Shown here one piece after another: positions 1-42,988 of a DNA stretch of 42,988 bases (the stretch's first letter is position 1; each line of letters begins with the position of its first letter). The notes beneath the pieces are model-generated. The model ran no database searches. It was given only the letters and a program-made list of their open reading frames with translations, and had not been told where the DNA came from. Source of the DNA: a virus. A program made the position numbers and the translations under genes. The stretch spans positions 1 through 42,988 of IMG/VR virus record IMGVR_UViG_3300005613_000130; one strand, given 5' to 3'.

Positions 1-1
1 T

Positions 2-112
2 GTTAATGATACTAGAATAGGTATTTATTCTGTTGGTGATACACTTTCTGTTAGGGCTGATATGAGTTTAGATGGGCAGATGGTTTCGAGATGGTGGATT
101 GAGATACCTTAA
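2..112 (+). CDS. C-terminal end of an unidentified upstream gene (partial)
   Basis: An open frame enters the window at base 2 and stops with TAA at 110-112. It gives 36 residues ending in SRWWIEIP. A rho-independent terminator follows 25 bases later, so this is the last gene of the preceding late transcript. The fragment is too short to assign; its place just before the neck genes would suit a head or fibre protein, but that is inference. Confidence 0.55.
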   Translation, partial: VNDTRIGIYSVGDTLSVRADMSLDGQMVSRWWIEIP

Positions 113-136
113 TTGAAAATATAAAATATATCTTTA

Positions 137-166
137 AAACGCCCTTAATATAGGGCGTTTTTTTTT
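137..166 (+). terminator. Rho-independent terminator
   Basis: An 8-bp perfect stem (AAACGCCC / GGGCGTTT) with an 8-base AT loop is followed by a run of T. It separates the upstream gene from the neck/tail operon, whose promoter motif begins 12 bases downstream. Confidence 0.9.
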
Positions 167-177
167 ATAAACATTTC

Positions 178-188
178 ATATTTATAAT
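178..188 (+). promoter_or_regulatory. Late promoter-like motif ATATTTATAAT
   Basis: ATATTTATAATCAAAAA lies 10 bases before the ATG of the gp13-like gene and directly after a terminator. The same motif recurs ahead of most virion genes in this window, which makes it the likely late promoter element. Confidence 0.65.
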
Positions 189-198
189 CAAAAACACA

Positions 199-1359
199 AT
201 GGCAAACATACCAATTTGGCCTGGTTCATCATCATTTTTTCCTGGAGAAACCCCATTTGGATTTTATGATAATGATTTAGATTTTCAAACTGACATAGAT
301 AAATTTGCAATATTTGCCTCTCGCAGATTAGGATATCCTCTTGTAGATATAGAACTACAAGATATAAACTTTTATGCGGCATTTGAAGAAGCTATCACCA
401 TTTATGGTAATGAACTATATGCTTATAAAGTAAGACAAGATTATTTATCTTTAGAAGGAGCATCTACAGGCTCGGCTTTAAACAATTCTTATATTGTACC
501 CAACATGGGAAACATTATAAGAATGTCCGAACAATATGGAACTGAAGCAGGGACTGGAGGAAATGTTGATTGGAAATCTGGTTCTATTGCTCTAACAGCA
601 TCTGTCCAAAGCTATGATTTGAATGCTTGGGCTATATCCCAGGGATATGAAAACAATGATATAGAAATTAAAAGAGTATTTTTTGAACCAACTCCAGCAA
701 TGGTTAAATTTTTTGATCCATATGTTGGTTCGGGACAAGGCGTAATGAATTTATTAGATTCATTTGGGTTTGGAAATTATTCACCGGCCATCAACTTTGT
801 GTTGATGCCTATTAATTATGACTTGCAAGTTATACAGCAAATCGAATTTAACGACCAAATCCGCAGATCAAATTATTCATTTGAAATTCAAAATAATAAA
901 TTAAAAATATTCCCAATCCCAACATCAACCACTTTAAGTGAAATGCCCTATCTACATTTTCAATTTATGTTGAAATCTGAAAGATTAGCAAATTCTATTA
1001 TCTCTCCAGGAGATGCTATAACAAATGTTTCAAATGTTCCATACACAAACCCAGTATATTCCCAAATCAATTCTATTGGTAGAAGCTGGATATTTGAATA
1101 TGCTTTAGCAATCTGCAAAGAAATGTTAGGGTATGTTAGAGGTAAATATCAGGTAATCCCCATCCCAGGAGATACAGTTGATTTAAATGAAGGGGATCTA
1201 ATTTCAGCAGCAACTGCAGAAAAAACAGCTTTAATTGAAAGGTTAAGATCATATTTTGATGAAACCTCTAGAGAAAAGCTTTTAGAAAGACGAAGCTTAG
1301 AAACAGACTATAGACAAAAAGAACTATCTCAAGTACCCTTCTTAATTTATATTGGATAA
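199..1359 (+). CDS. gp13: Neck protein, gp13-like (head-tail connector)
   Basis: This 386-aa protein is the first gene of the late tail block. It has the N-terminal pattern seen in far-T4 neck proteins: a TPFGFYDND start, then a segment with SRRLGYPLVDIEL and FEEAITIYGNE, in which a conserved acidic-aromatic helix precedes YG. T4 gp13 is 309 aa, so this version is longer. No signal peptide or membrane segment is visible. It is followed without a gap (TAATG, shared base) by a gp14-like gene and then a gp15-like gene, the same order as T4 13-14-15, and this order carries much of the assignment. The expected role is to seal the portal vertex after DNA packaging and to dock the tail. It could instead be a different connector protein. 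Confidence 0.6.
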   Translation: MANIPIWPGSSSFFPGETPFGFYDNDLDFQTDIDKFAIFASRRLGYPLVDIELQDINFYAAFEEAITIYGNELYAYKVRQDYLSLEGASTGSALNNSYIVPNMGNIIRMSEQYGTEAGTGGNVDWKSGSIALTASVQSYDLNAWAISQGYENNDIEIKRVFFEPTPAMVKFFDPYVGSGQGVMNLLDSFGFGNYSPAINFVLMPINYDLQVIQQIEFNDQIRRSNYSFEIQNNKLKIFPIPTSTTLSEMPYLHFQFMLKSERLANSIISPGDAITNVSNVPYTNPVYSQINSIGRSWIFEYALAICKEMLGYVRGKYQVIPIPGDTVDLNEGDLISAATAEKTALIERLRSYFDETSREKLLERRSLETDYRQKELSQVPFLIYIG

Positions 1360-1919
1360 TGGCTCTTTTTGGTGGAAGTCGAGATATTAGTCTATTTAGA
1401 CACATAAATAGAGAACTGATGGGGAACATCATTACCCAACAGTGTTCTTTTTATAAATTTAAATTAAATGAAACCAAAACCAACATATACGGGGAAGCCT
1501 CAAGTGAAAAGTATTATATGGGTCCTGTATTGTTAAATTGTTTAGTTGAAAGGCAAAATCAAGAATATCCTGAAACGGATTTAGGTGTAGATTTTGGATG
1601 GAATATTACCTTTAGATTTTTAAGAGATGATATGTTAAGCCGTCTTAAAGATTTTAATCAAAACTTCGATAAAGGTAATTTCTACGGTGCTAATTTAGTT
1701 CCTGAAGTAGGAGACATTATATTATATAATGAAGGGTATTATGAAGTTCATGGGATTACCCAAAACCAATACTTTATGGGTAAAAACCCAGATTATCCTA
1801 ATGCTCCTAACCCTATTAATCCTGGATTAGAGAATTTTGGAACTAACTTAGCTATAATTTGTGATACGCATCTTGTACCTGCAGATAAAGTTGGAATTTC
1901 TAGAGAAAGATTATTATAA
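1359..1919 (+). CDS. gp14: Neck protein, gp14-like
   Basis: This 186-aa protein starts at an ATG sharing one base with the preceding stop (TAATG), so translation is probably coupled. The C-terminal half contains EVGDIILYNEGYYEVHGI followed by an aromatic YFMG segment, a pattern typical of T4-type gp14 neck proteins. T4 gp14 is 256 aa, so this is a short form. With gp13 it would form the collar ring between the portal and the tail terminator. The identification rests on this motif and on the conserved gene order, not on overall similarity that I could measure. Confidence 0.6.
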   Translation: MALFGGSRDISLFRHINRELMGNIITQQCSFYKFKLNETKTNIYGEASSEKYYMGPVLLNCLVERQNQEYPETDLGVDFGWNITFRFLRDDMLSRLKDFNQNFDKGNFYGANLVPEVGDIILYNEGYYEVHGITQNQYFMGKNPDYPNAPNPINPGLENFGTNLAIICDTHLVPADKVGISRERLL

Positions 1920-2857
1920 TGGCTGATAGAGGAAAAAAACCCATACCGAAAACACAAAGAGAAATAAGTATTTCTCAACAGGATCCTTATGTAAATCCTG
2001 AAACAGGAGATACAAGAGGTAATCCTAATGACATTTCTACTTTCAATAGAGGTAACCAAACTTCTTTTAGAGATGATAATGTAAAACCTTTTTCCTTAGG
2101 TTTTAAAGAAATAGATGAAGCTATATTTTATTACATGGAAAATGTAATAAAACCTACTATCATACAAAATGGTGTTGTACAAAAAGTTCCTATCATTTAT
2201 GGTAGTCCTGAAAGGTGGAAACAAATCCAAAAAGACGGGTATTATAGAGATCGTAATGGGAAAATTATGATGCCCATTATTGTTTTTAAAAGGAATAGCA
2301 TTGAAAAAAATCGTACTGTTTATAATAAATTAGACGCTAATTACCCAAACAACTTTCAAGTTTTTGAAAAACGTTACAGCAAAGTTAACACATACGATAA
2401 TTTTAACATATTAAATAATCGTATTCCCACAAGACAATACTATGCTGTTATAGTACCTGATTATGTTACTATAACATATGATTTTGTTATCTCAACGTAT
2501 TATGTTGAACAATTAAATAAACTAATTGAAGCTATAAATTATGCTTCGGATTCATATTGGGGAAATCCTGAAAGATTTAAATTCAGAGCCCGTATTGATA
2601 GTTTTGCAACCCCAGTTGAAGTTGCTCAAGGGGGAGAACGCACTGTGAAAAGTACTTTCTCTTTGAAATTGTATGGATACATTGTACCAGACAACATTCA
2701 AAAAGAACTATCGGCTATTAAAAAATTCAACAATAAAAGTCAGCTTGTATTTAAAACTGAAATTGTAGATAATTTATTAGATGATATAACTCCACCCTCT
2801 TCTCGAACAGAAATACAAAATAATAATAACCCTTCAAATTTTGAAGATATAAATTAA
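1919..2857 (+). CDS. gp15: Tail terminator / sheath stabiliser, gp15-like
   Basis: This 312-aa protein is again coupled to the upstream gene by TAATG. After a hydrophilic, disordered-looking N terminus of about 50 residues it shows the gp15 pattern. VPIIYGSPERW corresponds to the VPITYAS segment of T4 gp15, a middle segment VTITYDFVISTYYVEQLNK to its MIYELSIFTRYEDDM, and FSLKLYGYIVP to its strand ending in WMYPP. T4 gp15 is 272 aa and forms the hexameric ring that ends the tail tube and sheath and joins it to the neck. The C-terminal 25 residues are Asn/Pro-rich. Position between gp14 and gp18 agrees with this role. Confidence 0.7.
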   Translation: MADRGKKPIPKTQREISISQQDPYVNPETGDTRGNPNDISTFNRGNQTSFRDDNVKPFSLGFKEIDEAIFYYMENVIKPTIIQNGVVQKVPIIYGSPERWKQIQKDGYYRDRNGKIMMPIIVFKRNSIEKNRTVYNKLDANYPNNFQVFEKRYSKVNTYDNFNILNNRIPTRQYYAVIVPDYVTITYDFVISTYYVEQLNKLIEAINYASDSYWGNPERFKFRARIDSFATPVEVAQGGERTVKSTFSLKLYGYIVPDNIQKELSAIKKFNNKSQLVFKTEIVDNLLDDITPPSSRTEIQNNNNPSNFEDIN

Positions 2858-2888
2858 GTTTTCAACAAACTCTAAAATATGTATAAGC

Positions 2889-3140
2889 ATGGATAAAAAA
2901 GTTTTAACATCTGAAGAAATTCAAAATTTAAAAGAGCTTAAACAAGGTTTTTTTGATTTAACTTCTAATTTAGGAAATATAGAAATTCAAATTATGAATT
3001 TAAATTTAAAAAAAGAACAGCTCAAATCAAATTTGATTCAACTTCAGGAACAAGAACAAGTTTTAGCTAATCAACTAGAAGAAAAGTATGGAAAAGGTTC
3101 CATTTCTTTAGAAACTGGTGAGTTTTTGCCCCTAGAATAA
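2889..3140 (+). CDS. Small coiled-coil protein, unknown function
   Basis: This 83-aa protein is almost entirely predicted helix, with heptad-like spacing of Leu/Ile between residues 10 and 65 (NLKELKQGFF, IQIMNLNLKKEQL) and a short GKGSISLETGEF tail. I do not recognise a family. It sits between the gp15-like gene and the sheath gene, where T4 has the terminase genes 16 and 17, but it lacks the helix-turn-helix look of a small terminase. The sequence ATATGTATAAG just before its ATG is a one-base variant of the late motif. Confidence 0.75.
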   Translation: MDKKVLTSEEIQNLKELKQGFFDLTSNLGNIEIQIMNLNLKKEQLKSNLIQLQEQEQVLANQLEEKYGKGSISLETGEFLPLE

Positions 3141-3159
3141 GTTTTGTAGGAAATTTTTC

Positions 3160-3170
3160 ATATTTATAAT
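3160..3170 (+). promoter_or_regulatory. Late promoter-like motif ATATTTATAAT
   Basis: ATATTTATAATAAAAAA lies 19 bases upstream of the sheath ATG. It is one of the cleanest copies of the repeated motif, in front of a gene that must be expressed strongly late in infection. Confidence 0.7.
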
Positions 3171-3189
3171 AAAAAATACATAAACAACA

Positions 3190-4917
3190 ATGGCAGAAAC
3201 ACTCATCTCCCCAGGCGTATTAGCTAGAGAAAATGATCAATCCCAAATAACAAGCGGACCTATTCAAGCAGGTGCCGCTATTGTAGGACCTACTGTAAAA
3301 GGAAAAGTAGGTATTCCTAAACTTGTTACTAGCTATTCAGAATATTTAGCAAATTTTGGAAGTACTTTTACTTTCAGTGGTTCAGAATATTCATTTTTAA
3401 CAAGTATCTCAGCTTACAACTATTTCCAAAATGGTGGTTCTAGTTTAATAGTAACAAGAGTAGCTTCAGGTTCATTTTCTCCTGCTACAGCTTCAGTTCC
3501 TACTGCTTCTACTTTTGGTGGAACTGAAACTGTAGTGTTTGAACTTGAAACCCTAAGTGATGGGGTTATTATGAACAGTACAAGTTCTGAATCCACAACT
3601 GGTGCTTTATCAAGTGGATCTGCTGATAACCTTAGATGGGAAATTGTAAGTCCAAACACTTCATCAGGTACATTTGGATTGATAATTAGAAGAGGTGATG
3701 ATACAACTAAAACTAAAAGAGTATTAGAAACATTCACTAATTTATCTTTAGATCCTAAATCATCAAATTTCATTTCTAGAATTATTGGAGATCAAACCCA
3801 AACCCTAATGGGTTCAGGTACAAGTGATGTTTATCTACAACCAACAGGTTCCTATAGAAATGCTTCTAGATTTGTAAGAGTAAGTGCAGTAAACGTTACC
3901 ACCCCAGATTATTTCGATAATGATGGAAATGCCAAAACAGCATTTACAGGTTCAATCCCAACCGCCCAAAGTGGTACATTTGGAGGAGCTACAGGTGTGG
4001 TAATGAGTGGTACCAATACTCTATATGAAAATATTGGTAATACTGCAACTCAAGGTATATCAGGTTCAGACTATACAGATGCATTTAATTTATTAGCAAA
4101 TAAAGATGAATTTAGATATAATATAATTTCAGCTCCGGGTTTAATTTATACAAATGCTAGCCATGCTACTCCTCTTAATACCCTAATTTCAAATGTTGAA
4201 AATAGAGGAGATGCTATTATACCTCTAGATTTAGAAAATTATGCTTCTTCAATTACAGCTACTGTTTCAACTGCTGCCTCATTAGATACCTCATATGCTG
4301 CTGCATATTGGCCATGGTTACAAATTACAGACCCTGACACAAGACAACTTGTATGGGTTCCTGCTTCAACTCTAATCCCAGGTGTATACGCAGCAAATGA
4401 TAATACAGCAGAACCATGGTTTGCACCTGCAGGTATTAATAGAGGTGGATTAAGACAAGTAGTACAAGCAGAACGTAAATTAACTCAAACTAACAGAGAT
4501 GATCTTTACACTGGAAAAGTAAACCCAATAGCAACATTCCCAGGTAGAGGAGTTGTAGTATTTGGTCAGAAAACTCTACAAAATCAAGCAAGTGCTTTAG
4601 ATAGAGTAAATGTTAGAAGATTGTTAATTGAACTTAAATCTTACATCTCTCAAATCGCAGATAATCTTGTATTTGAACAAAACACAAATGCAACCAGAAA
4701 TAGTTTCTTAGCACAGGTTAATCCATACCTCGCAAGTATTCAACAAAGACAAGGATTATATGCTTTTAGAGTGGTAATGGATGAAACAAATAATACAGCA
4801 GATGTTATAGATAGAAACCAATTGGTAGGTGCTATTTATATCCAACCAACTAAAACTGCTGAATTTATTTACTTAGATTTTAACATTTTACCAACAGGGG
4901 CCCTTTTCCCATCATAA
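3190..4917 (+). CDS. gp18: Tail sheath protein, gp18
   Basis: This 575-aa protein is the contractile sheath subunit that assembles as hexameric rings around the gp19 tube and contracts to drive the tube through the host envelope. The N terminus (LISPGVLARENDQS, then AAIVGPTVKG) is the classic sheath start. The C-terminal domain has GINRGGL, ERKLTQTNRDDLY, NPIATFPGRGVVVFGQKT, RVNVRRLLIELKSYI and a final KTAEFIYLDFNI, all in the usual order for phage sheaths. T4 gp18 is 659 aa; the shorter length reflects smaller variable protruding domains (residues about 90-330, Ser/Thr/Gly-rich). A strong terminator follows the stop codon. Confidence 0.95.
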   Translation: MAETLISPGVLARENDQSQITSGPIQAGAAIVGPTVKGKVGIPKLVTSYSEYLANFGSTFTFSGSEYSFLTSISAYNYFQNGGSSLIVTRVASGSFSPATASVPTASTFGGTETVVFELETLSDGVIMNSTSSESTTGALSSGSADNLRWEIVSPNTSSGTFGLIIRRGDDTTKTKRVLETFTNLSLDPKSSNFISRIIGDQTQTLMGSGTSDVYLQPTGSYRNASRFVRVSAVNVTTPDYFDNDGNAKTAFTGSIPTAQSGTFGGATGVVMSGTNTLYENIGNTATQGISGSDYTDAFNLLANKDEFRYNIISAPGLIYTNASHATPLNTLISNVENRGDAIIPLDLENYASSITATVSTAASLDTSYAAAYWPWLQITDPDTRQLVWVPASTLIPGVYAANDNTAEPWFAPAGINRGGLRQVVQAERKLTQTNRDDLYTGKVNPIATFPGRGVVVFGQKTLQNQASALDRVNVRRLLIELKSYISQIADNLVFEQNTNATRNSFLAQVNPYLASIQQRQGLYAFRVVMDETNNTADVIDRNQLVGAIYIQPTKTAEFIYLDFNILPTGALFPS

Positions 4918-4941
4918 GTAAATTGCAAATTCCTAAAAAAT

Positions 4942-4965
4942 AAAAGGTACCGAAAGGTACCTTTT
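4942..4965. terminator. Bidirectional rho-independent terminator
   Basis: A 10-bp perfect stem (AAAAGGTACC / GGTACCTTTT) around a GAAA tetraloop has a T run on the plus side and an A-rich stretch, which reads as a T run on the minus strand, on the other. It lies between the converging sheath gene and minus-strand endonuclease gene and can serve both. Confidence 0.9.
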
Positions 4966-4967
4966 TT

Positions 4968-6449
4968 TTATCCTTTGAACATCCATTTAGTGTTTCCCGA
5001 ATCCCAAACCCTTTTCCATCCGTTTGCAATCATATTTTGATATTCGGACTTATCAACATCAAAATTTTCTAATAATTTGGGAAGTTTATGTTTTTGACAA
5101 GACATTCTATTTAAAACCTTAGAATCTTTCCAATAAATGTATGAGGGTGTAGTGTTTTTACTAAATTCAAATCCCAATGTTTTATATAAATTCCCATTAA
5201 AAAATCTCCTATCTGAAAAACTAATTATTGGGAAATTATCGTTATTAAAATATTTGTTAAAATGTTTAAATAATTTAGAGGCTGCCCCCACAACATTAGT
5301 GTTTAATAAATTGCAAAACCTAACCATTTCCCATTCATTTGAATTTTTTTTAAATCTATTTTTAGAAAAGGTCATTATTGATACTAAATCTTCCCCCTCA
5401 TATAGTCCTAAATTAATTGAAGCGTGGGTATAACCCTGGATGTGGTTAGAATCAAGAAAGTTTCTAACAAGTTTAATATCTTCAATTTCTTTAATTACAC
5501 ACTTACGAGCATATTTTTTTTCTTGGTTGCTTTGTATTTTATTGCGGATTATGGATTGGATAATAGGTTTTTTATATATCCACTCAAAATCTAAAACATG
5601 AATTAACTCTATACCTTTTTCTAAACATTTTTCGGTTTTAAATAAGTGGTAATCTCTATATTTACCCATAGATTCCGAATGCCAATATACCCCATTCACT
5701 TCAATTGCTAATTTATGAGAGGGAATAAACATGTCTAACTCTAATCTGTTGGGTAATATATCTCGTCTGTTAGTGTAGATTTTATCACTCCCAATTATAC
5801 CAGAAATAAATACCAATATTTCCTCCTCAACCAAAGAATACCCATAAAAGTCAGAACACTTACATGAAGGTAAATATCCATTACTTAAAAATACCTCAGT
5901 AACCTCACCACAATTCTCACATTGAAATTTAAATTTATTTTGGTATTTATGGTTTAGTTTATTATCCATCAAATATTCTCTATCAAATAATGGTTTCATT
6001 TTACTTACTTGATAATAATTAAGAATTTTTTCCCACTTAACATCTACAAAATTCTTTCGAGGATATTTTTTATTTTTTAAAGCTTTAGATATTTTATTAG
6101 CTATTTCTTTGTTTTGGGAAGCTACTTTATTCCCATATCTATCTTGAATTGTGTTTATAGCCTTTTCTTTAATTTCTTTTGATAGAAATGGGTTAGATAC
6201 CCCATATTTTTCTGTTAAATTTTTCTTGTATGTTTCTTGAACCTGATCAGATTGGAAAGCGTTTTTAACTCCATATTTTTCTATACATGTTTTTTCTCTT
6301 TTTTCTAGCCAACTTTTATCTTTTCCCTTATATTGCTGGGCACATGGTTTAGTACAAAACTGCCTTTTTTTCAAAGATGGAATTACTTCAAATTCTTGGT
6401 TACAATTTAAACATGTTTTTTTTATTTTTGTTCCTTTAGGTCTAGCCAT
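4968..6449 (-). CDS. Free-standing homing endonuclease, Vsr-like/EDxHD type, on the opposite strand
   Basis: This 493-aa protein is the only clear minus-strand gene in the window, inserted between the sheath and tube genes. It begins with a zinc-finger-like segment (CLNCNQEF, then FCTKPCAQQY), followed by two or three repeats of the EKYGVxNxFxS type, found in phage endonucleases. Around residues 220-285 there is a nuclease core, LELDMFIPSHKLAIEVNG and YWHSE, then HLFKTEKCLEKGIELIHVLD, as in Vsr-related homing endonucleases. A CxxC pair (CENCGEV) lies just before it. The last about 180 residues look like a separate GNAT-like domain (LGLYEGEDLVSIMTFSKNR, then IISFSDRRFFNG) that often accompanies these nucleases. 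It shares the terminator at 4942-4965 with gp18 and has its own late motif upstream. It is expected to spread by cutting DNA near the sheath/tube junction of related phages. Confidence 0.8.
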   Translation of the reverse strand: MARPKGTKIKKTCLNCNQEFEVIPSLKKRQFCTKPCAQQYKGKDKSWLEKREKTCIEKYGVKNAFQSDQVQETYKKNLTEKYGVSNPFLSKEIKEKAINTIQDRYGNKVASQNKEIANKISKALKNKKYPRKNFVDVKWEKILNYYQVSKMKPLFDREYLMDNKLNHKYQNKFKFQCENCGEVTEVFLSNGYLPSCKCSDFYGYSLVEEEILVFISGIIGSDKIYTNRRDILPNRLELDMFIPSHKLAIEVNGVYWHSESMGKYRDYHLFKTEKCLEKGIELIHVLDFEWIYKKPIIQSIIRNKIQSNQEKKYARKCVIKEIEDIKLVRNFLDSNHIQGYTHASINLGLYEGEDLVSIMTFSKNRFKKNSNEWEMVRFCNLLNTNVVGAASKLFKHFNKYFNNDNFPIISFSDRRFFNGNLYKTLGFEFSKNTTPSYIYWKDSKVLNRMSCQKHKLPKLLENFDVDKSEYQNMIANGWKRVWDSGNTKWMFKG

Positions 6450-6474
6450 GTGTTTTGGGTTTAAATGATGTTAT

Positions 6475-6486
6475 GTTGATAAATAT
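6475..6486 (-). promoter_or_regulatory. Late promoter-like motif on the minus strand
   Basis: Read on the minus strand this is ATATTTATCAAC, 25 bases upstream of the ATG of the minus-strand endonuclease. It matches the first eight bases of the late motif found before virion genes. Confidence 0.5.
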
Positions 6487-6518
6487 ATGAAAAGCCTGAA
6501 AAATTCCAAAATGCTTTA

Positions 6519-6531
6519 ATATTTATTATAA
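6519..6531 (+). promoter_or_regulatory. Late promoter-like motif before the tube gene
   Basis: ATATTTATTATAAA lies 35 bases before the gp19 ATG, a variant of the ATATTTATAATAAAA motif with one extra T. Back-to-back with the minus-strand copy at 6475-6486, it makes this short spacer a divergent promoter region. Confidence 0.5.
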
Positions 6532-6566
6532 ACAAATTGCCTTAACCACAATAAAAATAACACACA

Positions 6567-7055
6567 ATGGCAGTATTAGATCCAAATGAAATATTCTTCA
6601 CGGCATTTGAACCCAAACAGCAAAACAGGTTCATTATGTACATAGATGGTTTCCCCGCATATATTGTTAAAGGGGTTTCTGCTATCACTTTAACCCAAGA
6701 TGAAGTAGTATTAAACCACATTAACATTTATAGAAAAGTAAAAGGTAAATCAAAATGGAGTGATGTAACATTTACTTTATTTGATCCTATTACTCCATCA
6801 GGAGCACAAGCTGTAATGGAATGGGTCCGTTTACACCATGAATCTGTAACAGGTAGAAATGGATACTCAGACTTTTATAAGAAAGACTTAACTTTTAATG
6901 TATTAGGTCCAGTAGGTGATATTGTTTCTGAGTGGGTTATTAAAGGTGCTTTTATTAAAGATGCAAACTTTGGTGAATATAGTTGGGATAATGAAAGCGC
7001 AGCTCAAAATATTAGTATGGCTGTTGGTATGGATTATTGTGTATTGAATTTCTAA
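6567..7055 (+). CDS. gp19: Tail tube protein, gp19
   Basis: This 162-aa protein matches the length of T4 gp19 (163 aa) and has the tube-protein pattern: RFIMYIDGFPAYIVKGV near the N terminus, then DEVVLNHINIYRKVKGKSKW, SDVTFTLFDPITPSGAQA, a VMEWVRLHH helix, and a C-terminal GAFIKDANFGEYSWDNE. Hexamers of this protein stack to form the inner tube through which DNA passes. It is the next tail gene after gp18 in T4 too; here the two are separated only by the inserted minus-strand endonuclease. A terminator follows. Confidence 0.93.
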   Translation: MAVLDPNEIFFTAFEPKQQNRFIMYIDGFPAYIVKGVSAITLTQDEVVLNHINIYRKVKGKSKWSDVTFTLFDPITPSGAQAVMEWVRLHHESVTGRNGYSDFYKKDLTFNVLGPVGDIVSEWVIKGAFIKDANFGEYSWDNESAAQNISMAVGMDYCVLNF

Positions 7056-7080
7056 AATATTTAGAAAACTTTTTAAAGGG

Positions 7081-7106
7081 AACTTGGCTTTGCCAAGTTT
7101 TCTTTT
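7081..7106 (+). terminator. Rho-independent terminator after gp19
   Basis: An 8-bp stem (AACTTGGC / GCCAAGTT) with a TTT loop is followed by TTCTTTTT. It falls inside the first codons of an open frame starting at 7037, which argues that the following gene starts later, at 7145. Confidence 0.9.
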
Positions 7107-7107
7107 T

Positions 7108-7120
7108 ATATTTATGTTAT
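7108..7120 (+). promoter_or_regulatory. Late promoter-like motif before small membrane protein
   Basis: ATATTTATGTTAT directly follows the gp19 terminator and precedes the ATG at 7145 by 24 bases. It is a looser copy of the late motif. Confidence 0.4.
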
Positions 7121-7144
7121 TGTAAACCTTTAAAATTTAAAATT

Positions 7145-7450
7145 ATGGAATTAATGTATTTTTGTTTTGGCATTCTAGCAAGTGTAGTTGTTGGTATGTT
7201 TGTAACTATTATCAATAACCAAAAAACTATTAGAAATCTAAATCATCAAATAGATTCATTATCTATTGATCTAAACAATTACATATTAGATAATGATAGA
7301 CGAGTAGATACTGATGTAGAACATCTTCACCGAACAATGGATAATTATAGAGATGAAAATTTTAAGCACACATCTGAGAAATTTGAAGCTATGAAAGGGT
7401 GGATTAAGAAAGAATTTGATACCAAACAAATTCAAAGCAATACTTATTAA
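7145..7450 (+). CDS. Small membrane-anchored coiled-coil protein, unknown function
   Basis: The start at ATG 7145 (101 aa) is chosen because the longer frame from 7037 overlaps gp19 and runs through a terminator. Residues about 3-22 form one hydrophobic membrane segment (MYFCFGILASVVVGMF). The rest is hydrophilic and helical (IRNLNHQIDSLSIDL, then a Asp/His/Lys-rich part), so it is probably N-terminally anchored with a cytoplasmic or periplasmic coiled coil. No family recognised. It sits in the tail operon, but nothing in it looks like a tail component. Confidence 0.7.
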   Translation: MELMYFCFGILASVVVGMFVTIINNQKTIRNLNHQIDSLSIDLNNYILDNDRRVDTDVEHLHRTMDNYRDENFKHTSEKFEAMKGWIKKEFDTKQIQSNTY

Positions 7451-7488
7451 AAAGTTTCTTTTTGCTATATGTATTATATGTAATAAAG

Positions 7489-7507
7489 TTATTTATAAAT
7501 AATAAAA
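7489..7507 (+). promoter_or_regulatory. Late promoter-like motif before gp26-like gene
   Basis: TTATTTATAAATAATAAAA, 6 bases upstream of the gp26-like ATG, resembles the late motif (TATTTATAA core plus AATAAAA tail). Confidence 0.4.
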
Positions 7508-7513
7508 TAGTAT

Positions 7514-8242
7514 ATGAGTGAATTTAAGTTTCCAACTGAAACAATAGAATTACCTTCAAAAGGTTTAGTTTATTCTGAAGACAATCCTTTATCAAGTGGC
7601 CGAGTAGAAATTAAATACATGACGGCCAAAGAAGAAGATATTTTAACCAACCAATCTTATATCCAAAAAGGCAATGTTTTAGATAAATTGTTAGAATCAC
7701 TTTTAGTAACTAAAATTAAAATTGATGATTTGATTGTAGGGGATAAAAATGCAATCTTAATTGCAGCTCGTATTTTAGGTTATGGTAAAGAATATGAGTT
7801 TACTTATGAAGATGAAACCCACACAGTAGATTTATCTTTATTAGATAATAGAGAATTTGATGAAAATTTACTTATAACCCGTGGTGTTAATGAATTTTCA
7901 TATACTCTTCCCCATAGTGGTATTAATATCACATATAAAATTTTAACTGGTAAAGATGAAAAAAGCATTGAAGCAGAAATAAAAGGCCTCAAGAAATTAA
8001 ATAAAGAAATATCCCCCGAATTATCTACCAGATTAAAACACATGATTACTTCAGTAGGTGGCGACACTGACATAAAAAAAATTAGAGAATTTGTAGACAA
8101 CCAATTTCTGGCTATGGATTCAAGAGCATTTCGTAACCATATAAGAGACACTCAACCTGATGTTGATATGAAAGTCATCTTAGATAGTGGAGAAGAGGTC
8201 ACTATTCCTATTGGTTTGAGCTTTTTTTGGCCTGACATTTGA
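7514..8242 (+). CDS. gp26: Baseplate hub / tail assembly chaperone, gp26-like
   Basis: This 242-aa protein has the pattern of the T4 baseplate protein gp26 family: an N-terminal IELPSKGLVY, then VEIKYMTAKEEDILTN, a helix LDKLLESLLV, ILGYGKEYEFTYEDE and HTVDLSLLD in the middle, and a C-terminal domain ending IPIGLSFFWPDI. T4 gp26 is 208 aa. In far-T4 phages this protein and gp51 lie just upstream of the tape measure gene and are thought to act as tail assembly factors. The stop at 8240-8242 follows a run of seven T (8222-8228), and the +1/-2 frame beyond it continues with gp51-like sequence, so a fraction of ribosomes may produce a gp26-gp51 fusion. Confidence 0.75.
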   Translation: MSEFKFPTETIELPSKGLVYSEDNPLSSGRVEIKYMTAKEEDILTNQSYIQKGNVLDKLLESLLVTKIKIDDLIVGDKNAILIAARILGYGKEYEFTYEDETHTVDLSLLDNREFDENLLITRGVNEFSYTLPHSGINITYKILTGKDEKSIEAEIKGLKKLNKEISPELSTRLKHMITSVGGDTDIKKIREFVDNQFLAMDSRAFRNHIRDTQPDVDMKVILDSGEEVTIPIGLSFFWPDI

Positions 8243-8531
8243 GGCAGCACCCCAAGCTAGAGTAAGTTTATTTAAACAACTCCACTCTATCGTATTTCAC
8301 GGTAAGGGTGGATATGATTTATATACCGTATACAATATGCCTATATGGTTACGAAAGTTTACTTTATCTGAAATTCAGAAATATTACGATAAAGAGCATA
8401 AAGAATATGAAAAAGCTCAAAAAGGCTCTTCTCAGAATACCACTTTAGTAAATTCTGAGGGTAAAGTTAATACCCCTGCATTTTTACAAGCAAGCCAGCA
8501 ATATAAAGGTAAAGCAAGTTACAAACCGTAA
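8229..8531 (+). CDS. gp51: gp51-like tail assembly protein, probably made by frameshift from gp26
   Basis: This frame is open from 8220 to the TAA at 8529-8531, but its first ATG is at 8337, inside a well-conserved-looking segment. Upstream of that ATG it already reads GLTFEAAPQARVSLFKQL then HSIVFHGKGGYDLYTVYNM, followed by PIWLRKFTLSEIQKYYDK. The VxHGxGGYxxxTVYxMPxWxRxFT pattern is what I associate with gp51-like proteins. No ATG, GTG or TTG starts the upstream part, so translation most simply enters from the gp26 frame by slippage on the T7 run at 8222-8228. A short product from ATG 8337 (64 aa) is the alternative. It lies directly before the tape measure gene. Confidence 0.6.
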   Translation, partial: GLTFEAAPQARVSLFKQLHSIVFHGKGGYDLYTVYNMPIWLRKFTLSEIQKYYDKEHKEYEKAQKGSSQNTTLVNSEGKVNTPAFLQASQQYKGKASYKP

Positions 8532-8545
8532 TATTTATAATAAAA
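8531..8545 (+). promoter_or_regulatory. Late promoter-like motif before tape measure gene
   Basis: ATATTTATAATAAAA is a full consensus copy that overlaps the last base of the gp51-like stop codon and precedes the tape measure ATG by 8 bases. Confidence 0.65.
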
Positions 8546-8553
8546 ATTTATAG

Positions 8554-11025
8554 ATGGCTTTATCTAACGACATTAATGAGCTAAATAAGCAAATAAAAGA
8601 GCTTGCCCAACAACTTGGTAAAGGGTTAAAGATATTTGAGGAGAGGGAAGTTGAGGAGGCTAAAATTTATTTACAGGGACTTCAAACTGAAGCAAACAAA
8701 CTTAATAGTGAATTAAATGCTGTAGTTGGCATTTTTCAAAGTATTAATTCAGAATTAACTAAAGGTAGATCTACTTTTAACCAAATCAATTCTTCTTCCA
8801 GAAAGTTAGAAAATATAGCAGCCCAAATATTGTATAGGAGGGAAAATATTACAAAAATAAGTGCAAAAGAACTAAAACAACTTCAAGATAAAAGCAAAAT
8901 TGAATTTGCAAATTTAGCAAGACAAAAAGCAGCTTTAAGATTAACTGGAAAACATAATGACTTAACAACTAAAGAAGGAAAAGCTTATCGAGAAATAAGT
9001 GGGATTCTTGAAAAAAATGTTGGATTACAAGCATCGTTTAACAGACAATTAGAATCGGCACTTAAAGAACAAACAGCCATAGAAAATTCTTTAGGATTAA
9101 CAGGAGCTATTTTAAAAACCATAACAAATATCCCAGGATTATCTTCATTATCCCAATATTTTAATATTAATGAAGCATTAGAATCAGTTGAAGAATATAA
9201 TAAAAAATTAATAGATAATGTAAAAATTTCTAAAGAATTTGCTTCAAAATTTAAAAGAGTAGATAACTTAATAGATGATTCTTCTTCAAATATAGAAGAC
9301 ATTAATGAAAAATTAAAAGATCAAAATTTAACTGCTACTCAGAGAAATAATTTAGAAAAATTAAGATTAAAAGAAACTCAAAAATTAAATAAAGCAGTAG
9401 CCAAAAGATCAGAACTTGAAGCTGAAGCCACTAAAAAAGCATTAGGAGGAATAAATAAATTAAAAAGTGCATTTGTAGGATTACAATCATTAGCAAAAGG
9501 ATTTTATAAGAGTATAACTGATCCTGCAACTATAATGGCGACTATTGGTAAATCCTTCTTAGAATTTAACAAAGCCAACAGAGAATTTAGACAAGTAACA
9601 GGTCAAACTGCTACGAATTTTAATTCGATAGATGATTCAATAGTATCTTTTACTGATCAGGTAAAAACTATAACAGCATTATCTAAAGAGTTAGGTATAA
9701 ATGTTAATGCAGCTTTTAATAAAGACACTATCCTAGCAGCCACTGAATTAACTGAGTTATTAGGATTATCCTCAACAGAGGCTGCTAATTTAGCATTAAG
9801 GGCAGAAGCATTAGGTCAAAATCTATCAGATGTAGATGATGATACTTTTAGTGTTGTTAAAAATTTTAACAGCACCAACCGCAGAGCAGTTAATGTTCAA
9901 GATGTTTTAAAAGATACAGCTAATGCATCAGGAATGTTAGCAACTTCATTGGGTAAAAACCCCAAAGCTTTACAAGAAGCAGCTGCAGCCGCACGTGGAT
10001 TAGGTTTATCTCTTAAAGAAGTTGAAGGTATTGCTGATAGTTTATTAAATTTCCAATCATCCATTGAAGCTGAATTAGAAGCAGAACTTTTAACTGGTCA
10101 ACAGATTAATTTAGAGAGAGCAAGATCAGCAGCTTTAATGAATGATATGGAAACTTTATCTGATGAAATTGGAAAAAATGAAGCTGTTATAAATGCGTTT
10201 GCTTCTGGTAATAGAATACAACAACAAGCAATAGCTAAAGCTATGGGTATTTCTACAGATCAAATGGCTAAAATGTATTTCCAACAAAAATTAAATGCTG
10301 GTTTAACTATAGAACAGGCGGCTAAAGCAGCTGATATAAGTGTAGAAGAAGCTAAACGACTAGCAGTTCAAGAACAAATCACAAAATCAGTTGAAAAACT
10401 ATCAGCGGCTTTTGCTCCTATTTTAGAAATGGTTGCTTCTTTAGTGGATAATTTTGTAGGGATGAGTATTGTTATAGGTGGGATTGTAACAATGATGGGA
10501 GTTTCCTTTATAAAAAATTTAGCAATTGCACTTCCTTTCCTTAATCAAATGTTGGTGAAGGTGAAAGCCATTAAATTACAATCCTTAGGATCAGCAATTG
10601 CGAATGCTTATAAAGCAGCAATGAATAGTCCTCAAGCATTTGTAACTGGGGGTATAGCAGGTGCCATTATGGGTGCTGCTCTTACTGCTATTATTATGTC
10701 TGCTGTTAATAGAGCTTCCAAAAAAGATGACTTTTTACTCCCAGCTGTTGGGGGAAGTGGATATGGAAAACGAATGATTTCAGCTCCCGAAGGTACATTT
10801 GCTTTAAATGACAAAGACACCATTATTGCAGGTACTGATTTAGGTAGATCTGAATCGACATCTTCCCCTCAAAATTCTCCCTCAGCCAATATAAATTTAG
10901 CTGAAACAAACGCTTTACTTAAACAACTTATTTCCGCAGTCAAAGCTAGTGGAAATACTATAATAGAAATAGATGGAAATAAACTAGGAAAGGTTGTAAA
11001 ACAGAATGAAGTTTCAATGGGTTAA
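8554..11025 (+). CDS. Tail tape measure protein (gp29-like role)
   Basis: This 823-aa protein has the build of a tape measure. A long, almost proline-free helical/coiled-coil N-terminal part (residues about 1-320) and a helical middle rich in Ala/Glu/Asn lead to two hydrophobic segments near 623-662 and 694-718. A C-terminal part follows with PEGTFALNDKDTIIAG, which resembles the Gly-rich C termini of many phage tape measures. T4 gp29 is 590 aa. The gene follows the gp26/gp51-like pair, the usual place for a tape measure after its chaperones. It would set tail length inside the tube and reach the host membrane on ejection. If this length is largely helical, the tail should be longer than that of T4. 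Confidence 0.82.
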   Translation: MALSNDINELNKQIKELAQQLGKGLKIFEEREVEEAKIYLQGLQTEANKLNSELNAVVGIFQSINSELTKGRSTFNQINSSSRKLENIAAQILYRRENITKISAKELKQLQDKSKIEFANLARQKAALRLTGKHNDLTTKEGKAYREISGILEKNVGLQASFNRQLESALKEQTAIENSLGLTGAILKTITNIPGLSSLSQYFNINEALESVEEYNKKLIDNVKISKEFASKFKRVDNLIDDSSSNIEDINEKLKDQNLTATQRNNLEKLRLKETQKLNKAVAKRSELEAEATKKALGGINKLKSAFVGLQSLAKGFYKSITDPATIMATIGKSFLEFNKANREFRQVTGQTATNFNSIDDSIVSFTDQVKTITALSKELGINVNAAFNKDTILAATELTELLGLSSTEAANLALRAEALGQNLSDVDDDTFSVVKNFNSTNRRAVNVQDVLKDTANASGMLATSLGKNPKALQEAAAAARGLGLSLKEVEGIADSLLNFQSSIEAELEAELLTGQQINLERARSAALMNDMETLSDEIGKNEAVINAFASGNRIQQQAIAKAMGISTDQMAKMYFQQKLNAGLTIEQAAKAADISVEEAKRLAVQEQITKSVEKLSAAFAPILEMVASLVDNFVGMSIVIGGIVTMMGVSFIKNLAIALPFLNQMLVKVKAIKLQSLGSAIANAYKAAMNSPQAFVTGGIAGAIMGAALTAIIMSAVNRASKKDDFLLPAVGGSGYGKRMISAPEGTFALNDKDTIIAGTDLGRSESTSSPQNSPSANINLAETNALLKQLISAVKASGNTIIEIDGNKLGKVVKQNEVSMG

Positions 11026-11035
11026 TATTTATAAT
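11025..11035 (+). promoter_or_regulatory. Late promoter-like motif
   Basis: ATATTTATAATAAAAA overlaps the stop codon of the tape measure gene by one base and lies 22 bases before the ATG at 11058. Confidence 0.65.
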
Positions 11036-11057
11036 AAAAACACAAAACTTTTTAACT

Positions 11058-11408
11058 ATGGCATTAGTAAACAAACTTTTAGATGAAGGTTCTTCATTAT
11101 CCAAATATAATGGAGGGCCTGGATTTGTAAACCCATTATCACGTACTACTTCGGCAATGCATGCTAAGGAAATTACAACTGGAGGTACCAAACCCGGTTA
11201 TTCCATAGATGCTGCCTTTGAAGCAGAAGTAAATGCTGCTTTCCAGCAATATGATGATGGTGTAACTAACTTTTTACCTGCTCCTACTTTATTAGATGTT
11301 AATAATGGATTTAACCCTGTATCACCTTTAAGTGCCCCAGGTGTTTCTCCTATTAATAATACCTTTGCTTTAGGTGAATATGAATTCCAGTTCACTTATC
11401 TTTCTTAA
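11058..11408 (+). CDS. Putative virion/baseplate protein, unknown
   Basis: This 116-aa protein is rich in Ser, Pro, Gly and Asn, with no hydrophobic membrane segment (start ALVNKLLDEGSSLSKYN, end LGEYEFQFTYLS). It opens an operon of baseplate genes behind a strong late motif, and its stop codon is directly followed by the GTG start of the next gene. These facts support a structural or assembly role. I do not recognise a family, and the N terminus (MALVNKLLDEG) weakly recalls that of the following protein (MALIELKTNL). Confidence 0.7.
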   Translation: MALVNKLLDEGSSLSKYNGGPGFVNPLSRTTSAMHAKEITTGGTKPGYSIDAAFEAEVNAAFQQYDDGVTNFLPAPTLLDVNNGFNPVSPLSAPGVSPINNTFALGEYEFQFTYLS

Positions 11409-13337
11409 GTGGCTTTAATTGAATTAAAAACCAATTTAAAGTCCCTTAAATATGGAGGGGATAGACCAGGAGGAGGCTCAAGTAATCAACCATATGTAAC
11501 TCGAGAAATTCCTGAAGGAGATTTGCCTGCTAAAGCAGGCCCTGATTTTTTATTAAGAGGAGGCTTTTTAGCTCCTGTTGCAGCTGCAAGGGATGTTAGT
11601 AGAATATCCCAAATGTTATTTGATACTAAATCTCCTAATGGTTTTGAATTTATAGCTAAACAAAATATATTATCTAGAACTTCAGTTAAAACTGAGGCAT
11701 CTAATGGTCCTGCATATGGAGGTAGTGCTTTAAACCAAGGTATCTACAACCCAGCATCTACTATAGCACAGGTTGGGGTTCAAGGGTGGACCGGAACCCA
11801 TCTTAATTTATTTGGTGTAGATCCTACAGGTTTAAGCCCTTTATCTATAATTAAATATGAAGATTTAACTACAGATCAATTAGGTAGGGGGGGATTTAAT
11901 ATTAAATCTGAAGAAGGGAATAGGTTATTTAATATACTTGATAATATAACAGAAAATAGAAGCACAAACAATTTTAATTTTGAAGGTATAAATTTAAATG
12001 TTAATGGTAATGTATTAGAATATGGTGGTGGTCCTGGTTCTATTTTGGGGGTTGGAACTACTAAAATAAGATTTGCTGATCAAAGAACAGGTAACCAAAA
12101 CCCCGAAAAAACAAATGATCCTCTCCATTTTTATGGGCAAGATAAATCTATAGGTATTAGACAGGCCATATCTTTACGTACCGGAGATGATAAAGTAGAA
12201 AAAGTTAATACTCTTAGACCCTATGGAGCTTCTAGTAAATATGTAGATTTTTTAACCACAAAAGGGTTAGACTTTACTAAAAGTAGAGAAGGTTTAATTG
12301 ATTTTAATAATTCATCTGTTATAGTAGGAGATGGAAGAGCTACTTGGGAAAATAGATTTGCTGCTACTCAAGTTTTATATGACAATCAAGCTCCTCTTAA
12401 TGATCAAAATAACTTTTTAACTTGGACATATCAAGATTTTGCAAACATTACAGGATCTACTCCTGGTAAAACTGGAGATATAATTGATTTTAGAAAAACC
12501 TTACTTGACAACACAGGAGCAACTACTTCTACTATAATATCTTTATCTCCAAGTTATAATCCGAGGGATAAGGAAACCATTGAAGATAGAATCAATTTAG
12601 GAAACCCAGGTAGTAAAAAAAATGTTTATAGATACTCTACAAGTACTACTATCTTAGATAAAATTACAGCCTCTCCAATCTTTAAAGCTGAAAATCCCAA
12701 TCATGGGGGTGACAGAAATGATTTAGTTAAATTTAGTATTGGTATTATCCAAAATGATAATAGTGGAAATGCTAACTACATGCATTTCAGAGCTTTCATA
12801 GATTCATTCTCTGATAGTTATAATGCAGCTTGGAGTGATTCCCAATATGTAGGTAGAGGAGATAAATTTTACAATTATACAGGGTTTACACGAGATATTA
12901 ATTTATCATTTACAGTTTATGCTCAATCAAAAGCCGAACTTATACCTATGTATCGTAAATTAAATTATTTAGCTTCAAGTCTTGCTCCTGATTATAGTGA
13001 AGGAGGATTTATGAGAGGTAATTTAGCAAGATTAACTATGGGGGGTTATTTATATAATCAATTAGGTATCATAAAATCTTTAACATATGATATTTCAAAT
13101 GAAAGTACATGGGAAATTGGGATCAAAGAAGACGGAGAATATGATTCTTCTGTTAAAGAACTCCCACACATGATTAAAGTTACTTCATTTACATTTACAC
13201 CTATTCAAGAATTTATCCCAAGAGTTGCAATTCCAGGTAAACAACAAAACACTAGATATATTGCTTTAAGTAAAAATGTGGGTAATATAGATAGTAATTA
13301 TGAGGGCGAAAAACTTGAAGAATACCCATCATCATGA
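11409..13337 (+). CDS. Baseplate / tail-tube initiator protein (gp48/gp54-like role suspected)
   Basis: This 642-aa protein starts with GTG immediately after the previous stop (TAAGTG), indicating translational coupling. No in-frame ATG lies near the N terminus. The first 450 residues are Gly/Asn/Thr-rich and variable-looking. The last 190 carry a conserved-looking domain: FSIGIIQND, HFRAFIDSFSDSYNAAW, YVGRGDKFYNYTGFTRDI, SFTVYAQSKAELIPMYRKL, then MGGYLYNQLGIIKSLTYDI. That order is typical of tube-like baseplate proteins that cap the hub and start the tail tube. Adjacent genes (LysM gp53-like, hub-lysin) place it in the baseplate. Whether it equals T4 gp48 or gp54 cannot be told by eye. Confidence 0.6.
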   Translation: MALIELKTNLKSLKYGGDRPGGGSSNQPYVTREIPEGDLPAKAGPDFLLRGGFLAPVAAARDVSRISQMLFDTKSPNGFEFIAKQNILSRTSVKTEASNGPAYGGSALNQGIYNPASTIAQVGVQGWTGTHLNLFGVDPTGLSPLSIIKYEDLTTDQLGRGGFNIKSEEGNRLFNILDNITENRSTNNFNFEGINLNVNGNVLEYGGGPGSILGVGTTKIRFADQRTGNQNPEKTNDPLHFYGQDKSIGIRQAISLRTGDDKVEKVNTLRPYGASSKYVDFLTTKGLDFTKSREGLIDFNNSSVIVGDGRATWENRFAATQVLYDNQAPLNDQNNFLTWTYQDFANITGSTPGKTGDIIDFRKTLLDNTGATTSTIISLSPSYNPRDKETIEDRINLGNPGSKKNVYRYSTSTTILDKITASPIFKAENPNHGGDRNDLVKFSIGIIQNDNSGNANYMHFRAFIDSFSDSYNAAWSDSQYVGRGDKFYNYTGFTRDINLSFTVYAQSKAELIPMYRKLNYLASSLAPDYSEGGFMRGNLARLTMGGYLYNQLGIIKSLTYDISNESTWEIGIKEDGEYDSSVKELPHMIKVTSFTFTPIQEFIPRVAIPGKQQNTRYIALSKNVGNIDSNYEGEKLEEYPSS

Positions 13338-13654
13338 GACGTTACTCCAGAATACCCAAACTAAAAAACATAAACCCTAACGTTGCAACTGAGGGGGTGG
13401 AATACTATCGTACAAATTTCTATCCAGAAATTCCCACTCGTGAAACCGACATTTATGTTGAAACAGACTTTGGAGATAGATTAGATTTATTAGCTAATCA
13501 ATTTTATGGAGATGTAAACTATTATTGGATAATAGCAGCAGCCAACCCCAATGTCGTAGATTTTGGTTCTATCAATTTAACACCCGGTAGCAGAATTAGA
13601 ATACCTACTGAATTAAATTCTATTTTTGGAAGTTATGTATCATTAAATGAATAA
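13334..13654 (+). CDS. gp53: Baseplate wedge protein with LysM-like fold, gp53-like
   Basis: This 106-aa protein starts at an ATG overlapping the preceding stop (ATGA). Residues about 44-92 form a LysM-like module: FGDRLDLLANQFYGDVNYYW, IIAAANPNV, then LTPGSRIRIP, in which the final proline-bounded strand is typical. T4 gp53 (196 aa) is a LysM-containing baseplate wedge protein; this is a shorter version, as seen in many far-T4 phages. It joins the baseplate to the surrounding wedge. Position between the tube-initiator-like protein and the hub supports the call. Confidence 0.75.
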   Translation: MRRYSRIPKLKNINPNVATEGVEYYRTNFYPEIPTRETDIYVETDFGDRLDLLANQFYGDVNYYWIIAAANPNVVDFGSINLTPGSRIRIPTELNSIFGSYVSLNE

Positions 13655-13656
13655 TA

Positions 13657-16600
13657 ATGTCGTTATTAGGAAAACCGTTTAGAGACTATGTTAAAACTCA
13701 AATTGATAAGCGTGAAGAAGCTTTAGGGAAAGGTCCTACTATAGGTTCAAATAACGATATTTCTAAAACTTTCTTTCAAAATGTTCCTTGGATAAGATTA
13801 TCAAGTGGAGTTGATTTAACAAATGAAGAAATTATAACTCTTCCTCCTTTAGAAGAATATCAAAACCCTTCTACAACTTTTAATGCTATTAATATTCTTA
13901 CAAATTCATCTCCATCTACCCCTAATACTTTTACAAGACCCATATCAGGATCTGTTTTAGATAAATTAATAGAAAGAGGATATAATGAAAATGAAATAAA
14001 AGGGGCTGAATTAGCAACAAATTTTGTTTTATTTGGGGGAGTTATAAGCCAAGAAGGGGATGTAAATATTACAGATCAACCCACTGTAAAACGATATTCA
14101 GGTATAAAAGGTACCTCTCCATGGGGTGGAGCTTATGGTTTTGGTCTCCTTTCAGACATATCAGGTGAAAGAGGATATGTTCCAATGCCAGGTATTGAAA
14201 GCGTAGATTTTTCATATAAAAATGATGGAGCTTTAGCTCAAGCTACAGTTAAAATTAAATGTTACAGTCGCTCTCAATTTGAAATAATTGATGTCTTATA
14301 CATGAGACCAGGTTACACTGTATTGTTAGAATTTGGTCATTCAGTTTTTATTGATAATGAGAACAATGTAGCTAGAGCTGGGGAGGGAAATTATAGTTTT
14401 TATACTGAACCCTTCCTAGCAATGAGTGGTAAAATCCCTTTTTCAGGCTTAAAATCTAAAATTTTAAATGAAAAAGAAAAATGGAACGGTAACTATGAAG
14501 GTTTTTATGCTAAAATAACAAAATTTAATTGGAGTTTTTCTGATAATGTTTATAACATTACTATAAATTTAGTTGGGTTTGGAGATGTTATTTCTTCATT
14601 AAATGCTACTCCTTCTCCTTCTTTTGAAGAAATACAAACTTCATTAGATTTGAAAAAAAGAGATAAAGAAAGAATAGAAGAAAGTCAAACTGCTATAGTA
14701 TCACAAGCTTTAAAATCTTCATTAAATACTAAACTATTCACTCTCTTTACGAGAGAAGGGGGGAGAATAAAAGAAAGACAGAGAGACTTTGGAGAAAAAG
14801 TATCAGGAACATACACGCCCCCAGAAATATTCGACTTAGACATTACAACAGATTTTGATGATAAAAAAGCTTTATACCCACAAGGGATAAAATATAAAAG
14901 CTATGATGAAACAACAAAAGTAATTAAAATAGAAACATTTAAAGGATCATTCCCATATTCTCTTTTTCAAGTTTTTAGTGTTAAAGGAGAAGAAAAAAAA
15001 GATGCATATTATCCCAACATGTACATTTCATTTGGTGCTTTTTGTGCTATTCTCCAGAATGAAATTAATCTCTTCACTGAAAGTGGAGAATTTTTAATTA
15101 ATATAGATATAAATTATGCAAATTTAAGTGAAGATAAAAATATAATGAGAGTATTTCCGGGAATGTTTTCAGCAGATCCTTCAAAAGTTTTAATTCCGTA
15201 TCGTACTCATGAAGGACATACAGATTTTTCTATCTTTAATAAAGGAAGGGAATTAGATGATGTTTTTTTTAAGTCATCTATAATACGAAAATTAATTAAT
15301 TTAAGTCCCAAATTCTATATAGATAACAACAAAGGCCGTTTAGCTCATGTTTTATTAGACATGGCCTATTTAGCTGATGTAGTTTCTTCAAATGTTAATA
15401 AAGATGAAAAAACTTTAACAATATCTCCTTTAAAAATTCTAGAAGATATTTTATCAACTATTAATGAAACAACTGGAGGTATAAATGAATTTAAAGTTAT
15501 AGAAGATACTGATACAGGTTTTATAAAAATTGTATCTGAAGTACCTCAAGATAATGATGATGAATTAAAATCTATTAATTCATATGGTTTTACAGGAAAT
15601 AATTTTTCATCACCTAATATAAAAGGATCATTTGTTAAATCTTTAAATCTTTCTTCAGAATTATCTGATGCTTTTGCAACCCAAATATCTGTTGGAGCAC
15701 AAAATAATAGCTCTCAACAAGGGGGGAATGGAGCAAGTTTTTCAGAATACAATAAAGGGTTAATAGATAGAATTATCCCTGAAAAATTATCTACAAATCC
15801 TGAAATTAAAAACCAAGATCCTCCTGACACTCTAGATGGTATTATGAATGGGGAAGCTCTAAGTTTAATTTTACTTTTATACAAAACAAATATAGTTTCA
15901 GAAAAACGAGACCAAAGAACAAAAATAGGTGTGTTAGGAGGCCATACTGGTTTAATAATAGCATCAGCAATTAACCTTTTTACAAATGATACATTTCAGT
16001 GGTCTTCAGAAGTTATATCATCAGCTTTAACCCTAAATAAAAATTATGCTTCTCTTCTTACAGGAATAAATGCTAAAAAACAATATGCTCCCACTCCATT
16101 CTATATCCCATTCAACTTATCTTTAGATTTACTAGGATTAGGAGGTTTACGCATATATGATGGTTTTAAATTTGATGGTAAAGTATTACCCATATCTTAT
16201 CAACCCGAAAATATTAAACTTATAATTAAGAGTTTGTCACATAATGTGAGTATGGATGGGTGGACTACCAAAATTGAAACAATAGCCCAACCTATAGCTA
16301 AATTAAGAAAACCTGAAAATGTTGTATCACCTCGGGCTATTACTTCATCAACTTCCACCCCACCATCTAACAACAGAATACCCCCAGGTAACCCCAACAC
16401 AACTGAAACTTTACAACAACTAATTGCTAGACTAGAATCTAATAACAATTATAACATAGTTGTTGGGGGGTCTATTGATCCTGATTTAACAAAACGAACA
16501 GTTGAACAGAATAGAAACAAATATGGGGATAGGGCTTTAGGAAAATACCAAATCCAATACCCAACATTTAAAGACGTAATGAAGAATACTAACTTAATAT

Positions 16601-16833
16601 TTTCTCCTAAAACGCAAGATGCTACATATTTTAAATTATTGGAAAGAAGAGGTTTGAAACGTTATCAAAGTGGGGAAATTACAATTGAAAATTTTGCTAT
16701 AAATTTATCTATGGAATGGGCCGCCCTCCCTAGAGGTTCAGATAATATTTCTTTCTATGATGGTGAAAGTAATAATAGAGCCCTAGTTAATTGGGATACT
16801 GTTTTACAGGCTATTAGAAATACCTACGGTTAA
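13657..16833 (+). CDS. Baseplate hub protein with C-terminal GH104 (lambda R-like) lytic transglycosylase domain
   Basis: This 1058-aa protein combines a large hub part with a cell-wall-cutting domain, the arrangement T4 achieves with gp27 and gp5. The hub part contains MPGIESVDFSYKNDGALAQA, then VLYMRPGYTVLLEFGHSVF and KITKFNWSFSDNVYNITI, as in gp27-like hubs. Residues about 915-1058 follow the lambda endolysin R pattern: catalytic-type Glu927 in RLESNNNYNIVVGG, GKYQIQYPTFKDV, SPKTQDATYFKLLERRG and an aromatic AALPRG motif matching WASLPG of R. A Pro/Ser/Thr-rich linker precedes it. It should open a local hole in peptidoglycan during tail contraction. The start ATG follows the gp53 stop by two bases. 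Confidence 0.8.
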   Translation: MSLLGKPFRDYVKTQIDKREEALGKGPTIGSNNDISKTFFQNVPWIRLSSGVDLTNEEIITLPPLEEYQNPSTTFNAINILTNSSPSTPNTFTRPISGSVLDKLIERGYNENEIKGAELATNFVLFGGVISQEGDVNITDQPTVKRYSGIKGTSPWGGAYGFGLLSDISGERGYVPMPGIESVDFSYKNDGALAQATVKIKCYSRSQFEIIDVLYMRPGYTVLLEFGHSVFIDNENNVARAGEGNYSFYTEPFLAMSGKIPFSGLKSKILNEKEKWNGNYEGFYAKITKFNWSFSDNVYNITINLVGFGDVISSLNATPSPSFEEIQTSLDLKKRDKERIEESQTAIVSQALKSSLNTKLFTLFTREGGRIKERQRDFGEKVSGTYTPPEIFDLDITTDFDDKKALYPQGIKYKSYDETTKVIKIETFKGSFPYSLFQVFSVKGEEKKDAYYPNMYISFGAFCAILQNEINLFTESGEFLINIDINYANLSEDKNIMRVFPGMFSADPSKVLIPYRTHEGHTDFSIFNKGRELDDVFFKSSIIRKLINLSPKFYIDNNKGRLAHVLLDMAYLADVVSSNVNKDEKTLTISPLKILEDILSTINETTGGINEFKVIEDTDTGFIKIVSEVPQDNDDELKSINSYGFTGNNFSSPNIKGSFVKSLNLSSELSDAFATQISVGAQNNSSQQGGNGASFSEYNKGLIDRIIPEKLSTNPEIKNQDPPDTLDGIMNGEALSLILLLYKTNIVSEKRDQRTKIGVLGGHTGLIIASAINLFTNDTFQWSSEVISSALTLNKNYASLLTGINAKKQYAPTPFYIPFNLSLDLLGLGGLRIYDGFKFDGKVLPISYQPENIKLIIKSLSHNVSMDGWTTKIETIAQPIAKLRKPENVVSPRAITSSTSTPPSNNRIPPGNPNTTETLQQLIARLESNNNYNIVVGGSIDPDLTKRTVEQNRNKYGDRALGKYQIQYPTFKDVMKNTNLIFSPKTQDATYFKLLERRGLKRYQSGEITIENFAINLSMEWAALPRGSDNISFYDGESNNRALVNWDTVLQAIRNTYG

Positions 16834-16835
16834 TT

Positions 16836-17495
16836 ATGTATATCCCTAAAAATAGAATCCAAACCAATTTATACACCAATGGTGGGGAATATGTTATTGC
16901 TCAAACTCAACAGGAATATATTGGATTTTACCATAAGTTATACACAGGAGAAACTTTTACAGGTAAAAACCCAAATGATAGTAGAATATTAACTTTAATA
17001 CCTATTTCCCCCCAAAATCAAGAAATTTCTTCCCCTACTGTTAGACTAGCAATATTTACAAATAATAATGATTTAAATTTTCTTCCTATAAAAAACCCGG
17101 AACTTTTAAATCAAACTAACATATTTTCATATTTAGAAACTACACAACAACCTATTAACGATAGCCAACCAAGACTTCTCCCCTCTCAATATTACCCATC
17201 CCCATCCCCCCAAGACTACCAACTGGGGGTGTTTCAAAGGTATTTTGTTTATAAAATTAACACTGTTGAATTTACAGAGGTGGATAAAGAAACATATGAA
17301 AACATTAGAACTAAAAATTCAAACTGGGCTTGGGAATTTTATAACTTCTTTTCTATACCTTGGGAATTAACAGGAAATAAAGAAAGAACATACACCGCTA
17401 ATCGCAACATTGTGTTAATAGCAGAACGCAGAAATAGAGCACCAGGGTTAGGAAAATTCCTAAGAGAAAATTATTTAAAATTTTATAGAGAGTAG
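16836..17495 (+). CDS. Conserved phage structural protein, unknown function
   Basis: This 219-aa protein is the last gene of the baseplate operon, 2 bases after the hub gene. The N terminus has a pattern I associate with marine and flavobacterial T4-like phages: LYTNGGEYVIAQTQQEYIGF, followed by YHKLYTGETFTGKNP. A Pro/Gln-rich middle leads to a C-terminal part (FFSIPWELTG, NRNIVLIAERR). No transmembrane segment. It is probably a baseplate or tail component given its position, but no enzyme motif or known family is visible to me. Confidence 0.7.
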   Translation: MYIPKNRIQTNLYTNGGEYVIAQTQQEYIGFYHKLYTGETFTGKNPNDSRILTLIPISPQNQEISSPTVRLAIFTNNNDLNFLPIKNPELLNQTNIFSYLETTQQPINDSQPRLLPSQYYPSPSPQDYQLGVFQRYFVYKINTVEFTEVDKETYENIRTKNSNWAWEFYNFFSIPWELTGNKERTYTANRNIVLIAERRNRAPGLGKFLRENYLKFYRE

Positions 17496-17526
17496 TTGGT
17501 TATTTAAACTATTTTTTGTATATTCA
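17496..17526 (+). promoter_or_regulatory. Early/middle promoter TTGG-N19-TATATTC
   Basis: TTGG at 17496-17499 and TATATTC from 17519 are separated by exactly 19 bases, the same spacing as at 19252 and 31094. The form resembles the Bacteroidota consensus TTTG-N19-TAnnTTTG. It marks the change from the late to the replication block. Confidence 0.55.
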
Positions 17527-17543
17527 TGTACAAAAGAAATTTT

Positions 17544-18797
17544 ATGTTTTGGTTAGTTGAAACCCCTACCCAATTTACAGGTTTAAAAGCCTTAAATTAT
17601 AAGGAAGCGTTTGTAGAAATAATTTCATTTAATAATAACACCCACCCCTGTGAGAATGGTGTGTGTATTATTTATTATAGGCCGTTATCTTCAACGAAAG
17701 GGTATATCTTACCCATATCCCACAGCGAAGCCTTATCGCTTGATATAAGCGATATAAAATCATACTTCTCCCAACATGATAAATTATATGTGAGAGATAA
17801 AAAAGAATTTTTACATTATATGGTGTTACACAACACCATTGATATCACACTCCATAATCCTTATACCCCAGAACCTCTCCAAATTTACAGGAAATTTTAT
17901 AAACAACACTCAAACCACCCGTCTATAAATTCCATAATTCCTATTGTTAAACATTATGAATATTGTGAAAAAATATTTTTGGATTTAAAAAATCATATAC
18001 ATGACCCCATCAATAAATTTTACAACAATAAAGCCACAGTGGTGTTCAACGCCTTGGAGCGAAGTGGTTTACGAATTGACAGAGAAAAATTTGAACAGAA
18101 CTTTCACCCATCAGTTTCAGATTATGTCTACACCCAATACAACTTCAAAACCCTCACCACCCGACCATCCAACCACTTTGGAGGAGTAAATTATGCTGCT
18201 TTAAATAAAGAAAATGGTGAGCGAGAAAGTTTTATACCCCGTAATGATATCTTTATTGAATTAGATATTAGTGCTTATCACCCTACAATATTATCTAAAT
18301 TAGTAGGATATCAATTTGACAACCCAGATATTTATCAAGCATTATCTAAAATATACAATACAACTCGAGATGAAGCCAAGATGTTGACCTTACAACAAAT
18401 GTATGGGGGAATATTATCTCGTTTTGAAAATGTAGAATTTTTTCGAAGAGTTAATGCTTATATAGATGATTTATGGGATACTTTCCAGTATGGGGGATAT
18501 GTTAAATGTGATATTTCTGGGTATGAGTTTAGAAGGAGTAAATTAGAGGATATGAATCCTCAAAAACTTTTAAATTATGTTATACAAAATGCTGAAACTG
18601 CTTTAAACATAAATCTTTTATGGGCGATGTTTAAAATTTTGAAAGGGTGTAATACAAAGATAGTATTGTATACTTATGATAGTTTTTTATTTGATTTTGA
18701 TAAAACTGAAAATGAGCAATTTAAATTAATATTAAAGTTGTTTAAAGAACAAAATCTAAATGTAAAGGAAAAACACGGAAAAACTTATAATTTTTAA
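17544..18797 (+). CDS. Short family A-like DNA polymerase without exonuclease domain
   Basis: This protein has about 417 aa from ATG 17544. The ATG at 17526 is in the same frame but overlaps the promoter -7 box, so the later start is preferred. The C-terminal half has a family A polymerase layout. RPSNHFGGVNYAAL precedes motif A (FIELDISAYHP, Asp241). An O-helix-like RDEAKMLTLQQMYGG follows, and motif C is YTYDSFLF (Asp379), where Ser replaces the Glu of the usual HDE. No 3'-5' exonuclease motifs are visible in the N-terminal 170 residues, which I cannot assign. The phage also encodes a family B replicase, so this enzyme probably has an accessory role such as gap filling or lesion bypass. It leads the replication block, just before gp32. 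Confidence 0.65.
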   Translation: MFWLVETPTQFTGLKALNYKEAFVEIISFNNNTHPCENGVCIIYYRPLSSTKGYILPISHSEALSLDISDIKSYFSQHDKLYVRDKKEFLHYMVLHNTIDITLHNPYTPEPLQIYRKFYKQHSNHPSINSIIPIVKHYEYCEKIFLDLKNHIHDPINKFYNNKATVVFNALERSGLRIDREKFEQNFHPSVSDYVYTQYNFKTLTTRPSNHFGGVNYAALNKENGERESFIPRNDIFIELDISAYHPTILSKLVGYQFDNPDIYQALSKIYNTTRDEAKMLTLQQMYGGILSRFENVEFFRRVNAYIDDLWDTFQYGGYVKCDISGYEFRRSKLEDMNPQKLLNYVIQNAETALNINLLWAMFKILKGCNTKIVLYTYDSFLFDFDKTENEQFKLILKLFKEQNLNVKEKHGKTYNF

Positions 18798-18816
18798 TAT
18801 AAATTATTATATGTAT

Positions 18817-18849
18817 AATGCAGATATTTAAATATTAATTTTCTGCATT
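18817..18849 (+). repeat. Inverted repeat after the family A-like polymerase gene
   Basis: AATGCAGA and TCTGCATT form a perfect 8-bp inverted repeat around a 17-base AT loop that itself contains the palindrome TATTTAAATA. There is no T run, so it may be an operator or RNA structure and not a terminator. It overlaps ATATGTATAAT, a variant of the late motif at 18809-18819. Confidence 0.45.
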
Positions 18850-18863
18850 AAATATATAATAAT

Positions 18864-19250
18864 TTGAGTAATAAGTTATTTTGCACCTTTACAACCCTGG
18901 AAGACCTAGATGATCTTTTAGATGATATAATTTCTAAGTACACAATAAGATATAATAAAATATTTGTTTTACACGTTAAAAGTAATAATGAATATGTGTG
19001 TACATATAATGTTGATTTAGTAAACGTAAGTGAGATTCCCCAAAGCACAATTTTAGTACACCGTAAAAAGGAATCCAACACTTTATATACTATAAATGCT
19101 TTAAATGAGTTAATTAAAAGATTAAATGGGGGTGTTGTGGATAAAAGGTTTCCTATAGAATGGAAACATTATCGAAACACTATTCTTTTAACTCAACATG
19201 ATGAGCTAAAACAATTAAAGACTAAAGTTTTCAAAATAATTGAAATTTAA
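18864..19250 (+). CDS. Conserved hypothetical protein upstream of gp32
   Basis: This 128-aa protein has no in-frame ATG near its N terminus, so a TTG start at 18864 is the most likely choice (SNKLFCTFTTLEDLDDLLDD). It contains an alternating strand pattern (KIFVLHVKSNNEYVCTYNVD) and a helical C terminus (LNELIKRLNGG, then DELKQLKTKVFKI). No known motif. The gene lies between the accessory polymerase and gp32, so a role in replication is possible, but I cannot show one. Confidence 0.65.
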   Translation: MSNKLFCTFTTLEDLDDLLDDIISKYTIRYNKIFVLHVKSNNEYVCTYNVDLVNVSEIPQSTILVHRKKESNTLYTINALNELIKRLNGGVVDKRFPIEWKHYRNTILLTQHDELKQLKTKVFKIIEI

Positions 19251-19251
19251 T

Positions 19252-19282
19252 TTGGCAATTTAAAATAATGTCCGTATATTTA
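19252..19282 (+). promoter_or_regulatory. Early/middle promoter TTGG-N19-TATATTTA before gp32
   Basis: TTGG at 19252-19255 and TATATTTA at 19275-19282 are 19 bases apart. The expected start site leaves a leader of about 25 bases to the gp32 ATG, and the promoter would drive the gp32-uvsX-rnh-41 run. Confidence 0.65.
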
Positions 19283-19313
19283 AATCAGTTTCGTAACCAA
19301 AAAAAGTTATACT

Positions 19314-20144
19314 ATGAATTTAGATCAAATCAAAAAGCGTTTGGAACAGATGAATCGTCCTTCATCTTACAGTAAGGATGAAACCAAAAATTTATTTTGG
19401 AAACCCTCTATTGGGAAACAGGTTATTAGAATTGTTCCTTCAAAATTCAATTCTGATATGCCTTTTACCGAAATGAAGTTTTATTATGGTATTGGTGAGA
19501 AAAAGACAATGGCTTCTCCCACTAATTGGGGTAAACCTGACCCTATTATGGAGTTTACTAAAAAACTTCGCCAATCGAATGATAAAGAAAACTGGCGTTT
19601 AGCTAAAAAACTTGACCCTAAAGTTCGTATTTTTGCTCCTGTTATTGTTAGAGGAGAAGAACATGAAGGTGTTAAACTATGGCAGTTTGGTAAAAAGATT
19701 TATGAGTCTTTTCTTCAAATGGCTGCAGATGAAGAAATTGGGGATTATACTGATATTCTTCAAGGGCGAGACATTAAACTCACAACAGTAGGACCTGAAG
19801 CCACTGGCACCAGATACAATGAAACTACTATTAGCCCTTCTTTAAAGGTTTCTCCTTTAGCTACAACTGAAGAAGAAATTAACCGCTTTAAAGAAGAACA
19901 AGTTGATCCTATGAAGTTGTTTAAGCCTCTTGAATTTGAGGAAATGAAACAAGCTTTACAAGAATGGTTGTCTCCTGAAGAGGAAGAAGATGAAATTTCT
20001 TCAGAACCCGAAGAACCTTTTGATGATGAAAAGGGTACTATTTCTAAATCCAACTATTCTTTGAATCAAAAGGCCAAACCAAAATCTAAAAGTGAACAGT
20101 TCGAAGATCTGTTTAGCGAAGAAGATAACGATTTGCCCTTTTAA
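19314..20144 (+). CDS. gp32: Single-stranded DNA-binding protein, gp32
   Basis: This 276-aa protein (T4 gp32: 301 aa) coats ssDNA and recruits the replication and recombination proteins. It shows the gp32 order: a basic N-terminal cooperative segment (LDQIKKRLEQM), an OB-fold core with LFWKPSIGKQVIRIVPSKF, FTEMKFYYGIG, KVRIFAPVIVRG, GVKLWQFGKKIYESF and DILQGRDIKLTTVGPE, then a long acidic C-terminal tail that ends in DNDLPF and would bind partner proteins. The sequence has no cysteine at all, so the zinc site of T4 gp32 (one His, three Cys) is absent. It heads the operon with uvsX, 13 bases downstream. Confidence 0.9.
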   Translation: MNLDQIKKRLEQMNRPSSYSKDETKNLFWKPSIGKQVIRIVPSKFNSDMPFTEMKFYYGIGEKKTMASPTNWGKPDPIMEFTKKLRQSNDKENWRLAKKLDPKVRIFAPVIVRGEEHEGVKLWQFGKKIYESFLQMAADEEIGDYTDILQGRDIKLTTVGPEATGTRYNETTISPSLKVSPLATTEEEINRFKEEQVDPMKLFKPLEFEEMKQALQEWLSPEEEEDEISSEPEEPFDDEKGTISKSNYSLNQKAKPKSKSEQFEDLFSEEDNDLPF

Positions 20145-20157
20145 ATAATTTTAATTT

Positions 20158-21240
20158 ATGGCTAGTAGAAAAAGATCTAAATCTTTAACGGAATCCGTCT
20201 CCTTGGAACTTAAATCTAATTTTAATTTAGATGCTTTTAAGGAGAAAAAAGGGCTAAAATCCAATGTTAAGTTTAAAGACCAAGAATGGATACCTCTCTC
20301 CCAGGCATTTCAAGATGTTACATCAATTCCAGGGATACCCACAGGGCATATTGTTTTGTTGCGTGGACATTCTGATACAGGTAAAACCACAGCTCTAATT
20401 GAAGCAGCTGCAGAAGCCCAAAAACGAGGCATACTCCCAGTATTCATTATTACTGAAATGAAGTGGAGTTGGGAACATGCCAAACAAATGGGGGTAGAAG
20501 TTAAAGAAATTGTAGATGAAGAAACCGGTGAAATTCTTAATTATGAAGGTCAATTCATTTATACGGATAGAGAAACCATCCAGTCTATTGAAGACGTAGC
20601 TTCTTTTATTTTAGATTTACTTGATGAGCAGAAAAAAGGTAATCTTCCTTATGATTTGCTGTTTTTGTGGGATAGTATTGGTTCTGTTCCTTGTGAATTA
20701 TCTATCAAATCCAATAAAAACAACAATGAATGGAATGCTGGAGCTATGTCTACTCAGTTTGGTAACAATGTAAACCAACGCATTACACTATCTCGTAAAG
20801 AAAGTAATCCTTATACCAATACTTTGGTTTGTATCAATAAAGTATGGACCCTCAAACCTGAATCTCCTATGGGACAACCCAAATTGATGAACAAGGGAGG
20901 TTATGCTATGTGGTTTGATTCAACCTTTGTTATTACATTTGGTAATGTTATGTCAGCTGGGACTTCTAAAATCAAAGCTATTAAAGATGGAAAGCAAGTT
21001 GAATTTGCAAAACGTGTAAATATTCAAATTGATAAAAACCATATCAATGGTATTACTACTCGAGGTAAAATAGTTGTTACTCCTCACGGCTTTATCAATG
21101 ATAATGATAAGGAATTAAAACAATATAAAGAAGACAGAGCCGAGGAGTGGAAAGCTATTTTGGGTGGTGTTGACTTTAAAGTTGTAGAAGAAGATCAAGC
21201 TGATGAAGGTATTACTTCATTTGCCCAAGAACCTGATTAA
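20158..21240 (+). CDS. uvsX: RecA-like recombinase, UvsX
   Basis: This 360-aa protein (T4 UvsX: 391 aa) forms filaments on ssDNA and performs strand exchange for recombination-dependent replication. Walker A is GHSDTGKTT at residues 70-78, with a preceding GIPTGHIVLLRG strand. DLLFLWDSIGSVPCE is Walker B and its following loop. A DNA-binding loop region holds AGAMSTQFGNNVNQRI, then CINKVW and MNKGGYAMWFDSTFVITFG. All are in the UvsX order and support a functional ATPase. It is followed by rnh with a one-base gap (TAATATG). Confidence 0.9.
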   Translation: MASRKRSKSLTESVSLELKSNFNLDAFKEKKGLKSNVKFKDQEWIPLSQAFQDVTSIPGIPTGHIVLLRGHSDTGKTTALIEAAAEAQKRGILPVFIITEMKWSWEHAKQMGVEVKEIVDEETGEILNYEGQFIYTDRETIQSIEDVASFILDLLDEQKKGNLPYDLLFLWDSIGSVPCELSIKSNKNNNEWNAGAMSTQFGNNVNQRITLSRKESNPYTNTLVCINKVWTLKPESPMGQPKLMNKGGYAMWFDSTFVITFGNVMSAGTSKIKAIKDGKQVEFAKRVNIQIDKNHINGITTRGKIVVTPHGFINDNDKELKQYKEDRAEEWKAILGGVDFKVVEEDQADEGITSFAQEPD

Positions 21241-21241
21241 T

Positions 21242-22270
21242 ATGAAAAAACCAGAACTACTTCAACTTTTGAGTGAGGTATCTGAACAACAAGAATCCCC
21301 TTCCCACAAACGAGTTCTTTTAATAGACGGACTTAACCTATTTTTCCGAAATTTTGCTATGCTCAACATGGTTAACCCCAGTGGAGCTCATATTGGTGGG
21401 TTAGGGGGATTCTTACGTTCATTAGGACCCTTAATTCGAGATATTCAACCAACTGAAATCTATGTTATATTTGATGGGATGGGTTCTGCTAACAATAGAA
21501 AAAATCTAATCCCAGAATACAAATCAGGCAGAAATGTTCAACGCATTACTAATTGGGATACCTTTGATGATTTGGAAGAAGAGCATGATGCTAAAATTAC
21601 TCAGATTGTAAGATTAGTTCAATATTTAAAAACATTACCTGTAAAAACTTTATCTATAGATAAAGTAGAAGCAGATGATATTATTGCTTATTTATGTGAT
21701 AAAATTCCAACCCATCCTAATGATAAAATTTTTATTGTATCTAGTGATAAAGACTTTCTACAACTAATAAACCAAAATGTTATAGTTTATAGACCTATAG
21801 AAAAAGAATTTTATACAGAACAGACAGTTTTAGAACGATATAACATTCCATCTAAAAATTTTATCATATATAAAACATTATTGGGAGATAGTTCTGATAA
21901 AATTAAAGGGGTTAAAGGTTTGGGTTCTAAAGGAATTTTGAAAAAATTTCCTGAATTGGCTGAAGAAATATTATCTTTAAGTGATATTTTTAATATATGT
22001 GAATCTAAACTCAAAACCCATGTAATATATGCTAGAATATTACAAAACCTTGAAGAGCTTGAAAAAAACTATAGGGTAATGGATTTAAGTAACCCAATGC
22101 TAGATGAACATGATAAAAAATATTTAAATAGAATTATCCAAACATCTGAGTTAAACTACTACCCAGAACAATTTATTCTAATGTATAAGGAAGATCAACT
22201 TGGAGGTCTAATAAGAAATCCTGAGATTTGGGTAAAAGATATGTTTGGAAAACTTTATAATAAACAATAG
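21242..22270 (+). CDS. rnh: RNase H / FEN-like 5' nuclease
   Basis: The ATG at 21242, just after the uvsX stop, gives 342 aa and is preferred over an upstream ATG at 21203 inside uvsX. T4 RNase H is 305 aa. The 5'-nuclease motifs are in order: VLLIDGLNLFFRNF (first metal-binding Asp), YVIFDGMGSANNRK with a basic arch YKSGR, DKVEADDIIAYL, IVSSDKDFLQLI, and a helix-hairpin-helix-like part with LLGDSSDKIKGVKGLGSKG. The enzyme removes RNA primers and 5' flaps on the lagging strand. It lies between the recombinase and the helicase in the replication operon. Confidence 0.9.
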   Translation: MKKPELLQLLSEVSEQQESPSHKRVLLIDGLNLFFRNFAMLNMVNPSGAHIGGLGGFLRSLGPLIRDIQPTEIYVIFDGMGSANNRKNLIPEYKSGRNVQRITNWDTFDDLEEEHDAKITQIVRLVQYLKTLPVKTLSIDKVEADDIIAYLCDKIPTHPNDKIFIVSSDKDFLQLINQNVIVYRPIEKEFYTEQTVLERYNIPSKNFIIYKTLLGDSSDKIKGVKGLGSKGILKKFPELAEEILSLSDIFNICESKLKTHVIYARILQNLEELEKNYRVMDLSNPMLDEHDKKYLNRIIQTSELNYYPEQFILMYKEDQLGGLIRNPEIWVKDMFGKLYNKQ

Positions 22271-22273
22271 CCG

Positions 22274-23635
22274 ATGACACTTCAATCAATTGATCAATAT
22301 GGAACTGCATTTCAAATTAAGGTTATATCTTCTTTACTTACCCATAAAGAATTTTTAAAAAATATTCAAGATATTTTAAGTGACGAGTATTTTTCTAATA
22401 ATGCTCATAAATGGATTATTAAAGAAATATTAAAATATGCAGATAAATACAACACAACTCCTTCTATGGATGTGTTGAAAGTTGAATTGCAAAAAGTTAG
22501 TAATGAAGTATTAAGAGTATCTATTAAAGAACAGCTTAAACTTGCTTATCAAGCCTCGGATGAAGATTTAAAATATATCCAAGAAGAATTCTCTTCATTT
22601 TGCAAAAACCAACAATTGAAAAAAGCGTTGTTATCTAGCGTTGATTTGTTACATGCCGGGGATTATGATTCTATTAGAGGTCTCATTGATAATGCGCTAA
22701 AAAGCGGTCAAGATAAAAATATAGGTCATGAGTATAATAAAGATGTAGAATCCAGATACCGTGATGATTTTAGATCAATTGTTCCAACCCCATGGGAACC
22801 TATTAATGAGTTAATTCAAGGAGGATTAGGGAATGGAGACTTAGGCTTAATATTTGGCAACCCAGGTGGGGGTAAATCTTGGACATTAGTGGCTTTAGGA
22901 GGATATGCTGTCAAAATGGGATATAATGTTTTACATTATACCTTAGAATTAGGTGAAGCTTATGTTGGTAGAAGATATGATGCATTTTTCAGCAACATAG
23001 CTGTTGATTCTCTTCAAAACCATAGAGATAAAATTGAAGAATCAGTTTCAACTCTTGAAGGTGAATTGATTATAAAGGAATATCCTATGGGTAAAGCTAC
23101 CATCAATACTATTGAATCCCATATCCAAAAAGTATCTGACCTTGGCATTACTCCAGATTTAATTATTATTGACTATGTTGATTTATTATCAACTAGAAAA
23201 AAAACATCTGATCGTAAGGGAGAAATTGATGATATTTATACAAGCACTAAAGGTTTAGCTAGAGAGATGAATATTCCCATTTGGTCAGTATCTCAAGTAA
23301 ACCGAGCTGGTGCTAAAGATGATATTGTGGAAGGAGATAAAGCTGCTGGTTCTTATGATAAAATTATGATCAGCGACATATGTATTTCTTTATCACGTAA
23401 ACGAAAAGATAAAGTAGATGGAACTGGAAGATTTCATATTATGAAAAACCGATATGGTATGGATGGACTAACCTTTGGAGTCAAAGCCGATACATCAACT
23501 GGCCATTTTGAAGTACATGAATATAATCCTGATGATGAATCCCCAGAGCCCAACCCTACCAGCAATTTTGATTCTGGATTTGATACTTTTGATAAGCAGT
23601 TATTGCAGAATAAGTTCTTTGAACTCAATTCTTAA
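22274..23635 (+). CDS. gp41: Replicative DNA helicase, gp41 (DnaB-like)
   Basis: This 453-aa protein (T4 gp41: 475 aa) is the hexameric 5'-3' fork helicase. A helical N-terminal domain leads to Walker A GNPGGGKSWT at about residue 195 and Walker B LIIIDYVDLL. An arginine-finger-type segment follows near the C terminus (MISDICISLSRKRKDK), then FHIMKNRYGMDGLTF. SVSQVNRAG is the sensor-like motif common to DnaB/gp41. No primase domain is present and no gp61 primase gene is seen in this window, so the partner primase must lie elsewhere. Confidence 0.92.
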   Translation: MTLQSIDQYGTAFQIKVISSLLTHKEFLKNIQDILSDEYFSNNAHKWIIKEILKYADKYNTTPSMDVLKVELQKVSNEVLRVSIKEQLKLAYQASDEDLKYIQEEFSSFCKNQQLKKALLSSVDLLHAGDYDSIRGLIDNALKSGQDKNIGHEYNKDVESRYRDDFRSIVPTPWEPINELIQGGLGNGDLGLIFGNPGGGKSWTLVALGGYAVKMGYNVLHYTLELGEAYVGRRYDAFFSNIAVDSLQNHRDKIEESVSTLEGELIIKEYPMGKATINTIESHIQKVSDLGITPDLIIIDYVDLLSTRKKTSDRKGEIDDIYTSTKGLAREMNIPIWSVSQVNRAGAKDDIVEGDKAAGSYDKIMISDICISLSRKRKDKVDGTGRFHIMKNRYGMDGLTFGVKADTSTGHFEVHEYNPDDESPEPNPTSNFDSGFDTFDKQLLQNKFFELNS

Positions 23636-23658
23636 ATCAATTAAAAATTAAACTTATT

Positions 23659-24645
23659 ATGTCTAACAAGAAATCTCTTTTAAAAGAACGTATTGTATAT
23701 AAACCATTTGAATATCCTGAAGCACATGATTATTGGTTAAAACAACACCAAGCCCATTGGCTTCATACAGAAGTTCCAATGATGTCAGATATAAATGATT
23801 GGAAGCAAAATTTAAATGAAACCGAAAAAAACATTGTAGGTTCTATTTTAAAGGGATTTGCCCAAACTGAAACTATAGTTAATGATTATTGGACAGGCTT
23901 GGTTACTAAATGGTTTAGAAAACCTGAGATTATAGCTATGGCTACTACTTTTGGGGCTATGGAAACAATCCATGCTGAAGCTTATTCTTTATTAAATGAA
24001 ACACTTGGACTTGACGACTTTTCAGAATTTCTCGAGGATGAAACTACAATGGCTAAAATAGAAAACCTAATAAATGTTAGGGATAGCTTTGATGGGGAGA
24101 AAAATTGGCATGAAATTGCTAAATCTTTGGCAATATTTTCAGCATTTACTGAGGGTGTAAATTTGTTTTCTAGTTTTGCTGTTTTACTTTCATTTAAGAT
24201 GAGAAATAAACTTAAAGGTGTGGGGCAAATTGTTGAATGGAGTATTAGAGATGAAAGCATGCATTCAGAAGCGGGATGTTGGTTATTTAGAACACTTATC
24301 AAGGAAAACCCTGAGCTCAAGAATCAGGAGCTCCAAACAGCCATAAATGGGGCTGCTTTACTTTCTCTTCAACTTGAATTAGACTTTATTGATAAAGTGT
24401 ATGAGTTAGGAGATCTAGAAGGGTGTTCAAAATATAATTTACAAAACTTTATCAAAAATAGAGTCAACACCAAACTTGGAGACTTAGGATATGGTCCTAT
24501 CATTCAGGATGTTGATTTGGCAGCAGTAGATAGAATGAAATGGTTTGACCACTTATCTGCAGGAAAACAACATTCCGACTTCTTCTCCACAAGGGTCACT
24601 AATTATTCAAAAGGAGTTCATAAATGGGATGAAAGTATTTTCTAA
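23659..24645 (+). CDS. nrdB: Ribonucleotide reductase class I small subunit, NrdB
   Basis: This 328-aa protein generates the radical used by NrdA. METIHAEAYSLL supplies iron ligands Glu102 and His105 and the expected radical Tyr109 (Tyr122 in E. coli). Further ligands are Glu in SAFTEGVNLF and the pair in IRDESMHSE. By counting back from METIH, the position of the E. coli Asp84 ligand is Glu71 here (AQTETIV), a substitution worth noting. The gene is separated from nrdA by one or two small genes and should be expressed with it to supply dNTPs for replication. Confidence 0.92.
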   Translation: MSNKKSLLKERIVYKPFEYPEAHDYWLKQHQAHWLHTEVPMMSDINDWKQNLNETEKNIVGSILKGFAQTETIVNDYWTGLVTKWFRKPEIIAMATTFGAMETIHAEAYSLLNETLGLDDFSEFLEDETTMAKIENLINVRDSFDGEKNWHEIAKSLAIFSAFTEGVNLFSSFAVLLSFKMRNKLKGVGQIVEWSIRDESMHSEAGCWLFRTLIKENPELKNQELQTAINGAALLSLQLELDFIDKVYELGDLEGCSKYNLQNFIKNRVNTKLGDLGYGPIIQDVDLAAVDRMKWFDHLSAGKQHSDFFSTRVTNYSKGVHKWDESIF

Positions 24646-24683
24646 TATAGGTAAAAAAATCAGAAACTATAGACTCAAACAAA

Positions 24684-24797
24684 TTGGATCCTGAAAAATT
24701 ATTTATAGATCAAAATGTTCAAGATAATGAAGGGGATACTTTAGAATATAGGGGAGAAATTCCTTATGAATTTATAACTAATATAGAAGAATATTAA
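24684..24797 (+). CDS. Possible small protein between nrdB and the next gene
   Basis: The frame is open from 24651 to the TAA at 24795-24797 but has no ATG; TTG at 24684 is the only usual start and gives about 37 residues (LDPEKLFIDQNVQDNEGD, then YRGEIPYEFITNIEEY). Composition is protein-like and acidic, and the stop lies 2 bases before the next ATG, as in a coupled operon. It may equally be the remnant of a larger gene whose start was lost. It fills most of the 154-base spacer. Confidence 0.3.
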   Translation: MDPEKLFIDQNVQDNEGDTLEYRGEIPYEFITNIEEY

Positions 24798-24799
24798 TA

Positions 24800-25351
24800 A
24801 TGAATAAAATTGATAAATTAGGGGTGATTGTTCAAGAAGAAATCAAAAGATTTTTTCAAACTAACCCATATAATTTAAAAGATAGACTCATATTAGAGAA
24901 TGAAATCATACTAGGGGAACTCCTCAACCCTGACAATGCTTTACCATATTCAGGAGATAAGGGATGGTTTTACTATACTGACCCTCAAGGGGTTGAATTT
25001 TTTGTTAGGGCCTTTTACAACCCTACTCGTGATTATATAGAATTAAAAACAGGATGGTTAGATGATGATGGGAAACCTACTTATGAGCCTTCAGTACCTT
25101 ATGGAAATAAAAAAACCAACACTAAAGATATCCACTCAAGATCAGATACTGTAGCTAAAATTTATAGAGATGAAATTTTACCTTTCTTTGATTTACAAGA
25201 TTTAAGTGATATCTTAGTTATAGATCCTATATCCTCTAGTAGAAGTAAGTTTTCTGAAAGACTAGTAAACAAATTTACCCCCCAAGGTAAGTATGATATA
25301 GAAAAAGACAGATTAAAAATTATAATAAGAAAAAAATCAAATGGACAATAG
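24800..25351 (+). CDS. Hypothetical protein between nrdB and nrdA
   Basis: This 183-aa protein starts right after the small frame above and overlaps the start of nrdA by 11 bases, so it is part of the nrd operon. The middle reads GDKGWFYYTDPQGVEFFVRA, then YNPTRDYIELKTGW; the C terminus is basic (KDRLKIIIRKK). No catalytic motif or membrane segment recognised. Position suggests co-expression with ribonucleotide reductase but does not show a function. Confidence 0.7.
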   Translation: MNKIDKLGVIVQEEIKRFFQTNPYNLKDRLILENEIILGELLNPDNALPYSGDKGWFYYTDPQGVEFFVRAFYNPTRDYIELKTGWLDDDGKPTYEPSVPYGNKKTNTKDIHSRSDTVAKIYRDEILPFFDLQDLSDILVIDPISSSRSKFSERLVNKFTPQGKYDIEKDRLKIIIRKKSNGQ

Positions 25352-28169
25352 TTTAACAGCCGATACAACACAATGGGTAGTAGGAAAAGACTACCCTGAA
25401 TATTACGATGAAGTAGCTCTATCAACTATTTCTAAAGGATACCTCTTACCAGGAGAAACCCCAAGAAAAGCATTCAGAAGAATATCTAAAGCAGTAGCAG
25501 ATAGACTTAATCGCCCTGACTTAGAAAACAAATTCTTTAAATATATTTGGAATGGATGGATTGGGTTAGCCTCTCCTGTTTTATCTAATATGGGAACTGA
25601 TCGTGGTCTGCCTATATCATGTGTGACTGGAGATACTTGGATTAACACTTTGGATGGGGTAAAAAGGGCAGATCAAATAGAAATAGGAGATAAAGTTTTA
25701 ACCCATAAGAATAGATTTAGGAAAGTTACTAAAATAATTCCTACTAAACAAAAAGGGGACATATACGAATTGCAAGTTAGAACTCGAACTACTAAACTCC
25801 ATATTACAGGAAACCATTTAGTATTAACTAATACAGGATGGAAAAGAGTAGATGAGTTAGATCCTAAAAAGGATTTAATAGCAACTAATGCTAGCATTAA
25901 TTTTGAAACTTCTATCAAAGATAATTTTTATTTAAATATACAAGATTATATTTCTAAAGATGATTATCTAATTGAAGGGAATACTTTAATTAATAAAAAT
26001 AAAAAACATACAGGGGGAGATAATATAAATAATAAAATAAAAGTTACTCCTGAGTTAATGTGGGCTTTTGGTTTATGGTTAGCTGATGGAACTATTAACA
26101 TACAAAAAGGTACCCCCTGCACTATCAGTTTAGTGTCCAACTTAAGTAAGGAAAAAGATTTAAGTTTTAAATGGGCTAATATAATCAAATCCCACTTTAA
26201 TTTAAATTATGCTACCCACGAAGTAGATTCTCAAAACTGTATTCATCAACATTTCTCTAATAGATTTATTGGGAAAGCTTTTTATGAAATTTTTAATCAT
26301 AAATTTGATAAAAAACGTATTCCTAGTTGGGTGTTTGATCTTCCTAAAGAACATCAATTAAAGTTATTAGAAGGGTTTTATGAAGGAGATGGTAATAAAG
26401 CTGGAAGGGGGGAAAGATACCAAATAACTATAGCTAATCCTGAGTTGTTATCCCAATTATTTTATATTGCCCTTAATAATGGAAATTTATGTTCATTAAA
26501 TCTTAAGGAAAAAGCCTCTAAAAAAAGTTCTAAACCTAATAATTATACTTTTTCTTATTTAGATACTGAACAAACTATCCAAAGGCAAAAAGATTATTTT
26601 GGAATTCCCTTCACAGATGGAAATAGATATTGCAATATAAAATCTCTAAAGAAAACTAATTTAATTAAAGATGTATTTGATTTCACTGTCGAAGAAGATC
26701 ATTCATTTAGTTGTGCAGGAGTAATAGTCCATAATTGTTTTGGTATTGACACTCCAGACTCAATTAGAGGTATTGGGTTAACTAATGCTGAATTAATGAA
26801 ACTTACAGCTTTAGGGGGAGGGGTTGGCATCTCTGTTTCCCGAATCCGCCCACGAGGAACCGAAATTCGGGGTAATGGTAAATCTGAAGGTGTAGTACCC
26901 TGGTGTAAAATTTATGATTCCGCTATCATAGCCACAAATCAAGGCTCAGTCAGAAGAGGTGCCGCTTCTGTTAATTTAAATATCAACCACCCAGACATTA
27001 AAGAATATTTACAGATCAGAAGACCTAAAGGAGATCCTAACCGTCAATGTTTAAATCTTCATCAATGTGTTGTTGTGGATGACTCTTTTATGAGAAAACT
27101 CTACGATAGAGATGGAGAAGCTATGTCATTATGGCTAGAGATACTTAAAACCCGTGTAGAAACAGGTGAGCCATATATCATGTTTAAGGATAATGTTAAT
27201 AAAAACAATCCTTTAGCTTATATGATGAATAATTTGGATGTTTCGATGACCAATATTTGTACAGAAATAACACTCCATACCGACGAAGAACATTCATTCA
27301 TTTGTTGTTTATCTTCTTTAAATTTAGCCAAATATGATGAATGGAAAGATACAGATGTAGTAGAGACTGCTATTTACTTTTTAGATGGTGTAATGCAAGA
27401 ATTTATTGATAAAAGCAATGGTAAAGAATCTATGATTCGTACTCACCGCCATGCTAAAAAAGGTAGAGCCTTAGGTTTAGGTGTAATGGGGTGGCATTCT
27501 TTACTTCAACAAAAAGGCTTACCATTTAACTCAATAGCCTCAACTGCTTGGACTCATACTATTTTTAGTGATATTAGAAATAAAGCCGAAGCTACTTCTA
27601 GACAACTAGCTCAAGAATATGGTGAGCCTTTATGGTGTAAAGGTACAGGTATGAGAAATACTCATCTTCTAGCTATAGCCCCCACTGTATCTAATTCCAG
27701 GATTAATAATTGTTCAGCAGGTATTGAACCAATTCCAGCAAACATATATACATTTAATGGGGCTAAGGGTACATTTATCGTTAAAAATAAAGAACTTGAA
27801 ACATTATTAGAATCTAAAGGACATAATACTGAAAAAATATGGGATCAAATCTTATCAGATAATGGTTCAGTACAGAACTTACCAAATGAAATCTTAAGTG
27901 AAACTGAGAAAGAAGTATTCTTAACATTTGCTGAAATCAATCAATTAGGTTTAGTTCAACAAGCAGCTATTAGACAAAAATATATTGATCAAACTCAATC
28001 TTTAAATTTAGCATTTGCACCTACTGATTCTCCAAAGTTTATAAACTTAGTCCATATGGAAGCATGGCGTTTGGGAATAAAAACCCTATATTATTTAAGA
28101 ACTGATTCAGTAATTAAAGGAGATTTAGGGTCACGTACAAGTGAAGGTTGTTTAAGTTGCGAGGGTTAA
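25341..28169 (+). CDS. nrdA: Ribonucleotide reductase class I large subunit, NrdA, with intein
   Basis: The 942-aa precursor contains an NrdA extein of about 570 aa split by an intein of 372 aa (residues 94-465). Extein landmarks: SKGYLLPGETPRKAFRR, GLPIS joined to CFGIDTPDSI after splicing (the active-site cysteine equivalent to E. coli Cys225), MTNICTEITLH (Cys439), CCLSSLNL (Cys462) and the C-terminal thiol pair CLSCEG that takes electrons from thioredoxin. The protein reduces ribonucleotides. At 570 aa it is much shorter than E. coli or T4 NrdA (over 750) and the N terminus lacks room for an ATP-cone, so overall activity is probably not shut off by dATP. Activity depends on intein removal. 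Confidence 0.93.
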   Translation: MDNSLTADTTQWVVGKDYPEYYDEVALSTISKGYLLPGETPRKAFRRISKAVADRLNRPDLENKFFKYIWNGWIGLASPVLSNMGTDRGLPISCVTGDTWINTLDGVKRADQIEIGDKVLTHKNRFRKVTKIIPTKQKGDIYELQVRTRTTKLHITGNHLVLTNTGWKRVDELDPKKDLIATNASINFETSIKDNFYLNIQDYISKDDYLIEGNTLINKNKKHTGGDNINNKIKVTPELMWAFGLWLADGTINIQKGTPCTISLVSNLSKEKDLSFKWANIIKSHFNLNYATHEVDSQNCIHQHFSNRFIGKAFYEIFNHKFDKKRIPSWVFDLPKEHQLKLLEGFYEGDGNKAGRGERYQITIANPELLSQLFYIALNNGNLCSLNLKEKASKKSSKPNNYTFSYLDTEQTIQRQKDYFGIPFTDGNRYCNIKSLKKTNLIKDVFDFTVEEDHSFSCAGVIVHNCFGIDTPDSIRGIGLTNAELMKLTALGGGVGISVSRIRPRGTEIRGNGKSEGVVPWCKIYDSAIIATNQGSVRRGAASVNLNINHPDIKEYLQIRRPKGDPNRQCLNLHQCVVVDDSFMRKLYDRDGEAMSLWLEILKTRVETGEPYIMFKDNVNKNNPLAYMMNNLDVSMTNICTEITLHTDEEHSFICCLSSLNLAKYDEWKDTDVVETAIYFLDGVMQEFIDKSNGKESMIRTHRHAKKGRALGLGVMGWHSLLQQKGLPFNSIASTAWTHTIFSDIRNKAEATSRQLAQEYGEPLWCKGTGMRNTHLLAIAPTVSNSRINNCSAGIEPIPANIYTFNGAKGTFIVKNKELETLLESKGHNTEKIWDQILSDNGSVQNLPNEILSETEKEVFLTFAEINQLGLVQQAAIRQKYIDQTQSLNLAFAPTDSPKFINLVHMEAWRLGIKTLYYLRTDSVIKGDLGSRTSEGCLSCEG
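25620..26735 (+). mobile_element. Intein with LAGLIDADG (DOD) homing endonuclease inside nrdA
   Basis: The element runs from Cys94 (CVTGDTWINTLDG, splicing block A) to Asn465 (GVIVHN, block G), followed by extein Cys466. Block B is visible as TKLHITGNHLVLT with its histidine, and block F as FDFTVEEDHSFSCAG. In between lie two endonuclease motifs, AFGLWLADGTI near residue 242 and LLEGFYEGDGN near 342, so it probably still has a homing nuclease. Both splice-site residues needed for standard Cys1/Asn-Cys+1 splicing are intact. The insertion is exactly before the active-site cysteine, a strongly conserved site. Confidence 0.93.
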
Positions 28170-28201
28170 TAAATGTAGAGAGGAAGTGTGTGGAGTTTCA
28201 C

Positions 28202-28273
28202 ACATTTAGTGCAAATTCATGTCTAGACCCACACCTTCTTCTTTTTCTTAGTATGTATTACCGCACTAAATGT
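28202..28273 (+). repeat. 11-bp inverted repeat downstream of nrdA
   Basis: ACATTTAGTGC (28202-28212) and GCACTAAATGT (28263-28273) are perfect inverted repeats 50 bases apart. Just before them TGTGTG-GAGTTT-CACACA is a smaller hairpin. Together they fill the spacer between nrdA and the GIY-YIG remnant; there is no T run directly after them. Confidence 0.5.
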
Positions 28274-28279
28274 ATTAAT

Positions 28280-28522
28280 ATGACTAAGATATATTACCTT
28301 CATGAAGGGGACAACATCCCAATTTATATAGGAAAAACCATCTCCCCTCTTAAAAAAAGATTAAACCACCATAGATGTAAAAAATCTCAACCTTACTTAC
28401 AAATTGAGATTATAGATGAAGTTCCTAATGAAGAATGGAGGTTTTGGGAAGAGTTTTATATAATTTTATTAATCTTACATCTTTACCTGAAGATTTACAA
28501 GTGGGACATCAGCTTTATATAG
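28280..28522 (+). pseudogene. Truncated GIY-YIG endonuclease
   Basis: From the ATG at 28280 the product reads TKIYYLHEGDNIPIYIGKT, then a LKKRLNHHRCKK segment and NEEWRFWEEFY, the N-terminal part of a GIY-YIG nuclease including the catalytic-type Arg. After WEEFY the expected continuation (compare RETYWINYYVNLGFEILNK in the gene at 35121) is lost: the frame runs into unrelated residues and stops at 28522. Bases 28462-28611 carry sequence of another protein in a different frame. It looks like the broken remains of a homing endonuclease. The longer frame from 28148 overlaps nrdA and is not credible. Confidence 0.65.
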
Positions 28523-28611
28523 GAGGAGCTGCTCTCGAGGAAAACTCTGATGAAGAAATAAAAGCTATGCTTGGGCCTACCGGATTTATAAAAGGCGAAA
28601 TTCTTGCGTAA
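28462..28611 (+). pseudogene. C-terminal fragment of a leucine-rich-repeat-like gene
   Basis: In the frame ending with TAA at 28609-28611 the sequence reads NFINLTSLPEDLQVGHQLYI, then GGAALEENSDEEIKAM and GPTGFIKGEILA. The TSLPxxLxVxxxL pattern is the same as in the gene that starts at 42744 (TSLPEGLIVK). No start codon precedes it, and the upstream part is replaced by the GIY-YIG fragment. This suggests that an LRR-like gene was cut and its 5' part lost by recombination. Confidence 0.5.
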
Positions 28612-28638
28612 AATTATAAATTTTTCCCAAAATTTATT

Positions 28639-28650
28639 ATATTTATAATA
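28639..28650 (+). promoter_or_regulatory. Late promoter-like motif
   Basis: ATATTTATAATAAAAAAAG, a full copy of the late motif, lies 12 bases before the ATG at 28663. Confidence 0.65.
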
Positions 28651-28662
28651 AAAAAAGTAAAT

Positions 28663-29346
28663 ATGAATTCACAACTTGAAATTTATTACTGGCAAAAATT
28701 AGCAGGAATCATAACTGAATCTCAGTATTATGAGAAAAAAAGATTACTTGAAGTTTCTATAGAACAATTAAAAACTCAATTTGTTGATACTAATAAAGTA
28801 TCTCAAGAAGTTTTTGATGCTATTCTAGATGCTGCAAATTCAGACTCAGCATATGCTACTTGGTTAACATCAAGAGTGGCAAAAAATTTAATTAAAGCCG
28901 AAGATGTTTATAAATACGAAGAATATTTAGATATTTTTACACGTAATAAAAATAAGTATCCTATAAAAGATATTAACCAAATTAAAACAAAACCGCAATT
29001 AGATGATTGGCTTTCACAAACCTTAGAGATAAAGAAGGGGGAAAGTGAAGATATTTCAACTGTAAAAGGTATCAAAAAATCCGATAAATATAAAGAATTA
29101 GAAATTGGTCAGGTTGATGGGTTTGTGGTTTATAAACTTCCAAAAGGAAGGACAGATTTTTATGGTACATCATGTGAATTAGGTTCAGGAACAGAATGGT
29201 GCACTGCAACGGGTAAAACACGTGCGCTTTTTGATGATCATATCAAAAAAGACGATCTGTATATTTTCGTTAGAGATAATGAAAAATATCAATTTCATTA
29301 TGCTACAAACCAATTTAAGGATGTAAATGACATTTCAATTTCTTAA
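28663..29346 (+). CDS. Conserved phage protein, unknown function
   Basis: This 227-aa protein is expressed from its own late motif. The N-terminal 140 residues are helical and charged (EIYYWQKLAGIITESQYYE). The C-terminal part has a pattern I recall from other myovirus proteins of unknown role: FYGTSCELGSGTEWCTATGK, then DDHIKKDDLYIFVRDNEKYQ and FHYATNQF. The WCTA motif and the strands after it may form a small conserved domain. No membrane segment or enzyme signature. Being late-expressed and next to lysis-like genes, it may be virion-associated or structural. Confidence 0.65.
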   Translation: MNSQLEIYYWQKLAGIITESQYYEKKRLLEVSIEQLKTQFVDTNKVSQEVFDAILDAANSDSAYATWLTSRVAKNLIKAEDVYKYEEYLDIFTRNKNKYPIKDINQIKTKPQLDDWLSQTLEIKKGESEDISTVKGIKKSDKYKELEIGQVDGFVVYKLPKGRTDFYGTSCELGSGTEWCTATGKTRALFDDHIKKDDLYIFVRDNEKYQFHYATNQFKDVNDISIS

Positions 29347-29363
29347 ATTTTAAAACATTTATT

Positions 29364-29528
29364 ATGAATACATTAGACAAAATTAAACAAATCCTAACAT
29401 CAAAATATACTATTATTGGTTTTACTTTAGTAGTAAGTGCTGTAGTTTATTTTAAAGGTTTACCTTTAGTAGGTGGTATAGCTTTAGGAGTAGCTGGAGT
29501 AAAATTGTGGGATATTTTAAAAAAATAA
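29364..29528 (+). CDS. Small two-helix membrane protein (54 aa)
   Basis: ATG at 29364 opens a 54-aa frame ending TAA at 29526-29528. It starts NTLDKIKQILTSKYT, followed by hydrophobic segments IIGFTLVVSAVVYF and LPLVGGIALGVAGVKLW separated by a short turn, then a Lys-rich end (DILKK). Codon use is like its neighbours, and the start lies 17 bases after the previous stop. The size and hairpin topology would suit a holin or holin regulator next to the holin-like gene at 29632, but this is inference. Confidence 0.6.
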   Translation: MNTLDKIKQILTSKYTIIGFTLVVSAVVYFKGLPLVGGIALGVAGVKLWDILKK

Positions 29529-29554
29529 AACAAAAAACCATATAAAATATGTTG

Positions 29555-29583
29555 GGGAGGTATAGTATTTCTATACCTCCCTT
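29555..29583 (+). terminator. Strong hairpin, probable terminator
   Basis: GGGAGGTATAG and CTATACCTCCC form a perfect 11-bp stem around TATTT. The T tract after it is weak (TTAATATTT) and overlaps the next late motif, but position between two transcription units fits a terminator. Confidence 0.7.
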
Positions 29584-29584
29584 A

Positions 29585-29595
29585 ATATTTATAAT
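29585..29595 (+). promoter_or_regulatory. Late promoter-like motif before holin-like gene
   Basis: ATATTTATAATCAACAG starts 3 bases after the hairpin stem and lies 36 bases before the ATG at 29632. Confidence 0.6.
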
Positions 29596-29631
29596 CAACA
29601 GTTTCACCATAAACATACATAATCTTTACAT

Positions 29632-30054
29632 ATGAAAGAAGTTAACTTAACTCCCATAATAGTATCATTATCAACATTTGCAGCATTTATATGTTCTTAT
29701 TTTTTAGAAATTACTATGGATAATGCTGAACAATATTTAGCAATAGCAGGAGTTATATTTGCTGATGGTTTTTTTGGGGTATTAGCCGGTATAAAACGTG
29801 AAGGATTTAAAACATATAAAGCATTGAAAATATTAAAATCCATAGTAGCATGGTCTATCATACTAACAGTTATACTAATGGTAGAAAAAGGATTTCAGGG
29901 ATCAGGTTGGTTAAGTGAAACTATTATAATACCTTTTATGGTATTTCAATTAATAAGTGCTTTGAAAAATGCTTCAATGGCTGGTTTAATTAAAGTAGAA
30001 GAATTAAATAAAATTCTAGATAGAATAGATAAACATAAAGGGTTACGAATTTAA
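29632..30054 (+). CDS. Holin-like membrane protein (phage holin superfamily 4 type)
   Basis: This 140-aa protein has three or four hydrophobic segments: LTPIIVSLSTFAAFICSYF, YLAIAGVIFADGFFGVLAG, KSIVAWSIILTVILMV and TIIIPFMVFQLISAL. Between the second and third, GIKREGFKTYKALK is a basic loop like that of toxin-secretion/phage-lysis holins, where a (V/A)xxDxxxGxxxAxK pattern precedes the loop. The C terminus is charged (EELNKILDRIDKHKGLRI). It would permeabilise the inner membrane at the end of infection. It lies between two other small membrane proteins under a late promoter, which supports a lysis role. No endolysin is seen beside it. Confidence 0.65.
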   Translation: MKEVNLTPIIVSLSTFAAFICSYFLEITMDNAEQYLAIAGVIFADGFFGVLAGIKREGFKTYKALKILKSIVAWSIILTVILMVEKGFQGSGWLSETIIIPFMVFQLISALKNASMAGLIKVEELNKILDRIDKHKGLRI

Positions 30055-30067
30055 AATTTAAGGTTAT

Positions 30068-31087
30068 ATGTTTGAAAAAATAAAAGAAAGGTTATTTCCC
30101 TTTTTAATAGCACTATCAGCTTTATCTGTATCTGCATCTGCAGCATTTTATTCAATTACAGGTTTAAGTAAATTATTTGCGGGTGCAGCTTTAGAAGTTA
30201 TAATAATGGCCTCAGCTTTAGAGGTAGCTAAACTTGTTATTGCTTCTCTTTTATACCAATATAGAAAATCTTTACCTAAAATCCTAAAGGGGTATCTAAC
30301 ATTAGCTTGTATTGTATTAATGTTAATTACATCTATGGGGATTTATGGTTTTTTATCAGCTAGTTATCAAGAAGTTGCTAATAAAACCCAATTAAGTGAA
30401 AATAAGATAGAATTAATAGAGAAAAAAAGAGATAATATTCAGGAACAGTTAAATTTTTTATCTGGAGAAAAACAATCTATTACTAATTCTATTTCAGAAC
30501 TACAAAAAGGGCTATCTAATAATGTAATTCAATATAAAGATCGTGAAACAGGAGAAATTATAACCACAACTTCCACCTCTACCAGAAAAGCTCTAGAAAA
30601 ACAACTAGATCAATCTATTGATAGGCAAAACGCCTTAAATTCAAAAATTGATAGTTTAAATACTGTTTTGTTTAATTATGAAACTGAAATGTTTGAAATA
30701 GAACAAGAAAGTGAATCAGCATCTGAATTGGGTCCCTTAAAATATTTGTCTAATATTACAGGAACTCCCATGAATAAGATTATTAATTGGTTATTATTAA
30801 CAATAATTTTTGTGTTTGACCCATTAGCTATAAGCCTAGTAATAGCAGCTAATTTTGCATTTGAACAGTTAAAAAACAAATATAAACAAAATATTTATGG
30901 TGAGATTGTTCCTCAAGTAGAAACTCCCCAACCCGCAACTGTTACTGAAGTATCTTCTTCTATAAGTCCCCCACCTTCAGAAAAAAAATCTTCTCCTTTA
31001 ATTCCTTCTGGTCTTTCAGCTTGGCGAAGAAACAAAATAGCTAGAGAAAATCAAAAAAAAGATGATGATTTAACAAAAATTTACTAA
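30068..31087 (+). CDS. Four-helix membrane protein with long coiled coil
   Basis: This 339-aa protein has membrane segments at about residues 10-29, 35-62, 75-99 and 239-264, a coiled coil between about 101 and 215 (LIEKKRDNIQEQLNF and KIDSLNTVLFNYETEMFE), and a Pro/Ser/Lys-rich C-terminal tail ending SAWRRNKIARENQKK. The membrane part includes SALEVAKLVIASLLYQYRK and FDPLAISLVIAANF, with charged residues inside the helices. I have seen such proteins in Bacteroidota phages but know no function. Its place 13 bases after the holin-like gene suggests it works with the membrane at lysis, possibly like a spanin or a regulator; that is inference. Confidence 0.65.
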   Translation: MFEKIKERLFPFLIALSALSVSASAAFYSITGLSKLFAGAALEVIIMASALEVAKLVIASLLYQYRKSLPKILKGYLTLACIVLMLITSMGIYGFLSASYQEVANKTQLSENKIELIEKKRDNIQEQLNFLSGEKQSITNSISELQKGLSNNVIQYKDRETGEIITTTSTSTRKALEKQLDQSIDRQNALNSKIDSLNTVLFNYETEMFEIEQESESASELGPLKYLSNITGTPMNKIINWLLLTIIFVFDPLAISLVIAANFAFEQLKNKYKQNIYGEIVPQVETPQPATVTEVSSSISPPPSEKKSSPLIPSGLSAWRRNKIARENQKKDDDLTKIY

Positions 31088-31093
31088 TTTTTT

Positions 31094-31124
31094 TTGGTTT
31101 TTTGAAAAAATTTTATTATATTTA
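31094..31124 (+). promoter_or_regulatory. Early/middle promoter TTGG-N19-TATATTTA before the deazaguanine operon
   Basis: TTGG at 31094-31097 and TATATTTA at 31117-31124 are 19 bases apart, identical in form to the promoter before gp32. It starts the run from 31144 through the queuosine-type genes. Confidence 0.65.
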
Positions 31125-31143
31125 GGGAAATAAAACAAAAGTT

Positions 31144-31653
31144 ATGTATAAAGTATTTGATAAAATCAATGAAAAATTAGTTTTATCTGAGATTCAAAAG
31201 CTTAAACCTCTTAAATACAACCAATTTTATTGGTGGAGGCGCTTTGCTCCCAAAAATTCTCCTCTTTCTAAAAATGCCCCTTTATGGGATATGATTGTTA
31301 ATGGTGATTTAGATTTTTCTCATTATTATTGGCAAGCCCTCTACTCAGAGATAGAAATCAATGAGAAGTACAAAAGATCCAAAGATCACCACATGTATTT
31401 AGAAACCACTTCCATCGATAGAGAACGTCGTGCTAAATTATGGGCAGATTTTGAAAAAGATGAAAAAGCAAAACTTGCACTTATCAAAAAATTATTCCTT
31501 AGAAATTTCTTTATCACATCAGAAGAATATGAAAAAGAAATCATCAGTTTTGGAGATGATTTAAGAGAGTTTTATCTTTATTGTAAATTAACTTATGGTA
31601 AACGACAAGTAATTCCTTCTCGTCGAGGCAGACCACCAAAAAAGAAAAAATGA
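31144..31653 (+). CDS. Hypothetical basic protein at the head of the deazaguanine operon
   Basis: This 169-aa protein is rich in Lys, Tyr and Trp (YNQFYWWRRFAPKNSPLS, DFSHYYWQALYSEIEINEKY) and ends in a short AT-hook-like tail, RRGRPPKKKK, that could bind the minor groove of AT-rich DNA. The stop codon overlaps the ATG of the DpdA-like gene (ATGA), so the two are translated together. A DNA-binding partner of the transglycosylase is a reasonable guess but unproven. No known family recognised. Confidence 0.65.
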   Translation: MYKVFDKINEKLVLSEIQKLKPLKYNQFYWWRRFAPKNSPLSKNAPLWDMIVNGDLDFSHYYWQALYSEIEINEKYKRSKDHHMYLETTSIDRERRAKLWADFEKDEKAKLALIKKLFLRNFFITSEEYEKEIISFGDDLREFYLYCKLTYGKRQVIPSRRGRPPKKKK

Positions 31654-32438
31654 GAGTATCGCACGAATTTCCTATTGATTATTTAAAAGAAGGTCAACAA
31701 TATATTGATTACGAGTTTTGTTTACCTCATCTTTTAGATCAAAGCGATAAATACAAAGAATATTTTTTAGAAGCCAAACAAAAGGGTCGTTATATTATAA
31801 TGGATAATTCTCTACATGAGTTAGGTGAACCCTATTATGCAGATAGACTTTATTATTGGCTTAATAGTTTGGAACCCAATGAATTTATAGTTCCTGACTA
31901 TTGGGAGGATGTAAATGCTACACTAGTTACGGCTAAAGAGTGGATTAATAGAAAAATTCCTACATCTATTACACTAATGGCTGTAGTTCAAGCCAGTAAT
32001 AAATTTGATGCTATCAGATGTTATGACATATTAAAAACTCAAGGCTATAAAAAGATTGCATTTTCATATGGAGCTAACTGGTACTATCAAGAAGGCTTAC
32101 CCACCACCCCAGATAAAAACAACAAGCTTTTAACCAAGGGGCATGGTAGGTATAATTTTATTAAGGAATTATATGATAAAGGCTTAATAACTAATAATGA
32201 TAAAATCCATCTATTAGGATGCAACTTACCCCAGGAATTTGCATTATTTAAAGAATTATCTTTTATTGATACTATTGATACTTCTAATCCTGTAATCCAT
32301 GGTTTAGCTGGAATTAAATATGAAGATTATGGTCTATTAGATAAAGTTCTACATAAAGTAGACCGTTATGTAGGAGATGAAGATAATTGGGATATTGTTG
32401 TACATAATATAAACAAATTTAAAACATTTATAAAATAA
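31650..32438 (+). CDS. dpdA: DpdA-like DNA 7-deazaguanine transglycosylase (TGT superfamily)
   Basis: This 262-aa protein resembles the short phage relatives of tRNA-guanine transglycosylase. MRVSHEFPIDYLKEGQQYID opens the chain; DNSLHELGEPYYADRLYYWL and FIVPDYWEDVNATLVTAKEW follow. MAVVQASNKFDAIRCYDILK, IAFSYGANW and IHLLGCNLPQEFALF come next, then IDTIDTSNPVIHGLAG, where an Asp could be the nucleophile. In such phages DpdA-type enzymes exchange guanine in DNA for preQ0 or a relative. The linked queC, queD, queE and folE genes strongly support this function over tRNA modification. It is smaller than the cellular DpdA. The catalytic assignment by eye remains tentative. Confidence 0.68.
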   Translation: MRVSHEFPIDYLKEGQQYIDYEFCLPHLLDQSDKYKEYFLEAKQKGRYIIMDNSLHELGEPYYADRLYYWLNSLEPNEFIVPDYWEDVNATLVTAKEWINRKIPTSITLMAVVQASNKFDAIRCYDILKTQGYKKIAFSYGANWYYQEGLPTTPDKNNKLLTKGHGRYNFIKELYDKGLITNNDKIHLLGCNLPQEFALFKELSFIDTIDTSNPVIHGLAGIKYEDYGLLDKVLHKVDRYVGDEDNWDIVVHNINKFKTFIK

Positions 32439-32443
32439 AAATT

Positions 32444-33268
32444 ATGCAATTAACATTTAACCACCCAGATTTCCAATCCCGCAAACACTGTGTAATTAGT
32501 CTTAGTGGGGGAATGGATAGCAGCACTCTTCTACTTAGAGCCCTATCTGAGTATGATTCAGTTACAGCTTTATCTTTTGATTATGGACAAAAGCATCGAG
32601 TTGAGCTTGAAAAAGCTCAATCTCTTATAAATTATCTTAATGATGCTGGTTATAAGATTACCTATGAAGTAATTAAACTTAATGGCCTTTCAAAACTTCT
32701 TAATTCTGCTCTTGTAACTGGGGGAAATGAAGTACCGGAAGGTCATTATGCTGAAGAAAATATGAAAGCAACCGTGGTTCCAAACCGCAATAAAATCTTT
32801 GCTTCAATTGTCCAAGCAGTTGCGCTTTCAATTACTGATAAAACCGGTGAAAATTGTGATATTGCAATGGGAATCCATGCAGGGGACCATGCAATCTACC
32901 CGGACTGTAGACCAGAATTTCGCAATGCAGATGATTTAGCTTTCCGTTTGGGTAATTGGGGAGCTGAAAGAGTAAACTATTACACACCTTATCTTAAGGG
33001 TGACAAATTTACTATTCTTCAAGATGGAGAGTATCTATGTAAAGAACTAGGTTTAGATTTTGATGAAGTATATTTACGTACCAACACATCTTACAAACCA
33101 TATCCATCAGGTAATTCCGATTATAAATCAGCTAGTAGTGTAGAGAGAATTGAAGCATTTATTAAGCTTGGTCGCCCTGATCCTATACAATACGAGGATG
33201 AAACTGGTAAGGTAAGTTGGGAAATAGCTAAAACTCATGCTGAAAAAGTATTAGCAAATCATGAGTGA
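32444..33268 (+). CDS. queC: QueC-like 7-cyano-7-deazaguanine synthase, zinc cysteines lost
   Basis: This 274-aa protein has the PP-loop ATPase signature SLSGGMDSSTLLLRAL near the N terminus, then SFDYGQKHRVELEKAQ, VVPNRNKIFASIVQAVAL and MGIHAGDHAIYPDCRPEF, clearly QueC. QueC normally converts carboxy-deazaguanine to preQ0 with ATP and ammonia. In standard QueC a C-terminal zinc site has four Cys in SCY and CGxCxxC. Here the same region reads TNTSYK and NSDYKSASSVERIEAF, so all four cysteines are replaced (Ser, Asp, Ser, Ser). The fold may be kept by other means, or the product may be altered. It follows dpdA by 5 bases. Confidence 0.88.
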   Translation: MQLTFNHPDFQSRKHCVISLSGGMDSSTLLLRALSEYDSVTALSFDYGQKHRVELEKAQSLINYLNDAGYKITYEVIKLNGLSKLLNSALVTGGNEVPEGHYAEENMKATVVPNRNKIFASIVQAVALSITDKTGENCDIAMGIHAGDHAIYPDCRPEFRNADDLAFRLGNWGAERVNYYTPYLKGDKFTILQDGEYLCKELGLDFDEVYLRTNTSYKPYPSGNSDYKSASSVERIEAFIKLGRPDPIQYEDETGKVSWEIAKTHAEKVLANHE

Positions 33269-33326
33269 TGGTATTAGTGAAACTAGAAAAGGAACATTTT
33301 TTATAAACAGAAGTAAAAGTTTAAAT

Positions 33327-33584
33327 ATGAATAAAGGAATTTTATTTTTTAGTGCCCCATGGTGTTCAGCCTGTAAACAGATTGAACCTAAAGTAGATAT
33401 TTTAATATCAGAGGGTGTTCGTGTAAACAAAGTTAATTGTGATTATGATGCTGTAATGACAGAACGTTATAAAATTAAAAGCATTCCTACTTTAATTTTA
33501 ACCGATCTACAAGGTAATGAGATCAAGAGAATGGTTGGAGCCCAATCTAATTTACAACAATTAAAAGAATGGTATAATGGGTAA
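33327..33584 (+). CDS. Thioredoxin-like protein
   Basis: The 85-aa product begins NKGILFFSAPWCSACKQIEP, with the active-site CSAC, and carries the cis-proline motif IKSIPTLIL. It is a minimal thioredoxin that may reduce the NrdA C-terminal cysteine pair. An upstream in-frame ATG at 33261 would add 22 residues and overlap queC, but those residues do not look like thioredoxin, so the later start is preferred. The gene overlaps the truncated queD by 8 bases. Confidence 0.85.
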   Translation: MNKGILFFSAPWCSACKQIEPKVDILISEGVRVNKVNCDYDAVMTERYKIKSIPTLILTDLQGNEIKRMVGAQSNLQQLKEWYNG

Positions 33585-33846
33585 TATACAATATATTAGC
33601 CGAAAGGGTAATTTTGACTCAGGCCATAGAGTTATGAATGAACGTATGAAATGTTTTAACATTCATGGTCATACTTATCTTTATGAGCTTACATTCTCAT
33701 TTGAAAATATGGAAGAGATTGGTTATGCAATTGATTTTAAAGAAATTAAACGTGTATTTTGTCAATGGATAGATGATATTTTTGAATTCCATAATATGTA
33801 TAATAAAATAATATTATGGAAACAAAAAATACTAAAAATTGTATAA
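33577..33846 (+). pseudogene. queD: Truncated queD (N-terminal part only)
   Basis: The 89-aa frame matches the intact QueD gene at 34456 over its first about 62 residues, including the zinc ligands and catalytic cysteine region (SGHRVMNERMKCFNIHGHTY). It then leaves the QueD pattern after VFCQWIDDIF, ending in residues that belong to no family. It lacks the C-terminal half with the catalytic His/Asp/Glu, so it cannot be a working QueD by itself. An HNH endonuclease gene begins inside its 3' end and the intact queD follows. In the 45 codons from HRV to RVF, two differ in amino acid and 23 differ synonymously from the intact copy. Confidence 0.8.
33794..33808 (+). promoter_or_regulatory. Late promoter-like motif before the HNH endonuclease
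   Basis: ATATGTATAATAAAA has one mismatch (G for T) to the ATATTTATAATAAAA motif and lies 7 bases before the HNH ATG, inside the 3' end of the truncated queD. Confidence 0.45.
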
Positions 33847-34463
33847 AATGCAATGTAGAGAAAAATATTGAAAGTTTTGGAAAAGATAAATCGAGAAAAG
33901 ATGGTTTAAAATATAAATGTATTGAATGTGATAGACAATTTCAAAAATTCATGTATTCAAAACATAAAGATAAACACAATCAATATATGAAAGAATGGTA
34001 TCAAAATAATAAAGATACACATAAAAAAAAATCAAAAGAATGGGTTAAAAATAATATTGAAAGAAATAGAGAAATTCAAAGTAATTATCGTAAAAATAAT
34101 TTAGAAAAAGTTAGAGATTATGATAATAATTGGAAAAAAGAGAAAAGAAAAAAAGATTTAAATTATAAAATTAAAGTTATTTTAAGAGAAAGAATAAGAG
34201 ATGGGTTAAAAAATAATTATAAAAGAGGTAAAGTATTAGATCTTCTAGGTTGTTCTATTGAAGAATATAAATTATATTTAGAAAAAAAATTCAAAAAAGA
34301 CATGAATTGGGGTAATTATGGAAAATATTGGGAAATAGATCATATAATTCAACTTCATACTTTTGATTTAACTAAAATTGAAAACCAAAAAATAGCTTTT
34401 AATTATAAAAATACTCGACCATTAACAATACAACAAAATAGACAAAGAAAAAAATATGAATAG
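33816..34463 (+). CDS. HNH homing endonuclease
   Basis: This 215-aa protein is Lys/Asn-rich and more AT-biased than its neighbours. The N terminus has a zinc-finger-like pair, NCIKCNVEKNIESF and YKCIECDRQF. A long basic helical linker follows (KHKDKHNQYMKEWYQNN). The nuclease core is at the C terminus: KYWEIDHIIQLHTFDL with the HNH-type Asp-His, then AFNYKNTRPLTIQQNRQRK, where NxRPLxxxxNxxK is typical of HNH enzymes that act on phage genomes. It is inserted between a truncated and an intact queD and overlaps the intact queD start by 8 bases. Confidence 0.85.
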   Translation: METKNTKNCIKCNVEKNIESFGKDKSRKDGLKYKCIECDRQFQKFMYSKHKDKHNQYMKEWYQNNKDTHKKKSKEWVKNNIERNREIQSNYRKNNLEKVRDYDNNWKKEKRKKDLNYKIKVILRERIRDGLKNNYKRGKVLDLLGCSIEEYKLYLEKKFKKDMNWGNYGKYWEIDHIIQLHTFDLTKIENQKIAFNYKNTRPLTIQQNRQRKKYE

Positions 34464-35034
34464 AAAAACAATACAATATATTACTCAAAAAACCAATCTA
34501 GATTGTGGGCATAGAGTTATGAATGAACGCATGAAGTGTTTTAATATTCATGGACACACTTACCTAACAGAATTAACTTTTAGTTTTGAAAGTATGGAAG
34601 AAATAGGATACGCAATAGACTTCAAGGAGATTAAGAGAGTATTTGTTCAATATCTTCAAGACTATTTAGATCATGGTATGATTTTAAACCCACAAGATCA
34701 TGCTCTTATAAATACTACCCGTGAATATGGTTCTAAATTGTGGTTGATGTCCTTAAATGGGGAGGAAGGTTATTGCAATCCATCAGTTGAAAACATTGCT
34801 AAAGAAATATTTATAGCAATGCATATTTTATCTGATACTCTTTATCAAGATACTCCAACTGGATTGAAAATTCATAAAGTTAAAATTTATGAAACTCCTA
34901 ATTGTTGGACAGAATGTTTTAAAGAAAGTATTTCAAAAGAAGAATTAATTAATTTTGGAACGGTTCGTCAAGAAGAAATTATCGCTTATGCTAAAGATAA
35001 GGGAGTAATTGAATACGATGATAGAAAAATATAA
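34456..35034 (+). CDS. queD: QueD, 6-carboxy-tetrahydropterin synthase
   Basis: This intact 192-aa QueD turns dihydroneopterin triphosphate (made by FolE) into carboxy-tetrahydropterin, the second step to preQ0. Zinc ligands and the catalytic Cys are in CGHRVMNERMKCFNIHGHTY. The middle motif YAIDFKEIKRVF precedes YLDHGMILNP with the catalytic-type Asp-His, and PSVENIAKEIF and VKIYETPNCWTE carry the C-terminal Glu. It starts inside the end of the HNH gene (8-base overlap), so translation may be coupled. Its codons differ from those of the truncated copy at about half of shared positions although the proteins are nearly the same. Confidence 0.93.
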   Translation: MNRKTIQYITQKTNLDCGHRVMNERMKCFNIHGHTYLTELTFSFESMEEIGYAIDFKEIKRVFVQYLQDYLDHGMILNPQDHALINTTREYGSKLWLMSLNGEEGYCNPSVENIAKEIFIAMHILSDTLYQDTPTGLKIHKVKIYETPNCWTECFKESISKEELINFGTVRQEEIIAYAKDKGVIEYDDRKI

Positions 35035-35099
35035 TATGAATATTTCAAGAATGACTGAGGAGGAATCAAAATAGCATCTATGTTTTTCTAAATTTTTGT

Positions 35100-35114
35100 A
35101 TATTTATGATAAAA
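35100..35114 (+). promoter_or_regulatory. Late promoter-like motif before GIY-YIG gene
   Basis: ATATTTATGATAAAA matches the late motif at all but one position. It overlaps a first ATG at 35106, so that ATG is likely not the start and 35121 is preferred. Confidence 0.5.
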
Positions 35115-35120
35115 TATATT

Positions 35121-35765
35121 ATGAAAATTACAAAAATATATTTAGTTAAAGGATGTTATGGTGATTGGAATAAGATTTATATAGGTAAAACTATAAATAA
35201 ATCTAGAAAAAATGATCATAAAAGGAAATATGGGTATGACATTGATTATGAGATTTTAGAGGAAATAAAGGGAGTAGATAAAAAACTGTGGAAACCCCGA
35301 GAAACCTATTGGATAAATTATTATGTAAATCTAGGTTTTGAAATTTTAAATAAACAGTTAAAAGGAGGAAGTGGTGTTGAATTTCATAGTCAAAAAACTA
35401 AACAAAAAATCTCTCAATGGAGAAAACAAAATAGAATTAGAGTGAGAAAAGATATTGAATCTAAAAAAGATGAAATAATTGAACTTTACTTAGGTGGGTT
35501 AGGACCTCATAATTTAGGAAAAAAATTTCAATGTCATCCTGATGTTATTAAAAGGATTTTAAGAGAAGGCAACATTAAATTCAGAACCCCTTCAGAATCC
35601 CAAAAATGTAGAAAAGGAGAAAAAAGAAGAAAGGATATTTGGGGTAGGATTAGTGAAATAAAATCCTTATATTTACAAGGTAAAAACTACACAGAACTAG
35701 GTAAAATTTTTAATACTAGTGGTGTTCAGATAAAAAAAATGTTAAAAAAAGAAGGCTTATTATGA
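35121..35765 (+). CDS. GIY-YIG homing endonuclease with DNA-binding repeats
   Basis: From ATG 35121 this gives 214 aa; an in-frame ATG at 35106 lies within the promoter motif. The N-terminal nuclease domain reads TKIYLVKGCYGDWNKIYIGK with catalytic-type features of GIY-YIG (YL, YIGKT, then RKNDHKRKYG and the Glu in PRETYWINYY). The C-terminal half has two helix-turn-helix-like units (ELYLGGLGPHNLGKKFQCHP and SLYLQGKNYTELGKIFNTSG) that would recognise target DNA. Inserted between queD and queE, it overlaps the queE start (ATGA). Along with the HNH gene it makes this operon a homing target. Confidence 0.85.
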   Translation: MKITKIYLVKGCYGDWNKIYIGKTINKSRKNDHKRKYGYDIDYEILEEIKGVDKKLWKPRETYWINYYVNLGFEILNKQLKGGSGVEFHSQKTKQKISQWRKQNRIRVRKDIESKKDEIIELYLGGLGPHNLGKKFQCHPDVIKRILREGNIKFRTPSESQKCRKGEKRRKDIWGRISEIKSLYLQGKNYTELGKIFNTSGVQIKKMLKKEGLL

Positions 35766-36568
35766 AAGAAAAGTTATGGGATAAAACAAATCCTGGTCGA
35801 ATTGAGGATTATAACAAAATACTCCCTATTGTAGAATTATACCTATGCATCCAGAGTGAGGGTAGTAGATCTGGTAGACCTACAATTGCAGTCCGTACTA
35901 CGTCTTGTACTCACCGTTGTTGGTTTGGTGAAGGTGGGTGGTGCGATTCCTGGTACACGAGTATCCACCCAGAAAAAGGTAAATTTACCTTTAATGACAT
36001 CATAGCTATTTATGACGAGAACCCACAGGTAAAAGAAATGATGTTAACTGGGGGTTCTCCTACCATGCACCCCAAATTAGTAAATGAGTTAACTCATTTT
36101 GCCTATGAAAGAGATATTATTATTACAATTGAAACTGAAGGTTCTCATTTCATACAAACTGATTATCCTATTGGGCTCATTTCTTTTAGTCCTAAATTTT
36201 CTAATAGTATACCTAAATTAGGAACTCTTACACCTAATGGTAAGGTTGTAGATGACAAGTTTATAGCTCAACATAATAAACTTCGTTTAAACAAAAATGC
36301 TATTATTAAATCTATAGAATATCATTCTGATTATCATATGAAAGTAGTGGTAAATCCAATTGAAGATTTGGAAACATGGAAAGAAATTCGTTCATTTATG
36401 GATGAATTAAATATTCCTAAAGAAAAAATCTGGATTATGCCCCCAGGAGATAATCGTAAAGAATTAATTAGGGTTTATCCTATGGTAATCGAATGGTGTA
36501 CTAAAAATCATTATAATTTTACAGGTAGAGAACACATTATAGCTTTTGATGTAGCTCGTGAAGTTTAA
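35762..36568 (+). CDS. queE: QueE, 7-carboxy-7-deazaguanine synthase (radical SAM)
   Basis: This 268-aa radical SAM enzyme makes carboxy-deazaguanine, third step of the preQ0 pathway. After VELYLCIQSEGSRSGRPTIA comes the cluster region TTSCTHRCWFGEGGWCDSWY: the three Cys are spaced C-x3-C-x7-C, longer than the CxxxCxxC of most radical SAM proteins, a variation I also recall from phage QueE proteins. MLTGGSPTMHPKLVNEL is the SAM-binding Gly motif, and IETEGSHF and VVVNPIEDL follow. The start overlaps the preceding GIY-YIG stop. folE follows 12 bases downstream. Confidence 0.9.
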   Translation: MKEKLWDKTNPGRIEDYNKILPIVELYLCIQSEGSRSGRPTIAVRTTSCTHRCWFGEGGWCDSWYTSIHPEKGKFTFNDIIAIYDENPQVKEMMLTGGSPTMHPKLVNELTHFAYERDIIITIETEGSHFIQTDYPIGLISFSPKFSNSIPKLGTLTPNGKVVDDKFIAQHNKLRLNKNAIIKSIEYHSDYHMKVVVNPIEDLETWKEIRSFMDELNIPKEKIWIMPPGDNRKELIRVYPMVIEWCTKNHYNFTGREHIIAFDVAREV

Positions 36569-36580
36569 AATAAAAAATAG

Positions 36581-37276
36581 ATGGAAAATAAACGTAGAAA
36601 ATTCCACACAAACATTGAATGTGTGCAAAAAGGTTTTGCAAATGGGGTTGCTGAAGATTATCCTCTTTCTGAAGAACAGAAACAAGATATGATTAAAGAA
36701 GCTGCTTACTATTATGGTAAATTTTTAACGGCTTTAAAATGTGATTGGGAAAATGATCCTAATTCAATGGAAACTCCTATGCGAATAGCTAAAAAATATG
36801 TTTTAGAGCAATGGGCAGGTAGGTATAATGGGCCCCCTCAAATTACTTCATTCCCCTCAGATGGATACCAAGGAATGATTTTAGAATGTAATATCCCATT
36901 GACGTCAATGTGTAGCCACCATCATGAAAATATTTTAGGGCGTGTTCATGTAGCATACATTCCAGGAAAAGATGGCCAAGTAATTGGTTTATCAAAACTT
37001 AATCGTTTAGTTGAACATTTTGGTAGACGTGGTGCTATTCAAGAACAACTAACAATTGCAATTCACCAAGCTGTAGATAAAGTATGTCAAGGTAATATTG
37101 GAGTTGCAGTTTCGATAGTAGCATCCCATCAGTGTGTTTCATGTCGTGGCACTAATCACCAAGGTGCAGTCATGGTTACTAATGAACTCTCAGGAGCTTT
37201 TAAAGAAAAACCAGAAGTACGTAAAGAATATTTTGATTCTATTAAAATGGCTAACCAACACCATCAAAACTTTTAG
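36581..37276 (+). CDS. folE: GTP cyclohydrolase I, FolE
   Basis: This 231-aa protein converts GTP to dihydroneopterin triphosphate, the substrate for QueD. TPMRIAKKYV matches the family's TPxR motif. Zinc ligands are in MCSHHHENILGRVHVAYIPG (Cys and His) and in HQCVSCRG (second Cys). IGLSKLNRLVEHFGRR and QEQLTIAIHQAV are the central helical signature, and QGAVMVTNELSGAF ends the core. All residues look intact, so the phage can start the pathway itself. A late motif and a GIY-YIG gene follow. Confidence 0.95.
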   Translation: MENKRRKFHTNIECVQKGFANGVAEDYPLSEEQKQDMIKEAAYYYGKFLTALKCDWENDPNSMETPMRIAKKYVLEQWAGRYNGPPQITSFPSDGYQGMILECNIPLTSMCSHHHENILGRVHVAYIPGKDGQVIGLSKLNRLVEHFGRRGAIQEQLTIAIHQAVDKVCQGNIGVAVSIVASHQCVSCRGTNHQGAVMVTNELSGAFKEKPEVRKEYFDSIKMANQHHQNF

Positions 37277-37307
37277 TAGACTTTATTTACTCTTTTAGGG
37301 GTTTCAT

Positions 37308-37322
37308 ATATTTATAATAAAA
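37308..37322 (+). promoter_or_regulatory. Late promoter-like motif before GIY-YIG/NUMOD gene
   Basis: ATATTTATAATAAAA, a full match to the motif, lies 8 bases before the ATG at 37331, inside an otherwise early/middle operon. Confidence 0.6.
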
Positions 37323-37330
37323 TATAAATT

Positions 37331-38026
37331 ATGATAATATATTTAACTACCAATTTAGTAAATAAAAAACAATATATAGGTAAAGATAGAAACAATAACC
37401 CCCATTATTTAGGTGGGGGTGTTCTTCTTAAAAAAGATATTAAAGTTTTTGGAAAATCAAAATTTAAAAAAGAAGTACTTGAAATTTGTTCTTCCATTGA
37501 AGAATTAAAACAAAAAGAAGTATATTGGTTAGAATATTTTAACGCTTCTGAAAATTCTAATTTTTATAATTTAACTAATAAAAGTGGAGGAAGTGATAAA
37601 GGTCCTACCAAAACTTTACTTTACCTAAATAGAGGAAAAAGTATTTCTAAATCTAGAAAGGGCAAAACCTACCCTTTAGCAAGTGAAGCTCAAAAGAATA
37701 TTAAAAAATCTAAAGTTAGTAAAGCTTTAAAAGGTAAACCTAAAAGTGAAGAACATAAAAAAAACCTAAGTGAAAGTAAAAAAGGTATATCTAGTAAAAG
37801 AAAAGGTAAACCTGATCATAAACAAAGAGGAGTCCCAAAACCCGGAGCTGGGGGGAAAGGTAAATCTAAAGTAGGAGCTGGACCTAAAACTGGAAGGTTT
37901 ATATTAAATACTGAAACTGGAGAAGTATTTTCTTCTGTTAAGGAATGTATGGAAAAATTTGGAATACATAAAAGAAAAATGTATTTTATATTAAAAGATA
38001 AAAAAGGAAAATTTAAACACATTTAA
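37331..38026 (+). CDS. GIY-YIG homing endonuclease with NUMOD repeats (Seg-like)
   Basis: This 231-aa protein begins IIYLTTNLVNKKQYIGKD, the GIY-YIG core, followed by FGKSKFKKEVLEIC and KQKEVYWLEYFNA with the catalytic-type Glu. The middle is a very basic run of repeats with Gly/Ser/Lys (GKSISKSRKGKTYPLASEA, GKPKSEEHKKNLSESKKG) typical of NUMOD3 DNA-binding modules. The C terminus has a NUMOD1/helix-turn-helix unit (FSSVKECMEKFGIHKRKMYF). It is inserted between folE and the phosphoribosyltransferase gene, whose ATG it overlaps by one base (TAATG). Confidence 0.85.
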   Translation: MIIYLTTNLVNKKQYIGKDRNNNPHYLGGGVLLKKDIKVFGKSKFKKEVLEICSSIEELKQKEVYWLEYFNASENSNFYNLTNKSGGSDKGPTKTLLYLNRGKSISKSRKGKTYPLASEAQKNIKKSKVSKALKGKPKSEEHKKNLSESKKGISSKRKGKPDHKQRGVPKPGAGGKGKSKVGAGPKTGRFILNTETGEVFSSVKECMEKFGIHKRKMYFILKDKKGKFKHI

Positions 38027-38424
38027 TGAAATTAAAAACTTATGTTGATTGGGAATCATTTGAATGTTTGGTAGATAAATTAACTAACCAAATATTAAAT
38101 AATGATTATTCTATTGAATATATCACAGGCATTCCCAGGGGAGGAACAATCCCCGCTGTGGTTTTATCACATAGATTAAAAATTCCTTATTGTAATTTTT
38201 CTTCATCTTTACCACCAAATACTTTAGTAGTTGATGATATAGCTGATACTGGGAAAACATTAAAAACAAAAATTTATGGGTTTCAAACTGCTGTTTTATA
38301 TTATAAACCCAATACTTCATGTTTTAAACCTACATTTTGGGCTGAAGAATATTATGAAGATGGGTGGATTATTTTCCCATGGGAGAGAACAGATAGCGAT
38401 ACAATTCAAGATTATTTGAGATGA
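38026..38424 (+). CDS. Phosphoribosyltransferase
   Basis: This 132-aa protein has the PRPP-binding signature TLVVDDIADTGKTLKTK and an upstream nucleotide-binding loop, EYITGIPRGGTIPAVVLSHR, like the xanthine/guanine phosphoribosyltransferases. It transfers phosphoribose to a free purine base. As it is in the operon for 7-deazaguanine synthesis, it might recycle guanine released when the DpdA-like enzyme swaps bases in DNA, but this is inference; general purine salvage is the simpler view. It overlaps its downstream neighbour by four bases (ATGA). Confidence 0.85.
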   Translation: MKLKTYVDWESFECLVDKLTNQILNNDYSIEYITGIPRGGTIPAVVLSHRLKIPYCNFSSSLPPNTLVVDDIADTGKTLKTKIYGFQTAVLYYKPNTSCFKPTFWAEEYYEDGWIIFPWERTDSDTIQDYLR

Positions 38425-38879
38425 AAAGAATTTCATTGGAAGAAGCCAAAAACCTCATACCCAAAGACAAAGACTACACAAACAAACCAGCATCTTTTTT
38501 TACTCTTACTCCCTTAGATAATGGTTGGGAACAAGTTGATTATTATATAAATCGAAACAAAAATTTAAGAGTAAATTTAGATACTAATAAACAGTATATC
38601 TATGTTCTTTCTAACCCCTCTTATCCAGGCCAAATTAAAATTGGGTCTACCACTAAAAATAATGTAAATGAAAGAACTAAAGAATTAAGTAGAGCTACAG
38701 GTGTGCCCTTACCTTTTGAAATAGAATGGGTTTATTCATGTTATAATTCTCTGAATTTAGAAAAAGAAATCCACCAACATTTTGATAGATTTAGAGTAAA
38801 TAATAGACGTGAATTTTTTTATCTATCAGTAGAAGAAGCTAAAAATGTAATTGAAAGATTAGGAAAAAAATATAATTAA
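38421..38879 (+). CDS. T5orf172/GIY-YIG-related nuclease-like protein
   Basis: This 152-aa protein has a C-terminal domain of the T5orf172 type: QYIYVLSNPSYPGQIKIGST, a NVNERTKELSRATGVPLPFE segment with the conserved Arg, SCYNSLNLEKEIHQHFDRFR with the conserved Glu-His, and RREFFYLSVEEAKNVIERL. These match the structure of GIY-YIG-like nucleases. The first about 55 residues are not recognised. Unlike the free-standing endonucleases of this window it has no late motif and is overlapped by the preceding phosphoribosyltransferase gene (ATGA). It may be a homing-type nuclease or have been domesticated. Confidence 0.75.
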   Translation: MKRISLEEAKNLIPKDKDYTNKPASFFTLTPLDNGWEQVDYYINRNKNLRVNLDTNKQYIYVLSNPSYPGQIKIGSTTKNNVNERTKELSRATGVPLPFEIEWVYSCYNSLNLEKEIHQHFDRFRVNNRREFFYLSVEEAKNVIERLGKKYN

Positions 38880-38900
38880 TTATAAAAAAAAATAAAGATT

Positions 38901-39395
38901 ATGAAAGTACCATTTGTTGATGAAGTAGAACACTTTAATTTGGTCATGGGTAAAAGTTGGCAAAATCGAACTACTCCCACTATTAACGAGGCTGATGCTG
39001 ATTTTGTTATTAACTTTATACAAGAAGAATTAGATGAGTTAAAAGAAGCTGTAAAAAACAAAGATATTGTTGCAATATTTGATGCTCTGTTAGATATTAC
39101 TTATGTTGGGTTAGGAAATGGGGCATTAGTTTTTGGTTTAAAAGATAAAATTCTTGAAGGATATGCTGAAGTACAGGCTTCTAATTTATCTAAAGTTTGT
39201 AAAACTATTGAAGAAGCAGAAGAAACAGTGCGAGTTCGTTCTGAACAACAGGGTGAACCATGCCACTTCGAAGTTGTAGGTGACAAGTATATTGTGTATA
39301 GATCTAGGGATATGAAGGTTATGAAATCAATTAATTATTTTTCTCCAAATTTAAAGCAATTCTTTACAGATAAAGAAATTAATAATGTCTTATAA
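38901..39395 (+). CDS. MazG-like nucleoside triphosphate pyrophosphohydrolase
   Basis: This 164-aa protein has the all-alpha pyrophosphohydrolase pattern. FIQEELDELKEAVKNKDIVA gives the EExxEL-type metal-binding helix, and AIFDALLDITYVGLGNGALV provides the second acidic set (ExxD-like: DALLD). Such enzymes hydrolyse NTPs to NMP and pyrophosphate and may adjust nucleotide pools or (p)ppGpp during infection. The C-terminal half has GEPCHFEVVGDKYIVYRSRD. It overlaps the start of the DNA polymerase gene by 11 bases, so it belongs to the replication operon. Confidence 0.75.
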   Translation: MKVPFVDEVEHFNLVMGKSWQNRTTPTINEADADFVINFIQEELDELKEAVKNKDIVAIFDALLDITYVGLGNGALVFGLKDKILEGYAEVQASNLSKVCKTIEEAEETVRVRSEQQGEPCHFEVVGDKYIVYRSRDMKVMKSINYFSPNLKQFFTDKEINNVL

Positions 39396-41070
39396 AAAAT
39401 GTTATACTTCTAGATTAAAAGGTAACAATTTTCTTGTTCATTTGTGGGATGATACAGGGTATCAAAAGTTAGAATGGACTAATAAAGCATATATCGAGTG
39501 TCCTGAATCTGAAGCTACTCATACAGGGTTGAATGGGGAGCCTTTAAAACAAACTTCTAAATGGTTCTCAGACAACTTAAAACTTCATTTTCATGATATG
39601 CCTCCCTACCAAAAATTTCTTATTGAAAAATATGGAGTGGATGATGAACCATCTAAAACACATAGAGAGGTATTTTTTGATATTGAGATTGAAATGGGGG
39701 AAGCTTTAACAGAAGATTATATTAAATCAGCACCCAAAAAAGTAACATCAATTGCATGGTATGATAAACAAACAGATCAATGGGCTATTCTAATTTTAGA
39801 TACCAAACAACAAATAAAATATACCAATTCAAATAATAAGGAAATTATACCATGTAGTAATGAACAAGAACTGCTTTATAAATTTATAGAAAAATTTAGA
39901 GAAATAGACCCCGATATTATTGTTGGGTGGAATAGTGATTATTTCGATATTCCTTACCTTTATTATAGAATTTGTAAGGTTTTAGGTGAAGATGTAGCAA
40001 ATTATTTATCTCCTATTAATTATGTGAGAGAAACACCATGGTATAAGGATCAATATGTTCAAATTGTGGGGGTTGAATCTTTAGATTACATGCGTTTACA
40101 CAAAAAATATAGTTGGGCAGATGAACCTTCATACAAACTAGATGCTATTGGTGAAAAATATGCTGGATTGAATAAAATTGAATATGAAGGAAGTTTAGAT
40201 AGGTTGTTTGAAACCGATATTGATAAGTTTATTCAATATAACTTTCGGGATGTTGAAATTTTGAAAGTACTGGATGAAAAATTAGAATATCTAGCTTTAA
40301 CCAAAAACTTGGCTCATAAAGGTAAACATAACTATAGTGAAGTTTATGCCAATACCAAAACCCAAGATGGAGCTATTTCAGCTTATCTTTTGAGTCAAGG
40401 TATAATCCCTCCAGCAAAAGATCGTAATCCTATATCTAAAAAGAATTATGCTGGTGGTTATCTATTTTGCCCAACTGCCGGGGTGTATAATTATATGTTT
40501 GATGAAGATTTAACTTCATTGTACCCTTCAATTATCATGACTATTAATATTGGTAAGGAAACTATGGTTGCACGTATAATTGATGCTGATGATAGAAATA
40601 ATAGATTGGGTTTAAATGACTTAAAATCTAAAAACCCTGAAGAAGAAATTACAATTGAAAATATTAAACGTAAACGTACTAGAATTAAAATAAAAGATTT
40701 TATCAGTTTTATTGAAAATAACAAATGGGCTATATCTGCAAATGGTGTGTGTTTTAGAACTGATAAAGAATCTGTTTTATCAACTATTTTGAAAAAATGG
40801 TTTGATGAACGTGTATTGTATAAAAATGAAATGAAAAAAGCATATAAATTAGGTAATGAAGAATTAGGTGCTTCATTTCATATGAAACAATACACCCAAA
40901 AAATTCTATTAAACTCACTCTATGGAGCTCTAGCTTTACCAAGCTTCAGGTATGGTAATGTTCTTCTTGCTGAAGCCACAACACTTTCAGGACAAAGAAT
41001 TATTCAAGAATCAGCATTAGTAGCTAATCGCCATATTAATTCTGTTATAAAAGGACAAATATCATTATGA
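39385..41070 (+). CDS. gp43A: DNA polymerase family B, N-terminal part (gp43A: exonuclease and palm/fingers)
   Basis: This 561-aa protein holds the first two thirds of a T4-type replicase. Exonuclease motifs: REVFFDIEIEM (Exo I, Asp-Glu), DPDIIVGWNSDYFDIPYL (Exo II) and YNFRDVEILKVLD (Exo III). Polymerase motif A is MFDEDLTSLYPSI, and motif B is QKILLNSLYGALALPS. The frame stops soon after motif B with ATGA shared with the next gene, in which motif C lies. Together the two parts total 870 aa, near the 898 aa of T4 gp43, so nothing appears to be missing at the junction. The two peptides must associate to form an active polymerase. Confidence 0.92.
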   Translation: MSYKKCYTSRLKGNNFLVHLWDDTGYQKLEWTNKAYIECPESEATHTGLNGEPLKQTSKWFSDNLKLHFHDMPPYQKFLIEKYGVDDEPSKTHREVFFDIEIEMGEALTEDYIKSAPKKVTSIAWYDKQTDQWAILILDTKQQIKYTNSNNKEIIPCSNEQELLYKFIEKFREIDPDIIVGWNSDYFDIPYLYYRICKVLGEDVANYLSPINYVRETPWYKDQYVQIVGVESLDYMRLHKKYSWADEPSYKLDAIGEKYAGLNKIEYEGSLDRLFETDIDKFIQYNFRDVEILKVLDEKLEYLALTKNLAHKGKHNYSEVYANTKTQDGAISAYLLSQGIIPPAKDRNPISKKNYAGGYLFCPTAGVYNYMFDEDLTSLYPSIIMTINIGKETMVARIIDADDRNNRLGLNDLKSKNPEEEITIENIKRKRTRIKIKDFISFIENNKWAISANGVCFRTDKESVLSTILKKWFDERVLYKNEMKKAYKLGNEELGASFHMKQYTQKILLNSLYGALALPSFRYGNVLLAEATTLSGQRIIQESALVANRHINSVIKGQISL

Positions 41071-41996
41071 AACATTTAGAAGAAGTACCTTGGTGGATTT
41101 GTGATTCAGATAATAATAATTATATAAAGTATTCTGATACTGATTCAATCTACATTCATGCTGAACCCTTACTTCGACATTTATATCCAAATTTTGATGA
41201 AATGTCAAATGAAGATAAAGATAACAAATTAGAAGAGATTGCCATTAAGTATCAAGACATAATAACAGACTCATATAATGATTTAGCTAAAGATTGCTTT
41301 AATGTCCCCTCCCATCGATTAGAAATGAAAACTGAATGTGTTATTCGCTCAGCATATTTTAGAGCTCCTCGTAGATATGCTCAATGGATCACCAAACAGG
41401 AAGGTATTGTAAAAGAATCTCTTGATGTTAAAGGTCTTGAATTTAAAAAAGCCAATTTCCCCCCAGTACTGGGTGAATTCTTTTATAAAACTTTAATCGA
41501 TATTTTGAAAGGAGCTAACCAATCTGAAATTGACACTAGAGTAAAAAAATTCAAACAGGATATTTTAGATGGAGAAATTCCATTAATTGAATTAGCTAAT
41601 CCTACTTCGGTTAAAGTTTTAGATAAATTTGTTGAGAAAAAAGCCCGCAATGGGGAAATGTTTTCTACTATAGGTAAAGGAGCTACAGCCTCAGCCAAAG
41701 CCGCTATTGTGTATAATGACTTATTAAGATTTTGGAAACTAGACAAAAAACACAGTTACATTGTTCAAGGTGACAAAATTAAATGGGTTTATTTAAAACC
41801 TAACCCCTATCAAATAGAAGCAATTGCTTTATTGCCTTGGGATTTACCTGAAAAAATAAATGATTTTGCAGAAAAATACGCGGATAGAAAAAAAATCTTT
41901 GAAAGTATTTTGCTTAATAAAATAAATGGATTATACTCAGACATGAATTGGTCTCTAAATCTTAATCAATACAAACAAATGTTTTTTAATATATGA
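41067..41996 (+). CDS. gp43B: DNA polymerase family B, C-terminal part (gp43B: motif C and thumb)
   Basis: This 309-aa protein begins with KHLEEVPWWICDSDNNNYIK, immediately followed by motif C YSDTDSIYIHAEPLL, the catalytic Asp pair. The remainder is the palm end and thumb (SHRLEMKTECVIRSAYFRA, RYAQWITKQEG) and ends QYKQMFFNI, likely the short clamp-binding tail that in T4 binds gp45. The ATG overlaps the stop of gp43A (ATGA), so translation is coupled, and the stop overlaps the clamp gene in the same way. Split gp43 genes are known in some other T4-like phages. Confidence 0.9.
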   Translation: MKHLEEVPWWICDSDNNNYIKYSDTDSIYIHAEPLLRHLYPNFDEMSNEDKDNKLEEIAIKYQDIITDSYNDLAKDCFNVPSHRLEMKTECVIRSAYFRAPRRYAQWITKQEGIVKESLDVKGLEFKKANFPPVLGEFFYKTLIDILKGANQSEIDTRVKKFKQDILDGEIPLIELANPTSVKVLDKFVEKKARNGEMFSTIGKGATASAKAAIVYNDLLRFWKLDKKHSYIVQGDKIKWVYLKPNPYQIEAIALLPWDLPEKINDFAEKYADRKKIFESILLNKINGLYSDMNWSLNLNQYKQMFFNI

Positions 41997-42721
41997 TAAA
42001 TAAAATTTTACTTCAGTCTATTATTAACAAATATTATTTGGGTATTAATGAGACTGTCAAATGGAAAATTTCTAATGGGGAATTGGAAATTAGATTTATG
42101 ACACCCTCACAAGATGTAATTGGAGAAATTAAATGCTTAAATTTTCCCCTAAAGGATAGTGAGTTGGCCGTTTTTGATACCCGAAAATTATTAAACCTAG
42201 TTAGTATTTGTAATGGTGATTTACTTCTAGAACTAGAAAATATTAATGGCATTAATACTAAATTAAAAATATCAGATTTAAATTATAATTTGGATTATGC
42301 TCTTGCAGATCCACTTTTAGTAGGGAAAGTAGGAACTGTCAATGTTCCTGAATGGGATATTACATTAGAAATGTCATCCGAAGATGTTGAAAATTTAATT
42401 AAAGCCAAAAATGCTTTAACTGGAGTTGATGATATGTTGATCACCACTGATGTATCTTTAGATGGGGAAAAAATATGTAAATTTATATTTGGGGGAAATG
42501 AAGGCCACAACAATAAAATTTCCTATCAAATAATGGGAAAAATTAATATTTCAGATCTTAAACTTCCATTCAACTCAGATATATTTAAAAATATCTTGAA
42601 TTTTAATCGAGATGTAGATGGGGGAAATCTTTACATCAATAAAAATGGTTTAATAATGTTAGAGTTTTCTACAGAATTTCTCAAATGTAAATATTACATG
42701 TATAGACAAGCAGAACTGTGA
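41993..42721 (+). CDS. gp45: Sliding clamp, gp45
   Basis: This 242-aa protein (T4 gp45: 228 aa) is the trimeric clamp that gives the polymerase processivity and, in T4, activates late transcription. The pattern MINKILLQSIINKYYLGINE, AVFDTRKLLNLVSICNGDL, LNYNLDYALADPLL and a second-domain VNVPEWDITLEMSSEDVENL fits gp45, as does LEFSTEFLKCKYYMYRQAE at the end. No clamp loader gene (44/62) is within the window. The start overlaps gp43B (ATGA), and its stop overlaps the late motif of the next gene by one base. Confidence 0.85.
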   Translation: MINKILLQSIINKYYLGINETVKWKISNGELEIRFMTPSQDVIGEIKCLNFPLKDSELAVFDTRKLLNLVSICNGDLLLELENINGINTKLKISDLNYNLDYALADPLLVGKVGTVNVPEWDITLEMSSEDVENLIKAKNALTGVDDMLITTDVSLDGEKICKFIFGGNEGHNNKISYQIMGKINISDLKLPFNSDIFKNILNFNRDVDGGNLYINKNGLIMLEFSTEFLKCKYYMYRQAEL

Positions 42722-42733
42722 TATTTATAACCA
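42721..42733 (+). promoter_or_regulatory. Late promoter-like motif before LRR-like gene
   Basis: ATATTTATAACCAAAAA overlaps the last base of the gp45 stop and lies about 10 bases before the ATG at 42744. Confidence 0.55.
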
Positions 42734-42743
42734 AAAATAGAGC

Positions 42744-42988
42744 ATGGAACCCAACATTTACAATTTCTTCAAATTTCTAGAGGATAAGGAAGGCAGACCC
42801 ATTCCTTTTAAAACTAAACTCCTCTATGCTCCTGAAACTCTCACTCCTGATGATTTAAATGTAAAAGGTAATCTTGATTTAGAAAATACTCCAATCACTT
42901 CTTTACCTAAAGGTTTAACAGTGAGAGGTAATCTTATTTTAATAAATACTAAAATTACATCTTTACCTGAAGGTTTAATAGTAAAAAG
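42744..42988 (+). CDS. Leucine-rich-repeat-like protein, N-terminal part (runs off window)
   Basis: The first 81 residues are visible; the frame is still open at the window edge. After an N-terminal segment (EPNIYNFFKFLEDKEGRPI) come repeats of about 21 residues of the form ITSLPxGLxVxGNLxLxNT, seen as PITSLPKGLTVRGNLIL and KITSLPEGLIVK. Such repeats, found in various large phages, build a beta-solenoid-like stack that binds proteins. It has its own late motif. A fragment of a related gene survives at 28462-28611. Function unknown. Confidence 0.75.
   Translation, partial: MEPNIYNFFKFLEDKEGRPIPFKTKLLYAPETLTPDDLNVKGNLDLENTPITSLPKGLTVRGNLILINTKITSLPEGLIVK

Follow-up and report, generated by a model that had tools for sequence, protein, structure and literature searches.

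A likely homing element that replaces the 5′ end of a phage queD gene beside an HNH endonuclease gene

In the virus contig analysed here (the window: IMG/VR record IMGVR_UViG_3300005613_000130, all 42,988 nucleotides), a queD gene of the type found in a near relative, contig L013, is split at codon 70/71 by about 885 bp containing an HNH endonuclease gene and a second, diverged version of the queD 5′ end. This version is in frame with the native 3′ part, so that the two together encode a hybrid QueD of full length, and the original 5′ end remains stranded upstream. Related HNH genes elsewhere in phages have the same architecture around them, affecting either end of other target genes, and in one of these cases the recoded end and the HNH gene make up a single block common to phages with differing native parts. 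We regard the queD locus as probably a homing element by which one end of the host gene is exchanged.

The arrangement of a cut-off queD, an HNH gene and a complete queD, which a first-pass annotation had noticed, was confirmed (Table 1), and both copies match QueD/PTPS models, namely the PTPS/QueD model of Pfam (E 7.5e-17 for queD′ and 1.5e-27 for the complete queD) and TIGR03367 (E 8.5e-13 and 3.3e-18, respectively). Overlapping frames run from queC and thioredoxin through queD′, HNH and queD to queE and folE, a run that therefore represents a phage preQ0-pathway gene cluster; within it, the HNH gene overlaps both neighbours, beginning before the queD′ stop and ending just after copy 2 has started. 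The annotation was right that copy 1 is truncated, but its queD homology extends to about codon 70 rather than ending after some 62 codons, and the final ~20 residues of the ORF are insert sequence. Copy 2 keeps the reading frame and the QueD motifs and is under purifying selection. The GC content of the HNH gene is 20%, as against 31% for the window. Its product matches the endonuclease VII and endonuclease families of PHROG (E 5e-10 and 4e-9), and a Pfam search with this protein gave no match. No group I intron was found in the window by an Rfam search; queD′ and queD each have their own start and the HNH gene lies in its own frame, an organization different from that of a group I intron or an intein.

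Table 1. Features of the queD locus (window positions)
Feature	Position	Strand	Description
queD′ (copy 1) ORF	33577-33846	+	89 aa; native queD 5′ end, then insert sequence
Native part of queD′, stranded 5′ end	33577-33782	+	97.1% nt identity to L013; dN 0; sister to L013 (99/95)
Inserted element, about 885 bp	33783-34664	+	native identity stops at 33782 and is contiguous again from 34665
HNH endonuclease gene, EndoVII-like	33816-34463	+	215 aa; PHROG matches; W.IDHI motif
queD (copy 2) ORF	34456-35034	+	192 aa; complete frame, hybrid
Recoded queD 5′ end on the element (copy 2 codons 1-70)	34456-34665	+	73-74% nt identity to L013; branch of 1.41 in the 5′ tree
Native queD 3′ part (copy 2 codons 71-192)	34666-35034	+	codons 71-128: 89.1% nt identity to L013, sister (100/99)

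The L013 contig is 92% identical to the window over 4.5 kb upstream of queD, and its queD lies directly behind the thioredoxin gene, single and uninterrupted up to codon 128, where the contig ends. Over its first ~69 codons the truncated copy is nearly the same as L013 (97% nt identity), the two agreeing in every amino acid over codons 5-70, and the first 70 codons of copy 2 are diverged from it. Further on, copy 2 itself becomes L013-like: the next relative reaches only 79.3% nt over codons 71-128, and codons 129-192, which lie beyond the end of the L013 contig, are probably native as well. Comparison with a single-queD relative, which the annotation had proposed as a check, thus gives a split answer, L013 matching copy 1 up to about codon 69 and copy 2 from codon 71. 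The two window copies differ at 55 sites in codons 7-70, with L013 agreeing with copy 1 at 50 of these and with copy 2 at 4. The by-eye count over the 45 codons from HRV to RVF (23 synonymous and 2 non-synonymous differences) proved exact, and the accompanying view that the copies are not a recent duplication is supported.

Both identity switches fall on one native point (codon 70/71; L013 position 6141-6143), a shared TTT leaving the boundary ambiguous. Because the left and right switches occupy the same native position, the ~885 bp with the HNH gene and the recoded 5′ end must have been inserted into native sequence without loss, and copy 2 and native DNA are strongly different right up to the junction. 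The insertion site corresponds to the codons of the conserved Asp72-His73 of QueD, the catalytic pair of the QueD/PTPS family; the queD′ fragment lacks this pair, so that only the hybrid QueD would be active. Relative to L013, copy 2 is patchy, codons 19-32 being identical and codons 83-109 only 79% identical, which suggests extra exchange. The stretch at 34510-34553 (copy 2 codons 19-32) equals L013 even at three codons where copy 1 differs, possibly as a result of gene conversion.

Phylogenies of the two gene parts are discordant, as expected of a hybrid gene. In the tree of codons 7-70, copy 1 groups with L013 (99/95) and copy 2 stands alone on a branch of 1.41, whereas in the tree of codons 71-128 it is copy 2 that groups with L013 (100/99). 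To control for uneven conservation, the 5′-minus-3′ identity contrast was calculated over 2346 family pairs, among which the pair of L013 and copy 2 has the lowest value (-0.162; mean +0.085, SD 0.047). The trees and the family-wide contrast support a switch at codon 70/71. A single breakpoint near codon 109, suggested by a raw-identity fit to L013, results from the divergence of codons 83-109 and was set aside.

These results bear on the suggestion of the first-pass annotation that copy 2 is a complete rescue gene which travelled with the nuclease, or a gene that came from a related phage. That the HNH gene arrived together with a complete foreign queD, the rest of the native gene being lost, is unlikely: although the HNH gene is indeed followed by copy 2 as a complete frame, whose codons 83-109 are likewise diverged, codons 71-128 are far closer to L013 than to any other relative, and two junctions at the same native position would not be expected had the native 3′ part been lost. 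The ‘cut and rescue’ logic remains a good fit, but only the 5′ gene end is recoded, so that the putative rescue is a gene end fused to the native remainder and not a whole gene.

We find it similarly improbable that queD underwent an old tandem duplication, that the HNH gene later entered the space between the two copies, and that copy 2 evolved fast in its 5′ part and was otherwise kept alike via gene conversion. L013 has no second copy between thioredoxin and its queD, the fragment with its dN of 0 is unlike a long-dead relic, and truncation and divergence coincide at one point. Nevertheless, an AU test on the short alignment of the 5′ part does not reject a clade of copy 1, copy 2 and L013 (p 0.37), so that the recoded end could have arisen from an old duplicate by fast evolution instead of by transfer. 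Synonymous differences have reached saturation, and no close source of the recoded end was found in 66 viral loci, 9 genome loci and a phage collection, the best matches outside L013 reaching 72-80% nt by segment. Active selection for dissimilarity between the copies was considered and rejected: the synonymous difference over codons 33-63 (20/28) ranks among the highest 7% of pairs but does not exceed that of unrelated pairs, so saturation suffices to account for it.

Replacement of a gene end next to an HNH gene is not confined to queD. HNH-family profiles yielded 160 viral loci, and 178 HNH places were screened for gene pieces repeated on both sides, a procedure that detects only fragments of about 16 or more codons in contigs that are partly redundant. 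An exact peptide-word search of viral contigs found no relatives of the HNH protein; alignments were needed. Apart from the window, the screen of 178 places revealed three further target genes: a deaminase-like gene, Pyr_excise and a DNA ligase.

The deaminase-like gene, for which the Pfam deaminase match is only below cut-off, is of the 5′ type and was found in L188-L191, where a native 5′ fragment overlapping the upstream gene is followed by an antisense HNH gene and the full deaminase-like gene. Compared with L192, in which the gene is uninterrupted, its first ~24 codons are 59-61% identical at the nucleotide level and the remainder is 87% identical (95% aa). The Pyr_excise case, a pyrimidine-dimer-glycosylase-like gene (PF03013), is of the 3′ type. 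In L342 this gene is uninterrupted and runs into a methyltransferase gene, whereas in L335, 98.7% identical to L342 in the 5′ part, the tail has been replaced (65%) and is followed by an antisense HNH gene, the stranded native tail and the methyltransferase gene (97% identical to that of L342). The recoded tail and HNH gene of L335 are common to L340 and L341, with the tail 99.0% identical between L335 and L340, but the native 5′ part of the gene is only 73.6% identical between the same two contigs, and no long flanking similarity was found between L335 and L340/L341. The contrast between a 99% identical tail and a ~73% identical native part means that the recoded end and the nuclease moved together, and bears out the earlier proposal of a linkage between the nuclease and recoded sequence of its target gene. 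Such joint transfer is seen in the Pyr_excise case; queD has one known carrier. In the third case (L331), an ATP-dependent ligase gene is followed by HNH and, behind it, a second, diverged OB-domain tail, the two tails differing by 25 synonymous and 24 non-synonymous changes over 76 codons; judged by architecture only, this ligase would belong to the same class.

Among 17 regions of named phage records there was one weak candidate, Verrucomicrobia phage P8625 (L099), in which the C-terminal residues of the terminase occur a second time immediately after the HNH gene (2269-2313 and 3034-3078); it is possibly a 3′-type case and, if so, a fifth target gene. A repeat flanking the HNH gene of L130 was discarded, being a short motif common to two other gene products and not this architecture.

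The recurrence also makes it very unlikely that the locus is an assembly chimera of two phage strains. The window is indeed a metagenome-derived virus contig and the only one from which the queD arrangement is known, yet both sides of the insert belong to an L013-like genome, and the deaminase and Pyr_excise cases were each seen in several separately assembled contigs. Least plausible of all is a plain homing-endonuclease insertion that splits queD and carries no gene end, as in the ribonucleotide reductase genes-in-pieces of Aeh1: the HNH gene does lie inside the former queD, and phage homing endonucleases are known to split genes (PMC2988022), but a second complete in-frame 5′ end precedes the 3′ part, so the gene is rebuilt rather than in pieces, which excludes simple splitting as the full explanation.

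Other mobile elements were encountered at queD loci and elsewhere in the window. Group I introns (Rfam RF00028) interrupt queD in two relatives (L025, 6082-6315; L087, about 5749-6009), at the identical site directly after codon 32, His32 of the HGH motif, and queD is accordingly a recurrent homing target. Two more homing-endonuclease-like genes with weak PHROG homing endonuclease matches (GIY-YIG) flank queE-folE in the window (35106-35765 and 37331-38026), so that the queD cluster holds three nuclease genes; a gene end carried by the one at 35106, beside queD, was looked for and no fragment was found, the start of queE appearing ordinary. In L011, a relative of the window HNH gene (34%) is located between queD and queE (6576-7218), and its frame continues into a QueE-like start. 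The ribonucleotide reductase alpha gene of the window (25341-28169, 942 aa) matches models of intein-containing proteins over residues ~94-470, which suggests an intein, and right after it lie 455 bp absent from L013 (28175-28629), which include the greater part of an ORF of 124 aa weakly matching endonucleases. A 262-aa gene of the window (31650-32438; phrog_19058) is found beside queC in many queD loci.

Returning to the gene-end-replacing element, we propose that it spreads during co-infection. The HNH endonuclease would cut an intact queD near the Asp-His codons, and repair of the break would use the genome that carries the element as template. The stranded 5′ fragment and native 3′ part would act as homology arms, and the HNH gene and the recoded end would be copied into the recipient. 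The recoded end would remove the cut site while keeping QueD working; as it is unlike the native 5′ end, recombination that drops the HNH gene would be discouraged. Both cleavage by the HNH protein and resistance of the recoded end are predicted from sequence. Taking all loci together, we consider it fairly probable that they represent a recurrent class of phage homing elements, in which an EndoVII-like HNH nuclease spreads by exchanging the 5′ or 3′ end of a conserved gene for a recoded, cut-resistant version, the displaced end staying behind as a homology arm. Such elements would amount to a cleave-and-rescue drive occurring in nature, with chimeric phage genes as the outcome.

In the literature found, descriptions of gene-end-replacing homing concern fungi alone, in which it has been connected with how the yeast HO switch originated. 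The phage case, with another nuclease family and with 5′ as well as 3′ ends involved, points to more than one origin of the strategy. Phages are fast laboratory systems in which this form of homing can be tested. Gene-end replacement explains some chimeric phage genes, and the element offers a natural model of a cutting gene drive that keeps its target gene working.

The closest counterparts are the WHO elements at FBA1 of Torulaspora and Lachancea yeasts (Coughlan et al. 2020, PMC7282813). Like these, the queD element consists of a nuclease gene beside a hybrid full-length target with one end replaced, and has a stranded fragment of the old end, the proposed homology arm, on the other side of the nuclease. 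In terms of mechanism, a WHO-type chimeric full-length target is evident from the discordant trees and the identity contrast, and the stranded native end beyond the nuclease is queD′ (33577-33782). The carried end of WHO confers allele-specific resistance, and cleavage has been shown (PMC7282813), whereas in the window cleavage is deduced from sequence. WHO elements reside in a eukaryote rather than a phage and replace the 3′ rather than the 5′ end, and their proteins are intein/HO-like (HO/VDE-like) nucleases with zinc fingers, as opposed to an EndoVII-like HNH protein in a phage queD. By analogy, the queD element would thus work like WHO without being WHO by descent, the published model being turned round for the 5′ end. 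Comparable hybrids occur in fungal mitochondria, at atp6 of Allomyces and at atp6, atp9, cox2 and nad3 of Glomus, where an endonuclease ORF brings in a foreign gene end, which takes the place of the native end, and the latter is left behind (PMC3630166); as at queD, the native and carried ends of the Glomus genes differ mainly at synonymous sites, with few amino-acid changes. The mitochondrial hybrids, however, concern carboxy-terminal ends and LAGLIDADG or GIY-YIG nucleases.

Among phage elements, the free-standing HNH and GIY-YIG homing endonucleases of T4-like phages, such as mobE, which splits nrdA in Aeh1, share with the queD element the phage setting, the free-standing nuclease and homing with flank co-conversion, but the available portion of the review describes for them no carried recoded gene end with a stranded fragment (PMC2988022). 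The window nuclease is free-standing as well, yet differs from the T4 mob/seg type in carrying a second in-frame 5′ end. No phage example of gene-end-replacing homing was found in that portion of the T4 review, a phage HEG survey, a Skunavirus HNH paper and full-text searches, a coverage that is incomplete and in which absence is not proof. Engineered cleave-and-rescue and home-and-rescue drives (e.g. PMC7968924) likewise link a nuclease to a recoded working target; the window element differs in being natural and in having only a gene end recoded, codons 1-70, instead of a complete rescue gene. The strategy itself is known from fungi, and what differs here is the phage setting, the use of HNH nucleases and the replacement of a 5′ end.
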